Shown: piece by piece, positions 1 through 50,744 of the stretch
Layout: the number at the start of each line of letters is the position of its first letter
How positions within the stretch are numbered: the first letter of the stretch is position 1
NCBI GenBank assembly: GCA_024692605.1
Contig: JAILMQ010000130.1
Coordinates: forward strand, 1-50,744
DNA length: 50,744 nucleotides
DNA from: Eubacterium sp.
Lineage (GTDB): Bacteria; Bacillota; Clostridia; Lachnospirales; Lachnospiraceae
Direction: 5' to 3'
The notes under the pieces: generated by a model
What the model was told of the DNA's origin: nothing
Seen by the model: the letters and a program-made list of their open reading frames with translations, nothing else
Database searches by the model: none
Position numbers and translations under genes: made by a program

Positions 1-1
1 A

Positions 2-568
2 GTTGGTATCCTTTTTCTCTGAGTTCCTTGATGATTGCTGCTTTTTCGCCTTGAGTCGCGCAGCTTCCTTTTCTTCTCTCAAGGCGATCTCTTTTTTTAT
101 TACTTCGATTTCAGCTTTCATGTATTCATTCTCAGCTCTTAATCGAATCAGTTCTTCGTACTCAGATTCACTGGGCTTTGGAGGTTTTCTGGTTCCAACT
201 TTTTTCATATCTGGGTCCTTTGACTTACGCCCTTTCTGTTTTGGTATAAGTCCATTGTAACCATAAATCTTATACTTGCGAACCCATTGATATAGTAGAC
301 CATCCTCAATCCCAACTGAAAAAGCAACTTTTCTGTAAGATTCACCAGCTAAAACTTGCGCAACTAAGGCATAGCGTTCATCTGGAGTCCACGATCTATT
401 CTGATTATTGTGTCGTAATGCTTCAAGACCATTAGATTCTTCAATCCTAACCCATTCACGTATTTTATTATGAAAACTATTTTCTTTTACTCCATCAGGA
501 GTATCTGGATATTCTCCACGATGATATAACTCCACACATTTTCTTTTAAACTCATAACTGTAACGCAT
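2..568 (-). CDS. IS3-family transposase OrfA (IS150-like HTH), C-terminus runs off the window
   Basis: My translation of the minus strand from ATG at 568: MRYSYEFKRKCVELYHRGEYPDTPDGVKENSFHNKIREWVRIEESNGLEALRH...LLYQWVRKYKIYGYNGL...EYEELIRLRAENEYMKAEIEVIKKEIALREEKEAARLKAKKQQSSRNSEKKDTN. Typical HTH plus leucine-zipper OrfA. The alternative frame near the edge reads ...EKAAIIKELREKGYQL, the typical OrfB start. Confidence 0.9.
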   Translation of the reverse strand, partial: MRYSYEFKRKCVELYHRGEYPDTPDGVKENSFHNKIREWVRIEESNGLEALRHNNQNRSWTPDERYALVAQVLAGESYRKVAFSVGIEDGLLYQWVRKYKIYGYNGLIPKQKGRKSKDPDMKKVGTRKPPKPSESEYEELIRLRAENEYMKAEIEVIKKEIALREEKEAARLKAKKQQSSRNSEKKDTN

Positions 569-573
569 AAAAA

Positions 574-608
574 TACCCTCCTTACTGGTTTGTCCAGTAA
601 AGAGGGTA
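574..608 (-). promoter_or_regulatory. 15-bp stem, 5-nt loop hairpin containing the transposase ribosome-binding site
   Basis: Minus strand: TACCCTCTTTACTGG-acaaa-CCAGTAAGGAGGGTA then tttttATG. The arms pair with one G:T wobble; AAGGAGGG is in the 3' arm. Confidence 0.75.
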
Positions 609-652
609 CATATCAATTTTGTCCCGGTTTTTTCTTTATCACATACATTTTT

Positions 653-1039
653 TTATCTCATGCAATAAGCTGAAATAAGTCTTCCTATGGCACCGATATC
701 AACCTTTCCTTTGAATTCAAACTTTGCGGTAAATCCACTTGAGAACATAAGGAACAGTTCTGAATCAGGGAAGAGCTCTACAAAGCCCGGTGTCTGAATC
801 TCGAAATACTGTATCTTTGAATAAGGCATTGTTGCAAAAGATTTTCTCTTTCCTGTAATACCCTGAACATCTATTGCAATAATTCTCATATTTGTAAATA
901 CAAGCTGATCTCTCACAGACTGGAAAGCATAGAGAATCTGTTCATCCTGAACAAGAAGTCCCTGCACTTCATTTCTTACATTGTTTGGATCGATTGGTTT
1001 CAGATTAAAAACTGAGTTTGTGTTAAAGTTAATTGCCAT
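653..1039 (-). CDS. Bacterial PH-domain protein
   Basis: 128 aa; 'ILYAFQSVRDQLVFTNMRIIAIDVQGITGKRKSFATMPYSKIQYFEIQTPG' is characteristic of bPH domains. Confidence 0.85.
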   Translation of the reverse strand: MAINFNTNSVFNLKPIDPNNVRNEVQGLLVQDEQILYAFQSVRDQLVFTNMRIIAIDVQGITGKRKSFATMPYSKIQYFEIQTPGFVELFPDSELFLMFSSGFTAKFEFKGKVDIGAIGRLISAYCMR

Positions 1040-1114
1040 GATATTTTTGTCTCCTTTTGTGTATAGATATTTATTATATTTATTATTTTTAATTATTAAT
1101 TATTTTGAAGGATA

Positions 1115-1741
1115 TTATAACCATCCGTTTTTCTCTACTTCAAGTAATGCCGCACGGTTATTCTGTCCGTAGGTTCTTGCACTCATATCCATTGCTGCAG
1201 CAATTATTCCAAGCCATGCACCTAGAAAAATGTTGACCAGTAATGCACCGATACCTGAACTTTGCGTATCAACAAATCTGGTTATTCCGGAGGAGGTCTG
1301 TCTGAAATGCCTTACTGCCTTTTTCTCGGAACTGCTCTGAACAATATTCCAGATCCCAATACCTATCAGAACAAATCCCCAGATGATTACTGCTGTAAAT
1401 ACTCCTATCACTATCTGAATAATTCCAATGATCAGCCATAGGGTTGCTGCAGATTCCATCTTCGACAGATAATTTCTGTATGCCTGTACTGAATATTCCG
1501 GTGTAAGAGGCTGCACAAACTGATTCTGATAAGGATTATGATATGAACCCTGCATCTGAGGCTCTCTCAACTGAGGCACCTGCTGTTGCTGCATATATTG
1601 CTGCTGATACTGAGGCTGTTGTTGCTGATACTGGGGCTGCTGGTATGCCGGCTGTTGGAATTGCGGCTGTTGGTACTGCGGATCCTGATACTGCATACCA
1701 CTTGGCGGCTGATAAGGATCATAGTATTCATTATTATTCAT
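1115..1741 (-). CDS. Membrane protein with Q/P/Y-rich N-terminal low-complexity region
   Basis: 208-aa ORF; QQPQYQQQQPQYQQQ repeats then hydrophobic helices; overlaps mazG by a few bp. Confidence 0.75.
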   Translation of the reverse strand: MNNNEYYDPYQPPSGMQYQDPQYQQPQFQQPAYQQPQYQQQQPQYQQQYMQQQQVPQLREPQMQGSYHNPYQNQFVQPLTPEYSVQAYRNYLSKMESAATLWLIIGIIQIVIGVFTAVIIWGFVLIGIGIWNIVQSSSEKKAVRHFRQTSSGITRFVDTQSSGIGALLVNIFLGAWLGIIAAAMDMSARTYGQNNRAALLEVEKNGWL

Positions 1742-2207
1742 ATCCTTTTCTCTCCTTCGCTCTTTCTATAAGCTCTGTCGCTTCCTTCATAGCATCTTTC
1801 AGAAACGCTTCCTGCCATTCCTTGCCTTCTTTTTCTGCCTTTTTAATCTCTTCCCAATCAGCTTTTCTTTCCTCATCAGAATTATAATCTACTCCGGAAA
1901 AGACATGAGGATGTCTTCTTACCATCTTGTCAGAAACAACCTTTGCAACATCATCAAAGGTAAACAGCCCTTCCTCTTCAGCTATTACTGAGTGAAACAT
2001 TACCTGCAGAAGTAGGTCTCCCAACTCTTCTTTAAGATTGTCAGGATCACCTGTCTTTTCAAGAATATTAATTCCGCAAATAACCTCAGCCGCTTCTTCA
2101 ATACAGGTGGGTTTCAGACTCGAATGTGTCTGAACCTTATCCCATGGACATCCATCCTCAGCTCTGAGCTTTTCCACTACTTCTTTAAGTCTCTCTATTT
2201 CTGTCAT
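1734..2207 (-). CDS. mazG: MazG nucleotide pyrophosphohydrolase
   Basis: 'LKEVVEKLRAEDGCPWDKVQTHSSLKPTCIEEAAEV...EELGDLLLQVMFHS' MazG signature. Confidence 0.93.
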   Translation of the reverse strand: MTEIERLKEVVEKLRAEDGCPWDKVQTHSSLKPTCIEEAAEVICGINILEKTGDPDNLKEELGDLLLQVMFHSVIAEEEGLFTFDDVAKVVSDKMVRRHPHVFSGVDYNSDEERKADWEEIKKAEKEGKEWQEAFLKDAMKEATELIERAKERKGYE

Positions 2208-2223
2208 TATATAACCACTTTCT

Positions 2224-5200
2224 TTATTTGAATTTCGACTTCTTAGGCGCTCCGGCTTTCTTCAGCAATTTCTTATAAACTGATTTTTTCTTCTTCGGGC
2301 ATTTGAATACTGCTTTCTTGTAGATACCCTTGAATGCCTTCTTTCCTATAGACTTATTGCCAAGCTCCGTTGTCTTTATAACTATAGATTTCAACTTCTT
2401 ACATCCACTGAACGCATTTCCTCCAATAGATGTAACGTTTGCACCAATAGCAACTTTTTTCAGTTTTTTATTCTTTTTAAATGCATTTGCCGCAATAGAC
2501 GTTACTTTAGCACTCTTTCCATTTGGAAGTTTAACTGTTGCAGGAATAGAAGCACTTGTGAACGTTTTCTTTACAGGTCTGAGATAAGAAACATTTGCGT
2601 TCCCAAGCCTATCAATACTTGTGATCTTATAAACACCCTTCTTGTCACTTGTGGATACAGTCATACCAACTTTGTATGGACTCTTGGATTTATTTCCGTT
2701 GCCGCCTTTATTTCCATTTCCACCTTTACCGTTATTGCCACCTTTGCCAGAACCATTATCACCAGAATTATTATTGGATGTCACATCATAATCTTTAACA
2801 TCCCTAGTATCTATATCTTCAATATCTTTTTCATTATCCGGAGTAATTACATTTATATCTATAGTTTGATTATCATCCGTTTCGATATCAACCTTATTAT
2901 CATTTAATGAAATATCAGCTCCGGAATCATCTACAACCATATCCGTGTTGATAGACGTGTAATCGTCATTATCTGTCTCTTCAATGACAATATTTACATT
3001 CTCAGGTTTATCAGATTCAATATGTAACTTAGATGAATCTTCACTGCTGACACTTATGTTTCCATCTGTGCGAACCCCAGCATAATTACCCTTGCCTCGG
3101 AATGAAACACAACCATCACTAATCTTTACTTTGTAATTATTAGTTCTTAGCCATATATTACCAGTTTGAATATATTCATTCATTCCCTCGTAATAACCCA
3201 TCTGAGGAATATACTCTATAGATTCATCAACAACGGATACTACACCATCTTCAATTTTGAAAAGAGTTGCACCAGATGTATCTGTTACCTCAATATTATC
3301 AGCCGAATATCCGAGCGCAAATCTATTCGATGAAAAATATGTAGCTCTAACATTTGCGACATTTGGAAGATATTCCGGATTAAAAAATGTTATATAGCTA
3401 CCTTTGATAAATGTATTTCCATCATAGCCAACTATATTTTTCTCCCCGGAAGAATTAACCGCACTTGCAATTCTATAATGACCATTCTTTACATTTAGAT
3501 CTACATATCTATTCTCCGCGTTATTATAATAACTAGCTATGTTACTTTTATCCTTCACTGGTTCTTTATATGGATTATTAGGATCATATAAATATAATCT
3601 ATACCAATTTCCATCTATTTGTTCTGGTTCACGCGAAGAATCTACTACTAATGCATGTCCCCCATCTTTCCACCATATTCCAACGACATATGGTGTTTTC
3701 TTTTCTTTGACATTATTGATAACATCATTAAACATTTTTATTTCTCTATTTTCATCATTTCCATACATGTTATAATTATATTTTGCAACAAAACTATTCC
3801 ATTCGATAGAGTCTCCAATAGATTGAAATCTCTCTATTAATTTTAATAATGGAGCATTTGTCTTTAAATATGCATAATATGGTTCGGACCAAGTTATTTT
3901 GCTATATCCCCCTGCAGTTATTGTTTCTTTTCCATTAGAATATTGGCTAAATGAAAGTTTATTCTGCAAGAATAATACCGATAAAACAGACATTGCAAAG
4001 CAGTTTCCTCCCCAGCCTTTTACATTCTGGTTATAGATATGCTTCGTATAGGAATCCCCGTATAATTCTTGATACCTCTCATACGGAATCTTATAGTTTT
4101 CATCATAACTGAAACCTGCTCGTCCATTAACAAAACAAAAACCATTTCTTTTTAAGTCAAACCCTCCATAGATTCTATATTGTTCATTATCTAAATATTG
4201 AAAATTAATTTCATGTTCAATTGCATACTGCTCTCCATAAGAATCTACATAAACAAGCATAGTAAGATTATCACATCCATCAAAAGCATTGTCTTCAATG
4301 TAATTTACACTTTTAGGGATATTAATTGAACTAAGATTATTACACGCATAAAACGAATGATTGTTTATTCTTTTTACTGTTTCTGGTAGATGTACTATAG
4401 CTATTTTATTGTTATAGCCTTTATTCATGCAAATATATTGAGGTATTTCTTCAGTACCATCAGCAAAAAAAATACTTTTAATTGTATTGTTTGCACCCAT
4501 TGCCCCATTTTCATGAGAATATTCACTTTTAAATCCGCTATCTACAACAGTAGATGGAATAGTAACTGTCGTTACAGTTTCATTTTCTGAAAAAACTCCC
4601 TCTTCCATTCTTGTTACTGTTTTTCCGTAAATCTTATCAGGAATTATAAGGTTTTCCGCACTTCCAACATACTTAATAATCGAAACTGTATTGGCATCCA
4701 GAGTCTTATAAACAAAGCCTTTTCGAACTATATCACCATAATGAATAGTAAGATTAGGATTATTAATCAAAGCCATTCCGCCATCAACTTTTTTCAACAT
4801 CTCTTCAGTACCATAATAATAAATATCTGACAATTCACTATCATTTCGAAACGCATTTGATTCTATTTTGTTGACACTATCAGGAATTCCAACAGTTTTT
4901 AAGTCATAGGAAAAACTCAATATATTTTCATCAATAAGCTTTACCCCATAAGGAATAAACAATTCCTCTAACCCAGTACATTCAAAGGCTATGGAACCTA
5001 TTTCAGATAAATAATCTGGTAAGTCAATTCTTTTTAAACTCTTACAATTGTAAAAAGCAAATTTCCCAATTTTAGTAACACTTTCCGGAATAATAACTTC
5101 TTCGAGATTTTCACAACCAGAAAAAGCGTAATAATCTATACATGTTACACCCTCAGGAATCTCAATAGATTCTAAGCTTGTACATCCCTCAAATACACTT

Positions 5201-5898
5201 TGTCCAATATCGGTTACTGAATCAGGAATATCAACACTTTTTAATGATGTACATTTTGAAAACATCCCAAAGCCTAATGTAGTTATATCACTTGGTAATT
5301 TTACATATTTAAGATTTGAACAACCTGAAAAATTGCTCTCACATTCTTTAACCGTATTAGGAAAAACAAACTCCTCTAAATTAGTGCAACCAATAAATGT
5401 ATTCTTTATTGATTTTACCGATGGTGGTATTTCAACAATTTTCAACGAACTACACGCATTAAAAGTTCTATATAATGATTCAACTCCATTAGGAATTTCA
5501 ATAGTCTGTAAACTCGTACAATAGTTAAATACACTACCACCAATAATTTTTAAACCTTCACTTAATTCAATAGTTTCTAAGCCTGTGCAATTACTAAACG
5601 CACTTTGTTTTATTTCCTCTACACTACCAGGTACAAATACATTTTTTATATCCTTATTTAAATGAAACGCTTCATATCCAATGCATGTTACCGGCAAAGA
5701 ATTAATTCTATCTGGAATATCAAGATTAACTTCAGAACCTGTATAGCCTATTATTGTAATTGTTGTTCCATTATTATCCACTCGATACTTATAACCATTG
5801 TATTCTCCCGTAGTTGCTGCATTGGTCTGTACTGTCTGGCCAAGCAAAGATAAAACAAAAGATAAAGCTATTATTACTGATAGTAGTTTTCTTTTCAT
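2224..5898 (-). CDS. Secreted BspA-type leucine-rich-repeat protein with embedded cysteine-protease-like domain
   Basis: 1224 aa; signal peptide; many LRR_5 repeats (e.g. 'IPDSVTDIGQSVFEGCTSLESIEIPEGVTCI'); middle region with GGNCFAMSVLSVL and GGHALVVD; LRR repeats resume at the C-terminus. Confidence 0.88.
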   Translation of the reverse strand: MKRKLLSVIIALSFVLSLLGQTVQTNAATTGEYNGYKYRVDNNGTTITIIGYTGSEVNLDIPDRINSLPVTCIGYEAFHLNKDIKNVFVPGSVEEIKQSAFSNCTGLETIELSEGLKIIGGSVFNYCTSLQTIEIPNGVESLYRTFNACSSLKIVEIPPSVKSIKNTFIGCTNLEEFVFPNTVKECESNFSGCSNLKYVKLPSDITTLGFGMFSKCTSLKSVDIPDSVTDIGQSVFEGCTSLESIEIPEGVTCIDYYAFSGCENLEEVIIPESVTKIGKFAFYNCKSLKRIDLPDYLSEIGSIAFECTGLEELFIPYGVKLIDENILSFSYDLKTVGIPDSVNKIESNAFRNDSELSDIYYYGTEEMLKKVDGGMALINNPNLTIHYGDIVRKGFVYKTLDANTVSIIKYVGSAENLIIPDKIYGKTVTRMEEGVFSENETVTTVTIPSTVVDSGFKSEYSHENGAMGANNTIKSIFFADGTEEIPQYICMNKGYNNKIAIVHLPETVKRINNHSFYACNNLSSINIPKSVNYIEDNAFDGCDNLTMLVYVDSYGEQYAIEHEINFQYLDNEQYRIYGGFDLKRNGFCFVNGRAGFSYDENYKIPYERYQELYGDSYTKHIYNQNVKGWGGNCFAMSVLSVLFLQNKLSFSQYSNGKETITAGGYSKITWSEPYYAYLKTNAPLLKLIERFQSIGDSIEWNSFVAKYNYNMYGNDENREIKMFNDVINNVKEKKTPYVVGIWWKDGGHALVVDSSREPEQIDGNWYRLYLYDPNNPYKEPVKDKSNIASYYNNAENRYVDLNVKNGHYRIASAVNSSGEKNIVGYDGNTFIKGSYITFFNPEYLPNVANVRATYFSSNRFALGYSADNIEVTDTSGATLFKIEDGVVSVVDESIEYIPQMGYYEGMNEYIQTGNIWLRTNNYKVKISDGCVSFRGKGNYAGVRTDGNISVSSEDSSKLHIESDKPENVNIVIEETDNDDYTSINTDMVVDDSGADISLNDNKVDIETDDNQTIDINVITPDNEKDIEDIDTRDVKDYDVTSNNNSGDNGSGKGGNNGKGGNGNKGGNGNKSKSPYKVGMTVSTSDKKGVYKITSIDRLGNANVSYLRPVKKTFTSASIPATVKLPNGKSAKVTSIAANAFKKNKKLKKVAIGANVTSIGGNAFSGCKKLKSIVIKTTELGNKSIGKKAFKGIYKKAVFKCPKKKKSVYKKLLKKAGAPKKSKFK

Positions 5899-5937
5899 GT
5901 ACTCTCTCCCTATGAATATCTTGCTGATAATCCAATC

Positions 5938-5966
5938 AACCCAAAGGGGTCTGACCCCAATGGGTT
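5938..5966. repeat. 29-bp palindromic repeat, copy 1 (AACCCAAAGGGGTCTGACCCCAATGGGTT)
   Basis: Direct reading; imperfect arms; 6 bp beyond the stop of the 5973-7163 gene. Confidence 0.9.
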
Positions 5967-5972
5967 ATTATC

Positions 5973-7163
5973 TTAGATGGACTCCATATACTGCTCCATC
6001 TTATCAAAGTCATTTCCGATTACATAGATGAAGCTGCAGTAATCTCCGTTCACGTAGTAATACATCTCTATCTTCAGCTCTGTGCCGTTCTGAAGTGCTG
6101 TACCGTATAGTACGATATGTTCTTCACCGTCTATGGTCATTTTCTTTGTATCCATCGAAGTAAAGGTCATATCGCCGGAGCTCATAAGTTCGTCCTCCAG
6201 CTGCTTTATAAATCCTTCGTCATCTACTTTTGCAGGTGTGGATCTTGTGAAGCCATCATATGCACAAAAACCTACTGTTTCCTCGTTGTTAAGAGCAACA
6301 AGCGTATAGTAGAAGAAGCCATCTTCCTTCATGCTTTCCTGCACTGCTGATTCAGTATTGATCTTACTTACATCCTGACCTGCCATGCTGGCTCTTTCAT
6401 CCACATCTGAGAAAACCCAGTTTCCTTCTGAAAAATCAAGATCATAGTTAAATGTATTGCTCTTGAAAACTGTTCCATCCATCTCCGGCATGATATAAGC
6501 ATCTGCCGCATCTGCTTCAGTTGTTTCCTCTGTGGTTTCCTCTGTATCTTCCTCAGTTGCATCTTCTGTCAGATCACCAAAAGCATCATCTATATCTTCA
6601 ATCAGATCATCAACTTCTGTAATCTCGCTGGTGAAATCCTCTGTTGTGATTTCAAATGCACTGGTTGTTCCTTCCTTTGCTTCTTTTGCTTTCTTGTTGT
6701 AACGTACAAGTGCAGGAGCTATTGCTGCCGCAAGTATAGCCAGAACAGGAATTGAAACTGCAAGTACAATGAGAATAATCGCCCATACCGGGAAACCGCT
6801 CTTCTTCGGTGGCTGCTGTGGCTGACCATATGGCTGGCCACCAGGCTGACCATACTGTGGACCTCCCGACTGTCCGTATGGTTGTCCTCCCTGAGCTCCA
6901 TACTGCTGAGGGCCCGGCTGACCATACGGCTGGCCCCCAGGCTGGCCATATGCTTGCTGAGATTGATTAGGCTGGCCATTATACTGCATTCCGCTTGTTT
7001 GGTTTGGCTGACTATTATACTGCATCCCATTTGGATGCTGCGGCTGACCATACTGCTGTCCTCCAGGCTGCTGTCCCGGAGCACCAATCATATTATTTCC
7101 ACATATCGGACATACATTAACGCCGTCCTCAAGATTAGATCCACATACGTTACATATTTTCAT
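5973..7163 (-). CDS. Zinc-ribbon, G/Q/P-rich membrane protein
   Basis: N-terminal MKICNVCGSNLEDGVNVCPICGNN, QPYGQPGGQ repeats, one TM helix, acidic linker and extracytoplasmic domain. Confidence 0.82.
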   Translation of the reverse strand: MKICNVCGSNLEDGVNVCPICGNNMIGAPGQQPGGQQYGQPQHPNGMQYNSQPNQTSGMQYNGQPNQSQQAYGQPGGQPYGQPGPQQYGAQGGQPYGQSGGPQYGQPGGQPYGQPQQPPKKSGFPVWAIILIVLAVSIPVLAILAAAIAPALVRYNKKAKEAKEGTTSAFEITTEDFTSEITEVDDLIEDIDDAFGDLTEDATEEDTEETTEETTEADAADAYIMPEMDGTVFKSNTFNYDLDFSEGNWVFSDVDERASMAGQDVSKINTESAVQESMKEDGFFYYTLVALNNEETVGFCAYDGFTRSTPAKVDDEGFIKQLEDELMSSGDMTFTSMDTKKMTIDGEEHIVLYGTALQNGTELKIEMYYYVNGDYCSFIYVIGNDFDKMEQYMESI

Positions 7164-7202
7164 ACTTTTTTCTCCTTCAACATATCTTATAATTTATATC
7201 TA

Positions 7203-8255
7203 TTAATAAGGGAAGTTGTTCTTTCCCGAAACTGCTTTTCCACTTGTATTTATTGATATTCCTTTTTCCGTAATCACATGACCATAGAAGTCTGTTATCC
7301 GGAAGGTATATGGTCCTGCGGACCCCATTCCATTAGGTGCTGTAAAGTAGTTATATTCCTGTCTCTCTAACTTTTTATATGACTTAGACGAGGTATCATA
7401 ATACTCCACTGACTTGATGGGGTAACGACCATTTCTCACCTGAACCTCAGCCCAGTACTGAGTACTGGTTGGCTTCCAGAGGAAGGACACGGGATCCTTT
7501 GTAGGAAGTGGAATTATCTTCCATTTAATCTTCATCCTGCCTGTAACTTCCGGCTCGATTTCCTTAAAGGCTTTTCTGGAAAGATCAATATCCCCCTTCT
7601 TACCTTCAGGAAGTCTGTCTGTTATGAGAACCTTTACCTTGTCGCCATCCTTATCTGTTATCTCCACATAAGCACCTGCAAGTCCATTCATATAATCTTC
7701 GTTGTTCATAGCAGCTGTAAAGTAAACCTTCTCATAGTCATCCAGGTTTGCTGCTCCGGTTGATGTTCTGTCGTAAAATGTGCCTTCTCCGCTATGTACT
7801 TTAGTTATTGAATATTCACCTGCATCATAGGCCTTCGTCTTATCTGATGGTTCTTCAGAATCCTCTGACTCATCTTTATTCTCTTTATCCCCATCTTCGG
7901 AAGAAGCCGGCTTTTTAACTGTTACATTTATCACGCCCTTGGCAACAACTTTTTTCTTTTTGTTATAGCCACTGACTGTCAGCTTTACTTTTCCGGCCTT
8001 TAGTCCCTTAATTGAAATCTTCTTACCCTTTACAGTAGTTTTAACATAGCCCTTCTTTGAAGCCTTCACCTTTATCTTGCTGTACTTCTTTTTTGAGCTT
8101 ACTTTAACGGACTTGTTTACATCTACAGTCACTTTGGTTTTTGTAAGCTTCAGTTTACTTTTCTTCGCATAAACCCTTGTGGAAAACCCTGATGACAAAA
8201 CAAGTCCTGCCACAAGAATTAATGAAAGAAGGCCTTTCATCATTCGTTTTTCCAT
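7203..8255 (-). CDS. Secreted bacterial expansin with N-terminal Lys-rich Big2-like domain
   Basis: Recalled similarity to B. subtilis YoaJ/EXLX1: 'LAGAYVEITDKDGDKVKVLITDRLPEGKKGDIDLSRKAFKEI', 'IKWKIIPLP', 'STQYWAEVQVRNGRYPIKSVEY', 'YNYFTA', 'TFRITDFYGHVI'. Confidence 0.87.
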   Translation of the reverse strand: MEKRMMKGLLSLILVAGLVLSSGFSTRVYAKKSKLKLTKTKVTVDVNKSVKVSSKKKYSKIKVKASKKGYVKTTVKGKKISIKGLKAGKVKLTVSGYNKKKKVVAKGVINVTVKKPASSEDGDKENKDESEDSEEPSDKTKAYDAGEYSITKVHSGEGTFYDRTSTGAANLDDYEKVYFTAAMNNEDYMNGLAGAYVEITDKDGDKVKVLITDRLPEGKKGDIDLSRKAFKEIEPEVTGRMKIKWKIIPLPTKDPVSFLWKPTSTQYWAEVQVRNGRYPIKSVEYYDTSSKSYKKLERQEYNYFTAPNGMGSAGPYTFRITDFYGHVITEKGISINTSGKAVSGKNNFPY

Positions 8256-8273
8256 TTTCCTCTCCTTTTTTCA

Positions 8274-9785
8274 TCAATAACAACCAAAATAGTCCAGTAT
8301 CATCTGATTCATATTTATACCTGTAACACCTTCATTCGGCCAGGAATGTCTTCCATCTTTTATAAAGATATCCCACACCTGCTTACCGGATTTACCGGTA
8401 TATTTTCTGAAGGTAGTCTCTTTCTTCTTTCCGATCATCTCTTCTTCAGAAAGCTCAAGTCCATTGGCAGTTACGTAGTAGTTCATCACATCCTCGATTG
8501 CAGGATCCTTTGACACAGATGCACTTCCATCACTATTCTTTGGAATCAGATCATCCTTTTCACCGGTTATCTGGAATACTCCTATATCACAGGCTTCGGG
8601 TTTGCTTTCCCAAACACTTTCAGACATCATTCCCGATACGCTTACAACTGCTGCAAATGTATTCTCCGCTTCACATGCCAGCCTGTGGCACATAAATGCA
8701 CCATTACTGAATCCAACAGCAAATACCTTTGTTTTATCGATACCATATTCATCGGCCATATACTGAACCATTGCTTTAAGGAATTCCACATCTCTGTTTG
8801 AGGATTCTCTGACGCCGGAATTCCAGCCAACAGCTGAAGTTTTATCTTCAGGACTGGTAGCTCCTGTCACATAAACAACGGTATAACCTTCATTAACAGC
8901 ATCCTTTTCAAAACCAACTGTGCTGCGGAAAACCTCTGCATTCTGACCATATCCGTGAAGCATTAAAACTAACGGCGACCCTTCAGTCTTTTCAGGCATA
9001 TCCACGATAAAAATATGTTCAATACCATCGAAGGTACATTTATAATGATTATTTTTAAGTTGGGTTACAGCTTCAACCTTTTCGGTTCCCGGCCTATAGG
9101 ATAAAAAGCCAGTCAGACTAATAATCACAATAAGTCCAATAAATACCGGTACAAAGGGAAGCTTATTTACAGCTATATTAAGTGCCCTCATCAGACAGGC
9201 CACGGCAAAATTCGCCAGTACAGTGGCAGCAAAAATAAGTGTCCCGACTCCATATCCCCAGTTAAGAAAGCCATACCAGTCATTTGTATCCGGCCACTGA
9301 CCAACTCCATTTATAAGTATATTTATCAGATATCCCAGTCCATAAACCAAGGTAACCGAGGCTGAGATAAATGTATACTTAAAGGGTATTTTCTCTTCCG
9401 TCTCTAAAACAATAAACTCAGGAATAGCAATCAAAGGAATAATAAGGTGAAACCACAGATTTCTTCCTTCGTACAGATTAAGCTTTGGATAGGTTGGAGC
9501 AAAAAATGCGGCAACCATAAGAAATGTAATTCCTACCGCTGAAACAGCCATAAGTTTAAATACCACCGGGAAGGTCTTTTTCATAAAAAAGAATATGAGC
9601 CAGACCAGTGCAACTATTCCGCAGAATACATTTGAAAGCACTGTGAAGTATTTAAGGCTTACTAATCCACCTGAATTAAAGTTTTGACCGGGGTCACCAC
9701 GATGTATAACGAAAACTCCTATCAGGGTAAACACAACTATTATTATATTAAATAACAGGGATATATATCTTCTATACTGTTTCAT
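8274..9785 (-). CDS. Polytopic membrane domain (Pr6Pr-like) fused to a PHB-depolymerase/feruloyl-esterase-family hydrolase
   Basis: N-terminal ~220 aa with multiple TM helices; C-terminal 'LVLMLHGYGQNAEVF', nucleophile elbow 'GFSNGAFMCHRLA', 'GRHSWPNEG'. Confidence 0.8.
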   Translation of the reverse strand: MKQYRRYISLLFNIIIVVFTLIGVFVIHRGDPGQNFNSGGLVSLKYFTVLSNVFCGIVALVWLIFFFMKKTFPVVFKLMAVSAVGITFLMVAAFFAPTYPKLNLYEGRNLWFHLIIPLIAIPEFIVLETEEKIPFKYTFISASVTLVYGLGYLINILINGVGQWPDTNDWYGFLNWGYGVGTLIFAATVLANFAVACLMRALNIAVNKLPFVPVFIGLIVIISLTGFLSYRPGTEKVEAVTQLKNNHYKCTFDGIEHIFIVDMPEKTEGSPLVLMLHGYGQNAEVFRSTVGFEKDAVNEGYTVVYVTGATSPEDKTSAVGWNSGVRESSNRDVEFLKAMVQYMADEYGIDKTKVFAVGFSNGAFMCHRLACEAENTFAAVVSVSGMMSESVWESKPEACDIGVFQITGEKDDLIPKNSDGSASVSKDPAIEDVMNYYVTANGLELSEEEMIGKKKETTFRKYTGKSGKQVWDIFIKDGRHSWPNEGVTGINMNQMILDYFGCY

Positions 9786-9811
9786 GTTTCTCCAATAATA
9801 TTATCAACGCC

Positions 9812-11305
9812 TTATATATTAATAACTCTGTTATCAACGCCCAGTTGTTTTCGCTCCAGCATCTCGCTGAGACGCTCGATATATTCATCCAGATTCTTTA
9901 CATTTTCCACTCTGTCAATTCGTGTAATCTTTCCACCTTCTATATTCAGAAGTCTTGTTATTCCACCTGCTCCGGCGGCAAATGTATCTAACTTCTCTTC
10001 CATAACCAGAATATTATAGATACATTCATAGCCCTTCTTGGCAAAGCCAGTATTCTCAAGATTGCCGGCTATATTCTTCTGGCGATAGAGATAATACGGT
10101 TCCATATCCATCTCTTCAGTTCGTTTTGTAGCAAGAGATATCATGGCATCCATATCCTTATTTATCTTATCTTTATAGTAACCATACTGCTGGTTCAGAT
10201 TGGCTGCCCTCTTTATGGCCAGAGAATGAACCGTTATAGATTCGGGACTGAGTTTCTCCAGTTCGTCCAGAGTATATCTCATATGATCCAGAGTTTCATT
10301 TGGAAGGCCTGCGATTATGTCCATATTTATATTGTTGAAGCCCGCCTTTCTGGCTTCATTCATTGCCCATTTTATATCTGCAGGTGTGTGTGCACGTCCT
10401 ATGGTTCTAAGCGTCTCCTGATTCATAGTCTGAGGATTAATGCTTATACGGGTACATCCATATCTCTTTATTACCTCAAGCTTATCTCTGGTTACACTAT
10501 CAGGGCGGCCGGCTTCCACGGTATATTCCCGAAGACCGGAAAGATCAAAATTATCCTGTATATTTTTCATCAGCCGCTCCATCTGATTTGCTGAAAGAGC
10601 AGTCGGAGTACCTCCACCGATGTAGATAGCAACAAGTCTCCTGTTTCTGTTCAAAAATGATATAAAAGGAAGCTCCTGAGTCAGTGTATCCACATATTCC
10701 TCAACCCTGGATTCAACCTCAATAATGGGATATGCTGCAAAAGAACAATAAAGGCATCTTGTGGGGCAGAAAGGAATTCCCACATAGAGACAATAATCTG
10801 TCAGAGGATTTACAGAAGTCAGAATATCATATTCTTTCTCTGCAACAGCGGTTGCAAGCTCCGCCTTTTCACGACTTGTATCATAAGTTGTTCTGAAATA
10901 ATCAACTATCTCAGCTCTATCCTTGCCCTTCTCAAGACCTGCAGTTGCTATCTTAGTAGGTCTCATTCCTGTAAGACTTCCCCAGGGAAGAGATCTTCCT
11001 GTGTATTCAGAAAGTAGTCTGTAAACGGCAAGCTTAAGTCTGTTTCTGTATCTCTTTCTGTCCATATAATTGCCATATGCATAGGCAGTATACTTTACAT
11101 AGCCCTTTTCTTCGATACGAAGCCTGGTTGTGCCATCCTCATAAAGGGCAGTGAGACAGAACTTAAATTCACTGAATATATTTCTCTTATAATCAGAAAC
11201 CTCTTCCGGAGTAACAACTCTGATCTTCTCCCCTACGAAAAATGCAGCTATCATGGTACGCAGATCAATCTCGTATTCATTACTGTTCTGAACAAGTAAA
11301 ATCAT
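9812..11305 (-). CDS. hemZ: Coproporphyrinogen dehydrogenase HemZ-like radical SAM protein
   Basis: Radical SAM motif 'CLYVGIPFCPTRCLYCSFAAYP', HemZ N-terminal region, conserved location downstream of relA. Confidence 0.88.
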   Translation of the reverse strand: MILLVQNSNEYEIDLRTMIAAFFVGEKIRVVTPEEVSDYKRNIFSEFKFCLTALYEDGTTRLRIEEKGYVKYTAYAYGNYMDRKRYRNRLKLAVYRLLSEYTGRSLPWGSLTGMRPTKIATAGLEKGKDRAEIVDYFRTTYDTSREKAELATAVAEKEYDILTSVNPLTDYCLYVGIPFCPTRCLYCSFAAYPIIEVESRVEEYVDTLTQELPFISFLNRNRRLVAIYIGGGTPTALSANQMERLMKNIQDNFDLSGLREYTVEAGRPDSVTRDKLEVIKRYGCTRISINPQTMNQETLRTIGRAHTPADIKWAMNEARKAGFNNINMDIIAGLPNETLDHMRYTLDELEKLSPESITVHSLAIKRAANLNQQYGYYKDKINKDMDAMISLATKRTEEMDMEPYYLYRQKNIAGNLENTGFAKKGYECIYNILVMEEKLDTFAAGAGGITRLLNIEGGKITRIDRVENVKNLDEYIERLSEMLERKQLGVDNRVINI

Positions 11306-11326
11306 AGTCTTATCCTTTCAAATACC

Positions 11327-11355
11327 AACCCATTGGGGTCAGACCCCAATGGGTT
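11327..11355. repeat. 29-bp perfect palindromic repeat, copy 2 (AACCCATTGGGGTCAGACCCCAATGGGTT)
   Basis: 14-bp perfect arms around a single central base; between the MBL stop and the hemZ start. Confidence 0.93.
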
Positions 11356-11369
11356 ACTATGGGTTACAA

Positions 11370-12029
11370 TCAACAAAAGTAAATATTTGTCTGCTTCTCA
11401 TATCCAATGGTCGTATCGCTGTTATGTCCGGGAAAAACATGGGTTTCATCCGGCAGCGAAAAAAGCTTTTCCTTGATACTGCTCAAAAGTGCTTCTTCAT
11501 CTCCTGTAGGAAAATCAGAACGGCCTACACTGCCATGGAACAATGTATCACCATCAAATAAAACAGGTATAACTCCCTCGCCCTCTGCTTGGGAACTTAC
11601 TTCTGTATAGTAACACATGCCCCCTGCCGTATGCCCCGGCACCTCAATACATCTTATCTTTAGTCCTATAAGCTCTAACTCTTCTCCATCCTTTACAGTC
11701 CTGTCAGCCTTAGTTGAAAAGGCCTCTCCCATAAAGCTTAGAGACAAATTAAGAGAAGGATTTTCCAAAATCGGAACATCCTTCTCTCCTATAACAACTT
11801 CAATATCAGGACAAAGCTTTCTCACTTCATCCACTGCATCAACATGATCAAAATGTCCATGAGTAAGAAGCAGAGCCTTTACCTTTGCCCCTGCTTCCTT
11901 TGCTGCGCGAAGTAATACCTCAGCTCTTCCTGTTGCATCTATAAGAATAGCTTCGCCGGTTTCTTCATTGATGACCGTGTAGCAATTGGTTGCTATAGGG
12001 CCGGTCGTCACCCCTGCTAATTTATACAT
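11370..12029 (-). CDS. MBL-fold metallohydrolase (glyoxalase II-like)
   Basis: 'LLLTHGHFDHVDAVDEV', 'VPGHTAGGMCYY', 'LFDGDTLFHGSVGRSDFPTGD', 'VFPGHNSDTTIGYE'. Confidence 0.92.
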   Translation of the reverse strand: MYKLAGVTTGPIATNCYTVINEETGEAILIDATGRAEVLLRAAKEAGAKVKALLLTHGHFDHVDAVDEVRKLCPDIEVVIGEKDVPILENPSLNLSLSFMGEAFSTKADRTVKDGEELELIGLKIRCIEVPGHTAGGMCYYTEVSSQAEGEGVIPVLFDGDTLFHGSVGRSDFPTGDEEALLSSIKEKLFSLPDETHVFPGHNSDTTIGYEKQTNIYFC

Positions 12030-12068
12030 ATAGCCACCTCTTCATATATCCGGTAGTCAATATCCTGA

Positions 12069-14405
12069 CTAACCCTGGGTTCTTTCTATATCGATTATTC
12101 CTTCAATATTTCTTATCTTGGAAGTAAGTCCTGCAAGGTCTTCCTTTGATTTGATTCCAAACTGAACATTTACAGTAGATTTACCCTGCTTATTAACACG
12201 GCCTTCGATTCTCTTAATCGGAATATCCTCTTCCATGAACACCTTCGTTATATCAAATATCAAAGCACTTCTGTCCATAGCATAAACATTAATCTCTGTT
12301 GTAAACTCTGTCTCAGCGGAAACACCTTCAGAAACCCACTCGGCTTCAATAAGTCTGTGTCTTTCTGTTTCATTCATACATAAAACATTTTCGCAGTCTG
12401 TTCTATGTATGGATATTCCTCTTCCTCTTGTGACAAATCCTACGATTTCATCACCCGGAACCGGAGAACAGCACTTGGAGAATCTGACTGCAACATCATG
12501 AATTCCGCGAACCTGTATACTTCCCTTTGGAATGCTGAACTCACGACGCTGACTATTTATCTCTCTTACCACATCTTCATCTGTGGTATTCTTTTCCTGT
12601 TCACGTCTTACCTCTTCCTGAAGTCTGTTAACAATCTGTCCTTCCTTAAGACCACCATGTCCAACTGCAGCAATAAGTGAATCCCAGTCGGCAAAGTTGT
12701 ATCTTTTAAGGGTAGCATTCATGTATTCAGGCTTCATGAGATCAGAAAGTACAAGTCCCTTTGATTTGCAGTATTCCTCCATCAAATTCTTGCCCTTGAC
12801 TATATTTTCTTCCTTTAATTCCTGACGGAACCACTGGTTGATCTTAGTCTTGGCCTGTGTACTCTTGACCATTTTCAGCCAGTCCATGCTAGGACCCTTT
12901 GTATTCTGAGAGGTTATAATCTCAACGCGGTCACCGGAATGCAGCTGGGTCTCGATAGGAACCTGACGTCCATTGATTCTTGCTCCCACCATTCTGTTTC
13001 CTACTGCTGTATGAATGGCATAAGCAAAGTCTATGGTATTGGAACCCCTTGGCAGAGACTTAACATCTCCGGCAGGAGTGAAGCAGTAAACCTGATCCTG
13101 GAACATATCCAGGTCTGTCTTAACTGCATTCATAAATTCCTTATTATCTTTAGTATCATTCTGCCACTCCAGAATCTCACGCAGCCAGTTCAGCTTTTCC
13201 TCCTCGCTGGTAACATTTTTACTTCCACTCTCCTTATATTTCCAGTGAGCAGCGATACCGTACTCAGCAGTTCTGTGCATATCAAAAGTACGAATCTGAA
13301 TCTCAAATGGTCTTCCGCCATGTCCGATGAGAGTTGTGTGAAGTGACTGATACATATTTGCCTTCGGCATAGCGATATAATCCTTGAAACGTCCCGGTAT
13401 CGGCTTATATTTCTCATGGATTATACCCAGTGCAGCATAGCAGTCTCTGACAGACTGAACCTTGATTCTGAGGGCAAATACATCATATATCTGATCCAGA
13501 GTTTTACCCTGGGTTTTCATCTTCTTATAAATACTGAATATATGTTTAACACGGCCATCTATCTCAGCCTCAATCTCCGCCTCTTTAATGTACTCAGTAA
13601 CCTCATTTACCATGTCATTAATAAAGTCTTCACGCTCGGAAAGTCTCTCTCCGATGCTTTCACGAAGCTGCCTGTAGATGTCAGGATAAAGATACTGCAT
13701 GCAGAGGTCATCCATCTCTACCTGAATACGGGAGATACCAAGTCTGTTGGCAATAGGAGCATAAATATCCATAGTCTCTCTGGCCTTCTCAATCTGCTTT
13801 GCAGCAGTCTGATACTGAAGGGTTCTGAGGTTATGAAGTCTATCCGCCAGCTTGATGATTATTACTCTGATATCCTTGGCCATTGCCAAAAACATCTTTC
13901 TAAGGTTCTCTGCCTGAATCTCAATCTTATCCTGAGACAGATTCAACTGTGTCAGTTTTGTAACACCGTCAACAAGAAGAGCTATTTCAGGTGAAAACAG
14001 CTTTGCAATATCTTCTTTAGAATATTCCGTATCCTCTATCACATCATGAAGAAGTCCGGCTATGATGGTTTCCTTATCCATCTCAAGCTCAGCCAGAATG
14101 ATGGCAACACATAGAGGGTGAATGATATATGGTTCACCGGATTTACGTTTCTGATCCTTATGTGCATCATCCGCAATATGATAGGCCTTTTCAATCAAAG
14201 AAAAATCATCTGAAGGATGATACTCTTTAATCTTATCTAATAAAACATTATATATTTCGTCCGGTGAAGTAAAATCGTCCGGAGTAGCAAGCACACCAGT
14301 TTTAGCACTCTCGTTGAATATCTCATTAATAGGTGCACGTTTAGTATTGATTTCTGACACAAGGTCATCTCTTAATGATATATATTCATCCAGATATTCG
14401 TCCAT
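12069..14405 (-). CDS. relA: Bifunctional (p)ppGpp synthetase/hydrolase RelA/SpoT
   Basis: HD hydrolase 'GLLHDVIEDTEYS', synthetase 'YQSLHTTLIGHGGRPFEIQIRT', TGS and ACT domains. Confidence 0.96.
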   Translation of the reverse strand: MDEYLDEYISLRDDLVSEINTKRAPINEIFNESAKTGVLATPDDFTSPDEIYNVLLDKIKEYHPSDDFSLIEKAYHIADDAHKDQKRKSGEPYIIHPLCVAIILAELEMDKETIIAGLLHDVIEDTEYSKEDIAKLFSPEIALLVDGVTKLTQLNLSQDKIEIQAENLRKMFLAMAKDIRVIIIKLADRLHNLRTLQYQTAAKQIEKARETMDIYAPIANRLGISRIQVEMDDLCMQYLYPDIYRQLRESIGERLSEREDFINDMVNEVTEYIKEAEIEAEIDGRVKHIFSIYKKMKTQGKTLDQIYDVFALRIKVQSVRDCYAALGIIHEKYKPIPGRFKDYIAMPKANMYQSLHTTLIGHGGRPFEIQIRTFDMHRTAEYGIAAHWKYKESGSKNVTSEEEKLNWLREILEWQNDTKDNKEFMNAVKTDLDMFQDQVYCFTPAGDVKSLPRGSNTIDFAYAIHTAVGNRMVGARINGRQVPIETQLHSGDRVEIITSQNTKGPSMDWLKMVKSTQAKTKINQWFRQELKEENIVKGKNLMEEYCKSKGLVLSDLMKPEYMNATLKRYNFADWDSLIAAVGHGGLKEGQIVNRLQEEVRREQEKNTTDEDVVREINSQRREFSIPKGSIQVRGIHDVAVRFSKCCSPVPGDEIVGFVTRGRGISIHRTDCENVLCMNETERHRLIEAEWVSEGVSAETEFTTEINVYAMDRSALIFDITKVFMEEDIPIKRIEGRVNKQGKSTVNVQFGIKSKEDLAGLTSKIRNIEGIIDIERTQG

Positions 14406-14464
14406 ACCTGCTCCTCCTTTCCTTGTTTTTCTAAATGATTAAGCACAGGGCATCCCGCCCCTTT

Positions 14465-14992
14465 TTACTTATCTGGGTATTTAACTACAGATGCAACATC
14501 ATATCCCTCAAGAACTTTTCTTCCTCCAAGTCCTTCCAGCTCAATAAGGAAAATCATCTTTACAACTTCCCCGCCAAGTTCCTCAATAAGCTTGGCTGAT
14601 GCTTCCATAGTTCCACCTGTTGCAATAAGATCATCTATAAGGACAACCTTTTGTCCCGGTTTAATTGAATCCTTATGAAGTTCAATAGTTGCCTGTCCAT
14701 ATTCAAGATCATAGGATTTCTCGATTGTAGCTCTTGGGAGCTTACCCTTTTTTCTTATTGGAACAAAGATTTTCTTCAGCTCGTAAGCAAGAGGTGTACC
14801 AAATATAAATCCTCTGGATTCTGCTCCGGCAATAACATCAAACTCCACGCCGTCCAGAAGCTTTTTCAATTCCTCAATAGCCAGCTGAAGTCCTTCTGCA
14901 CTATCAAGTATTCCTGTAACATCTCTGAATATTATTCCCGGCTTTGGGAAATCGGGAATATCGATTATATAATCTCTTAGTTCTTTTTTCAT
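14465..14992 (-). CDS. apt: Adenine phosphoribosyltransferase
   Basis: 'IPDFPKPGIIFRDVTGIL', 'VVLIDDLIATGGTMEAS'. Confidence 0.96.
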   Translation of the reverse strand: MKKELRDYIIDIPDFPKPGIIFRDVTGILDSAEGLQLAIEELKKLLDGVEFDVIAGAESRGFIFGTPLAYELKKIFVPIRKKGKLPRATIEKSYDLEYGQATIELHKDSIKPGQKVVLIDDLIATGGTMEASAKLIEELGGEVVKMIFLIELEGLGGRKVLEGYDVASVVKYPDK

Positions 14993-15006
14993 AATATTCT
15001 TTCCCC

Positions 15007-16767
15007 TTATGATTTATCAATGGCTTTTAACATAAACTGAACATTTCTTCCGTAATAATCATTGATTGTTACTTCATAGGCAATGTCCAGCTTACACCCG
15101 GTTCTAACACCTTTCATTATTCTATCACATTCCTGCTCCGTAAACCACTCATTTATACACTCTATAAAATCATCCGGTCTGAAGCTGGTTACTTCATGAA
15201 TATCTCCTCTGGAGCTTCTGACTTTGAGCTTCAATACATTTTTATTCTGTCCCATAACTCTGGCGCCAAGAATCTCCAAATCCTTTTCAGCAAAAAGTGG
15301 AGGTTCATTTCCCTTTCCAAAAGGTCCCAGATCTGCCAGCTGTTCTGCAAGTTTAAGGGTTGCATAGGACATAGGCATAGGCACATCTATCATAAGCTTA
15401 GGGATCTTATCTCTTTCAGAAAGACTTACACTACTGTTAAGTCTTTTCCTGAATTCATCCAGATCACTTTTCTTTAAAGACATTCCGGCTGCAAGAGGAT
15501 GACCACCGAATTTAAGAAGAATATCTTTGCAGGCTGAAATCTGTTCAAACATGTTGTAGGCTTCGATAGAACGTCCTGATCCCTTGACTATATCATCATC
15601 TTTATCAGTATCTGTAAACACAATGGTCGGCCTGTAATACTTTTCCTTAAGTCTTCCTGCCACTATTCCGGCCAGGCTTTCATGAAGATCCGGGACATAT
15701 ACAACAAGTACATCCTGCTTTGGCATTCCCTCTGAATCAAATCCTGTTTCTTCCTCAATTAACTGAATAGCTGAAGCCGTCCCCTGTTCTGTCATTGACT
15801 TTCGGCTTTCATTTAATTCCTTAAGATGAGCAGCGATTTCAGAAGCCTTTTCTTCATCCTCTTCCAAAAGTAAACTTAGTGCAACATCTGCACTTTCCAG
15901 TCTGCCTGCCGCATTTATACATGGCCCTATAATGAATCCTGCATGATAGGTATCAATGGTTTTACCCTGATAATTAGTTTCCTTCAAAAGAGCTTTCAGG
16001 CCTATATTCTCTGTTTTTTCAAGAGCCCTCAGACCTTCTCTGACATATATCCTGTTCTCATTTATTAATGGCATAACATCACAGACCGTTGCCAGTGCCA
16101 CCATTTCCAGATATTTTCTGCTCTCCAGAGGAATATCCATGGTCTGATAAAGCACCTTGATGAATTTATATGCCACAAGAGCTCCGCATATATCTGCATA
16201 AGGATAGGTATCACCGACCTGATGAGGATCTATTATGGCATCCGCATCCGGCAGTTCTTCCTGAATCTCATGATGATCCGTTATGACAATATTCAGTCCC
16301 AGCTCCCTGGCCTTTTTCATTGCTGTCACAGCAGCTATACCATTATCACATGTGATTATGGTTGATACACTTTCCTCATAGGCCTTCTCAATTATACGTG
16401 TATTGATTCCATACCCGTCATTTACTCTGTGAGGTATATCGAAACTGACGTTTGCTCCGGCATTCTTTAAGGCATCATACAGGATATAAGTGGACATCAC
16501 TCCGTCCACATCATAGTCTCCTACAATTCTGATATTCTCTCCTGCCTCAATGGATCCTGCAATTATATCAGCCCCCAGCTCCATATCCATCATAAGAGAC
16601 GGATCATGTACCGAATCCAGAGTTCCAAAGAGATAGCTTTCATATTCTTCATCAGTAACAATATCCCTGTTTCTAATTATTCTGGCCACCACAGGATCAA
16701 TTCCAAATCTGGACGATATGGCATTAAAATCTGCAGTTTTTGCAAAAATTCTCCACTCCTGTTTCAT
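15007..16767 (-). CDS. recJ: Single-stranded-DNA exonuclease RecJ
   Basis: 'IVGDYDVDGVMSTYIL', 'VITDHHEIQEELPDADAIIDPHQ', 'GGHPLAAGMSL'. Confidence 0.95.
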   Translation of the reverse strand: MKQEWRIFAKTADFNAISSRFGIDPVVARIIRNRDIVTDEEYESYLFGTLDSVHDPSLMMDMELGADIIAGSIEAGENIRIVGDYDVDGVMSTYILYDALKNAGANVSFDIPHRVNDGYGINTRIIEKAYEESVSTIITCDNGIAAVTAMKKARELGLNIVITDHHEIQEELPDADAIIDPHQVGDTYPYADICGALVAYKFIKVLYQTMDIPLESRKYLEMVALATVCDVMPLINENRIYVREGLRALEKTENIGLKALLKETNYQGKTIDTYHAGFIIGPCINAAGRLESADVALSLLLEEDEEKASEIAAHLKELNESRKSMTEQGTASAIQLIEEETGFDSEGMPKQDVLVVYVPDLHESLAGIVAGRLKEKYYRPTIVFTDTDKDDDIVKGSGRSIEAYNMFEQISACKDILLKFGGHPLAAGMSLKKSDLDEFRKRLNSSVSLSERDKIPKLMIDVPMPMSYATLKLAEQLADLGPFGKGNEPPLFAEKDLEILGARVMGQNKNVLKLKVRSSRGDIHEVTSFRPDDFIECINEWFTEQECDRIMKGVRTGCKLDIAYEVTINDYYGRNVQFMLKAIDKS

Positions 16768-16810
16768 AGCGTCACCCCAAGCTTTTATCTAAAGATAATC
16801 TATAATCGAT

Positions 16811-16839
16811 AAAGGACGGAAGATTATCCTCCGTCCTTT
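16811..16839 (-). terminator. Putative intrinsic terminator or attenuator after secDF
   Basis: AAAGGACGGA-agattatcc-TCCGTCCTTT, 10-bp perfect inverted repeat between secDF and recJ. Confidence 0.65.
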
Positions 16840-16877
16840 TAATCCCTGATTTATTATAACAAATATCTCTCAGAAAC

Positions 16878-19103
16878 TTAAGCCTTCTTTGTAACTGACT
16901 TTTCCTCTGACTTCTTTGTAATCTTTGTTCTGAGCCACAGCCACAGTGGTCCTGTAATACAGATAGATGAATATGTACCTGCAACAACACCCACCATAAG
17001 TGTAAATGTAAATTCTTTAAGTGAAGCAACACCAAGAATATTAAGCATGAGTATTGTAATAAATGTAGTCAGGTTTGTATAAATATTACGTGTAAATGTC
17101 TGTGAAATACTTGTATTTACAATTGTCTCATAACCATCTTTTTCGATACTCATAGTCTTCAGATTCTCTCTGATACGGTCGAATATGATAATAGATGAGT
17201 TAATTGAGTAACCTACGATAGTAAGCATACATGCGATAAATGTACCACCAACTGTAAGGTACATAGCAGCATATGCAAAGAATACAAACATTACATCGTG
17301 GATAAGAGCAATCACCGCACTGGCACCGAATCTTACATCACTAAATCTGATAGCGATATAGATCAGCATCAGAATTGAAGCAATAACAACGGCCAGAACT
17401 GCGTCTCTCTGTGTCTCCTGACTGATGGTACTTGATATATTCTCAGAATCAATCTTGTCATCTGTCAGATCGAAGGTTTCCTTCAGCTTGCTGGCAAGTT
17501 CAGAACGAGTATCTTCGTTAAGACTGTTTGACTTAAATACTATCTGATTTGAATTATCAACTGTCTGAATCTGTACATTTGAATCAACTCCAACTTCCTT
17601 GAATACAGGAAGAACCTTCTCTTCAGCTTCCTGAAGTGTCATAGCTTCATTAAATGTAACTGAAGTAGATGTACCACCACTGAACTCAAGTGAGTAGTTA
17701 AGTGAGTTTCCACGTGTACCAATACCTTTATTTACAAAGAGGAATGCAATTCCTGCAAGAATTACAATTGCTGAGAATAATGCAGCAAATCTAAAACCTT
17801 TAGTATATTTTGTAATCTTAGGCTGCTTTGCAGCACCATAAAGCTTCTTATTTACAACACCAAGATCAACAAATGCTGTAAGCAGGAATCTTGATATAAT
17901 AAGTGCTGTGAACATTGAAAGAACGATACCAAGAATAAGTGTTCTTGCAAAGCCCTTAACAGTACCTGTACCCATGATGAGAAGTACGATACCGGCTATG
18001 ATTGTTGTGATATTTCCATCGATGATAGCTGACATAGCTTTATGGAATCCGGACTTAACCGCTGTCTTAACTGTCTTTCCAACACCGATTTCTTCCTTAA
18101 TACGTGTGAATATGATTACATTCGCATCTACCGCCATACCAATTGACAGAATAATACCTGCAATACCAGGTAATGTAAGTGTAATATGGAAAGCGTTCAG
18201 GAAGAACAGCTCTAATACTGTATAAACTGAAAGTGCAATAGCTGAAATGAATCCAGGGAATCTGAATATTATGATCATAAGTAAGAAGATAATACAGAGA
18301 CCGATTGCACCTGCTATAAGTGATGTTCTAAGAGCGTCTGTACCAAGCTTAGCACCAACTACCTGTGATGATAACTCGTTCAGTGTAAGAGGAAGGGCAC
18401 CGATCTTGATTGTACTTGCAAGATTAGATGCTTCATCATAATCTTCCATACCATCGATCTGAGCACTACCACCTGAAATCTGCTCACGTACTGTTGGAGC
18501 ACTTACTACAGAACCATCATATATGATATAAACAGGATTACCAACATTTGCTCCTGTTACATCTGAGAATTTCTTAGCTCCCTCATCAGTAAACTGAAGA
18601 GAAACGATATATTCATCTTCACCGGTGTTTTCCTGAACACGTCCACCCTGGGCATTCTTTACATCAGAACCGGTAAGAGCTGGTGTGTAATCTGTTGAAC
18701 CTGATGAGAATTTCTCATAATTCTCCGGGTCAAGGAATTCAAGCTTTCCGGGACGACCCATTGCATCAAGGATCTCATTAGGATCATACTTACTTGTATC
18801 CACAGGTATTTCGATAACGATACGTTTGTTACCCTGCTTATATACCTCGGCATCATTACTGTAAGTATCAGCTCTTCGCTGAAGTTTATCAATAGTTGCA
18901 TTAATTTCTTCATCGGAAGCATTGTCCTCTTGAATCTCATAGGTAACACTTACTCCACCCTGAAGATCTAGTCCCAGCGGAATATCCTTCGCCAGTCCTA
19001 TTTTGTCAGCACCAAGTCCCTGTAATACAGAATACACAGCGCCGGCTGTCAGCAAGACGAATACCAGAAGTCCCAGTATCGCATTTCTCTTAGCCTTCTT
19101 CAT
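16878..19103 (-). CDS. secDF: Fused protein translocase SecDF
   Basis: 741 aa with SecD ('LGLDLQGGVSVTYEIQ') and SecF ('YSLEFSGGTSTSVTF', 'IFDRIREN') halves. Confidence 0.95.
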   Translation of the reverse strand: MKKAKRNAILGLLVFVLLTAGAVYSVLQGLGADKIGLAKDIPLGLDLQGGVSVTYEIQEDNASDEEINATIDKLQRRADTYSNDAEVYKQGNKRIVIEIPVDTSKYDPNEILDAMGRPGKLEFLDPENYEKFSSGSTDYTPALTGSDVKNAQGGRVQENTGEDEYIVSLQFTDEGAKKFSDVTGANVGNPVYIIYDGSVVSAPTVREQISGGSAQIDGMEDYDEASNLASTIKIGALPLTLNELSSQVVGAKLGTDALRTSLIAGAIGLCIIFLLMIIIFRFPGFISAIALSVYTVLELFFLNAFHITLTLPGIAGIILSIGMAVDANVIIFTRIKEEIGVGKTVKTAVKSGFHKAMSAIIDGNITTIIAGIVLLIMGTGTVKGFARTLILGIVLSMFTALIISRFLLTAFVDLGVVNKKLYGAAKQPKITKYTKGFRFAALFSAIVILAGIAFLFVNKGIGTRGNSLNYSLEFSGGTSTSVTFNEAMTLQEAEEKVLPVFKEVGVDSNVQIQTVDNSNQIVFKSNSLNEDTRSELASKLKETFDLTDDKIDSENISSTISQETQRDAVLAVVIASILMLIYIAIRFSDVRFGASAVIALIHDVMFVFFAYAAMYLTVGGTFIACMLTIVGYSINSSIIIFDRIRENLKTMSIEKDGYETIVNTSISQTFTRNIYTNLTTFITILMLNILGVASLKEFTFTLMVGVVAGTYSSICITGPLWLWLRTKITKKSEEKSVTKKA

Positions 19104-19151
19104 GCTAAAATCTCCTCTTGTATCTTTTATATTTAACTATGTATAGTTAAC

Positions 19152-20741
19152 TTATTTATTCTGGCAATTGCCATCTTTATCAAAGCTGTACTTTCTTCCA
19201 TCGATCTTAACGGTTCCCATTCTTGCAAACCATCCCGATGTATCCTTGTACATCCAACCTTCCTCAGTCTTTGTCCAGAAAGCTGTACTCTTATTCTTCC
19301 AGGAACCATCTGACGAAAGTCTTCTACCGGCTATAAACTGATTTTCCAGTCTGTATCCACCCTTTTCGATGTAATACTCATTATTGCCGATTACATGCCA
19401 GCCCTTAGACAGAACATATCCCTTTGAATTGAAGTAATAGGTTTTTCCATCTATAGTGAGCCATTCATCCTTAGCTCTCCAGCTGTCATTACCAAACCAC
19501 TTCTTTTTCTTTGTTTTCTGCCAGGTACCTGACTTCTTATAATTTGGTGTACCATCTTTATTATAATATCTGCCGTTATACCATTCGCCATAATGGTCTG
19601 AAGGAATTACTTCAAGTTCCTTAATAACCTTAATACCATTTGGAGAAGTAACAGATATCTTAACCGTTCCTTCATGGCGGGCCGTAACAATTCCATCAGC
19701 TGAAACCTTAGCCACCCTCTTCTTAGATGTTTTCCATACAAGCTTTGCAGAAGATGAGGTTTCAGGAGTTATTACCGCATTAAGCTTAACTGTCTGACCC
19801 ACTTCAATAATATCATCAATCTCATCCAGACTCACTTTAGTTATTGCCTGATTTATTATATGAAGGCTTGTAAGCTTAAGCACTGTAGCCTTTGTAGCCT
19901 TTCCATTAGCTTTTAAACCATTCGCCTTCTGGAAGGATTTGACTGCAGCCTTAGTCTTAGGTCCGAACCATCCATCCACTTCAAGATTGGTCATATGTAC
20001 ATTATTGAGCGCCATCTGCAGCCACATTACGCCATTATTGTTTTTCTTTTTAATGGCAGCGGTTTGTAAATCATACGGGTAACCCGGATTCTTCTTCTTA
20101 GCTTCAGCCTCTTCCTTTGCTGTCTCTGCGTCATCCTTGCCGGAATCATCATCCTGCGCATCACCCTTACCGCCTCTGGTAACGTTATTATATACTTTAC
20201 CATTAATTACATATGGCTTTACAATAGCAGCGATTCCCATGCCTCTTGGTCCACCGGTCAGGTATGATATGGAATCTCTCCTTATACCCTTTCCGGTTCC
20301 TGCCGCATGTATTACTTCTTTGTTACCGTTTTTATCAGTGGCACAAATACCAACGTGACCGGTATTGCCGGCAGAGGTATAGAAAATGATTATATATCCA
20401 TCCTTCATGGCCGCGGCAGTATTTCCTACCTTCTTACCATACTTGGATATGTAATTATACATATCATATGAAGTTCTTATTCCATAAGTGGAAATTAAAT
20501 CAAGACCATGTCTTTTAAATATAGCACACACGAATCCTGAACAGTCACATCCTGTATTGAGGTTTGTACCACCCCAGACATACTGTGTATATCCTATCCA
20601 GCTGTTCGCATCATTTACTATTTCTTGTCCGGTAGCGGCTTCAACACCATTCCCTTTATTGAACTGCATAAAAGGAATTGCAGATACCAGTATCATAGCC
20701 GTTATAATACAAACTAATACTTTTCTTAATGATTTCATCAT
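19152..20741 (-). CDS. NlpC/P60 endopeptidase with peptidoglycan-binding, Big2 and cell-wall-binding repeats
   Basis: 'YVWGGTNLNTGCDCSGFVCAIF', 'GHVGICATDKNGNKEVIHAAG', PG_binding_1 'MALNNVHMTNLEVDGWFGPKTKAAVKSFQK', CW-binding-like 'WLTIDGKTYYFNSKGYV'. Confidence 0.92.
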   Translation of the reverse strand: MMKSLRKVLVCIITAMILVSAIPFMQFNKGNGVEAATGQEIVNDANSWIGYTQYVWGGTNLNTGCDCSGFVCAIFKRHGLDLISTYGIRTSYDMYNYISKYGKKVGNTAAAMKDGYIIIFYTSAGNTGHVGICATDKNGNKEVIHAAGTGKGIRRDSISYLTGGPRGMGIAAIVKPYVINGKVYNNVTRGGKGDAQDDDSGKDDAETAKEEAEAKKKNPGYPYDLQTAAIKKKNNNGVMWLQMALNNVHMTNLEVDGWFGPKTKAAVKSFQKANGLKANGKATKATVLKLTSLHIINQAITKVSLDEIDDIIEVGQTVKLNAVITPETSSSAKLVWKTSKKRVAKVSADGIVTARHEGTVKISVTSPNGIKVIKELEVIPSDHYGEWYNGRYYNKDGTPNYKKSGTWQKTKKKKWFGNDSWRAKDEWLTIDGKTYYFNSKGYVLSKGWHVIGNNEYYIEKGGYRLENQFIAGRRLSSDGSWKNKSTAFWTKTEEGWMYKDTSGWFARMGTVKIDGRKYSFDKDGNCQNK

Positions 20742-20845
20742 TATCCTCTCATATGTTTGATCAACAGTTTACTTAAAACTCACTCTTAAGCCCCACTTTC
20801 AAACAGCAACCTACATTTTAACATAAAGTATTACATTAAGTAAAG

Positions 20846-20879
20846 TGAAAAAAAGAAGGCCACCATAGTGACCTTCTTA
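20846..20879 (-). terminator. Intrinsic terminator of the Ig-repeat surface protein / kinase operon
   Basis: Minus strand AAGAAGGTCACTATGGTGGCCTTCTTTTTTTCAC: hairpin followed by a U-run, just after the stop at 20891. Confidence 0.85.
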
Positions 20880-20890
20880 AGTATAACCTT

Positions 20891-23800
20891 TTAACTGTTA
20901 GCATTACGTCTTCTTATCAGTAAGATTGCCAACGCCAGAAGAACAAGTACTCCTGCAACTATTCCAACAATTATCCAGTTGATGCCGGTTCCATATACGT
21001 AATCATACTTAATACTTGCTTTATTTCCTGCCGAATCAGATGCACCTGCCTCAAGAGTATATTTTCCTCTTGAATCAACAGTATATGTACATGTGTTATC
21101 TGTTACGGCAACAGCCTTGCCATTAAGTTTAACATAGTCAAGAGTATCCTCATCAAGCTGAACTGTTATTGAAACATCAGTTGACTCTTTAAGCTTAGTT
21201 CCGTCCTCAACACCATTTACTATGATGATTGGCTCTATCGTATCAAGTACGAAGGTGTATTCCTCAATAGTCTGATTTCCAAGTTCATCTACTGCTTCAA
21301 CTCTGAGAGTATGAGCACCATCTGAAAGATCAGCGGAACCATCGTACTCTACACCATCCATATAAACCTTAACATTACATACTGTCAGGTCTCTTATGGT
21401 CTTTTCAAGATCATTGTCCCATACAAATGCATTTACAGTAGTTCCATCATAATCAGAAAGATTCTTTATGATAGGTGCCTCAGTATCAATAGTAAAATGT
21501 ATTGACTTCTCATCTGAATTGCCTGCTCTATCTGTTGATTTTACAGTGATATCATAGATACCATCTTCCTTAAATAACTGCTGCAGAGCTGCAATTGGTC
21601 CTGAATGTGCAGGGAACTCTGCGAGATCGATGTTAGTCTTTTTGCCATCGATATCAGTTCTTGTTCCCGACAGGATTACATTATTAGTAAGATAGAATTT
21701 CTCGTTTACCTGTACACCAAGTTCAACATTTTTATCTGTCTTATCGTAATTGCTTACGCCTGAAAGAGTGATAACAGGCTTGTTTCCATCAAGGATAAAT
21801 GAATAATCTGTGTTAGCCTTATTACCTGTCTTATCCTCTGCAGTAAATACAAATCTGTATTCACCTTCTTCAGTATATGTTTTGCTCATTGAATCACTGC
21901 CGCTTCTTGGCATGAAGTTGATTGTCTCAACATGTGATTCACCGGAACCATCTACTCTCTTATAAACCTCTATAGAACTGCTTGTAACGTCACTATAGAA
22001 AGGCTCTTTTATGGTAAATGTAACTGTTACATCTGTTCTTGATGTGCCGGCACTTGCATTACTTGTTATGCTGAGTTCAGGTGGCTGCCTGTCAACACGG
22101 AACTGTACTACCTGTACGTCACTCTTATTTCCGGCTTTATCTATAGCTTCATAATTAACTTCGTAATCTGCATCGTTATTGAAGGTTTCGTTTCCTTCTG
22201 AAACTTTATCAACAGATGTACTTGTTCCACCACCCGGTGCTGTTGTCTTAAGAGTTCTGGTAAGATCATCCGGATCCTTGTTTGCATCAGAAACAGATAC
22301 TCCCACTGTACCAGGGCCATTCAAGTATCTGATACCTGAATTAGATGAATAACCTGAACCATTAACTACAGTAACTATTGATGGAGCTGTCTTATCTATA
22401 GTGAATCTAAGTGTCTTTTCTGCTGTTCTATCAGTATAAGCATTCTCAGCCTCATCAATTACTTCAATTCTTACCTTGTGATAGCCTTCTTCGGAGATAG
22501 TAACACTTGCTTTACCATATCCCCTCTTACCTTCTGTCCATGAAGGTTCGATTTCTGTTTCTACGCCATCCTCTGAATTGTAATCGTAAACAATTATTTC
22601 ATCAGGGTTGTATTCAAAATAGTTAAACTCTATCTCTACATTTGTATTATAGTACTGACCGTATTTATAGTTTTCCTGATCAGATCTGGCCGTGAATTTG
22701 CCGGTCTTATTATTATAGGTATTATTAAACTGCTTAAACTTAGCCGGTTTTGCCGTCTTAACATACATATTAGCAAGTGGCTTTGTTTTGTCGATCAATA
22801 ATCCTATTGTCTTTGTTGATGTGTTTCCTGCAAGGTCAGTAACCTTATAAGTAATAGAATACTTACCATCCTTAGTGAGTGAGAAAGGTCCCTTTCCTGT
22901 CTTTGAAAGTTCAACATCTGAATCTCCGTTAAATGGCGATCTGGTTATCTTTGCGGAAACATCACTCTTATCTTCATTGCTATCCTTAACTACTACACTT
23001 GTTTCGGCATTCTTTTTATAGAATGTACTCTTTCCATTATAAGTTTTTCCATCAACTTGAGTTGTAAGTGTAGGCTTTGTCTTATCGATTACAAAGCTTA
23101 CTGACTTGGAATCCTTATTTCCTGACAAGTCTTCTGCAGAAAGCTTAACTGTATATTTACCTTCAGCATTTACTTTATAAGTAGCTGACCAGGTATCACC
23201 TGACCTGCTCCATGCAAGAGTTATAGTCTTTCCGTTTGCATCCTGAACCTTAATTCTGTTTTTCTCCATACTTGAATCTTTAACAGAAAGGCTAACTTCT
23301 ACACCCTTATTAAAGTAATTATTATTTTTAACTGATGTAGTAACTATTTCATTTGTAAGTACAGGCTTGCTTCCGTCAACCCTGAAGGAGCATGTTGCGC
23401 CGGCAGTGTTTCCGGCCTTATCCTTTGCTGAAACATTTATCGTGTAAGTTGTTTTTTCATCCAGCTTGCTACTAATAATATCACTTAATTTCTTACCCTT
23501 ATTTGAATCAAATGGATAATCCTTACCATTTATTGTAAGTGTAGCACCACCTGTTGATGCAAGACCACTAAGTGCATCATTTGCCGAATAACTGATAACA
23601 GGATCCCTATCAAGATGTGCCTTTACATTTGCAGCATCAACACCATCAACCTTAAGTGAAACCTTTGGAGCATCAGGATCAACATAGAACTTTCCACTCC
23701 AACTGTTATCACTCTTATTTCCTGCCTTATCATATACCTGGAAAGTAACCGGTGTTCCATTTGTATCCGGCGACTTGTTAACTGATGCCTGGAACTCTCC

Positions 23801-26215
23801 ATTAACAGGAGTATATGAACTCTTATCAGTTCCGGTTGCTTTTACTTCACCAATGCCTGATGTTACACCCGGATCAGAAACTGAAACCTTTAGTATAACC
23901 TTAGGTGCCCAATCATCTTCTCCATAGGTTGCTTCATCATTAACTGTCGAATCAGTTATATCGTTAGGCTTTGTTATATCAACACTTCTTACCTCGGCAA
24001 CAACCTTTTCAGTATTAGCAAGATTCTTATTAATAGCTATTACTTTGATCTTATAATTTTCTTTAGAAATTGAGGTATTGAAATTATATGTAACATAATA
24101 TATATACTTTCCATCAACCAATGTTCCAGTAGGATATTCTGTTTTTGGTCCCACTGTATCATCAATTTTAACCTGAGTAATCTGCACTTCAGATGTGATC
24201 TTCACCTTAATGCTTGCTGCAGGAGCTGATGGATCATCCCAGATATAGAAATCCTTATCTGTTCTTTTCTGAGGAGTTTCTTCATAATATTCGATTTCTG
24301 CGGATTCATCAAAGAATGAGAAATCAAGACTGGCTGTATAATCGTGTCCTGCTTTATCAGTCACAATTATATTCCAATTTTTTGTTGTACCATTATTTGC
24401 TTCTGAAGAAGGTATGGATAATGTAGCAACACCAGTGTTATCATCATATGTTGCTGGCTCTCCATTGATTGTTACTGAATCTATTCCACTACCGGCTTTA
24501 CCATCTGACTGCTTATCTGTAACAGTTACACTTATATCTAATGTATCTTTACAACTAACTTTATTGTCGAACTTGTATGAAGTAGATTCCTCAGTCTTTT
24601 TTCCGCCATTCCAGGTAAGAGTAGGCTGTGATAACTCTACAGCTGAAATCTTCGGAGCCTGATCATCCAAAAATACTGTAATTACATCTGATTTAGCTTC
24701 AAGGCCATAATCACTGGACACGCTCATCATATAGTAATTATTTCCGGGCTCAAGATTCACATCCACTGATGCTGTACTCTCAGAAATACTAACTGTGTTA
24801 GACATTTCTTCAGGAGTTGTATCATCCGGGGCATCAAGCTTATAAATCTTGCCTCCACTTAATTTAGCACCGGAATCTTCATCCTTGATTCCTACAGTTG
24901 CATTAATTGTATATGGATCATTATCTTCTGTAACTGAAACAGAAGTATCATCAATGACTATAGTAGGAGTTCCATCGCCATAATTAATATTTACATCAAA
25001 CTCATCTACCGCCTCATTATTATTACTATCCTTCTGCTTTATTGTTACAGTATATGTTTTAGTTGCACCATTATTAGCAGCAGCCCCCGGCACAGTGATC
25101 TTCTTATTAGTTGTATCAACTGTAGCTCCTGTAGAACTAACTGTTACATCTGTTGTAGCTGTATCTACTTCATAATTTATAACTATATCCTTAGTTGGGT
25201 TAGCTTTTCCGTCAGAAGGAACAGTAACTGAGTATGTTTCCATACTACCGGATACCATTTCATCCCCATCTACTCCGGCTTCAAAACTCTTAAGGACATA
25301 GAAGTTTCTGCTTTCTTCATCTTCGCTGCTGAAATCTTCTATTTGCTTTAAATCATCCCCATCTACATATACTTCTTTTACAACCTTATAGGTTCCATCA
25401 TTATCAGTGCCTTTTTTACTGAGAACTGCATTCACGTCAGCAACTGAAGTATATCTATCAACCTTATTTCCGTCCTTATATAAGGTATATTTTGCTTCTC
25501 CTGCATTATTCTTATATGAAGCATCCGGATCTGAAAGAGTTAACGTCTTTGCTGTTGTATCTGATGAAAGTGTAATATCACTAATTTCATAAGTATTTAT
25601 TTTTATCGTTGCTAATTCTTCTGTCTCCACATCCGGCAAATTATTTTTTACTTCTGCCGGAAGAGAAGAATAATTATCCCCAGAGAAAAAGTATTTTTTT
25701 GTCTCTTTCAAAGTTGCAGTAACAGGATCAGTTTTGGGGCCTGCTTCGATATAATAAAACTTAGAATCACCCTCTGACGGAGCTCTAAGCGGAATCTCAT
25801 CAGAACCATTAAACCACTTGATATTATCTGAGATATTTACATCGAGCGAATAAACCGAATAACCCTCCGGAGCCTCTTCTGCAATCACATAATCATCACC
25901 GTCTTCATCAGGATCATCCTGCTTAAACAGATTTTTATAGGTGGTATCCGTTCCATCTGTATCCTCTTTTACTACATATCCGTCAAGTTTAAACTTGACT
26001 CCCTTTGCAGGTGAATAAACCGTATTATCACCTTCAGTGAAGCTAACAGCTTTGTTTGATACTTCACCACTGGTATAATCGGAGTCAGCCTTTACCTTTG
26101 CTCTTCTGTTTGTAACAGCCAGAACGGATATAACCATTACAACAGCCATAGCAAGAGCAAGCAGCCTGATTGAAATCGGTCTATTCGATTTGTTTCCTTT
26201 CTTATTATTTTTCAT
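20891..26215 (-). CDS. Giant Ig-like-repeat surface protein with C-terminal TM anchor
   Basis: 1774 aa; N-terminal signal/TM; recurrent 'D.AGN...F.ID.T.P' Ig-like repeats; C-terminal 'WIIVGIVAGVLVLLALAILLIRRRNANS', no LPXTG seen. Confidence 0.9.
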   Translation of the reverse strand: MKNNKKGNKSNRPISIRLLALAMAVVMVISVLAVTNRRAKVKADSDYTSGEVSNKAVSFTEGDNTVYSPAKGVKFKLDGYVVKEDTDGTDTTYKNLFKQDDPDEDGDDYVIAEEAPEGYSVYSLDVNISDNIKWFNGSDEIPLRAPSEGDSKFYYIEAGPKTDPVTATLKETKKYFFSGDNYSSLPAEVKNNLPDVETEELATIKINTYEISDITLSSDTTAKTLTLSDPDASYKNNAGEAKYTLYKDGNKVDRYTSVADVNAVLSKKGTDNDGTYKVVKEVYVDGDDLKQIEDFSSEDEESRNFYVLKSFEAGVDGDEMVSGSMETYSVTVPSDGKANPTKDIVINYEVDTATTDVTVSSTGATVDTTNKKITVPGAAANNGATKTYTVTIKQKDSNNNEAVDEFDVNINYGDGTPTIVIDDTSVSVTEDNDPYTINATVGIKDEDSGAKLSGGKIYKLDAPDDTTPEEMSNTVSISESTASVDVNLEPGNNYYMMSVSSDYGLEAKSDVITVFLDDQAPKISAVELSQPTLTWNGGKKTEESTSYKFDNKVSCKDTLDISVTVTDKQSDGKAGSGIDSVTINGEPATYDDNTGVATLSIPSSEANNGTTKNWNIIVTDKAGHDYTASLDFSFFDESAEIEYYEETPQKRTDKDFYIWDDPSAPAASIKVKITSEVQITQVKIDDTVGPKTEYPTGTLVDGKYIYYVTYNFNTSISKENYKIKVIAINKNLANTEKVVAEVRSVDITKPNDITDSTVNDEATYGEDDWAPKVILKVSVSDPGVTSGIGEVKATGTDKSSYTPVNGEFQASVNKSPDTNGTPVTFQVYDKAGNKSDNSWSGKFYVDPDAPKVSLKVDGVDAANVKAHLDRDPVISYSANDALSGLASTGGATLTINGKDYPFDSNKGKKLSDIISSKLDEKTTYTINVSAKDKAGNTAGATCSFRVDGSKPVLTNEIVTTSVKNNNYFNKGVEVSLSVKDSSMEKNRIKVQDANGKTITLAWSRSGDTWSATYKVNAEGKYTVKLSAEDLSGNKDSKSVSFVIDKTKPTLTTQVDGKTYNGKSTFYKKNAETSVVVKDSNEDKSDVSAKITRSPFNGDSDVELSKTGKGPFSLTKDGKYSITYKVTDLAGNTSTKTIGLLIDKTKPLANMYVKTAKPAKFKQFNNTYNNKTGKFTARSDQENYKYGQYYNTNVEIEFNYFEYNPDEIIVYDYNSEDGVETEIEPSWTEGKRGYGKASVTISEEGYHKVRIEVIDEAENAYTDRTAEKTLRFTIDKTAPSIVTVVNGSGYSSNSGIRYLNGPGTVGVSVSDANKDPDDLTRTLKTTAPGGGTSTSVDKVSEGNETFNNDADYEVNYEAIDKAGNKSDVQVVQFRVDRQPPELSITSNASAGTSRTDVTVTFTIKEPFYSDVTSSSIEVYKRVDGSGESHVETINFMPRSGSDSMSKTYTEEGEYRFVFTAEDKTGNKANTDYSFILDGNKPVITLSGVSNYDKTDKNVELGVQVNEKFYLTNNVILSGTRTDIDGKKTNIDLAEFPAHSGPIAALQQLFKEDGIYDITVKSTDRAGNSDEKSIHFTIDTEAPIIKNLSDYDGTTVNAFVWDNDLEKTIRDLTVCNVKVYMDGVEYDGSADLSDGAHTLRVEAVDELGNQTIEEYTFVLDTIEPIIIVNGVEDGTKLKESTDVSITVQLDEDTLDYVKLNGKAVAVTDNTCTYTVDSRGKYTLEAGASDSAGNKASIKYDYVYGTGINWIIVGIVAGVLVLLALAILLIRRRNANS

Positions 26216-26227
26216 ATATATCCTCCC

Positions 26228-27151
26228 TTACAGACTCTCGGTCGTATGCACGATAGTCTCGCTATAAATAAATGTAATTCCTTCGAGATTCTTATGTCCG
26301 CTTTTAGGTACTGAATCCTTACCGGGTGCCATTTCTGATTTAAGCACCGAAGTAGTTTCAGGATTATAGACTCCATATACATCTTTATCGGATATTTCAG
26401 GTGTTTCTGCTGATAACACATCTGTCATATCCTCTTCTATATCATCAGCCAGACCATCCAGTTGAACTGCTGCTTTTGTTTTAAGCACATCTGTAACTTC
26501 TTCATCATTGCCATCTGATGATCTGCTGAACTTATCCTGAACAGTTGTCCCGCTTCCGGCAAGAACATCTGTAGCCTCTTCTTCATCTGTTATCTTAATA
26601 TCTATCTCATCTTCAGAAATATCATCTTGTGCTGTCAGTACGTCTGTAGGCTGTTCTTCCTCAAGAACTGATGTAGGATCCTCGCTGGTGTCCTTATTCT
26701 TCATTTCGTTATATGTAAGGACTTCTGTAGATTCCTCATCATAGCTCTTTGGATCCTTAGGCTTCTTAGCCCCTCTTTTTCCGGCGGTTTTGGCAGCTTG
26801 TGCCTTCGCATCCTCCGCCGCTTTCTTTGCTATACTTTCAGAAGCATCACTGCTTCTCTCCGGTGATGCCTTGATTTCAAGATCAGGGCTGGGAATCTCA
26901 GAGGTATCAGCGATATTATCTATGTTGGTCACATCAATATCTCTTGTTATGATGCTGCTTCCCTTACCTCTCTTGCTCTTTGAAGCCCTTCCGGTTGTTC
27001 TTATCTCCTCTATGGCCTTCTTCTGAGCCTTTCCGGTAACAACTCCATAGGCTTTCGGAATATCCATAAAGTAGAATACTGCGGCTGCCGCTATCAGGAA
27101 AAGGATTGCAAGGATTAAGCCGCCGATAAACATTATATTAAATATAGTCAT
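26228..27151 (-). CDS. Single-TM protein with acidic cytoplasmic-type region bearing seven T-x-V-L motifs (putative pThr scaffold)
   Basis: N-terminal TM; motifs ESTEVL, DPTSVL, QPTDVL, EATDVL, EVTDVL, DMTDVL, ETTSVL. Confidence 0.85.
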   Translation of the reverse strand: MTIFNIMFIGGLILAILFLIAAAAVFYFMDIPKAYGVVTGKAQKKAIEEIRTTGRASKSKRGKGSSIITRDIDVTNIDNIADTSEIPSPDLEIKASPERSSDASESIAKKAAEDAKAQAAKTAGKRGAKKPKDPKSYDEESTEVLTYNEMKNKDTSEDPTSVLEEEQPTDVLTAQDDISEDEIDIKITDEEEATDVLAGSGTTVQDKFSRSSDGNDEEVTDVLKTKAAVQLDGLADDIEEDMTDVLSAETPEISDKDVYGVYNPETTSVLKSEMAPGKDSVPKSGHKNLEGITFIYSETIVHTTESL

Positions 27152-27157
27152 GACTTA

Positions 27158-29242
27158 TCACTCTCCTTCCCCTTCATCGTTTATACTTCCGTTATCAAGT
27201 CCGTCCATAACTGTTTTTCTTGTTATCCAGCTCTGATTCTTTTCTATGTTCGGAACCTTGCTTCCTTCATGATAAACTTTAAGTATCTGTCTCTTCTGTG
27301 CAGCAGTCCATTTTCCGGGTTCCTGCTGATTAGCTTCAAACTGAGTATAAAGAAGATTCAGATGTTCAGCATAAAGTTTTGCCGAATTAGAATTGTCAAC
27401 TCCCAATGCCGATTCAGCATCTTCATATATTTTCGCCGCTCCATCTACATTGCCGTTAGCAACGTAAAGCTCAGCAACCTTACATGTATAATTAACATAG
27501 TCCTGCATGTATGTAACTGCCGCATCACTTTCATCATCAGTACTGATACTTATTTTTCCCTGTGCAATGGCAATTACTTCATTACATTCATTAAGTGCAA
27601 GCTGGATATCACTTTCAGACTCTTCATTTATAGCTTTAAAATAATAAGCTTCTGCAAGAATCTTGTCATATTCATAGGTATAATCCAGTGCGTCTTCACC
27701 CTGGTATCCACTCAGGTCTTCTATAGCCTGATTCATAACATCTATAACCTGATCAGGAACACCTTCAATACTAAGATTAGAAGCATAGAGCTTTCCAACT
27801 GTCTCGTAATTCTCAAACTTTCTTACATTGTCATTTGAGAAGTTACTGGAGTTGTATGCTGTAAATCCATTTACTTTATCAATAAGCTCTACTTTATTTG
27901 CATCTACACTTGAAAGAATAAGTGCAATGCTTCCGTAATAATCAGCTAACTCACCATAATCCTTATCATCTTCATCAATCTTGTTGAAGTACTGTGCCGC
28001 TGATTTATAATCCTTTTCTTCCGAGAAGTAGGTTACTCCCATTTTGTATAATACTTCTCCACTCTTCTGAAGAGAAGAACTCTCATTTATCTTATTTGCA
28101 ACTTCTCCAAGGCCGTTCTTGAGTACAAGTGCATCCTTGTTTTCAACGTCCTTGCCGGAGTCAAGATATGCATCTATATATTTAACGTAAGCATCAGGTG
28201 CATCCTTATTAAGTTCAAAGGCTTCTTTATATTTCTTTGCAGCCGCTGAATAGTCACCCTGTGCCCTGTAATTATCTCCTTCATTTATATAAGCATAGTA
28301 ATTATTCTTAGCTATTCTGTTTGCTCCAACCTTACCAAAGATAGAGACAAACAGGAAGAATACAGCAAGTCCCGCAAAGGTTCCGAATAATTTCAGCTTC
28401 TTTTTATTTTCATTTTTGTAGCTTTCATCCAGCTCTGTATAATGCTCAAGTGCATATATAAGTTCAGAGCAGGACTGATATCTGTCTTCCGGATTAGGCT
28501 TAGTACATTTAAGAATGATTTCCTCAAGTCCGGTAGATAGAGAAGGATTAGCCTGTCTGATAGGAACCATTTCATATGGAGGCTCCTGAGGGTTTTTGCC
28601 CGTTACCATATGATAAAGTGTTGCACCAAGATTATAAATATCTGTACGTGCATCTGTCTTGTAGATTCCTCTACCCTGTGCATCACCGAACTGCTCAGGG
28701 GCAGCGTATCCACGAGTACCCAGTGCAGTTGTATCTGCATTATTCTCAATATCGTATGTTTTTGCAGTACCAAAGTCGATGAGCTTAACGCCACCGTCCG
28801 GCTTCAGCATTACATTTGAAGGCTTCATATCACGATAAATGATCGGCGGATTCATTGAATGCAGGTATTCAAGAGCTGATGCAAGTTCAAGACCCCACTC
28901 AATTACTTCATCCTGAGAAAATGCGCCTACTTCTTTAAGTTTATCAGAAAGGTTCTCACCTTCTATGAAGTCCATTACAACGCAGATGGTTCCACCGTGC
29001 TTAACGATATCTATAATCCTGGGAATAACAGGATGATCCACGTCCTTAAGAATATTAGCCTCTCGCTCAAGACCCTTTAAAAGTATTTCTGTACTTTTAG
29101 AACCATCGTTCTTAATCTCCTTAACAGCAAGCTGCATATTCATTCTGTTATTACGAGCCAAATAAACGATGGACATACCACCTTCGCCTATCTGTTTAAG
29201 AATTTCATATTTTCCGTCTAAGACTGTTCCTTCTTTTAACAT
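27158..29242 (-). CDS. Membrane Ser/Thr protein kinase with C-terminal TPR region
   Basis: PknB-like 'IGEGGMSIVYLARN', 'LAVKEI', 'IIYRDMKPSNVMLKPDGGVKLIDFGTAK', 'GTRGYAAPEQFG'; TM near residue 290; TPR-like repeats, no PASTA domains. Confidence 0.94.
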   Translation of the reverse strand: MLKEGTVLDGKYEILKQIGEGGMSIVYLARNNRMNMQLAVKEIKNDGSKSTEILLKGLEREANILKDVDHPVIPRIIDIVKHGGTICVVMDFIEGENLSDKLKEVGAFSQDEVIEWGLELASALEYLHSMNPPIIYRDMKPSNVMLKPDGGVKLIDFGTAKTYDIENNADTTALGTRGYAAPEQFGDAQGRGIYKTDARTDIYNLGATLYHMVTGKNPQEPPYEMVPIRQANPSLSTGLEEIILKCTKPNPEDRYQSCSELIYALEHYTELDESYKNENKKKLKLFGTFAGLAVFFLFVSIFGKVGANRIAKNNYYAYINEGDNYRAQGDYSAAAKKYKEAFELNKDAPDAYVKYIDAYLDSGKDVENKDALVLKNGLGEVANKINESSSLQKSGEVLYKMGVTYFSEEKDYKSAAQYFNKIDEDDKDYGELADYYGSIALILSSVDANKVELIDKVNGFTAYNSSNFSNDNVRKFENYETVGKLYASNLSIEGVPDQVIDVMNQAIEDLSGYQGEDALDYTYEYDKILAEAYYFKAINEESESDIQLALNECNEVIAIAQGKISISTDDESDAAVTYMQDYVNYTCKVAELYVANGNVDGAAKIYEDAESALGVDNSNSAKLYAEHLNLLYTQFEANQQEPGKWTAAQKRQILKVYHEGSKVPNIEKNQSWITRKTVMDGLDNGSINDEGEGE

Positions 29243-29256
29243 ACATTCTTCCCCAA

Positions 29257-30030
29257 TTAAATAGTTTTTATAGCTGCGACAGTAATATTATCTGTCTCTT
29301 TTCTATTCTTAACCAACTCGGTAAGATATACACATCCATACTTTAATTCTTCTGATGATGCTGCTGCCTCTGGTCCCAGCTTCTCCATTATTTCTTCTTC
29401 GGAAATCTGATGTCTGAAACCATCTGAGCATACAAAATATACAGCATTTCTCTGAACCTTTCCTTTCAGGAAATCAGGAGATACATTTGCCGATGCCCCA
29501 ACACACTGAAGAAGTACACTTCGACGAGGATCTATCTTTGCTTCCTCCGGAGTCATTCTTCCAGCTGCCACTTCTCTTGCCACAAAAGTCTGATCCTTTG
29601 TAAGAATACGAACCTCGTCAGTAAGTTCGTAAACACGACTATCTCCAACATGAACGATGAAGAAATCATCTTTATACATAAGAAGTGCTGATACTGTAGT
29701 TCCTAACATGATATTATTGTCAGAACCATATATGCCAAGAAGTCTGTTTTCTGTCTGAATAATACTATTCCAGTCATCTCTCAGTCTGGTTGCAGTGAAA
29801 GTTCCTTCAACTACCTGAGATGTAAACTCCTCGTCAAACCATCTGCAAAAGGAGGTGATGACTTCTTTAGATGCCAGTTCTCCCTTTGCCAAACCTCCCA
29901 TTCCGTCACATACAATAACAAACGAAACCTGTCCTTCAGGTGTATCTATTATTCTTATAGCAACACTATCCTGGTTTGTGCTTTTTCTAATTCCTATATC
30001 AGTATTATAAGTTGCTGAATATTCCATCAA
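29257..30030 (-). CDS. PP2C-family Ser/Thr phosphatase
   Basis: 'TDIGIRKSTNQDSV', 'VCDGMGGLAKGELAS', 'GTTVSALL', 'VHVGDSRVYEL', 'CSDGFRHQIS', 'ETDNITVAAI'. Confidence 0.95.
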   Translation of the reverse strand: MMEYSATYNTDIGIRKSTNQDSVAIRIIDTPEGQVSFVIVCDGMGGLAKGELASKEVITSFCRWFDEEFTSQVVEGTFTATRLRDDWNSIIQTENRLLGIYGSDNNIMLGTTVSALLMYKDDFFIVHVGDSRVYELTDEVRILTKDQTFVAREVAAGRMTPEEAKIDPRRSVLLQCVGASANVSPDFLKGKVQRNAVYFVCSDGFRHQISEEEIMEKLGPEAAASSEELKYGCVYLTELVKNRKETDNITVAAIKTI

Positions 30031-32280
30031 TTATACCTCGTCTCTCAGGAGGAATGTGAAATCTTCATTTCCGAATTTCACCCTCATATTTGCCTTTAAA
30101 AGTACCTCTGCCCCTGGATTTACCCTTGCACCATCAACAAAGGTTCCGTTAGTTGAATCATTATCCTTGAGATAACTAACTCCGTTTCTCTTAATAATGA
30201 TTACATGAACTCTGCTTATAGCCGAATTGTTTTCAATAGCATAATCTGCATGTACTTTTGATTTTCCTATTTTGAATTCGTCCTTGTCGATATATATCTT
30301 TTCACCTGTTTTTTCGCGCACAAAGTGTGGATGAGGCTTGCCGACATCCTGCTTTGGAGGCTGAGCTGTCTCAGGATTTACTATATTAACCTGCTGTGGC
30401 TGAGGTGCCGGTGTAGGTACAGGACCTGGTCCCGGTGCCGGTTTACTCTGCATAGGCTGTACTGAACGGCTAAGTGGCATACCTGTCATAGGATCGAACT
30501 TTGTCTCAGGCTTATTACTAGGTGCCGGTGCCGGATCAATATTCTTAACACTATTAGCAAGTTCATCATCTATATCTTCAAGATTTAATTCATCTAATTC
30601 TTCAACTCCTCCAAGGCCAGGATTCACGTTACTATCCTGTTTCTTCTCAGGTTCCTCTGTAGGAACTGGTTCTTCAGCCTTCGGTTCTTCTGCCTTCGGT
30701 TCTTCTGCAGGAGCTGGTTCCTCTGTCTTTGGCTCTTCTTCCGAAGCCGGAGCCTCTGTCTTTGGCTCTTCTGCCGGGGCCGGAGCCTCTGCCTTTGGCT
30801 CTTCTGCCGGGGCCGGAGCCTCTGCCTTTGGTTCCTCTACCGGAGCCGGAGCCTCTGTCTTTGGCTCTTCTGTCGGAGCCGGAGCTGGCTCTTCTGCCTT
30901 TGGTTCTTCAATAGGCTTGCCCGTCATAGGATCGAATCTCTTGACAGGCTGCGGCATAGGTCCTGGTGTTGGTATCGGGCCTGGTGCCGGCTGCGGTATA
31001 GAGCTTGGTACCGGCTGTGGTATAGAGCTTGGTACCGGCTGTGGTATAGAACTCTGTACCGGCTGCGGTATAGAGCTTGGTACCGGCTGTGGTATAGAGC
31101 TTGGTACAGGCTGCGGTATCGGGCCTGGTACCGGCTGTGGTACCGGGCCCGTCAAAGGTGACTCTGTCTTTGGTAATTCTGCCTTGGACTCTTCTATCTT
31201 AGGCTCCTCTACCGGAGCTGGTTCTTCTGCCTTTGGTTCTTCAATAGGCTTACCCGTCATAGGATCGAATCTCTTGACCGGCTGAGCTACTGGAATTGGC
31301 TGAGATGCCGGTGGTTCCTCAATAGGTTTTCCTGTCATAGGATCAAATCTTTTTACAGGTTGCGGCATAGGTGGGATCTGTCCCATTCCCTGTGGAGGCA
31401 CCGGTGGAACCGGAGCCATACCGGACTGTGGAATTGGTGGCACTTGTGCCATTCCCTGATTTGGCCTTGGGGGTATCTGACCCATTCCCGGCTGTGGCAT
31501 CGGGGTAGGCTGTCCCATTCCCTGTTGTGGTCTTGGGGGTATCTGACCCATTCCCGGCTGCGGCATCGGGGTAGGCTGTCCCATTCCCGGCTGCGGCATC
31601 GGGGTAGGCTGTCTCATTCCCGGCTGTGGCATAGGTGGTACCTGTCCTGCTCTATTTCTGAGTACGCCAACTTTATCTACTTTCGAACCCATATTTCCTG
31701 CTGCAGGTATTTCACTCATACCCACCTCAAGAAGCATTTCGTTTATCATCACATTAAAATCATTCAAAGAGAACATGTCAGAGTTCAACTTTGTTATTAT
31801 CTTGGCTACATAGTTATCTCTGTCATTCTCATGGAATTTCATTCCTGCTACACAGCTCTTAAAGAACTCCGGTATTTCAGAAACATCAGTAGTGTTTCCC
31901 TTTATAGGAATTACGAATTCATAAGTATCGAGTGTGTTCTCATCTATGTAAATGTACTTAAAATCCTTAACAATATATCCAACCGGAATACCATTCTTTC
32001 CTATGTCAAAACCGGCAACAAGATTCTTAAGAATGGTAAGCACCTCAGGCTTAGTAAGGGTCTTCTTGAAATAGCTTCCTAAATCAACAGATACAGGAAT
32101 CTGCGAGAAAACCACCTTTTTAGAATCCATTTCAGTAACCTGAACTTTTCCAACACCTTCTAAAATATTACTGTTCAGACGTTCCATTACATTATCATCA
32201 ATCTGTTCTCCCGGTACAAGTTCATACCGCATTGTGATAAAGGTACCATTGTTCTCCAGTTTGATATTATTCTTATCCAT
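30031..32280 (-). CDS. DUF6382-like N-terminal domain, long Pro-rich repeat linker and C-terminal FHA domain
   Basis: FHA 'FKIGKSKVHADYAIENNSAISRVHVIII...LKDNDSTNGTFVDG'; repeats PMPQPGMGQ, IPQPVPSS, EEPKAEAPAPA, FDPMTGKP. Confidence 0.9.
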   Translation of the reverse strand: MDKNNIKLENNGTFITMRYELVPGEQIDDNVMERLNSNILEGVGKVQVTEMDSKKVVFSQIPVSVDLGSYFKKTLTKPEVLTILKNLVAGFDIGKNGIPVGYIVKDFKYIYIDENTLDTYEFVIPIKGNTTDVSEIPEFFKSCVAGMKFHENDRDNYVAKIITKLNSDMFSLNDFNVMINEMLLEVGMSEIPAAGNMGSKVDKVGVLRNRAGQVPPMPQPGMRQPTPMPQPGMGQPTPMPQPGMGQIPPRPQQGMGQPTPMPQPGMGQIPPRPNQGMAQVPPIPQSGMAPVPPVPPQGMGQIPPMPQPVKRFDPMTGKPIEEPPASQPIPVAQPVKRFDPMTGKPIEEPKAEEPAPVEEPKIEESKAELPKTESPLTGPVPQPVPGPIPQPVPSSIPQPVPSSIPQPVQSSIPQPVPSSIPQPVPSSIPQPAPGPIPTPGPMPQPVKRFDPMTGKPIEEPKAEEPAPAPTEEPKTEAPAPVEEPKAEAPAPAEEPKAEAPAPAEEPKTEAPASEEEPKTEEPAPAEEPKAEEPKAEEPVPTEEPEKKQDSNVNPGLGGVEELDELNLEDIDDELANSVKNIDPAPAPSNKPETKFDPMTGMPLSRSVQPMQSKPAPGPGPVPTPAPQPQQVNIVNPETAQPPKQDVGKPHPHFVREKTGEKIYIDKDEFKIGKSKVHADYAIENNSAISRVHVIIIKRNGVSYLKDNDSTNGTFVDGARVNPGAEVLLKANMRVKFGNEDFTFLLRDEV
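30651..30900. repeat. Coding tandem repeats (~33 bp; EEPKAEAPAPA-type)
   Basis: Recurrent 'ggctcttctgccggggccggagcctctgcctttggctcttct' blocks. Confidence 0.8.
30951..31150. repeat. Coding tandem repeats (24 bp; IPQPVPSS)
   Basis: Recurrent 'gagcttggtaccggctgtggtata' unit encoding an 8-aa repeat. Confidence 0.85.
31360..31640. repeat. Coding repeats (PMPQPGMGQ-type)
   Basis: Recurrent 'cccattcccggctgcggcatcggggtaggctgt' blocks. Confidence 0.8.
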
Positions 32281-32367
32281 TACTTGCCCCCAAATCCATT
32301 AAAATATACTTGTTCTTAATAACCACGGAAAGTCCAGAGCATTTTCATACCCTGAACTGACCTGAGT

Positions 32368-33933
32368 TTAACTTATCTTAAATGTAAAGTCCTCATCACC
32401 AAGTGTGATAGTACAATCGTTCTTAAGAAGAACTTCTTCATCCCCTTCAACCGGTTTCTGATCTACATATGTATGATTTGTAGATTTGTTATCCTTTATA
32501 TAATAGGAATCACCTTTATGAAGGATTATTGCATGCTGTCTGCTGATTGCCCCGTTACCACCTACATGATAATCAACACCTCTGCTGGCTTTTCCTATCT
32601 TGAATACAGGCTTATCAATAATAGCCTTTTCTTTTGTATTTACTCTGATGAGATAAGGATTTATCTTCAAAGTACCGGCATTACCAAGGATGGTATTATC
32701 AACAATCTCATTGCTCTTCGGTCTGATAGAATTGAGAACTCCGCTGGCTTTCTTTTCTTCTTCCGCCGGTTTCTCATTCTCAGCTGAATCAGTTTTGTCA
32801 TTATCCTTGTCTTTTCCTTTATCTTTGTCCTTATCTTTTCCCTTTGCCTTCTTTTCCTTCTGCTTCTTTGCCTTCTCGTCTGCCTTATCCTCGGCAGCTT
32901 CATTTTCAGCAGCTTCAGCTTCAGCAGCTTCAGCTTCTGCCGCAGCCGCAGCTTCCTCTTCTTCTTCAATATTCTCTGCCGCAGCCTTTAACATAGCAGC
33001 TCTGCTGACTCTGACAGGCTTCTGCATACTTACGCTTTCAGGTTCATGAATCTTATCCTTACCGGCAAGTTCCTGAATTCTGGCTGTAAGTTCATCAATA
33101 TCTTTTTCTGTTTCCTTACCGGCAACTTTCTCTGCAGTTTCTGCTGTTTCTACTGAAGGAGTCGCTTCGGCTTCAGCAGTTTCAGATACTTCCTCAAGTT
33201 CTATGTCATCTTCATCATCGCCAATCTCAGGAAGCTTACCATCAGCCTCTCCAAGATCATTCATAAAGTCCATGGTTCCTTTGCTCTCCTCAACCGGTTC
33301 CGGAGCAACATCATTTACTATCTCTGCACCATCATCAGTTGATATTCCACTATCTGAACCAAATGAGATATTGGAATCCTGCATCAACGCCTCAGTAAGA
33401 CCTATAAGACCTCTGAGGTTAAATCCATTTCCATTTATGTAAGTAAGAAGCTGTCCTACATATGAAAGATCTTCATCAAGATTAAACTTCATTCCGGAAA
33501 CAAGCTGTCTTACAAAGCTCTTGAATTCAACTGCTACGGATGCCTCTCCTTCAACAGGAAGATAGAGGAATTTGATCTCTAATGTATCCGGATTAATATA
33601 CATATAGGATTTATTGAGTAAGATATATGATAAAGGAATCGCATATTCATTTATATTTATCATACCCATGGAAATGTTTCTAAGAAGATTAAATACTTTC
33701 TCCTTATCCATTGTTCCCTGAATAAAGTCTTCCACTGTCATTCTTCCGGAGATATCATATGTAATATAATCAAAATCATCATCCTCTTCATATATAATAT
33801 CTATTATTTCAGGAACTGTATTCTCTTCACAATAATCCAGAACATCTTCATCAATATCCATTCCTTCGCCCATTGTGTATGTAAGAAAACGCTCAGCTCC
33901 AAGATTCTTAGCTGTAAAATAAAATCTTCTCAT
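32368..33933 (-). CDS. DUF6382-like N-terminal domain plus C-terminal FHA protein
   Basis: N-terminal region related to the preceding protein; E/A/K/D low-complexity linker; FHA 'FKIGKASRGVDYHVGGNGAISRQHAII...IKDNKSTNHTYVD'. Confidence 0.88.
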   Translation of the reverse strand: MRRFYFTAKNLGAERFLTYTMGEGMDIDEDVLDYCEENTVPEIIDIIYEEDDDFDYITYDISGRMTVEDFIQGTMDKEKVFNLLRNISMGMININEYAIPLSYILLNKSYMYINPDTLEIKFLYLPVEGEASVAVEFKSFVRQLVSGMKFNLDEDLSYVGQLLTYINGNGFNLRGLIGLTEALMQDSNISFGSDSGISTDDGAEIVNDVAPEPVEESKGTMDFMNDLGEADGKLPEIGDDEDDIELEEVSETAEAEATPSVETAETAEKVAGKETEKDIDELTARIQELAGKDKIHEPESVSMQKPVRVSRAAMLKAAAENIEEEEEAAAAAEAEAAEAEAAENEAAEDKADEKAKKQKEKKAKGKDKDKDKGKDKDNDKTDSAENEKPAEEEKKASGVLNSIRPKSNEIVDNTILGNAGTLKINPYLIRVNTKEKAIIDKPVFKIGKASRGVDYHVGGNGAISRQHAIILHKGDSYYIKDNKSTNHTYVDQKPVEGDEEVLLKNDCTITLGDEDFTFKIS

Positions 33934-33990
33934 ATCTCTCTTTCGTCCCTCCTATATGTCAACTATTAAAAGCTTATTTTTCAAATATAA

Positions 33991-35184
33991 TTAGTCCGGA
34001 TCCGGATTATTACTCCACACATCATCAGCTGCATTATTATCATCGAATCCATTTCCGGTATTCGGATCAACATCCGGAATTCCATCTCCGTTCAGATCCG
34101 CTCCACCATTCTGAGTAGACTCATGCTCCTCAAAGGTTTCTGTGAACACATGCTCGCCCTTTTCCTCATCTGAGATATGATAATACAGATAATTGGTGTC
34201 TTCAGGGTTCAGAGCCGCATTAATACAAGCCAGACCCGGGTTACAAATCGGTCCTACCGGAAGGCCTCCGACCACATAGGTATTGTATGGTGAATCCAGT
34301 GACAGATCATCAAAGCTCAGATTCTCCACATCGTACATACCCTCTGTAAGAGGATATAATGTAGTCGAGTCAACCTGCAGAAGCATCTCCGCCTCAATTC
34401 GGTTATATATTACAGAAGCTATCTTTGGTCTTTCAGAATCAATTTTGGCCTCACGTTCGATCATTGATGCAACTGTTAATATCTGGTAGGAATTGTAGCC
34501 CATTTCCAGAGCTTTTGATCGCATCTCCTCAGTATAGTAAGAATCAAATGCATTCAGCATCATATGTACTAAGTCTATTGCCTTTGTATTCTTTGTTATA
34601 TCGTAGGTTGCCGGGAAGAGGTAACCTTCCAGCTTATATCTGACGTCTACACCCGAAGGCACATCCTCCAAATATTCAAAGTCCGATGTAGTTATGGACT
34701 TAACGGCATTTACAAATTCACTTTTCTTACAGATGCCCTCTTCTTCACATTTGGCACCTATCATATCTATCGTAAATCCTTCAGGAATAACAAGCTGCTT
34801 TACAACCTTGGAGCCTTCGTCCTCCTTGGCCATTATCTCCATCATTTCCAGGGTGTTCATTCCCTTATGGAGAGTAAATGTTCCGGCCTGCATCTTGCCT
34901 CTGTATTCGGAATTCTGAAGTCTCTTTACAAATGCTCTTTTAAACTTTATTAAATCATTATCATAGAGTATCTGAGCAACTTCTTTTGCTGATGAATTTT
35001 TAGGTATTTCTATTACAACCTCTTCACCGTCCACGGAGGTTGTACTTGTATACTCCTCATCATAAGCCGCTCTGTAATCTGAAATATAATCTGACACGAT
35101 GAAAAACAGCATTAATGCTGCTACTAACCCGATCATGATTTTGACTATTTTGACCATAATTAATGTCTTTCCTTTGTTTTGCAA
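33991..35184 (-). CDS. mltG: Endolytic murein transglycosylase MltG
   Basis: 'VIPEGFTIDMIGAKCEEEGI', 'LEGYLFPATYDI', 'ILTVASMIEREAKIDSERPKIASVIYNR', 'YNTYVVGGLPVGPICNPG'. Confidence 0.94.
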   Translation of the reverse strand: MQNKGKTLIMVKIVKIMIGLVAALMLFFIVSDYISDYRAAYDEEYTSTTSVDGEEVVIEIPKNSSAKEVAQILYDNDLIKFKRAFVKRLQNSEYRGKMQAGTFTLHKGMNTLEMMEIMAKEDEGSKVVKQLVIPEGFTIDMIGAKCEEEGICKKSEFVNAVKSITTSDFEYLEDVPSGVDVRYKLEGYLFPATYDITKNTKAIDLVHMMLNAFDSYYTEEMRSKALEMGYNSYQILTVASMIEREAKIDSERPKIASVIYNRIEAEMLLQVDSTTLYPLTEGMYDVENLSFDDLSLDSPYNTYVVGGLPVGPICNPGLACINAALNPEDTNYLYYHISDEEKGEHVFTETFEEHESTQNGGADLNGDGIPDVDPNTGNGFDDNNAADDVWSNNPDPD

Positions 35185-35272
35185 ATGGCAATAGGGGGCA
35201 CTTGCCCACTTTTACGTATATAGTCTATCATTTTTCCGTAAGCTTCGCAACTTTAATTAATCAGATGCCTAT

Positions 35273-36493
35273 TCACAGCTCCTGCTGATAATCAGCAAGA
35301 AATTCTTTTAATTCTTTCGCTGCTTCAGTAAGAACTCCCTCATCCGGAAGATAAACTATTCTGAAATGATCAGGTGCTTCCCAATGGAAACCTCCACCAT
35401 GTGTAAACAGGATTTTCTTGCTCCTGAGAACATCCAGAGCAAACTTTTCATCATCAAGTATTTTAAACTTCTTAACATCCAGTTTCGGGAAACAATAAAA
35501 GGCTGCTTCCGGTTTTACTACTGAAACCCCCGGAATATCCCTCAGGAGATTCACTATACATTCTCTCTGTTCGTAAACTCTTCCACCCGGTTCAACAAGC
35601 TTGTCGGTTTCTTCCAACATACCAAGTGCCGGTTCAATCAGTGACTGTGCCGGAACATTGGAGCAAAGTCTCATGGATGAAAGGAGTTTGATTCCCTCTA
35701 TATAGCCTTTTGCACTATCCTTGTTGCCGGATATGGACATCCAGCCAACTCTGTAGCCTGCAATTAGATGTGATTTTGATAATCCGTTAAATGTAATACA
35801 AAGGCAATCGTCTGTAAGGCTGGCTATGGAAGTATGCTTCTTTCCGTCCATAACAAGTCTGTCATAAATCTCATCAGCAAATATGATAAGCCCATGCTTT
35901 TCTGCAAGGTCAACTATCTTCCGGAGAATATCCACAGGATAGAGTGCTCCTGTCGGATTATTGGGATTTATCACAACTATACCCTTTGTATGAGGGGTTA
36001 TCTTTCTTTCTATATCTTTAATGTCCGGATACCATCCGGCTCTTTCGTCACATATATAATGAACCGCAGTACCTCCGGCAAGAGTGACCGAAGCAGTCCA
36101 TAGTGGATAATCAGGTGATGGAACAAGGATTTCATCTCCATAGTCCAGGAGTCCCTGCATGGATAATGTAATCAGCTCGCTGACTCCATTTCCGGTATAT
36201 ACATCTTCGATTTCCACACCGTTTATATTTTTAGATCTGTCATACTTTACTATTGCTTCTCTTGCGGAAACAATACCCTTTGAATCCGAATAACCTTCTG
36301 TAAGCACAAGATTGTTCTGCATTATCTTTATCAGTTCATCCGGAGCTTTAAAACCAAAGGGAGCCGGATTTCCTATGTTAAGCTTAAGGATCTTTTCTCC
36401 CGCTGCGCTCATTCTTCCGGCTTCGTCCATTACAGGACCTCTGATATCGTAACAGACATTGTTAAGCTTCACAGATTTCTCAAAAGTTTTCAT
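35273..36493 (-). CDS. Class I/II PLP aminotransferase (alanine-transaminase-like)
   Basis: 'VYTGNGVSELI', 'VINPNNPTGALYP', 'FNGLSKSHLIAGYRVGW'. Start placed at MKTFEKSVKL because the ORF-track extension to 36547 is encoded by a palindrome. Confidence 0.92.
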   Translation of the reverse strand: MKTFEKSVKLNNVCYDIRGPVMDEAGRMSAAGEKILKLNIGNPAPFGFKAPDELIKIMQNNLVLTEGYSDSKGIVSAREAIVKYDRSKNINGVEIEDVYTGNGVSELITLSMQGLLDYGDEILVPSPDYPLWTASVTLAGGTAVHYICDERAGWYPDIKDIERKITPHTKGIVVINPNNPTGALYPVDILRKIVDLAEKHGLIIFADEIYDRLVMDGKKHTSIASLTDDCLCITFNGLSKSHLIAGYRVGWMSISGNKDSAKGYIEGIKLLSSMRLCSNVPAQSLIEPALGMLEETDKLVEPGGRVYEQRECIVNLLRDIPGVSVVKPEAAFYCFPKLDVKKFKILDDEKFALDVLRSKKILFTHGGGFHWEAPDHFRIVYLPDEGVLTEAAKELKEFLADYQQEL

Positions 36494-36503
36494 TTTTCCT
36501 CCC

Positions 36504-36541
36504 AAGATGGGGACACTGCATAACATCAGTGTCCCCATCTT
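36504..36541. repeat. Perfect 15-bp inverted repeat AAGATGGGGACACTG-cataacat-CAGTGTCCCCATCTT
   Basis: Direct reading; between the GH3 stop (36555) and the aminotransferase start. Confidence 0.93.
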
Positions 36542-36554
36542 AATCATTTAAAAA

Positions 36555-37886
36555 TCATTCCATTTCAAGTTTGACTTCCAGAATACGTCTTACAGACTCA
36601 TTAAGTCTCTCTTCTGAAATCTCACCTGAATTAACTGCAGAAAGAACCCCTTCATATGCCTTATGAAAATCTTCCGGCATAAGAATAATATCCACTCCTG
36701 CCTGAATTGCCATAACAGCAGCCTCATCTGATGAATACTTTGATGATATGGCTCCCATATGCATTGCATCTGTTATAACCAGACCATCATAACCCATCTT
36801 ATCTCGAAGTATATCAGTAACCACAATATCTGAAAGTGATGCCGGGGTGTCATGACCTGTCAGATTCGGAGCTGATATATGAGCTACCATTATGTATTTC
36901 GCGCCATTATCAATGGCATTCTGGAACGGAACCAGTTCATCAGCTGCAAGTTCTTCATATGTTTTATTTGTAAATGCAGCGCCAACATGTGTATCTCCGG
37001 CTGTGGCACCATGTCCGGGGAAATGCTTATAAACTGCATCTATCCCTTCTGATTTGAGACCATCTGCCACTGCCACAGACATTTCTGAAACCTTCTCAGG
37101 ATCACTGCCAAAGGATCTGTACTTAACTATAGAATTCTCAGAATTAGAAAGTACATCGGCTACCGGAGCAAAATCAATATTAAAGCCAAGATCCGAAAGA
37201 TAATTTCCGATACTTGCTCCTGCCTGTCTTGCATCGTCTACTGTACCTGTAGCACCGATGTCAGCCATATTTCCCACATCTTTTACACCGAATCTGCCAC
37301 TTCCGGCAATTCTTGCAACAGTACCGCCTTCTTCATCAACTGCCATGAACATAGGAAGACCGACTCTGTCCATACTATAGGTATTTGTGTTAGAAAGCAT
37401 TTCCTTAACCTGAGTATGTGACTGAAGGTTATCTCCCATATATATTATTCCGCCAACCGGAATATCTTCTATTGCTGACTTGGTTGCATCCCCCGCCATA
37501 GTAACACCCTCTGTACCGGTCAGTGCATCGGGCGTAATGAAAAACAGCTGTGCAACTTTATCCTCCGTACTCATGCCGGCCATAAAGCTGTCAACCTCAT
37601 CAACTGCAAAGTCCTCAACTTGTTCAGCATCAGTCTCAGAAGCATATAGCGGTTCCTGGGTAGACATCAGAACATCACCATATGTACCAAGTTCAGTATT
37701 CTCCTGCATGTACCTGGTTGTATCAGGTTCCATGCTGGCAGCGCTGGCCTTAGCTGAATTAACTTCGCTCTTATTAACTACATTCGCTTTGCCGTTTCCA
37801 AGTGCAACACAAAAAACGATCATTAAAAGTGAAGCAACTATTAAAAGGCAATTTCTTACTTTTTTGTTCAATGTAATAATCTCCAT
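36555..37886 (-). CDS. Glycoside hydrolase family 3, NagZ-like beta-N-acetylhexosaminidase, exported
   Basis: 'KHFPGHGATAGDTHVGAAF', 'LVITDAMHMGAI'; N-terminal hydrophobic signal. Confidence 0.93.
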   Translation of the reverse strand: MEIITLNKKVRNCLLIVASLLMIVFCVALGNGKANVVNKSEVNSAKASAASMEPDTTRYMQENTELGTYGDVLMSTQEPLYASETDAEQVEDFAVDEVDSFMAGMSTEDKVAQLFFITPDALTGTEGVTMAGDATKSAIEDIPVGGIIYMGDNLQSHTQVKEMLSNTNTYSMDRVGLPMFMAVDEEGGTVARIAGSGRFGVKDVGNMADIGATGTVDDARQAGASIGNYLSDLGFNIDFAPVADVLSNSENSIVKYRSFGSDPEKVSEMSVAVADGLKSEGIDAVYKHFPGHGATAGDTHVGAAFTNKTYEELAADELVPFQNAIDNGAKYIMVAHISAPNLTGHDTPASLSDIVVTDILRDKMGYDGLVITDAMHMGAISSKYSSDEAAVMAIQAGVDIILMPEDFHKAYEGVLSAVNSGEISEERLNESVRRILEVKLEME

Positions 37887-37934
37887 AAATTGGTTTACAG
37901 AACATAGACAGAGTTATTGTATCATCATTCAAAT

Positions 37935-37964
37935 AAAAAAGCCACAATATTTTGTGGCTTTTTT
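37935..37964 (-). terminator. Intrinsic terminator-like hairpin upstream of GH3
   Basis: AAAAAAGCCACAA-tatt-TTGTGGCTTTTTT; no recognised gene immediately upstream on either strand. Confidence 0.75.
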
Positions 37965-38115
37965 AAGAAAAATATTAAATTTTGTACTAATTATTCTTCA
38001 TTTATATCAATAATATGCCCAAAAATTCATTTTTTCTCAATTTTATGTCACCCAAATTTCATCTACATCCTTCCTTAGCCATTGGTAAAAGTTATTTAAT
38101 TGTTGTTAAATACAC

Positions 38116-38144
38116 TTTACTTATTATCAAAAACATATTATAAT
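38116..38144 (+). promoter_or_regulatory. Sigma-A-type promoter TTTACT-17-TATAAT
   Basis: TTTACT at 38116-38121, 17-nt spacer, TATAAT at 38139-38144, upstream of the 38183 ORF. Confidence 0.65.
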
Positions 38145-38182
38145 ATCTTTTAATTTACAACATAACTAATGAAGGAGCTCCA

Positions 38183-38392
38183 ATGAATTTAAGCACCCTG
38201 ATCATAATCTTAATACTCGCCGTTTTGCTTACATTTGCCATCCGCTATCTATACAAGCATGGCACTTGTGGCGCCTGTCCCGACGCACCAAACTGCAACG
38301 GACATTGCAACCGCGACTTAAAAAAGGATCCGCATTATAAGCAAAAATCAACTCAAATCGACGAAATCATGCGTAAACACGGCATGAAATAA
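38183..38392 (+). CDS. FeoB-associated Cys-rich membrane protein family
   Basis: 69 aa; one TM helix then 'HGTCGACPDAPNCNGHCN'; good RBS (gaaggagctccaATG). Confidence 0.8.
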   Translation: MNLSTLIIILILAVLLTFAIRYLYKHGTCGACPDAPNCNGHCNRDLKKDPHYKQKSTQIDEIMRKHGMK

Positions 38393-38457
38393 TATATTGC
38401 TTTAAAGGTTAAAATGTGCTAACATAAGTTCACGTAATCATATGGAGGTAAGAAACA

Positions 38458-38847
38458 GTGACAATGGTAATTCACCAATCTGCAGAAGATTATTTGGAAG
38501 CAATACTTATGATAAAAGAAAAAAAAGGGTATGTACGTTCGATTGATGTAGCAAATCAGTTAAATGTTTCCAAGCCCAGCGTAAGCTACGCCACAAAAAG
38601 ACTTCGTGAAAATGGATATATTTCTTTTAATGAAGATGGCATGATATCTCTCACGGATTCAGGATATGAGATAGCTTCTAAAATATATAAAAGACACAAG
38701 GTATTAACAGATATTTTTGTTAAGCTTGGAGTTAAAGAAGAAACTGCTGCTGAGGATGCATGTAAGATCGAGCATGACCTTAGCCCGGAAACCTTTGATG
38801 CAATATGTAAATATGTGGAAAGTAACGGAATGGTCAGTACTACATAA
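38458..38847 (+). CDS. DtxR/MntR-family metal-dependent regulator (short form)
   Basis: GTG start; 'SAEDYLEAILMIKEKKGYVRSIDVANQLNVSKPSVSYATKRLRENGYI'. Confidence 0.92.
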   Translation: MTMVIHQSAEDYLEAILMIKEKKGYVRSIDVANQLNVSKPSVSYATKRLRENGYISFNEDGMISLTDSGYEIASKIYKRHKVLTDIFVKLGVKEETAAEDACKIEHDLSPETFDAICKYVESNGMVSTT

Positions 38848-38856
38848 AGTACTATC

Positions 38857-38887
38857 AAAAAAATCGGGACTAAGTCCCGATTTTTTT
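38857..38887. terminator. Bidirectional intrinsic terminator
   Basis: AAAAAAATCGGGACTAAGTCCCGATTTTTTT between convergent genes. Confidence 0.92.
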
Positions 38888-38891
38888 ATGG

Positions 38892-39440
38892 TCATTTATT
38901 TGGAGGTCCACCCGGCCCAACTGCCTTCACAACAATTGGAGCTATGATTATGGCAAGAACATAACTGACAATAATTGAAAGGGGAAGCAGTTTCAGCCAC
39001 TGTCCGATCCACATAATAAATAATGGTGGTGCCTGGCCGGCAGGTATATGGGCATGCGCCTGGGCTATACTGATAAAACTACATATTGCACTTACAATAA
39101 TGGCATTGATCACCGCAAAAGGTATGCTGTTAAGCAGATTAAACTTTACTGATGGTGGAGCCGCATTGAATCTTGCTGCGAGTCCATGTCCCATCTTTCC
39201 CATAGGAATAACAAGAGCAACTATTACGCCTACTATTATTGATTCCACAACACTGGTAATAAACATTATCGGTGCCGGCGGCATAGCCTGAAGCTGTTGT
39301 GGCGATGCAAACTTTCTTGCAATAAACGCAAAAAGCAATCCCATTACCGCTGAAATAATGACAGCCATAATAATACTGATAAGTTTATCTTTATTCCTCA
39401 TATCACTAGCCCTCCATTTCATATTAACTACACTGTACAA
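38892..39440 (-). CDS. DUF2798-like integral membrane protein
   Basis: Four predicted TM segments; start possibly internal at MRNKDKL. Family assignment is by resemblance only. Confidence 0.6.
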   Translation of the reverse strand: MYSVVNMKWRASDMRNKDKLISIIMAVIISAVMGLLFAFIARKFASPQQLQAMPPAPIMFITSVVESIIVGVIVALVIPMGKMGHGLAARFNAAPPSVKFNLLNSIPFAVINAIIVSAICSFISIAQAHAHIPAGQAPPLFIMWIGQWLKLLPLSIIVSYVLAIIIAPIVVKAVGPGGPPNK

Positions 39441-39447
39441 AAATCAT

Positions 39448-41376
39448 TTACGCACTGGCCCCTGTATAAAGCTGGTAATACTTTCCTTTCTGTTCAAGAA
39501 GTTCATCATGAGTACCCCTCTCAATGATTCTTCCCTGTTCCAGAACCATTATACAATCACTATTTTTAACTGTTGATAACCTATGAGCTATGACAAATGT
39601 TGTCCTTCCGGACATCAGTTTATCCATTCCCTCCTGAACGTCTCTTTCTGTTCTGGTATCAATAGACGAAGTAGCCTCATCAAGTATAAGAGCCGGCGGA
39701 TCCGCAACTGCAGCACGGGCAATTGCAAGAAGCTGTCTCTGTCCCTGACTTAAGTTACCTCCATCTCCTGTAAGCATTGTATCATATCCATCCGGAAGCT
39801 GTCTTATAAAGTGATCTGCATTTGCAAGCTTCGCAGCTTCAATACATTCCTCATCAGTGGCATCCAGCCTTCCGTATCTTATATTCTCCATTACGGTATT
39901 GGTAAAAAGATGTGTATCCTGCAGAACCAGTCCGAGAGAACGTCTCAGATCTCCCTTCTTTATCTTATTTATATTAATGTTATCAAATCTTATCTTTCCA
40001 TCCTGAATATCATAGAATCTGTTTATCAGATTGGTAATAGTGGTTTTACCCGCTCCCGTTGAACCAACAAAAGCTATCTTCTGGCCGGGCTTCGCGTCCA
40101 GAGAAACATTATGAAGAACCATCTTTTCCTCTGTATATCCAAAATCAACATCATCCATGAATATGGCTCCCTGGAGTCTCTTATAATCCACAGATCCGTC
40201 CGCCTGGTGCTGATGCTTCCAAGCCCAGATTCCCGTTCTCTCAGTTGTCTCCGAAAGACTTCCATCAGGATTTTCCTTTGCATTTACAAGAGTAACATAG
40301 CCTTCGTCATCTTCTGACTTCTCATCCATCAGCTTAAACACTCTGTCTGCACCCGCAAGAGCCATAATAATGGAGTTGAACTGCATGGAAACCTGATTTA
40401 TTGGCATGTTAAAACTTTTATTAAATGTAAGGAATGAAACAAGTCCTCCTACTGTAAGAGGGGCAAGTCCTCCAAAGGTTGCTCCCTTTACTCCAAACTG
40501 AGTCAGCACAAGAAATGCGCCTATTACTACACATATAACATAGCTTAAGTTTCCTATCTGTGCCATGGATGGCATAAGTATATTTGCATATTTATTTGCA
40601 TTATAAGCACTTTCATAAAGTTCTTCGTTCAGCTTATCAAACTCTTCGATACTCTCCTTTTCATGGCTGAATACCTTGACAACCTTCTGGCCTGTTATCA
40701 TTTCTTCGATATAACCATTTTCTTTACCCAGAGATTTCTGCTGAGCCAGGAAATATGTTCCGCTCTTCTTTGAAAGTCGCATGGTTATATTTAACATCAG
40801 ACCTACCATCAGGAAGGAAACAATAGTAAGGGGTACATTTCTTATGATCATGCAGATAACCACACCTATCAGAGTAAGGGCACTGGAATAAAGCTGCGGA
40901 ATACTCTGACTGACCATCTGACGGAGTGTATCAACATCATTTGTGTAAACAGACATGATATCGCCGTGGGTATGTGTATCAAAATACTTTATTGGGAGTG
41001 TCTGCATATGATCAAAAAGACTGTCTCTTATCCTTCTTAATGTTCCCTGGGATACACTAACCATTATCCTATTATAAGCATAGGTCGAAATAACACCTAC
41101 ACCATAAAATGCGGCTGTTTTTAATATTGCGCGAAGCAACGGACCAAAATCCCTGCTTCCTGACTTAAGCATTGGATTAATGTATTCATCTATAAGAGTT
41201 TTCATGAACATGGTTCCCTGGAGGTTTGCAAGCACGCCAACAAGGATAAGCACAAAAACAAGTATCATCTGAAATCCATAATACTTGAATACATAGTTCA
41301 TCAACCGATTAAATATTTGTCCGGGATTTTCCACCGAAGGTTTCATCCCACGTGGAGTTCTTCTTGGACCTGCCAT
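39448..41376 (-). CDS. ABC exporter half-transporter (canonical nucleotide-binding domain)
   Basis: TMD plus 'FVGSTGAGKTTITNLINRFYD', 'LSQGQRQLLAIARA', 'ALILDEATSSIDTRTE'. Confidence 0.95.
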   Translation of the reverse strand: MAGPRRTPRGMKPSVENPGQIFNRLMNYVFKYYGFQMILVFVLILVGVLANLQGTMFMKTLIDEYINPMLKSGSRDFGPLLRAILKTAAFYGVGVISTYAYNRIMVSVSQGTLRRIRDSLFDHMQTLPIKYFDTHTHGDIMSVYTNDVDTLRQMVSQSIPQLYSSALTLIGVVICMIIRNVPLTIVSFLMVGLMLNITMRLSKKSGTYFLAQQKSLGKENGYIEEMITGQKVVKVFSHEKESIEEFDKLNEELYESAYNANKYANILMPSMAQIGNLSYVICVVIGAFLVLTQFGVKGATFGGLAPLTVGGLVSFLTFNKSFNMPINQVSMQFNSIIMALAGADRVFKLMDEKSEDDEGYVTLVNAKENPDGSLSETTERTGIWAWKHQHQADGSVDYKRLQGAIFMDDVDFGYTEEKMVLHNVSLDAKPGQKIAFVGSTGAGKTTITNLINRFYDIQDGKIRFDNININKIKKGDLRRSLGLVLQDTHLFTNTVMENIRYGRLDATDEECIEAAKLANADHFIRQLPDGYDTMLTGDGGNLSQGQRQLLAIARAAVADPPALILDEATSSIDTRTERDVQEGMDKLMSGRTTFVIAHRLSTVKNSDCIMVLEQGRIIERGTHDELLEQKGKYYQLYTGASA

Positions 41377-41395
41377 ATTATTCTCCTTCTATATG

Positions 41396-43153
41396 CTAAT
41401 CATCAAAATCCTTAGAACCGCCCTGCTGGGATTCATAGATATCTCTGTATATTTCATTTTCTGCCAGAAGTTCCACGTGACTTCCAAAACCATCTATTTT
41501 CCCTTCATTGATCACTATAATCTTATCCGAATCCATAACACTTGATACTCTCTGTGCAATAATAATCTTTGTTGTTTCAGGAATATACTGTCTGAAAGCC
41601 TCTCGGATTCTTGCATCGGTTGCAGTATCAACTGCACTTGTGGAATCATCCAGTATAAGAACCTTTGGTTTCTTAAGAAGTGCTCTGGCGATACAAAGTC
41701 TCTGCTTTTGTCCACCGGACACATTTGAACCTCCCTGTTCTATCTTTGTTTCATACTTATCCGGGAAGCCTTCAATGAATTCATCTGCACAGGCCAGCTT
41801 ACAGGCCTCCATGCATTCCTCCAGGGTTGCATCCTTCTTTCCCCAGCGAAGATTATCAAGAATAGTTCCTGAAAAGAGCACATTTTTCTGAAGAACTACA
41901 GCAACATTATCTCTGAGAGTATCCAGATCATAAGTTCTGACATCCTTTCCTCCCACATATACCGTTCCTGACTGAACATCATAAAGTCTGCTTATAAGAT
42001 TAACAAAGCTGGTCTTGGAACTACCTGTGGGTCCTATGATTCCGATGGACTGGCCGGAATCAATATGAATATTAATATTATCAAGAACAGGATTCTCTGC
42101 ATTTTCATTATATCTAAAAGTCACATTTTCAAAATCAATACTTCCGTCTTTAATCTCGTAATCCGGATTTTCAGGATTGGTAAGATCACTGGTTTCATTA
42201 AGCACTTCAGCCACACGCTTACCACTGGCGGAGGATATAGTTATCATAACTATAACAACAGAAAGCATCATAAGTCCCATAAGAATCTGCATACAATAAG
42301 CAAGAAGTGTTGAAAGATCTCCTGTTGTCAGTCCTGTCTCAGCACCTGAAGTAACAATAAGCTTGGCACTGGTCCAGCTTACCATGAGAATACAGAAGTA
42401 AATTGTGGACTGCATAAGTGGCATAGCAAGCGCCATCAGGCCCTCGGCCTTTACAAAAAGCTTATATATCATGCCGCTGGCTTTACTAAATCTTTTTATT
42501 TCATAATCTTCACGAACAAAGCCCTTTACAACTCTGATGGAAGTAACATTTTCCTGAACGCTTTCGTTCATTTCATCATACTTTGGGAAAGCCTGGGTAA
42601 AGTATTTGGTTACACGGGAAATAAGTATCCCACCCACTATAGACAGGAATATAACCGCATACAGATAAACCATGGCAACCTTAGGGCTGATCATGAATGC
42701 AGCAACCATTGCGATTATTAGATTCATCGGAGCTCTTGCCAGCATTCTGAGGATCATCTGAAATGCATTCTGAATGTTTGTTACATCCGTTGTCATACGT
42801 GTGACAAGGCTGGCAGATGAAAACTTATCAATATTAGAAAAAGAAAAGCTTTGGATATTTCTATACATCCTGCTTCTCAGATTCTTTGCAAGTCCTGCGG
42901 AGGCCATAGCTCCATACTTTCCACCCATGATTCCGGCAAAAAGTGCTCCAAGAGCAAGAAGGACCATTATGCCTCCATAGGTCATGATATGTTTAATATC
43001 AATAACCTCACCATCAGATATATCAATTATTTTTCCCATTACGACGGGAATAATAACTTCAAATATAACTTCCAGAATCATAAAAACAGGTGTTATAACA
43101 GATGCCACCATAAAATCCTGAATCTGTGAAAATATAGTCTTAATCGTCTTCAA
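41396..43153 (-). CDS. ABC exporter half-transporter (degenerate Walker B Glu)
   Basis: 'IGPTGSSKTSFVNLISRLYD', 'VSGGQKQRLCIARALLKKPKVLILDDSTSAVD'. Confidence 0.95.
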   Translation of the reverse strand: MKTIKTIFSQIQDFMVASVITPVFMILEVIFEVIIPVVMGKIIDISDGEVIDIKHIMTYGGIMVLLALGALFAGIMGGKYGAMASAGLAKNLRSRMYRNIQSFSFSNIDKFSSASLVTRMTTDVTNIQNAFQMILRMLARAPMNLIIAMVAAFMISPKVAMVYLYAVIFLSIVGGILISRVTKYFTQAFPKYDEMNESVQENVTSIRVVKGFVREDYEIKRFSKASGMIYKLFVKAEGLMALAMPLMQSTIYFCILMVSWTSAKLIVTSGAETGLTTGDLSTLLAYCMQILMGLMMLSVVIVMITISSASGKRVAEVLNETSDLTNPENPDYEIKDGSIDFENVTFRYNENAENPVLDNINIHIDSGQSIGIIGPTGSSKTSFVNLISRLYDVQSGTVYVGGKDVRTYDLDTLRDNVAVVLQKNVLFSGTILDNLRWGKKDATLEECMEACKLACADEFIEGFPDKYETKIEQGGSNVSGGQKQRLCIARALLKKPKVLILDDSTSAVDTATDARIREAFRQYIPETTKIIIAQRVSSVMDSDKIIVINEGKIDGFGSHVELLAENEIYRDIYESQQGGSKDFDD

Positions 43154-43227
43154 AATATAAACCTCTTACCAGTACAACTTTTATTTTCATAAACCACGTC
43201 ATAACAGTTTAGCATTATTTCGACTTC

Positions 43228-43256
43228 TTTACAATTCTATAAAAGTAATTTATAAT
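43228..43256 (+). promoter_or_regulatory. Sigma-A-type promoter TTTACA-17-TATAAT
   Basis: TTTACA 43228-43233, 17-nt spacer, TATAAT 43251-43256, upstream of the oxidoreductase. Confidence 0.7.
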
Positions 43257-43313
43257 AAAAGACTGCAAAACAAAACCTTTAAAGCAACAATTTTTCTTCA
43301 AAGGAGATATACA

Positions 43314-44309
43314 ATGATACAGTTTAAAGTCGGAATTTTAGGTGCCGGAGTTATCTCAGGTATCATAGCAGATACACTTAATGAACTGGATGGTTTTACA
43401 CCCTATGCAGTAGCCGCCAGAGATAAAGAAAAGGCAGATAAGTTTGGTGAGGAGCATAACGTAGATGTTCGTTACGGTTCATACGATGAGCTTATAAACG
43501 ATCCTGAGGTTGAACTTGTTTATGTAGGAACAGTTCACTCCACACATGCTGAGCTTGCAAAAAAATGTATTAATGCCGGAAAGCCGGTTCTGGTTGAAAA
43601 GCCATTTTCATACAACGCAAAAACTGCAGGTGAAGTTCTTCAGCTTGCAAAGGAAAAGAATGTTTTCTGTGGCGAGGCTATGTGGCTCAGATATCTTCCA
43701 CTTACTAAGTTAATAAATGATATCGTTAGTTCGGGACTTATTGGTGAATCAAGAACCTTTGTTGCAAGTCTCGGATATGACCTGAAGGATAGAGAACGAG
43801 TTACCAGCATGGAAACTGCAGGCGGTGCTCTGCTGGATGTTGGAGTATATCCATTAACACTGGCCTTTATGATGTTCGGTGGAGCTCCAAGTGCTGTGGC
43901 TTCAAGCTTTGCCAGACTCAAAACCGGAGTTGATGCAATGTCAACTCTTCAGCTTGGTTTCCCTAAAGGCAAGTTTGCAACCATCACTTCTTCAATAGTT
44001 TCTAAACTGGATAACAGAGGAATTGTTTACGGAACTGCAGGACGTCTTGAGATTGATAACGTTAATTGTCCTACTAACCTGAAGATCTTTGGTCCTACCG
44101 GTGAACAGACTCAGGAATTCAATATAAAAGATAAAGATAAAAATGGATATGAATATCAGTTTATGGCTGCAAGACAGGCAATAATTGTTGGTCGTCCTGA
44201 GACGCCGGAAAATAAATACACAGATATCATGGCACTTTATTCATTCACAGATGCCATAAGAAAAACCTGGAAGCTTAATTACCCACTTCCAGGCGAAGAA
44301 CAAAACTAA
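43314..44309 (+). CDS. Gfo/Idh/MocA-family oxidoreductase
   Basis: 'VGILGAGVISGIIADTL', 'YVGTVHSTHAELAKKCINAGKPVLVEKPFSYNAKTA', 'EAMWLRYLP'. Confidence 0.94.
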   Translation: MIQFKVGILGAGVISGIIADTLNELDGFTPYAVAARDKEKADKFGEEHNVDVRYGSYDELINDPEVELVYVGTVHSTHAELAKKCINAGKPVLVEKPFSYNAKTAGEVLQLAKEKNVFCGEAMWLRYLPLTKLINDIVSSGLIGESRTFVASLGYDLKDRERVTSMETAGGALLDVGVYPLTLAFMMFGGAPSAVASSFARLKTGVDAMSTLQLGFPKGKFATITSSIVSKLDNRGIVYGTAGRLEIDNVNCPTNLKIFGPTGEQTQEFNIKDKDKNGYEYQFMAARQAIIVGRPETPENKYTDIMALYSFTDAIRKTWKLNYPLPGEEQN

Positions 44310-45103
44310 ATCTGATTTTTTAACAGTGCCATCAGGTCGGATGCTTCTATCTGGCCGGTGGCACTTTCTTCTCCCATCATACCAAATGTAAGACAGGCTC
44401 CGGTTTCCCGACACTTGAATCTGGATGCCATTCCAATATCTCCCATGGATATTAACACAATAGGCTTAAAGCTTTCATCCACCATTCTGCGATTAAGCTC
44501 CATAACCCTTCGTACATCAAATTCATTCTTTGGCATAACAGCAATCTTCAGAATATCGCCTCCAAGAATCTCCATATCCCGAAGCTTATCTTCTAACTCA
44601 CTGTCATGTGGTGTCTTATTAAAGTCATGATAAGACATAACTACCTTTATTCCGGCTTCATGCGCTCTGGTGGTAGCTCTAACGATCTTATAATTGCCAT
44701 ATGTAACTTCTACATCAAGAAGATCGATTGCACCGGAAGTAATAACTGTTTTCATAATAGGTTCCAGATTACTGCCGACTCTGTCATGTCTCAGCTCACC
44801 GCCCTGCTCCTCACTTCTGAAAGTGAACAGAAGGAGCCGGTCCGAAAAGATCATTCTCAGATTATTTAACAGCATCTGAAGATTCTCAAGATCCGCAAGG
44901 TTATCGAAATAGTCAGCGCGCCATTCGATTACCGCAACCTTAAGTTCAGGCGTATCTGAATACACGCCATCAAGACGATCTATTTCTTTACGGATCAGAT
45001 CGGCGTGTTTCAAAATCTCTTCTTCAGTTCTTCCAATCAAAGGAACACATATTCTTGGTGTACCATCACCAAAGGTGAACCCTCCAACGGTAAGTTCATT
45101 CAT
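44306..45103 (-). CDS. aroD: Type I 3-dehydroquinate dehydratase
   Basis: 'PRICVPLIGRTEEEIL', 'VIEWRADYFD', 'LLFTFRSEEQGGE', 'VVMSYHDFNKTP', 'KIAVMPKNEFDV'. Confidence 0.95.
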   Translation of the reverse strand: MNELTVGGFTFGDGTPRICVPLIGRTEEEILKHADLIRKEIDRLDGVYSDTPELKVAVIEWRADYFDNLADLENLQMLLNNLRMIFSDRLLLFTFRSEEQGGELRHDRVGSNLEPIMKTVITSGAIDLLDVEVTYGNYKIVRATTRAHEAGIKVVMSYHDFNKTPHDSELEDKLRDMEILGGDILKIAVMPKNEFDVRRVMELNRRMVDESFKPIVLISMGDIGMASRFKCRETGACLTFGMMGEESATGQIEASDLMALLKNQI

Positions 45104-45109
45104 ATATCC

Positions 45110-46096
45110 TTACCCTCCGAACACATGAATTATTACACCTGTTATTATAACAAAAATTATCTCTAATAAAACGAAAAATATTACAATTACCGGAATTTTT
45201 ATTTTTCTTTTCTTTCTCAGCTCATCATGAACCGGAAACATCCACTTCTGAAGAAATGGTTTTTTAGTAATTCGCATCACTGCAAGCTTCAGAAGACCAA
45301 GGCCTCCATCGAAGATAAACACCAGTGAAAGCAGTAAAAATGCAAACGGATGCTTTGACAACATACATAACAGAGCCATAGTATATCCGATAGTTCTTGA
45401 ACCGGCATCACCCATTAGTACTGTACTTGGATTCCAGTTATAGGCAAGATACGCTACCAGCGTAAAGGCAAGTATCATGCTGAGGCCGGCATATTTTCCA
45501 AGATGCTTATTGAAAAGAATTGCAAGAGCAATCAATTCAACAACCGAAAGTGAGCCACACAGACCATCGATACCGTCGGTACAGTTAGTTACATTTATTG
45601 ATGCCCATATCATTGCAACTGCAAGGACTCCATATACCACCACCGGCATATGATATTTATGTCCAAAAAAGTAAACTTCCGAACCATTGAATATAAGAAA
45701 TGTAACAGCCGCTAAAATCGCAACAACCAGATCCAGAAGTCCCTTTACAAGTTCACCCCATGGACTTTTTGATACATCATCCATATAGCCTGTCAGCATC
45801 ATGAATATTCCAAATACAGTATATAAAATAAACTCTTTTGAAATAGGCAAAAACAGGAGTGAACTGATAAAATATATACTTATAAAAACAAGTCCGGCAC
45901 CGGTTACCTTTCCACTTGAGCTTGCGTTAATGGCAACCTTTTTTCCCTCAGAATTTGTAACATACTTTCCTCCGTCTCTCGGAAGAAAAGAAAAGGGAAA
46001 AGCCAGAAGACCATAGGTCGCAGCAAAGGAGATAACGGATGCAATAAGAACTATAAAATTGTCTGATACCTTGCTACTAAGAATATTATATAACAT
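45110..46096 (-). CDS. MraY/WecA-family phospho-sugar transferase (MraY-like)
   Basis: 'TGYMDDVSKSPWGE', 'NVTNCTDGIDGLCG', 'STVLMGDAGSRTIGY', 'FPVHDELRKKRKI'. Confidence 0.88.
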   Translation of the reverse strand: MLYNILSSKVSDNFIVLIASVISFAATYGLLAFPFSFLPRDGGKYVTNSEGKKVAINASSSGKVTGAGLVFISIYFISSLLFLPISKEFILYTVFGIFMMLTGYMDDVSKSPWGELVKGLLDLVVAILAAVTFLIFNGSEVYFFGHKYHMPVVVYGVLAVAMIWASINVTNCTDGIDGLCGSLSVVELIALAILFNKHLGKYAGLSMILAFTLVAYLAYNWNPSTVLMGDAGSRTIGYTMALLCMLSKHPFAFLLLSLVFIFDGGLGLLKLAVMRITKKPFLQKWMFPVHDELRKKRKIKIPVIVIFFVLLEIIFVIITGVIIHVFGG

Positions 46097-46111
46097 AATT
46101 TCTCCAAATCT

Positions 46112-47176
46112 TTAAGAATACTGTTTTGCTTCTTCCTCACCATTCATAACGCGAAGTGCGCCCTGAGCAAGGGCAAGAAGCTCATCCTCGCCGGGATATA
46201 CAGTAACAGGAGCGATGAAGCTCACTCTTTCTTTTATATCATTTGTTACCTGCCCGCCATGAGCGATTCCACCTGTAAGGATTATCTGATCAACCTTACC
46301 CTTAAGTACTGCAGCCTGAGCTCCAATATCCTTTGAAACCTGATATACAAATGCATCAAAAACGAGCTTAGCCTTTTCCTCTGTAAGGCTTCTCTTATAA
46401 ACCTCCTGGGCATTATTTGTGCCAAGAAGAGCATTGAAACCACCATTACCGATAAGCTTCTTCTTTACTTCATCCTTAGTATACTTGCCTGAGAAACACA
46501 TTTCCACAAGTGCTGCAGGTGGAACACCGCCTGCTCTTTCAGGGGAAAATGCACCTTCACCGGAAAGTGCATTAAACACATCAACAATTCTTCCGCCGGT
46601 ATGAGCACCAACTGAAACTCCGCCGCCCATATGAACAACTATCAGGTTCAGGTCCTCATATTTTTTTCCAGCTTCCTTTGCATATCTCTTGGCAACTGCC
46701 TTCTGGTTAAGAGCATGGAATACAGATGTTCTTGGAAGTTCAGGTACACCTGAAACTCTCGCAACATCATCCAGCTCATCTACAACTACAGGATCTACGA
46801 TATATGAAGGTACACCAATTTCATCTGCGATGCCCTTTGCAAGGATTCCTCCAAGGTTTGAAGCATGTTCACCACCAACGGCATTCCTTAAATCCCGGAT
46901 AAGATTATCTGTAACACTGTAGGTTCCACTTGGAATAGGCTTAAGAAGTCCTCCCCTTCCTACTATTACATCAAATGAATTGATATCTACATCTTTATCC
47001 TTAAGGAAGTTCAGTATCATTTCTTTACGAAAATCAACCTGATCTACTATCTTCTCAAACCTGGAAATCTCTTCTGTAGTATGACGGAGAGTTTCCTCGA
47101 AAATCAGATTCTCATCTTCAAATACACCAAGCTTTGTAGATGTTGAACCCGGATTAATAATAAGTGATTTAATCAT
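46112..47176 (-). CDS. buk: Butyrate kinase
   Basis: '[18 protein letters not shown]', '[15 protein letters not shown]', '[13 protein letters not shown]', '[13 protein letters not shown]'. Confidence 0.95.
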
Positions 47177-47194
47177 AATCTATTCTCCTTCAAT

Positions 47195-47223
47195 AACCCA
47201 TTGGGGTCAGACCCCTCTGGGTT
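47195..47223. repeat. 29-bp palindromic repeat, copy 3 (AACCCATTGGGGTCAGACCCCTCTGGGTT)
   Basis: Direct reading; between ptb and buk. Confidence 0.92.
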
Positions 47224-47231
47224 GATTCATC

Positions 47232-47260
47232 AACCCAAGGGGGTCTGACCCCAGTGGGTT
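47232..47260. repeat. 29-bp palindromic repeat, copy 4 (AACCCAAGGGGGTCTGACCCCAGTGGGTT)
   Basis: Direct reading; 8 bp from copy 3 and 3 bp past the ptb stop. Confidence 0.92.
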
Positions 47261-47263
47261 ACT

Positions 47264-48184
47264 TTATCTATTCTTTTTAAGTGAATCTGCAACCAGCGCT
47301 CCAAGTGCAAGTGAATTAACCTTTACCTCAAAACTATCTGAACGTGAAGTAAGAATAACCGGTGCAGCTGTACCTGTAATAAGATTTCCATTTATAGACT
47401 TTGAAAAATGTACCAGTCCCTTGTACAGAATATTTCCTGCATGAATATCCGGGAAAAGAAGTACATCAGCATCACCAACAATCTTTCTTCCTGTTGCACC
47501 CTTATGTCTTGCTGCCTCAGGGCATGTTGCCAGATCCATGGAAAGAGGACCATCAACTATACATCTCTCAATCTCTCCTCTTTCATTCATGTTCTTAAGT
47601 TCATCTGCCTCAACTGTTTCAGGCATCTTAGGATTAACAACCTCAACTGCTGCAAGAGGAGCAACCTTAGGATTTTCAACTCCGCAAGCCTCACAGATTT
47701 CAACAGTATTACGGATAATATTTGCCTTGTCCTCAAGTGTAGGGTATGGAACAAATGCAACGTCTGTAAGGAAAAGCAGGTGATCTACTCCCTCTATCTC
47801 AAATACACAAACATGTGAAAGTGGACGGCCTGTACGAAGTCCTACTTCCTTATCAAGAACACTTCTCAGGAAATCCTTTGTATCGATAAGTCCCTTCATA
47901 TACATATCAGCCTTACCATCATGAACAAGCTTTACTGCAGTACGGGCAGCTTCAATGTTGTCCTTCACATCAACGATTTCATAATCGCTGATATTCATTC
48001 CGATTTTCTCAGCAATCGGTTTAATGAGATCCTCATCTCCCACGAGAATTGAATCTGCAATCTGTCTTTCCTTCGCAGCCTTGACTGCCATAAGCACCTC
48101 ATCATCCTGTGCTACAGCAACTGCAACTTTCTTCTTTTCAACCTCTGAAAGCTTTTTGATCAAGTCATCAAAATTCTTTGTCAT
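47264..48184 (-). CDS. ptb: Phosphate butyryltransferase
   Basis: 'VAVAVAQDDEVLMAVKAAKE', 'GPLSMDLATCPEAARHKGATGRKIVGDADVLLFPDIHAGNILYKGL'; adjacent to buk. Confidence 0.93.
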   Translation of the reverse strand: MTKNFDDLIKKLSEVEKKKVAVAVAQDDEVLMAVKAAKERQIADSILVGDEDLIKPIAEKIGMNISDYEIVDVKDNIEAARTAVKLVHDGKADMYMKGLIDTKDFLRSVLDKEVGLRTGRPLSHVCVFEIEGVDHLLFLTDVAFVPYPTLEDKANIIRNTVEICEACGVENPKVAPLAAVEVVNPKMPETVEADELKNMNERGEIERCIVDGPLSMDLATCPEAARHKGATGRKIVGDADVLLFPDIHAGNILYKGLVHFSKSINGNLITGTAAPVILTSRSDSFEVKVNSLALGALVADSLKKNR

Positions 48185-48231
48185 TTTATCATTTTCCCTT
48201 CTTTATTTCTTCAGACTCTGTAACAATCTAA

Positions 48232-48261
48232 AGAGAGTGGCCAACAGCACGGCCACTCTCT
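48232..48261 (-). terminator. Putative intrinsic terminator
   Basis: AGAGAGTGGCC-aacagcac-GGCCACTCTCT, perfect 11-bp stem, short T tract on the minus strand. Confidence 0.75.
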
Positions 48262-48320
48262 AATTTATCATATCTATATGTATTTTTCAATGGTGTTCTA
48301 TACACCGGCTTAAAGGAGAA

Positions 48321-48582
48321 TCAGCTTTTCTTCTTACTGTCAATAAAGTCCATGACTTCCTGTGCGATTATTGGAATAAGCACAAGAAAGATTGCAAAGA
48401 ATGCCAGCATTGTATCCGTATTTCCGCTTCTAAGAGCTTTTGTATATGCCGAACGGATATCCTTTCTATCTTTCTTCTCCTGCTTTTTTGCAGCTTTCTT
48501 TTCTTTCTTTGCTGCTTTTTTTGCATTCTTCTTCGAGATACTGACAGCTCTCTTTGCAGATGTAACCTCGTTCTTCTCCATT
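48321..48582 (-). CDS. Small Lys/Ala-rich protein with C-terminal TM helix
   Basis: 'MEKNEVTSAKRAVSISKKNAKKAAKKEKKAAKKQEKKDRKDIRSAY...MLAFFAIFLVLIPIIAQEVMDFI'; start taken at MEKNEV downstream of an aaggag-like RBS. Confidence 0.7.
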
Positions 48583-48631
48583 TTCCTTCTCCTTTTCAAA
48601 AGTATAACTTGGGACCCCCTGACACCCCGGC

Positions 48632-49048
48632 CTATGACCAGATATGTGCGAAATAACTGAGTAATGCAGCCAGCGCAAGAAGGACTAGCATTGGTATGGT
48701 TCCCACAAGGGTTTCCTTCACGCCTCTTTGATGTACTCTGTCATTCCCGATAAATCTATGAACGCCGTCCTTTTCTATAAGCTCGACTTCCTCGCCCTTT
48801 TCGTATATACAAAACATGGGGCTTTGTTTAGAGTAGACTGTATTTCCTTTGTCTGTCTTTATTGTAAGTTCAACCACGGTTTTTCGGGAGAATTCATCCT
48901 GAATCTTTTCTATTTTTTTTATCTTTCCTGTGGTTGGATTCCAGCCCTTAAGTTTTTTCTTTTTCCTGTGATTGCTTCCCGCCGAGCAAAAGTAAAGCTC
49001 TACTAGTAATACTATTACAAAAACAACTGCTACAATATTCTTAATCAT
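48632..49048 (-). CDS. Conserved-type hypothetical membrane protein
   Basis: 138-aa ORF with N- and C-terminal TM segments and a beta-rich middle; 4-bp overlap with the upstream lipoprotein gene. Confidence 0.7.
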   Translation of the reverse strand: MIKNIVAVVFVIVLLVELYFCSAGSNHRKKKKLKGWNPTTGKIKKIEKIQDEFSRKTVVELTIKTDKGNTVYSKQSPMFCIYEKGEEVELIEKDGVHRFIGNDRVHQRGVKETLVGTIPMLVLLALAALLSYFAHIWS

Positions 49049-50202
49049 TTATCTGTTTCCTTATCCGGTGCCTGCTTACTTTTTTTGTTATTCTGAGTCT
49101 GATTTATTGGAGCCTGCTGATATGGTGACGGCTTCTGTGGCTGTGGCTGCATCTGTGGCTGCCCCTGCATCTGTCCCATTCTCTGCTGTTTTCTTTCCTC
49201 TGCCTTCTTCAAGGTCTTCTTGACGATCTTTTTAACGATGAAGATGATAAGGAAAATGATTCCAACAAATATCAGTATACCCCAGATGTTTGCAACAAAC
49301 CATATTACAAAGTTCTGCAGTCCATATGCAAAATCATACCAGCCCTGCTTAACTTCCTTCATAAATCTGGTTCCAAAGGTATCCTCAGTATATTCAACAA
49401 CCTGTCTTACTTCCTGAATATTGATGTCGATATAACTATATGCAACATCATTATCGATAGAATTAAGTCTGGTTTTTATTTGATTGATCTGAGTATTTAC
49501 AGATGCAATCTTATCACTTATCAGGATTACATTATCCATATCTTCCAGAGACTTGGCTTCCTTAAGCATTTCCATGTAATCATCGCGCTGAGCCTCAAGA
49601 ACTTCCATTTCAACGGAAAGATCTGAATATTCCTGACTTACATTGGTTACATTCTGGGACTTGTTTTTAAGAGTCCCTATTGAACCTGCATCATTTACAA
49701 AAGACTTATACTGATCTGAAGGAACTCTTACAGTTGCAGTATAAAATCCCATATTGCTTCCGTTTCTCGATGTATTTTCAACTTCAACAAATCCATTATA
49801 CTTCGAGATTATCTGCTGGAAAGAACTTACAGTATTTTCAAATTCCTCTGTCTCAAGAGAAATACTGCATCTATAAATCAGCTTCTCCATATCCAGCTTA
49901 TTGGTACTGTTTTCCTTGTCAGTAACATTTGATCCCGATGCTTCAGCATCCATCTCTTCAGGAGCCGCCTCGTCATAAGCCGCCTCATCATAAGAAGCCT
50001 CAGACTCAACCGCTGCTGTATCATAGTTATCCGAAACACCGGCTCCTTTATACTGGGCTGATTCACTCTGTGAGTAATTAATTGTATTGTCTGCAGACTT
50101 GGAAGTACCTGAACTTCCACAGGCTGTAAGAGTAAGTCCCAATATAAGTGACGCTATTAAAATCTTTCCTTTTCTCATTATTATAATCCTCCACCTAATC
50201 AT
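49045..50202 (-). CDS. DUF4349-family lipoprotein
   Basis: Lipobox 'LGLTLTACGSS'; 'DMEKLIYRCSISLETEEFENTVSSFQQIISKYNGFVE...SQEYSDLSVEMEVLEAQRDDYMEMLKEAKSLEDM'; C-terminal TM and Q/P-rich tail. Start may be the internal MRKGKIL. Confidence 0.85.
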   Translation of the reverse strand: MIRWRIIIMRKGKILIASLILGLTLTACGSSGTSKSADNTINYSQSESAQYKGAGVSDNYDTAAVESEASYDEAAYDEAAPEEMDAEASGSNVTDKENSTNKLDMEKLIYRCSISLETEEFENTVSSFQQIISKYNGFVEVENTSRNGSNMGFYTATVRVPSDQYKSFVNDAGSIGTLKNKSQNVTNVSQEYSDLSVEMEVLEAQRDDYMEMLKEAKSLEDMDNVILISDKIASVNTQINQIKTRLNSIDNDVAYSYIDINIQEVRQVVEYTEDTFGTRFMKEVKQGWYDFAYGLQNFVIWFVANIWGILIFVGIIFLIIFIVKKIVKKTLKKAEERKQQRMGQMQGQPQMQPQPQKPSPYQQAPINQTQNNKKSKQAPDKETDK

Positions 50203-50291
50203 TATTCAACACATTGATATCATAACCGGATATGCTGTTTAATTATATAGTGCAACAAATCCCCCTATCTGTTGCATGGAAATGAAAAATT

Positions 50292-50744
50292 TTATTTTAC
50301 AGTTACTTTAACTTTCTTACATATTCCATTCTGGGTAAAGACAAGGATATTGGTCTTTCCTTTTCCGACTGCTTTGACTTTGCCTTTCTTAGTAACTGTT
50401 GCAACCTTAGGATTTTCACTTTCATATCGGAACGGTCCGATATGTGTTTTAACCTTTTTCTTTTTCTTATAGCTTGCTTTTATAGTAGCTTTCTTTCCCT
50501 TTTTTAGGTTGAGCTTACTCTTCTTAAGCTTAATGGATGTAGGATTTCCTATCTTGCCTCCATTTGTTGCAACGTGAACAGTCTTGGAAACAAGTATAAC
50601 CTTATCACCCTTGCTTGTAGTCTTGTATGCCAGGAGCATGTACTTATAGTATGTTCCTTTTTTAAGCTTCTTTACGGTATAGCTTTTTGCCTTGCCATTC
50701 TTTATTTCAGCAATTCGCTCCAGCTTTTTACCACATTTTGCACC
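50292..50744 (-). CDS. C-terminal fragment of a FN3/Big2-like secreted protein, truncated by the window edge
   Basis: Frame stays open upstream of the listed ATG: AKCGKKLERIAEIKNGKAKSYTVKKLKKGTYYKYMLLAYKTT... then Big2-like 'SKLNLKKGKKATIKASYKKK...VATVTKKGKVKAVGKGKTNI'. Confidence 0.8.
   Translation of the reverse strand, partial: GAKCGKKLERIAEIKNGKAKSYTVKKLKKGTYYKYMLLAYKTTSKGDKVILVSKTVHVATNGGKIGNPTSIKLKKSKLNLKKGKKATIKASYKKKKKVKTHIGPFRYESENPKVATVTKKGKVKAVGKGKTNILVFTQNGICKKVKVTVK

Follow-up and report, generated by a model that had tools for sequence, protein, structure and literature searches.

Our results suggest that a 307-residue protein encoded in a 50,744-nucleotide contig of Eubacterium sp. 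(JAILMQ010000130.1; this whole stretch is called the window) is probably a membrane-anchored docking scaffold with multiple phosphothreonine (pThr) sites, written by a Ser/Thr protein kinase (STPK) and read by FHA domains. We refer to it as the array protein; it occurs in gut and rumen bacteria. This reading, which had been proposed in the original prediction, is supported by sequence comparison, that is, by the conservation of the motifs, the preference for Thr over Ser, the FHA pocket, the agreement with known ligand features, and the occurrence of the motif beside distant FHA domains.

We infer that the motifs are phosphorylated and are bound by FHA domains, with several occupied at the same time (multivalent occupancy), and that this has an output, as follows. 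In the disordered cytoplasmic tail of the array protein, each [DE]-x-T-x-V-L motif would be phosphorylated on its Thr by the co-encoded transmembrane kinase. The FHA domains of both FHA proteins would bind pThr-x-V-L, reading the phosphate along with the hydrophobic residues at +2 and +3, and several FHA proteins could gather on one scaffold. The PP2C-type phosphatase would reverse phosphorylation and docking. The likely output would be a signaling or assembly platform beside the giant Ig-like envelope protein. The candidate system is both widespread and compact, with kinase, phosphatase, scaffold, and readers in one operon and a clear motif present in 1 to 10 copies, and it directly predicts a way in which clostridial FHA readers may locate their targets.

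Gene neighborhood and architecture of the array protein

The whole gene run lies on the minus strand in the order FHA-FHA-PP2C-STPK-array-giant Ig (Table 1), confirming that the kinase, PP2C, and two FHA proteins are encoded in the same run as the array protein, as had been stated. The kinase and array genes are 6 bp apart, and a good Shine-Dalgarno site is present. Within the limits of the contigs, the gene order is kept in 47 named loci from Lachnospiraceae and related organisms, many of which come from rumen samples. The N-terminal region of FHA protein 2 resembles FHA protein 1. The kinase domain of the STPK is predicted to be cytoplasmic, and its TPR-containing C-terminal part is predicted to lie outside. 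In the genomes of L044, L047, and L074, FHA protein 2 has its Pro-rich repeat linker divided between two reading frames that overlap or adjoin, which may represent either an assembly error or a repeat-driven frameshift.

Table 1 Features of the array gene and its neighbors in the window
Feature	Coordinates	Strand	Description
FHA protein 1	32368..33933	(-)	DUF6382 (33445-33828) and C-terminal FHA domain (32398-32601)
FHA protein 2	30031..32280	(-)	Pro-rich linker and C-terminal FHA domain (30070-30273)
PP2C-type phosphatase	29257..30030	(-)	Presumed eraser; PF13672; Stp1/IreP model below cut-off
Ser/Thr protein kinase (STPK)	27158..29242	(-)	Pkinase 4.9e-47; YRDMKPSN; DFG; TM; TPR
Array protein, 307 aa	26228..27151	(-)	N-terminal TM, juxtamembrane basic helix, disordered tail, conserved C-terminus
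Single TM helix	27068..27139	(-)	About residues 5-28; AlphaFold2 2-28, pLDDT about 90-97
Juxtamembrane element IPKAYGVVTGKAQKKAIEEIR	26993..27061	(-)	Residues 31-53
Motif 1 ESTEVL, Thr142	26717..26734	(-)	T and L invariant, 21/21
Motif 2 DPTSVL, Thr160	26663..26680	(-)	T and L 15/21; site absent in some species
Motif 3 QPTDVL, Thr169	26636..26653	(-)	21/21
Motif 4 EATDVL, Thr194	26561..26578	(-)	21/21
Motif 5 EVTDVL, Thr220	26483..26500	(-)	21/21
Motif 6 DMTDVL, Thr243	26414..26431	(-)	21/21
Motif 7 ETTSVL, Thr267	26342..26359	(-)	T, V, and L 21/21; consensus of relatives E-E-T-A-V-L-R
Conserved C-terminal element GITFIYSETIVHTTESL	26231..26281	(-)	Consensus IxVLYSETIVHTDESL
Giant surface protein, 1774 aa	20891..26215	(-)	Signal peptide, Ig-like domains, C-terminal TM; TseI-like

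Searches of Pfam and NCBIfam with the array protein gave no family above the cut-off. The original prediction had described one N-terminal TM helix, a disordered-looking region, and seven motifs, and these were recovered in the 307-residue ORF. In an AlphaFold2 model built with 25 relatives, in which little beyond the TM helix is modeled confidently, the helix itself is confident, and nearly all of residues 135-249, a region including six of the seven motifs, have pLDDT values below 50. The tail is predicted to be cytoplasmic because a Lys/Arg-rich stretch follows the TM helix (positive-inside rule). Residues 61-307 contain exactly seven T-x-V-L motifs with D, E, or Q always at -2, and [DEQ]-x-T-[DES]-V-L is a better description of them than the original pattern. 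Composition-preserving shuffles of the same residues gave an expectation of 0.07 motifs and a maximum of three in 100,000 shuffles. A chance origin of the array was ruled out by the shuffle tests, both with its own tail and with 45 orthologues.

Conservation of the motifs among orthologues

We aligned 21 orthologues, and since the alignment was partly steered by the motifs, the invariance of Thr and Leu in six of the seven motif columns (the remaining column is missing in six rows) overstates their conservation. The tail outside the motifs has a mean identity of about 27% to the window protein in the same 21 orthologues. A lack of motif conservation in orthologues, which had been named beforehand as a refutation, was thus not what we observed. 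Because of the steering, the motifs were also counted separately without an alignment. The 45 orthologues contain 306-307 T-x-[VIL]-L motifs, compared to about 10 expected. The number per orthologue is mostly 5 to 9 (one has 2 and one has 10), and the median spacing is 20 residues. The acceptor position, in a count that is independent of the alignment, is occupied by Thr in 302 cases and by Ser in 5, whereas elsewhere in the same tails Ser is the more common residue (929 Ser and 558 Thr); the corresponding binomial log10 P of about -119 assumes independent sites, and related sequences are not independent. In the orthologue logo, 74% of the array motifs have E or D at -2, and V/I/L at +2 and Leu at +3 are fixed by the search definition and are not independent observations.

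FHA domains bind pThr and not pSer, and the near-exclusive use of Thr therefore points to FHA reading. A kinase alone seldom separates Thr from Ser so sharply.

The FHA domains and their expected ligand

The FHA domain of FHA protein 1 was modeled confidently (mean pLDDT of 86.9). Among its best matches in the PDB are EmbR with a bound phosphopeptide, the pThr-dependent entries 3poa and 3po8, pThr-bound DgcB, GarA, and OdhI. The pocket residues S63, R64, H66, T84, and N85 (S-R-x-H and T-N) are invariant in 26 rows, and every one of the 26 aligned FHA domains has Lys instead of the Arg of the canonical G-R, leaving a pThr pocket with one conservative change. Among the published features of ligands of the OdhI, GarA, and DgcB FHA domains are a Glu at -2 and hydrophobic side chains at both +2 and +3 (PMC6733907), and the logo of the array motif displays these features. 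Motif 7 had been likened to an ETTSVF phosphosite of GarA and OdhI. Among the papers listed by a text search, none prints the ETTSVF string, and the likeness therefore rests on the published ligand features, with which ETTSVL agrees.

Homologues in Clostridia

When 150 genera of the family were sampled with one genome each, profile searches detected homologues in 31 of them, and a few further families of the same class also have homologues. Most of these are about 100-320 residues in length and have one to six motifs; some closer genera have 8 to 10, and a few homologues have none. Of about 30 loci that are more distant, nearly all have an STPK gene next to the homologue. The distant homologues have in common a juxtamembrane TG...K.I..IR element, kept as GDLTGRxAxKxIExIR, and a C-terminal HTDE element. 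The C-terminal sequence ETIVHTDESL is about as well conserved as the motifs, the distant short homologues included. We defined a TseH-like one-TM family in this analysis, and the window protein belongs to it, displaying the TM helix, xxLTGxxxxKxIxxIR, TxVL, HTDE, and an STPK neighbor.

In one genome (G435), a TseH-like homologue (L196:7180-7704 / L215) harbors the Ser versions GQSAVLH and DLSAVLY. No FHA gene was found beside this homologue. The genome encodes two FHA proteins, and the one whose linker was read is without the Thr motif.

The motif is also present on FHA proteins

Among the 22 FHA proteins found encoded beside short homologues, 15 contain the T-x-[VIL]-L motif once or twice, with 26 Thr and 0 Ser at the acceptor position, and the distance from the motif to the FHA glycine that follows it is mostly 25-46 residues. 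Most of these loci have a single DUF6382-FHA protein with the motif, and examples are GETTVLG, NETTVLG, GQTVILN, and GETTLLS. With the stricter pattern T-x-[VI]-L, 21 motifs are present in these FHA proteins, compared to a shuffle expectation of 0.5. The motif is also frequent in other DUF6382-FHA proteins from a sampling of the class (DKTIIL and EETVVL). Carriers of a pre-FHA motif are found in L094, L095, L098, L099, L100, L182, L185, L186, L194, and L195. The position of the motif just before the protein's own FHA domain suggests that these proteins may undergo FHA self-docking, in cis or head to tail.

The FHA linkers of the long-array clades with two FHA proteins, including that of the window, are mostly without the motif. 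In FHA protein 1, the linker has DNTILG at the place of the motif, with no Thr at the acceptor register. This raises the possibility that the motif moved from reader to scaffold; the long-array loci may be one clade. The genome of the window also encodes two further DUF6382-FHA proteins (L107:8973-10268 and L108:3133-3747), with the single motifs KDTSVLA and GNTSILT before the FHA domain.

Comparison with known phosphothreonine systems

Descriptions of bacterial kinase-FHA systems usually involve one or two pThr sites, and few readers are known. In eukaryotes, MDC1 is a scaffold with multiple copies of a pThr motif that are read by FHA proteins; it functions in nuclear DNA damage signaling and is unrelated to the window system. 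The closest working parallels are the GarA/OdhI switch, the Rv1747 clusters, and the PpkA-Fha system of type VI secretion (T6SS).

GarA/OdhI and DgcB from Bdellovibrio have a kinase-written pThr with Glu at -2 and hydrophobic residues at +2/+3 that is read by an FHA domain (PMC2784874, PMC6733907), as is predicted here. In these proteins, however, there is one motif on the N-terminus of the FHA protein itself, in cis or in an oligomer, whereas the window system has many motifs on a separate membrane protein. Rv1747 from Mycobacterium tuberculosis, with PknF and PstP, is likewise a membrane protein with FHA domains and a disordered linker; STPK phosphorylation promotes its clustering, and the phosphatase reverses it (PMC9312465, a review). 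Unlike the window protein, Rv1747 has its FHA domains and linker within one transporter and no dedicated repeat array. According to the available part of PMC12607579, T6SS PpkA-Fha also combines a membrane kinase with an FHA scaffold, which forms a condensate at the inner membrane, but it belongs to an unrelated secretion system and is phosphorylated on the FHA protein.

Relation to type VII secretion components

The T7SSe system, as described in the accessible text of Garrett et al. 2024 (PMC11217815), comprises a kinase, a PPM phosphatase, the DUF6382-FHA protein TseJ, the one-TM proteins TseH and TseK, and the giant Ig protein TseI. A literature search for later work using the name T7SSe found only this paper. 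The window locus holds a T7SSe-like set, with a kinase, a PPM phosphatase, a DUF6382-FHA protein, a one-TM protein, and a giant Ig protein. Because of their similar anatomy, the window protein is placed with TseH/TseK, a comparison made by description in the available text and not by accession. TseH/TseK and TsdH (T7SSe/T7SSd) share with it one TM helix, an unstructured cytoplasmic tail, and similar gene partners. The accessible passages of PMC11217815 describe no repeated Thr motif for TseH/TseK, whereas the window protein has a longer tail, with 5 to 10 motifs in its clade. The window module also differs from the accessible T7SSe description in that it has two FHA proteins and that a complete genome encoding it has no T7SS. 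Our results supply a candidate FHA ligand for TseH/TseK of T7SSe, to which the one paper found assigns no role.

Alternative explanations

The array might instead be a multi-site substrate that provides a threshold or a phosphate sink for the kinase and PP2C, with at most one site docked to an FHA domain at a time. We consider this unlikely. The number of motifs is free to vary from 1 to 10, which would tolerate a role in dosage, and the kinase and phosphatase are nearly always neighbors; the Leu at +3 and the strict Thr, however, are better explained by FHA reading than by the preference of the kinase alone, and FHA proteins bear the same motif. There is a slighter chance that TxVL motifs are phospho-independent docking peptides, for instance for the FHA or DUF6382 parts. 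The FHA domains of T7SSb are known to work without pThr, the EssB-EssC FHA contact being phosphorylation-independent according to the available text of PMC11217815, and the Lys in place of the G-R Arg would be in line with this. On the other hand, the remaining pThr pocket residues are invariant, an active-looking kinase and a phosphatase are encoded next door, and orthologues almost never have Ser, Val, or Asp in place of the acceptor Thr. Some features also count against the scaffold model itself. It does not explain the conserved juxtamembrane and C-terminal HTDE elements, the G-R Arg is Lys, and a few homologues have no Thr motif or, as in G435, have Ser versions.

That the module is a dedicated part of T7SSe, with the array protein as TseH or TseK, seems highly improbable, even though the set of components matches the available description and homologues with three motifs each are present in or by EssC loci. 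In L095, EssC, a YukD-like protein, and two WXG100 proteins are encoded in the same locus as the homologue, and the homologues in L094 and L189 lie by EssC. However, the complete genome G005 has an array locus with no WXG100 protein and no EssC-type ATPase, and the module therefore functions outside a T7SS here. G009 keeps its long-array locus apart from a separate T7SS locus, which has its own short homologue. In the genome of the window, which is 89% complete, the search for an EssC-type ATPase (the FHA-bearing TseC) gave only a 952-residue FtsK and one weak match, with a like result in G005, and the search for WXG100 proteins in the genome of the window gave one match below the cut-off. A dedicated T7SS component in the clade of the window is ruled out by G005. 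Returning to the scaffold model, we tentatively raise the possibility that a T7SSe-related phosphorylation platform is used without secretion. In most genera, the docking motif occurs once or twice on the FHA reader and in a few copies on a short membrane protein that partners it; in the clade with duplicated readers, it would have been multiplied to 5 to 10 copies on a dedicated scaffold and is absent from the reader, and the number of motifs might tune the resulting multivalent signalosome or condensate at the membrane.

The relation to TseH/TseK and the relatives with few motifs in Clostridia did not figure in the original prediction, which was made from the sequence alone. The TseI-like giant Ig gene (20891-26215) adjoins the array gene in genomes without EssC.
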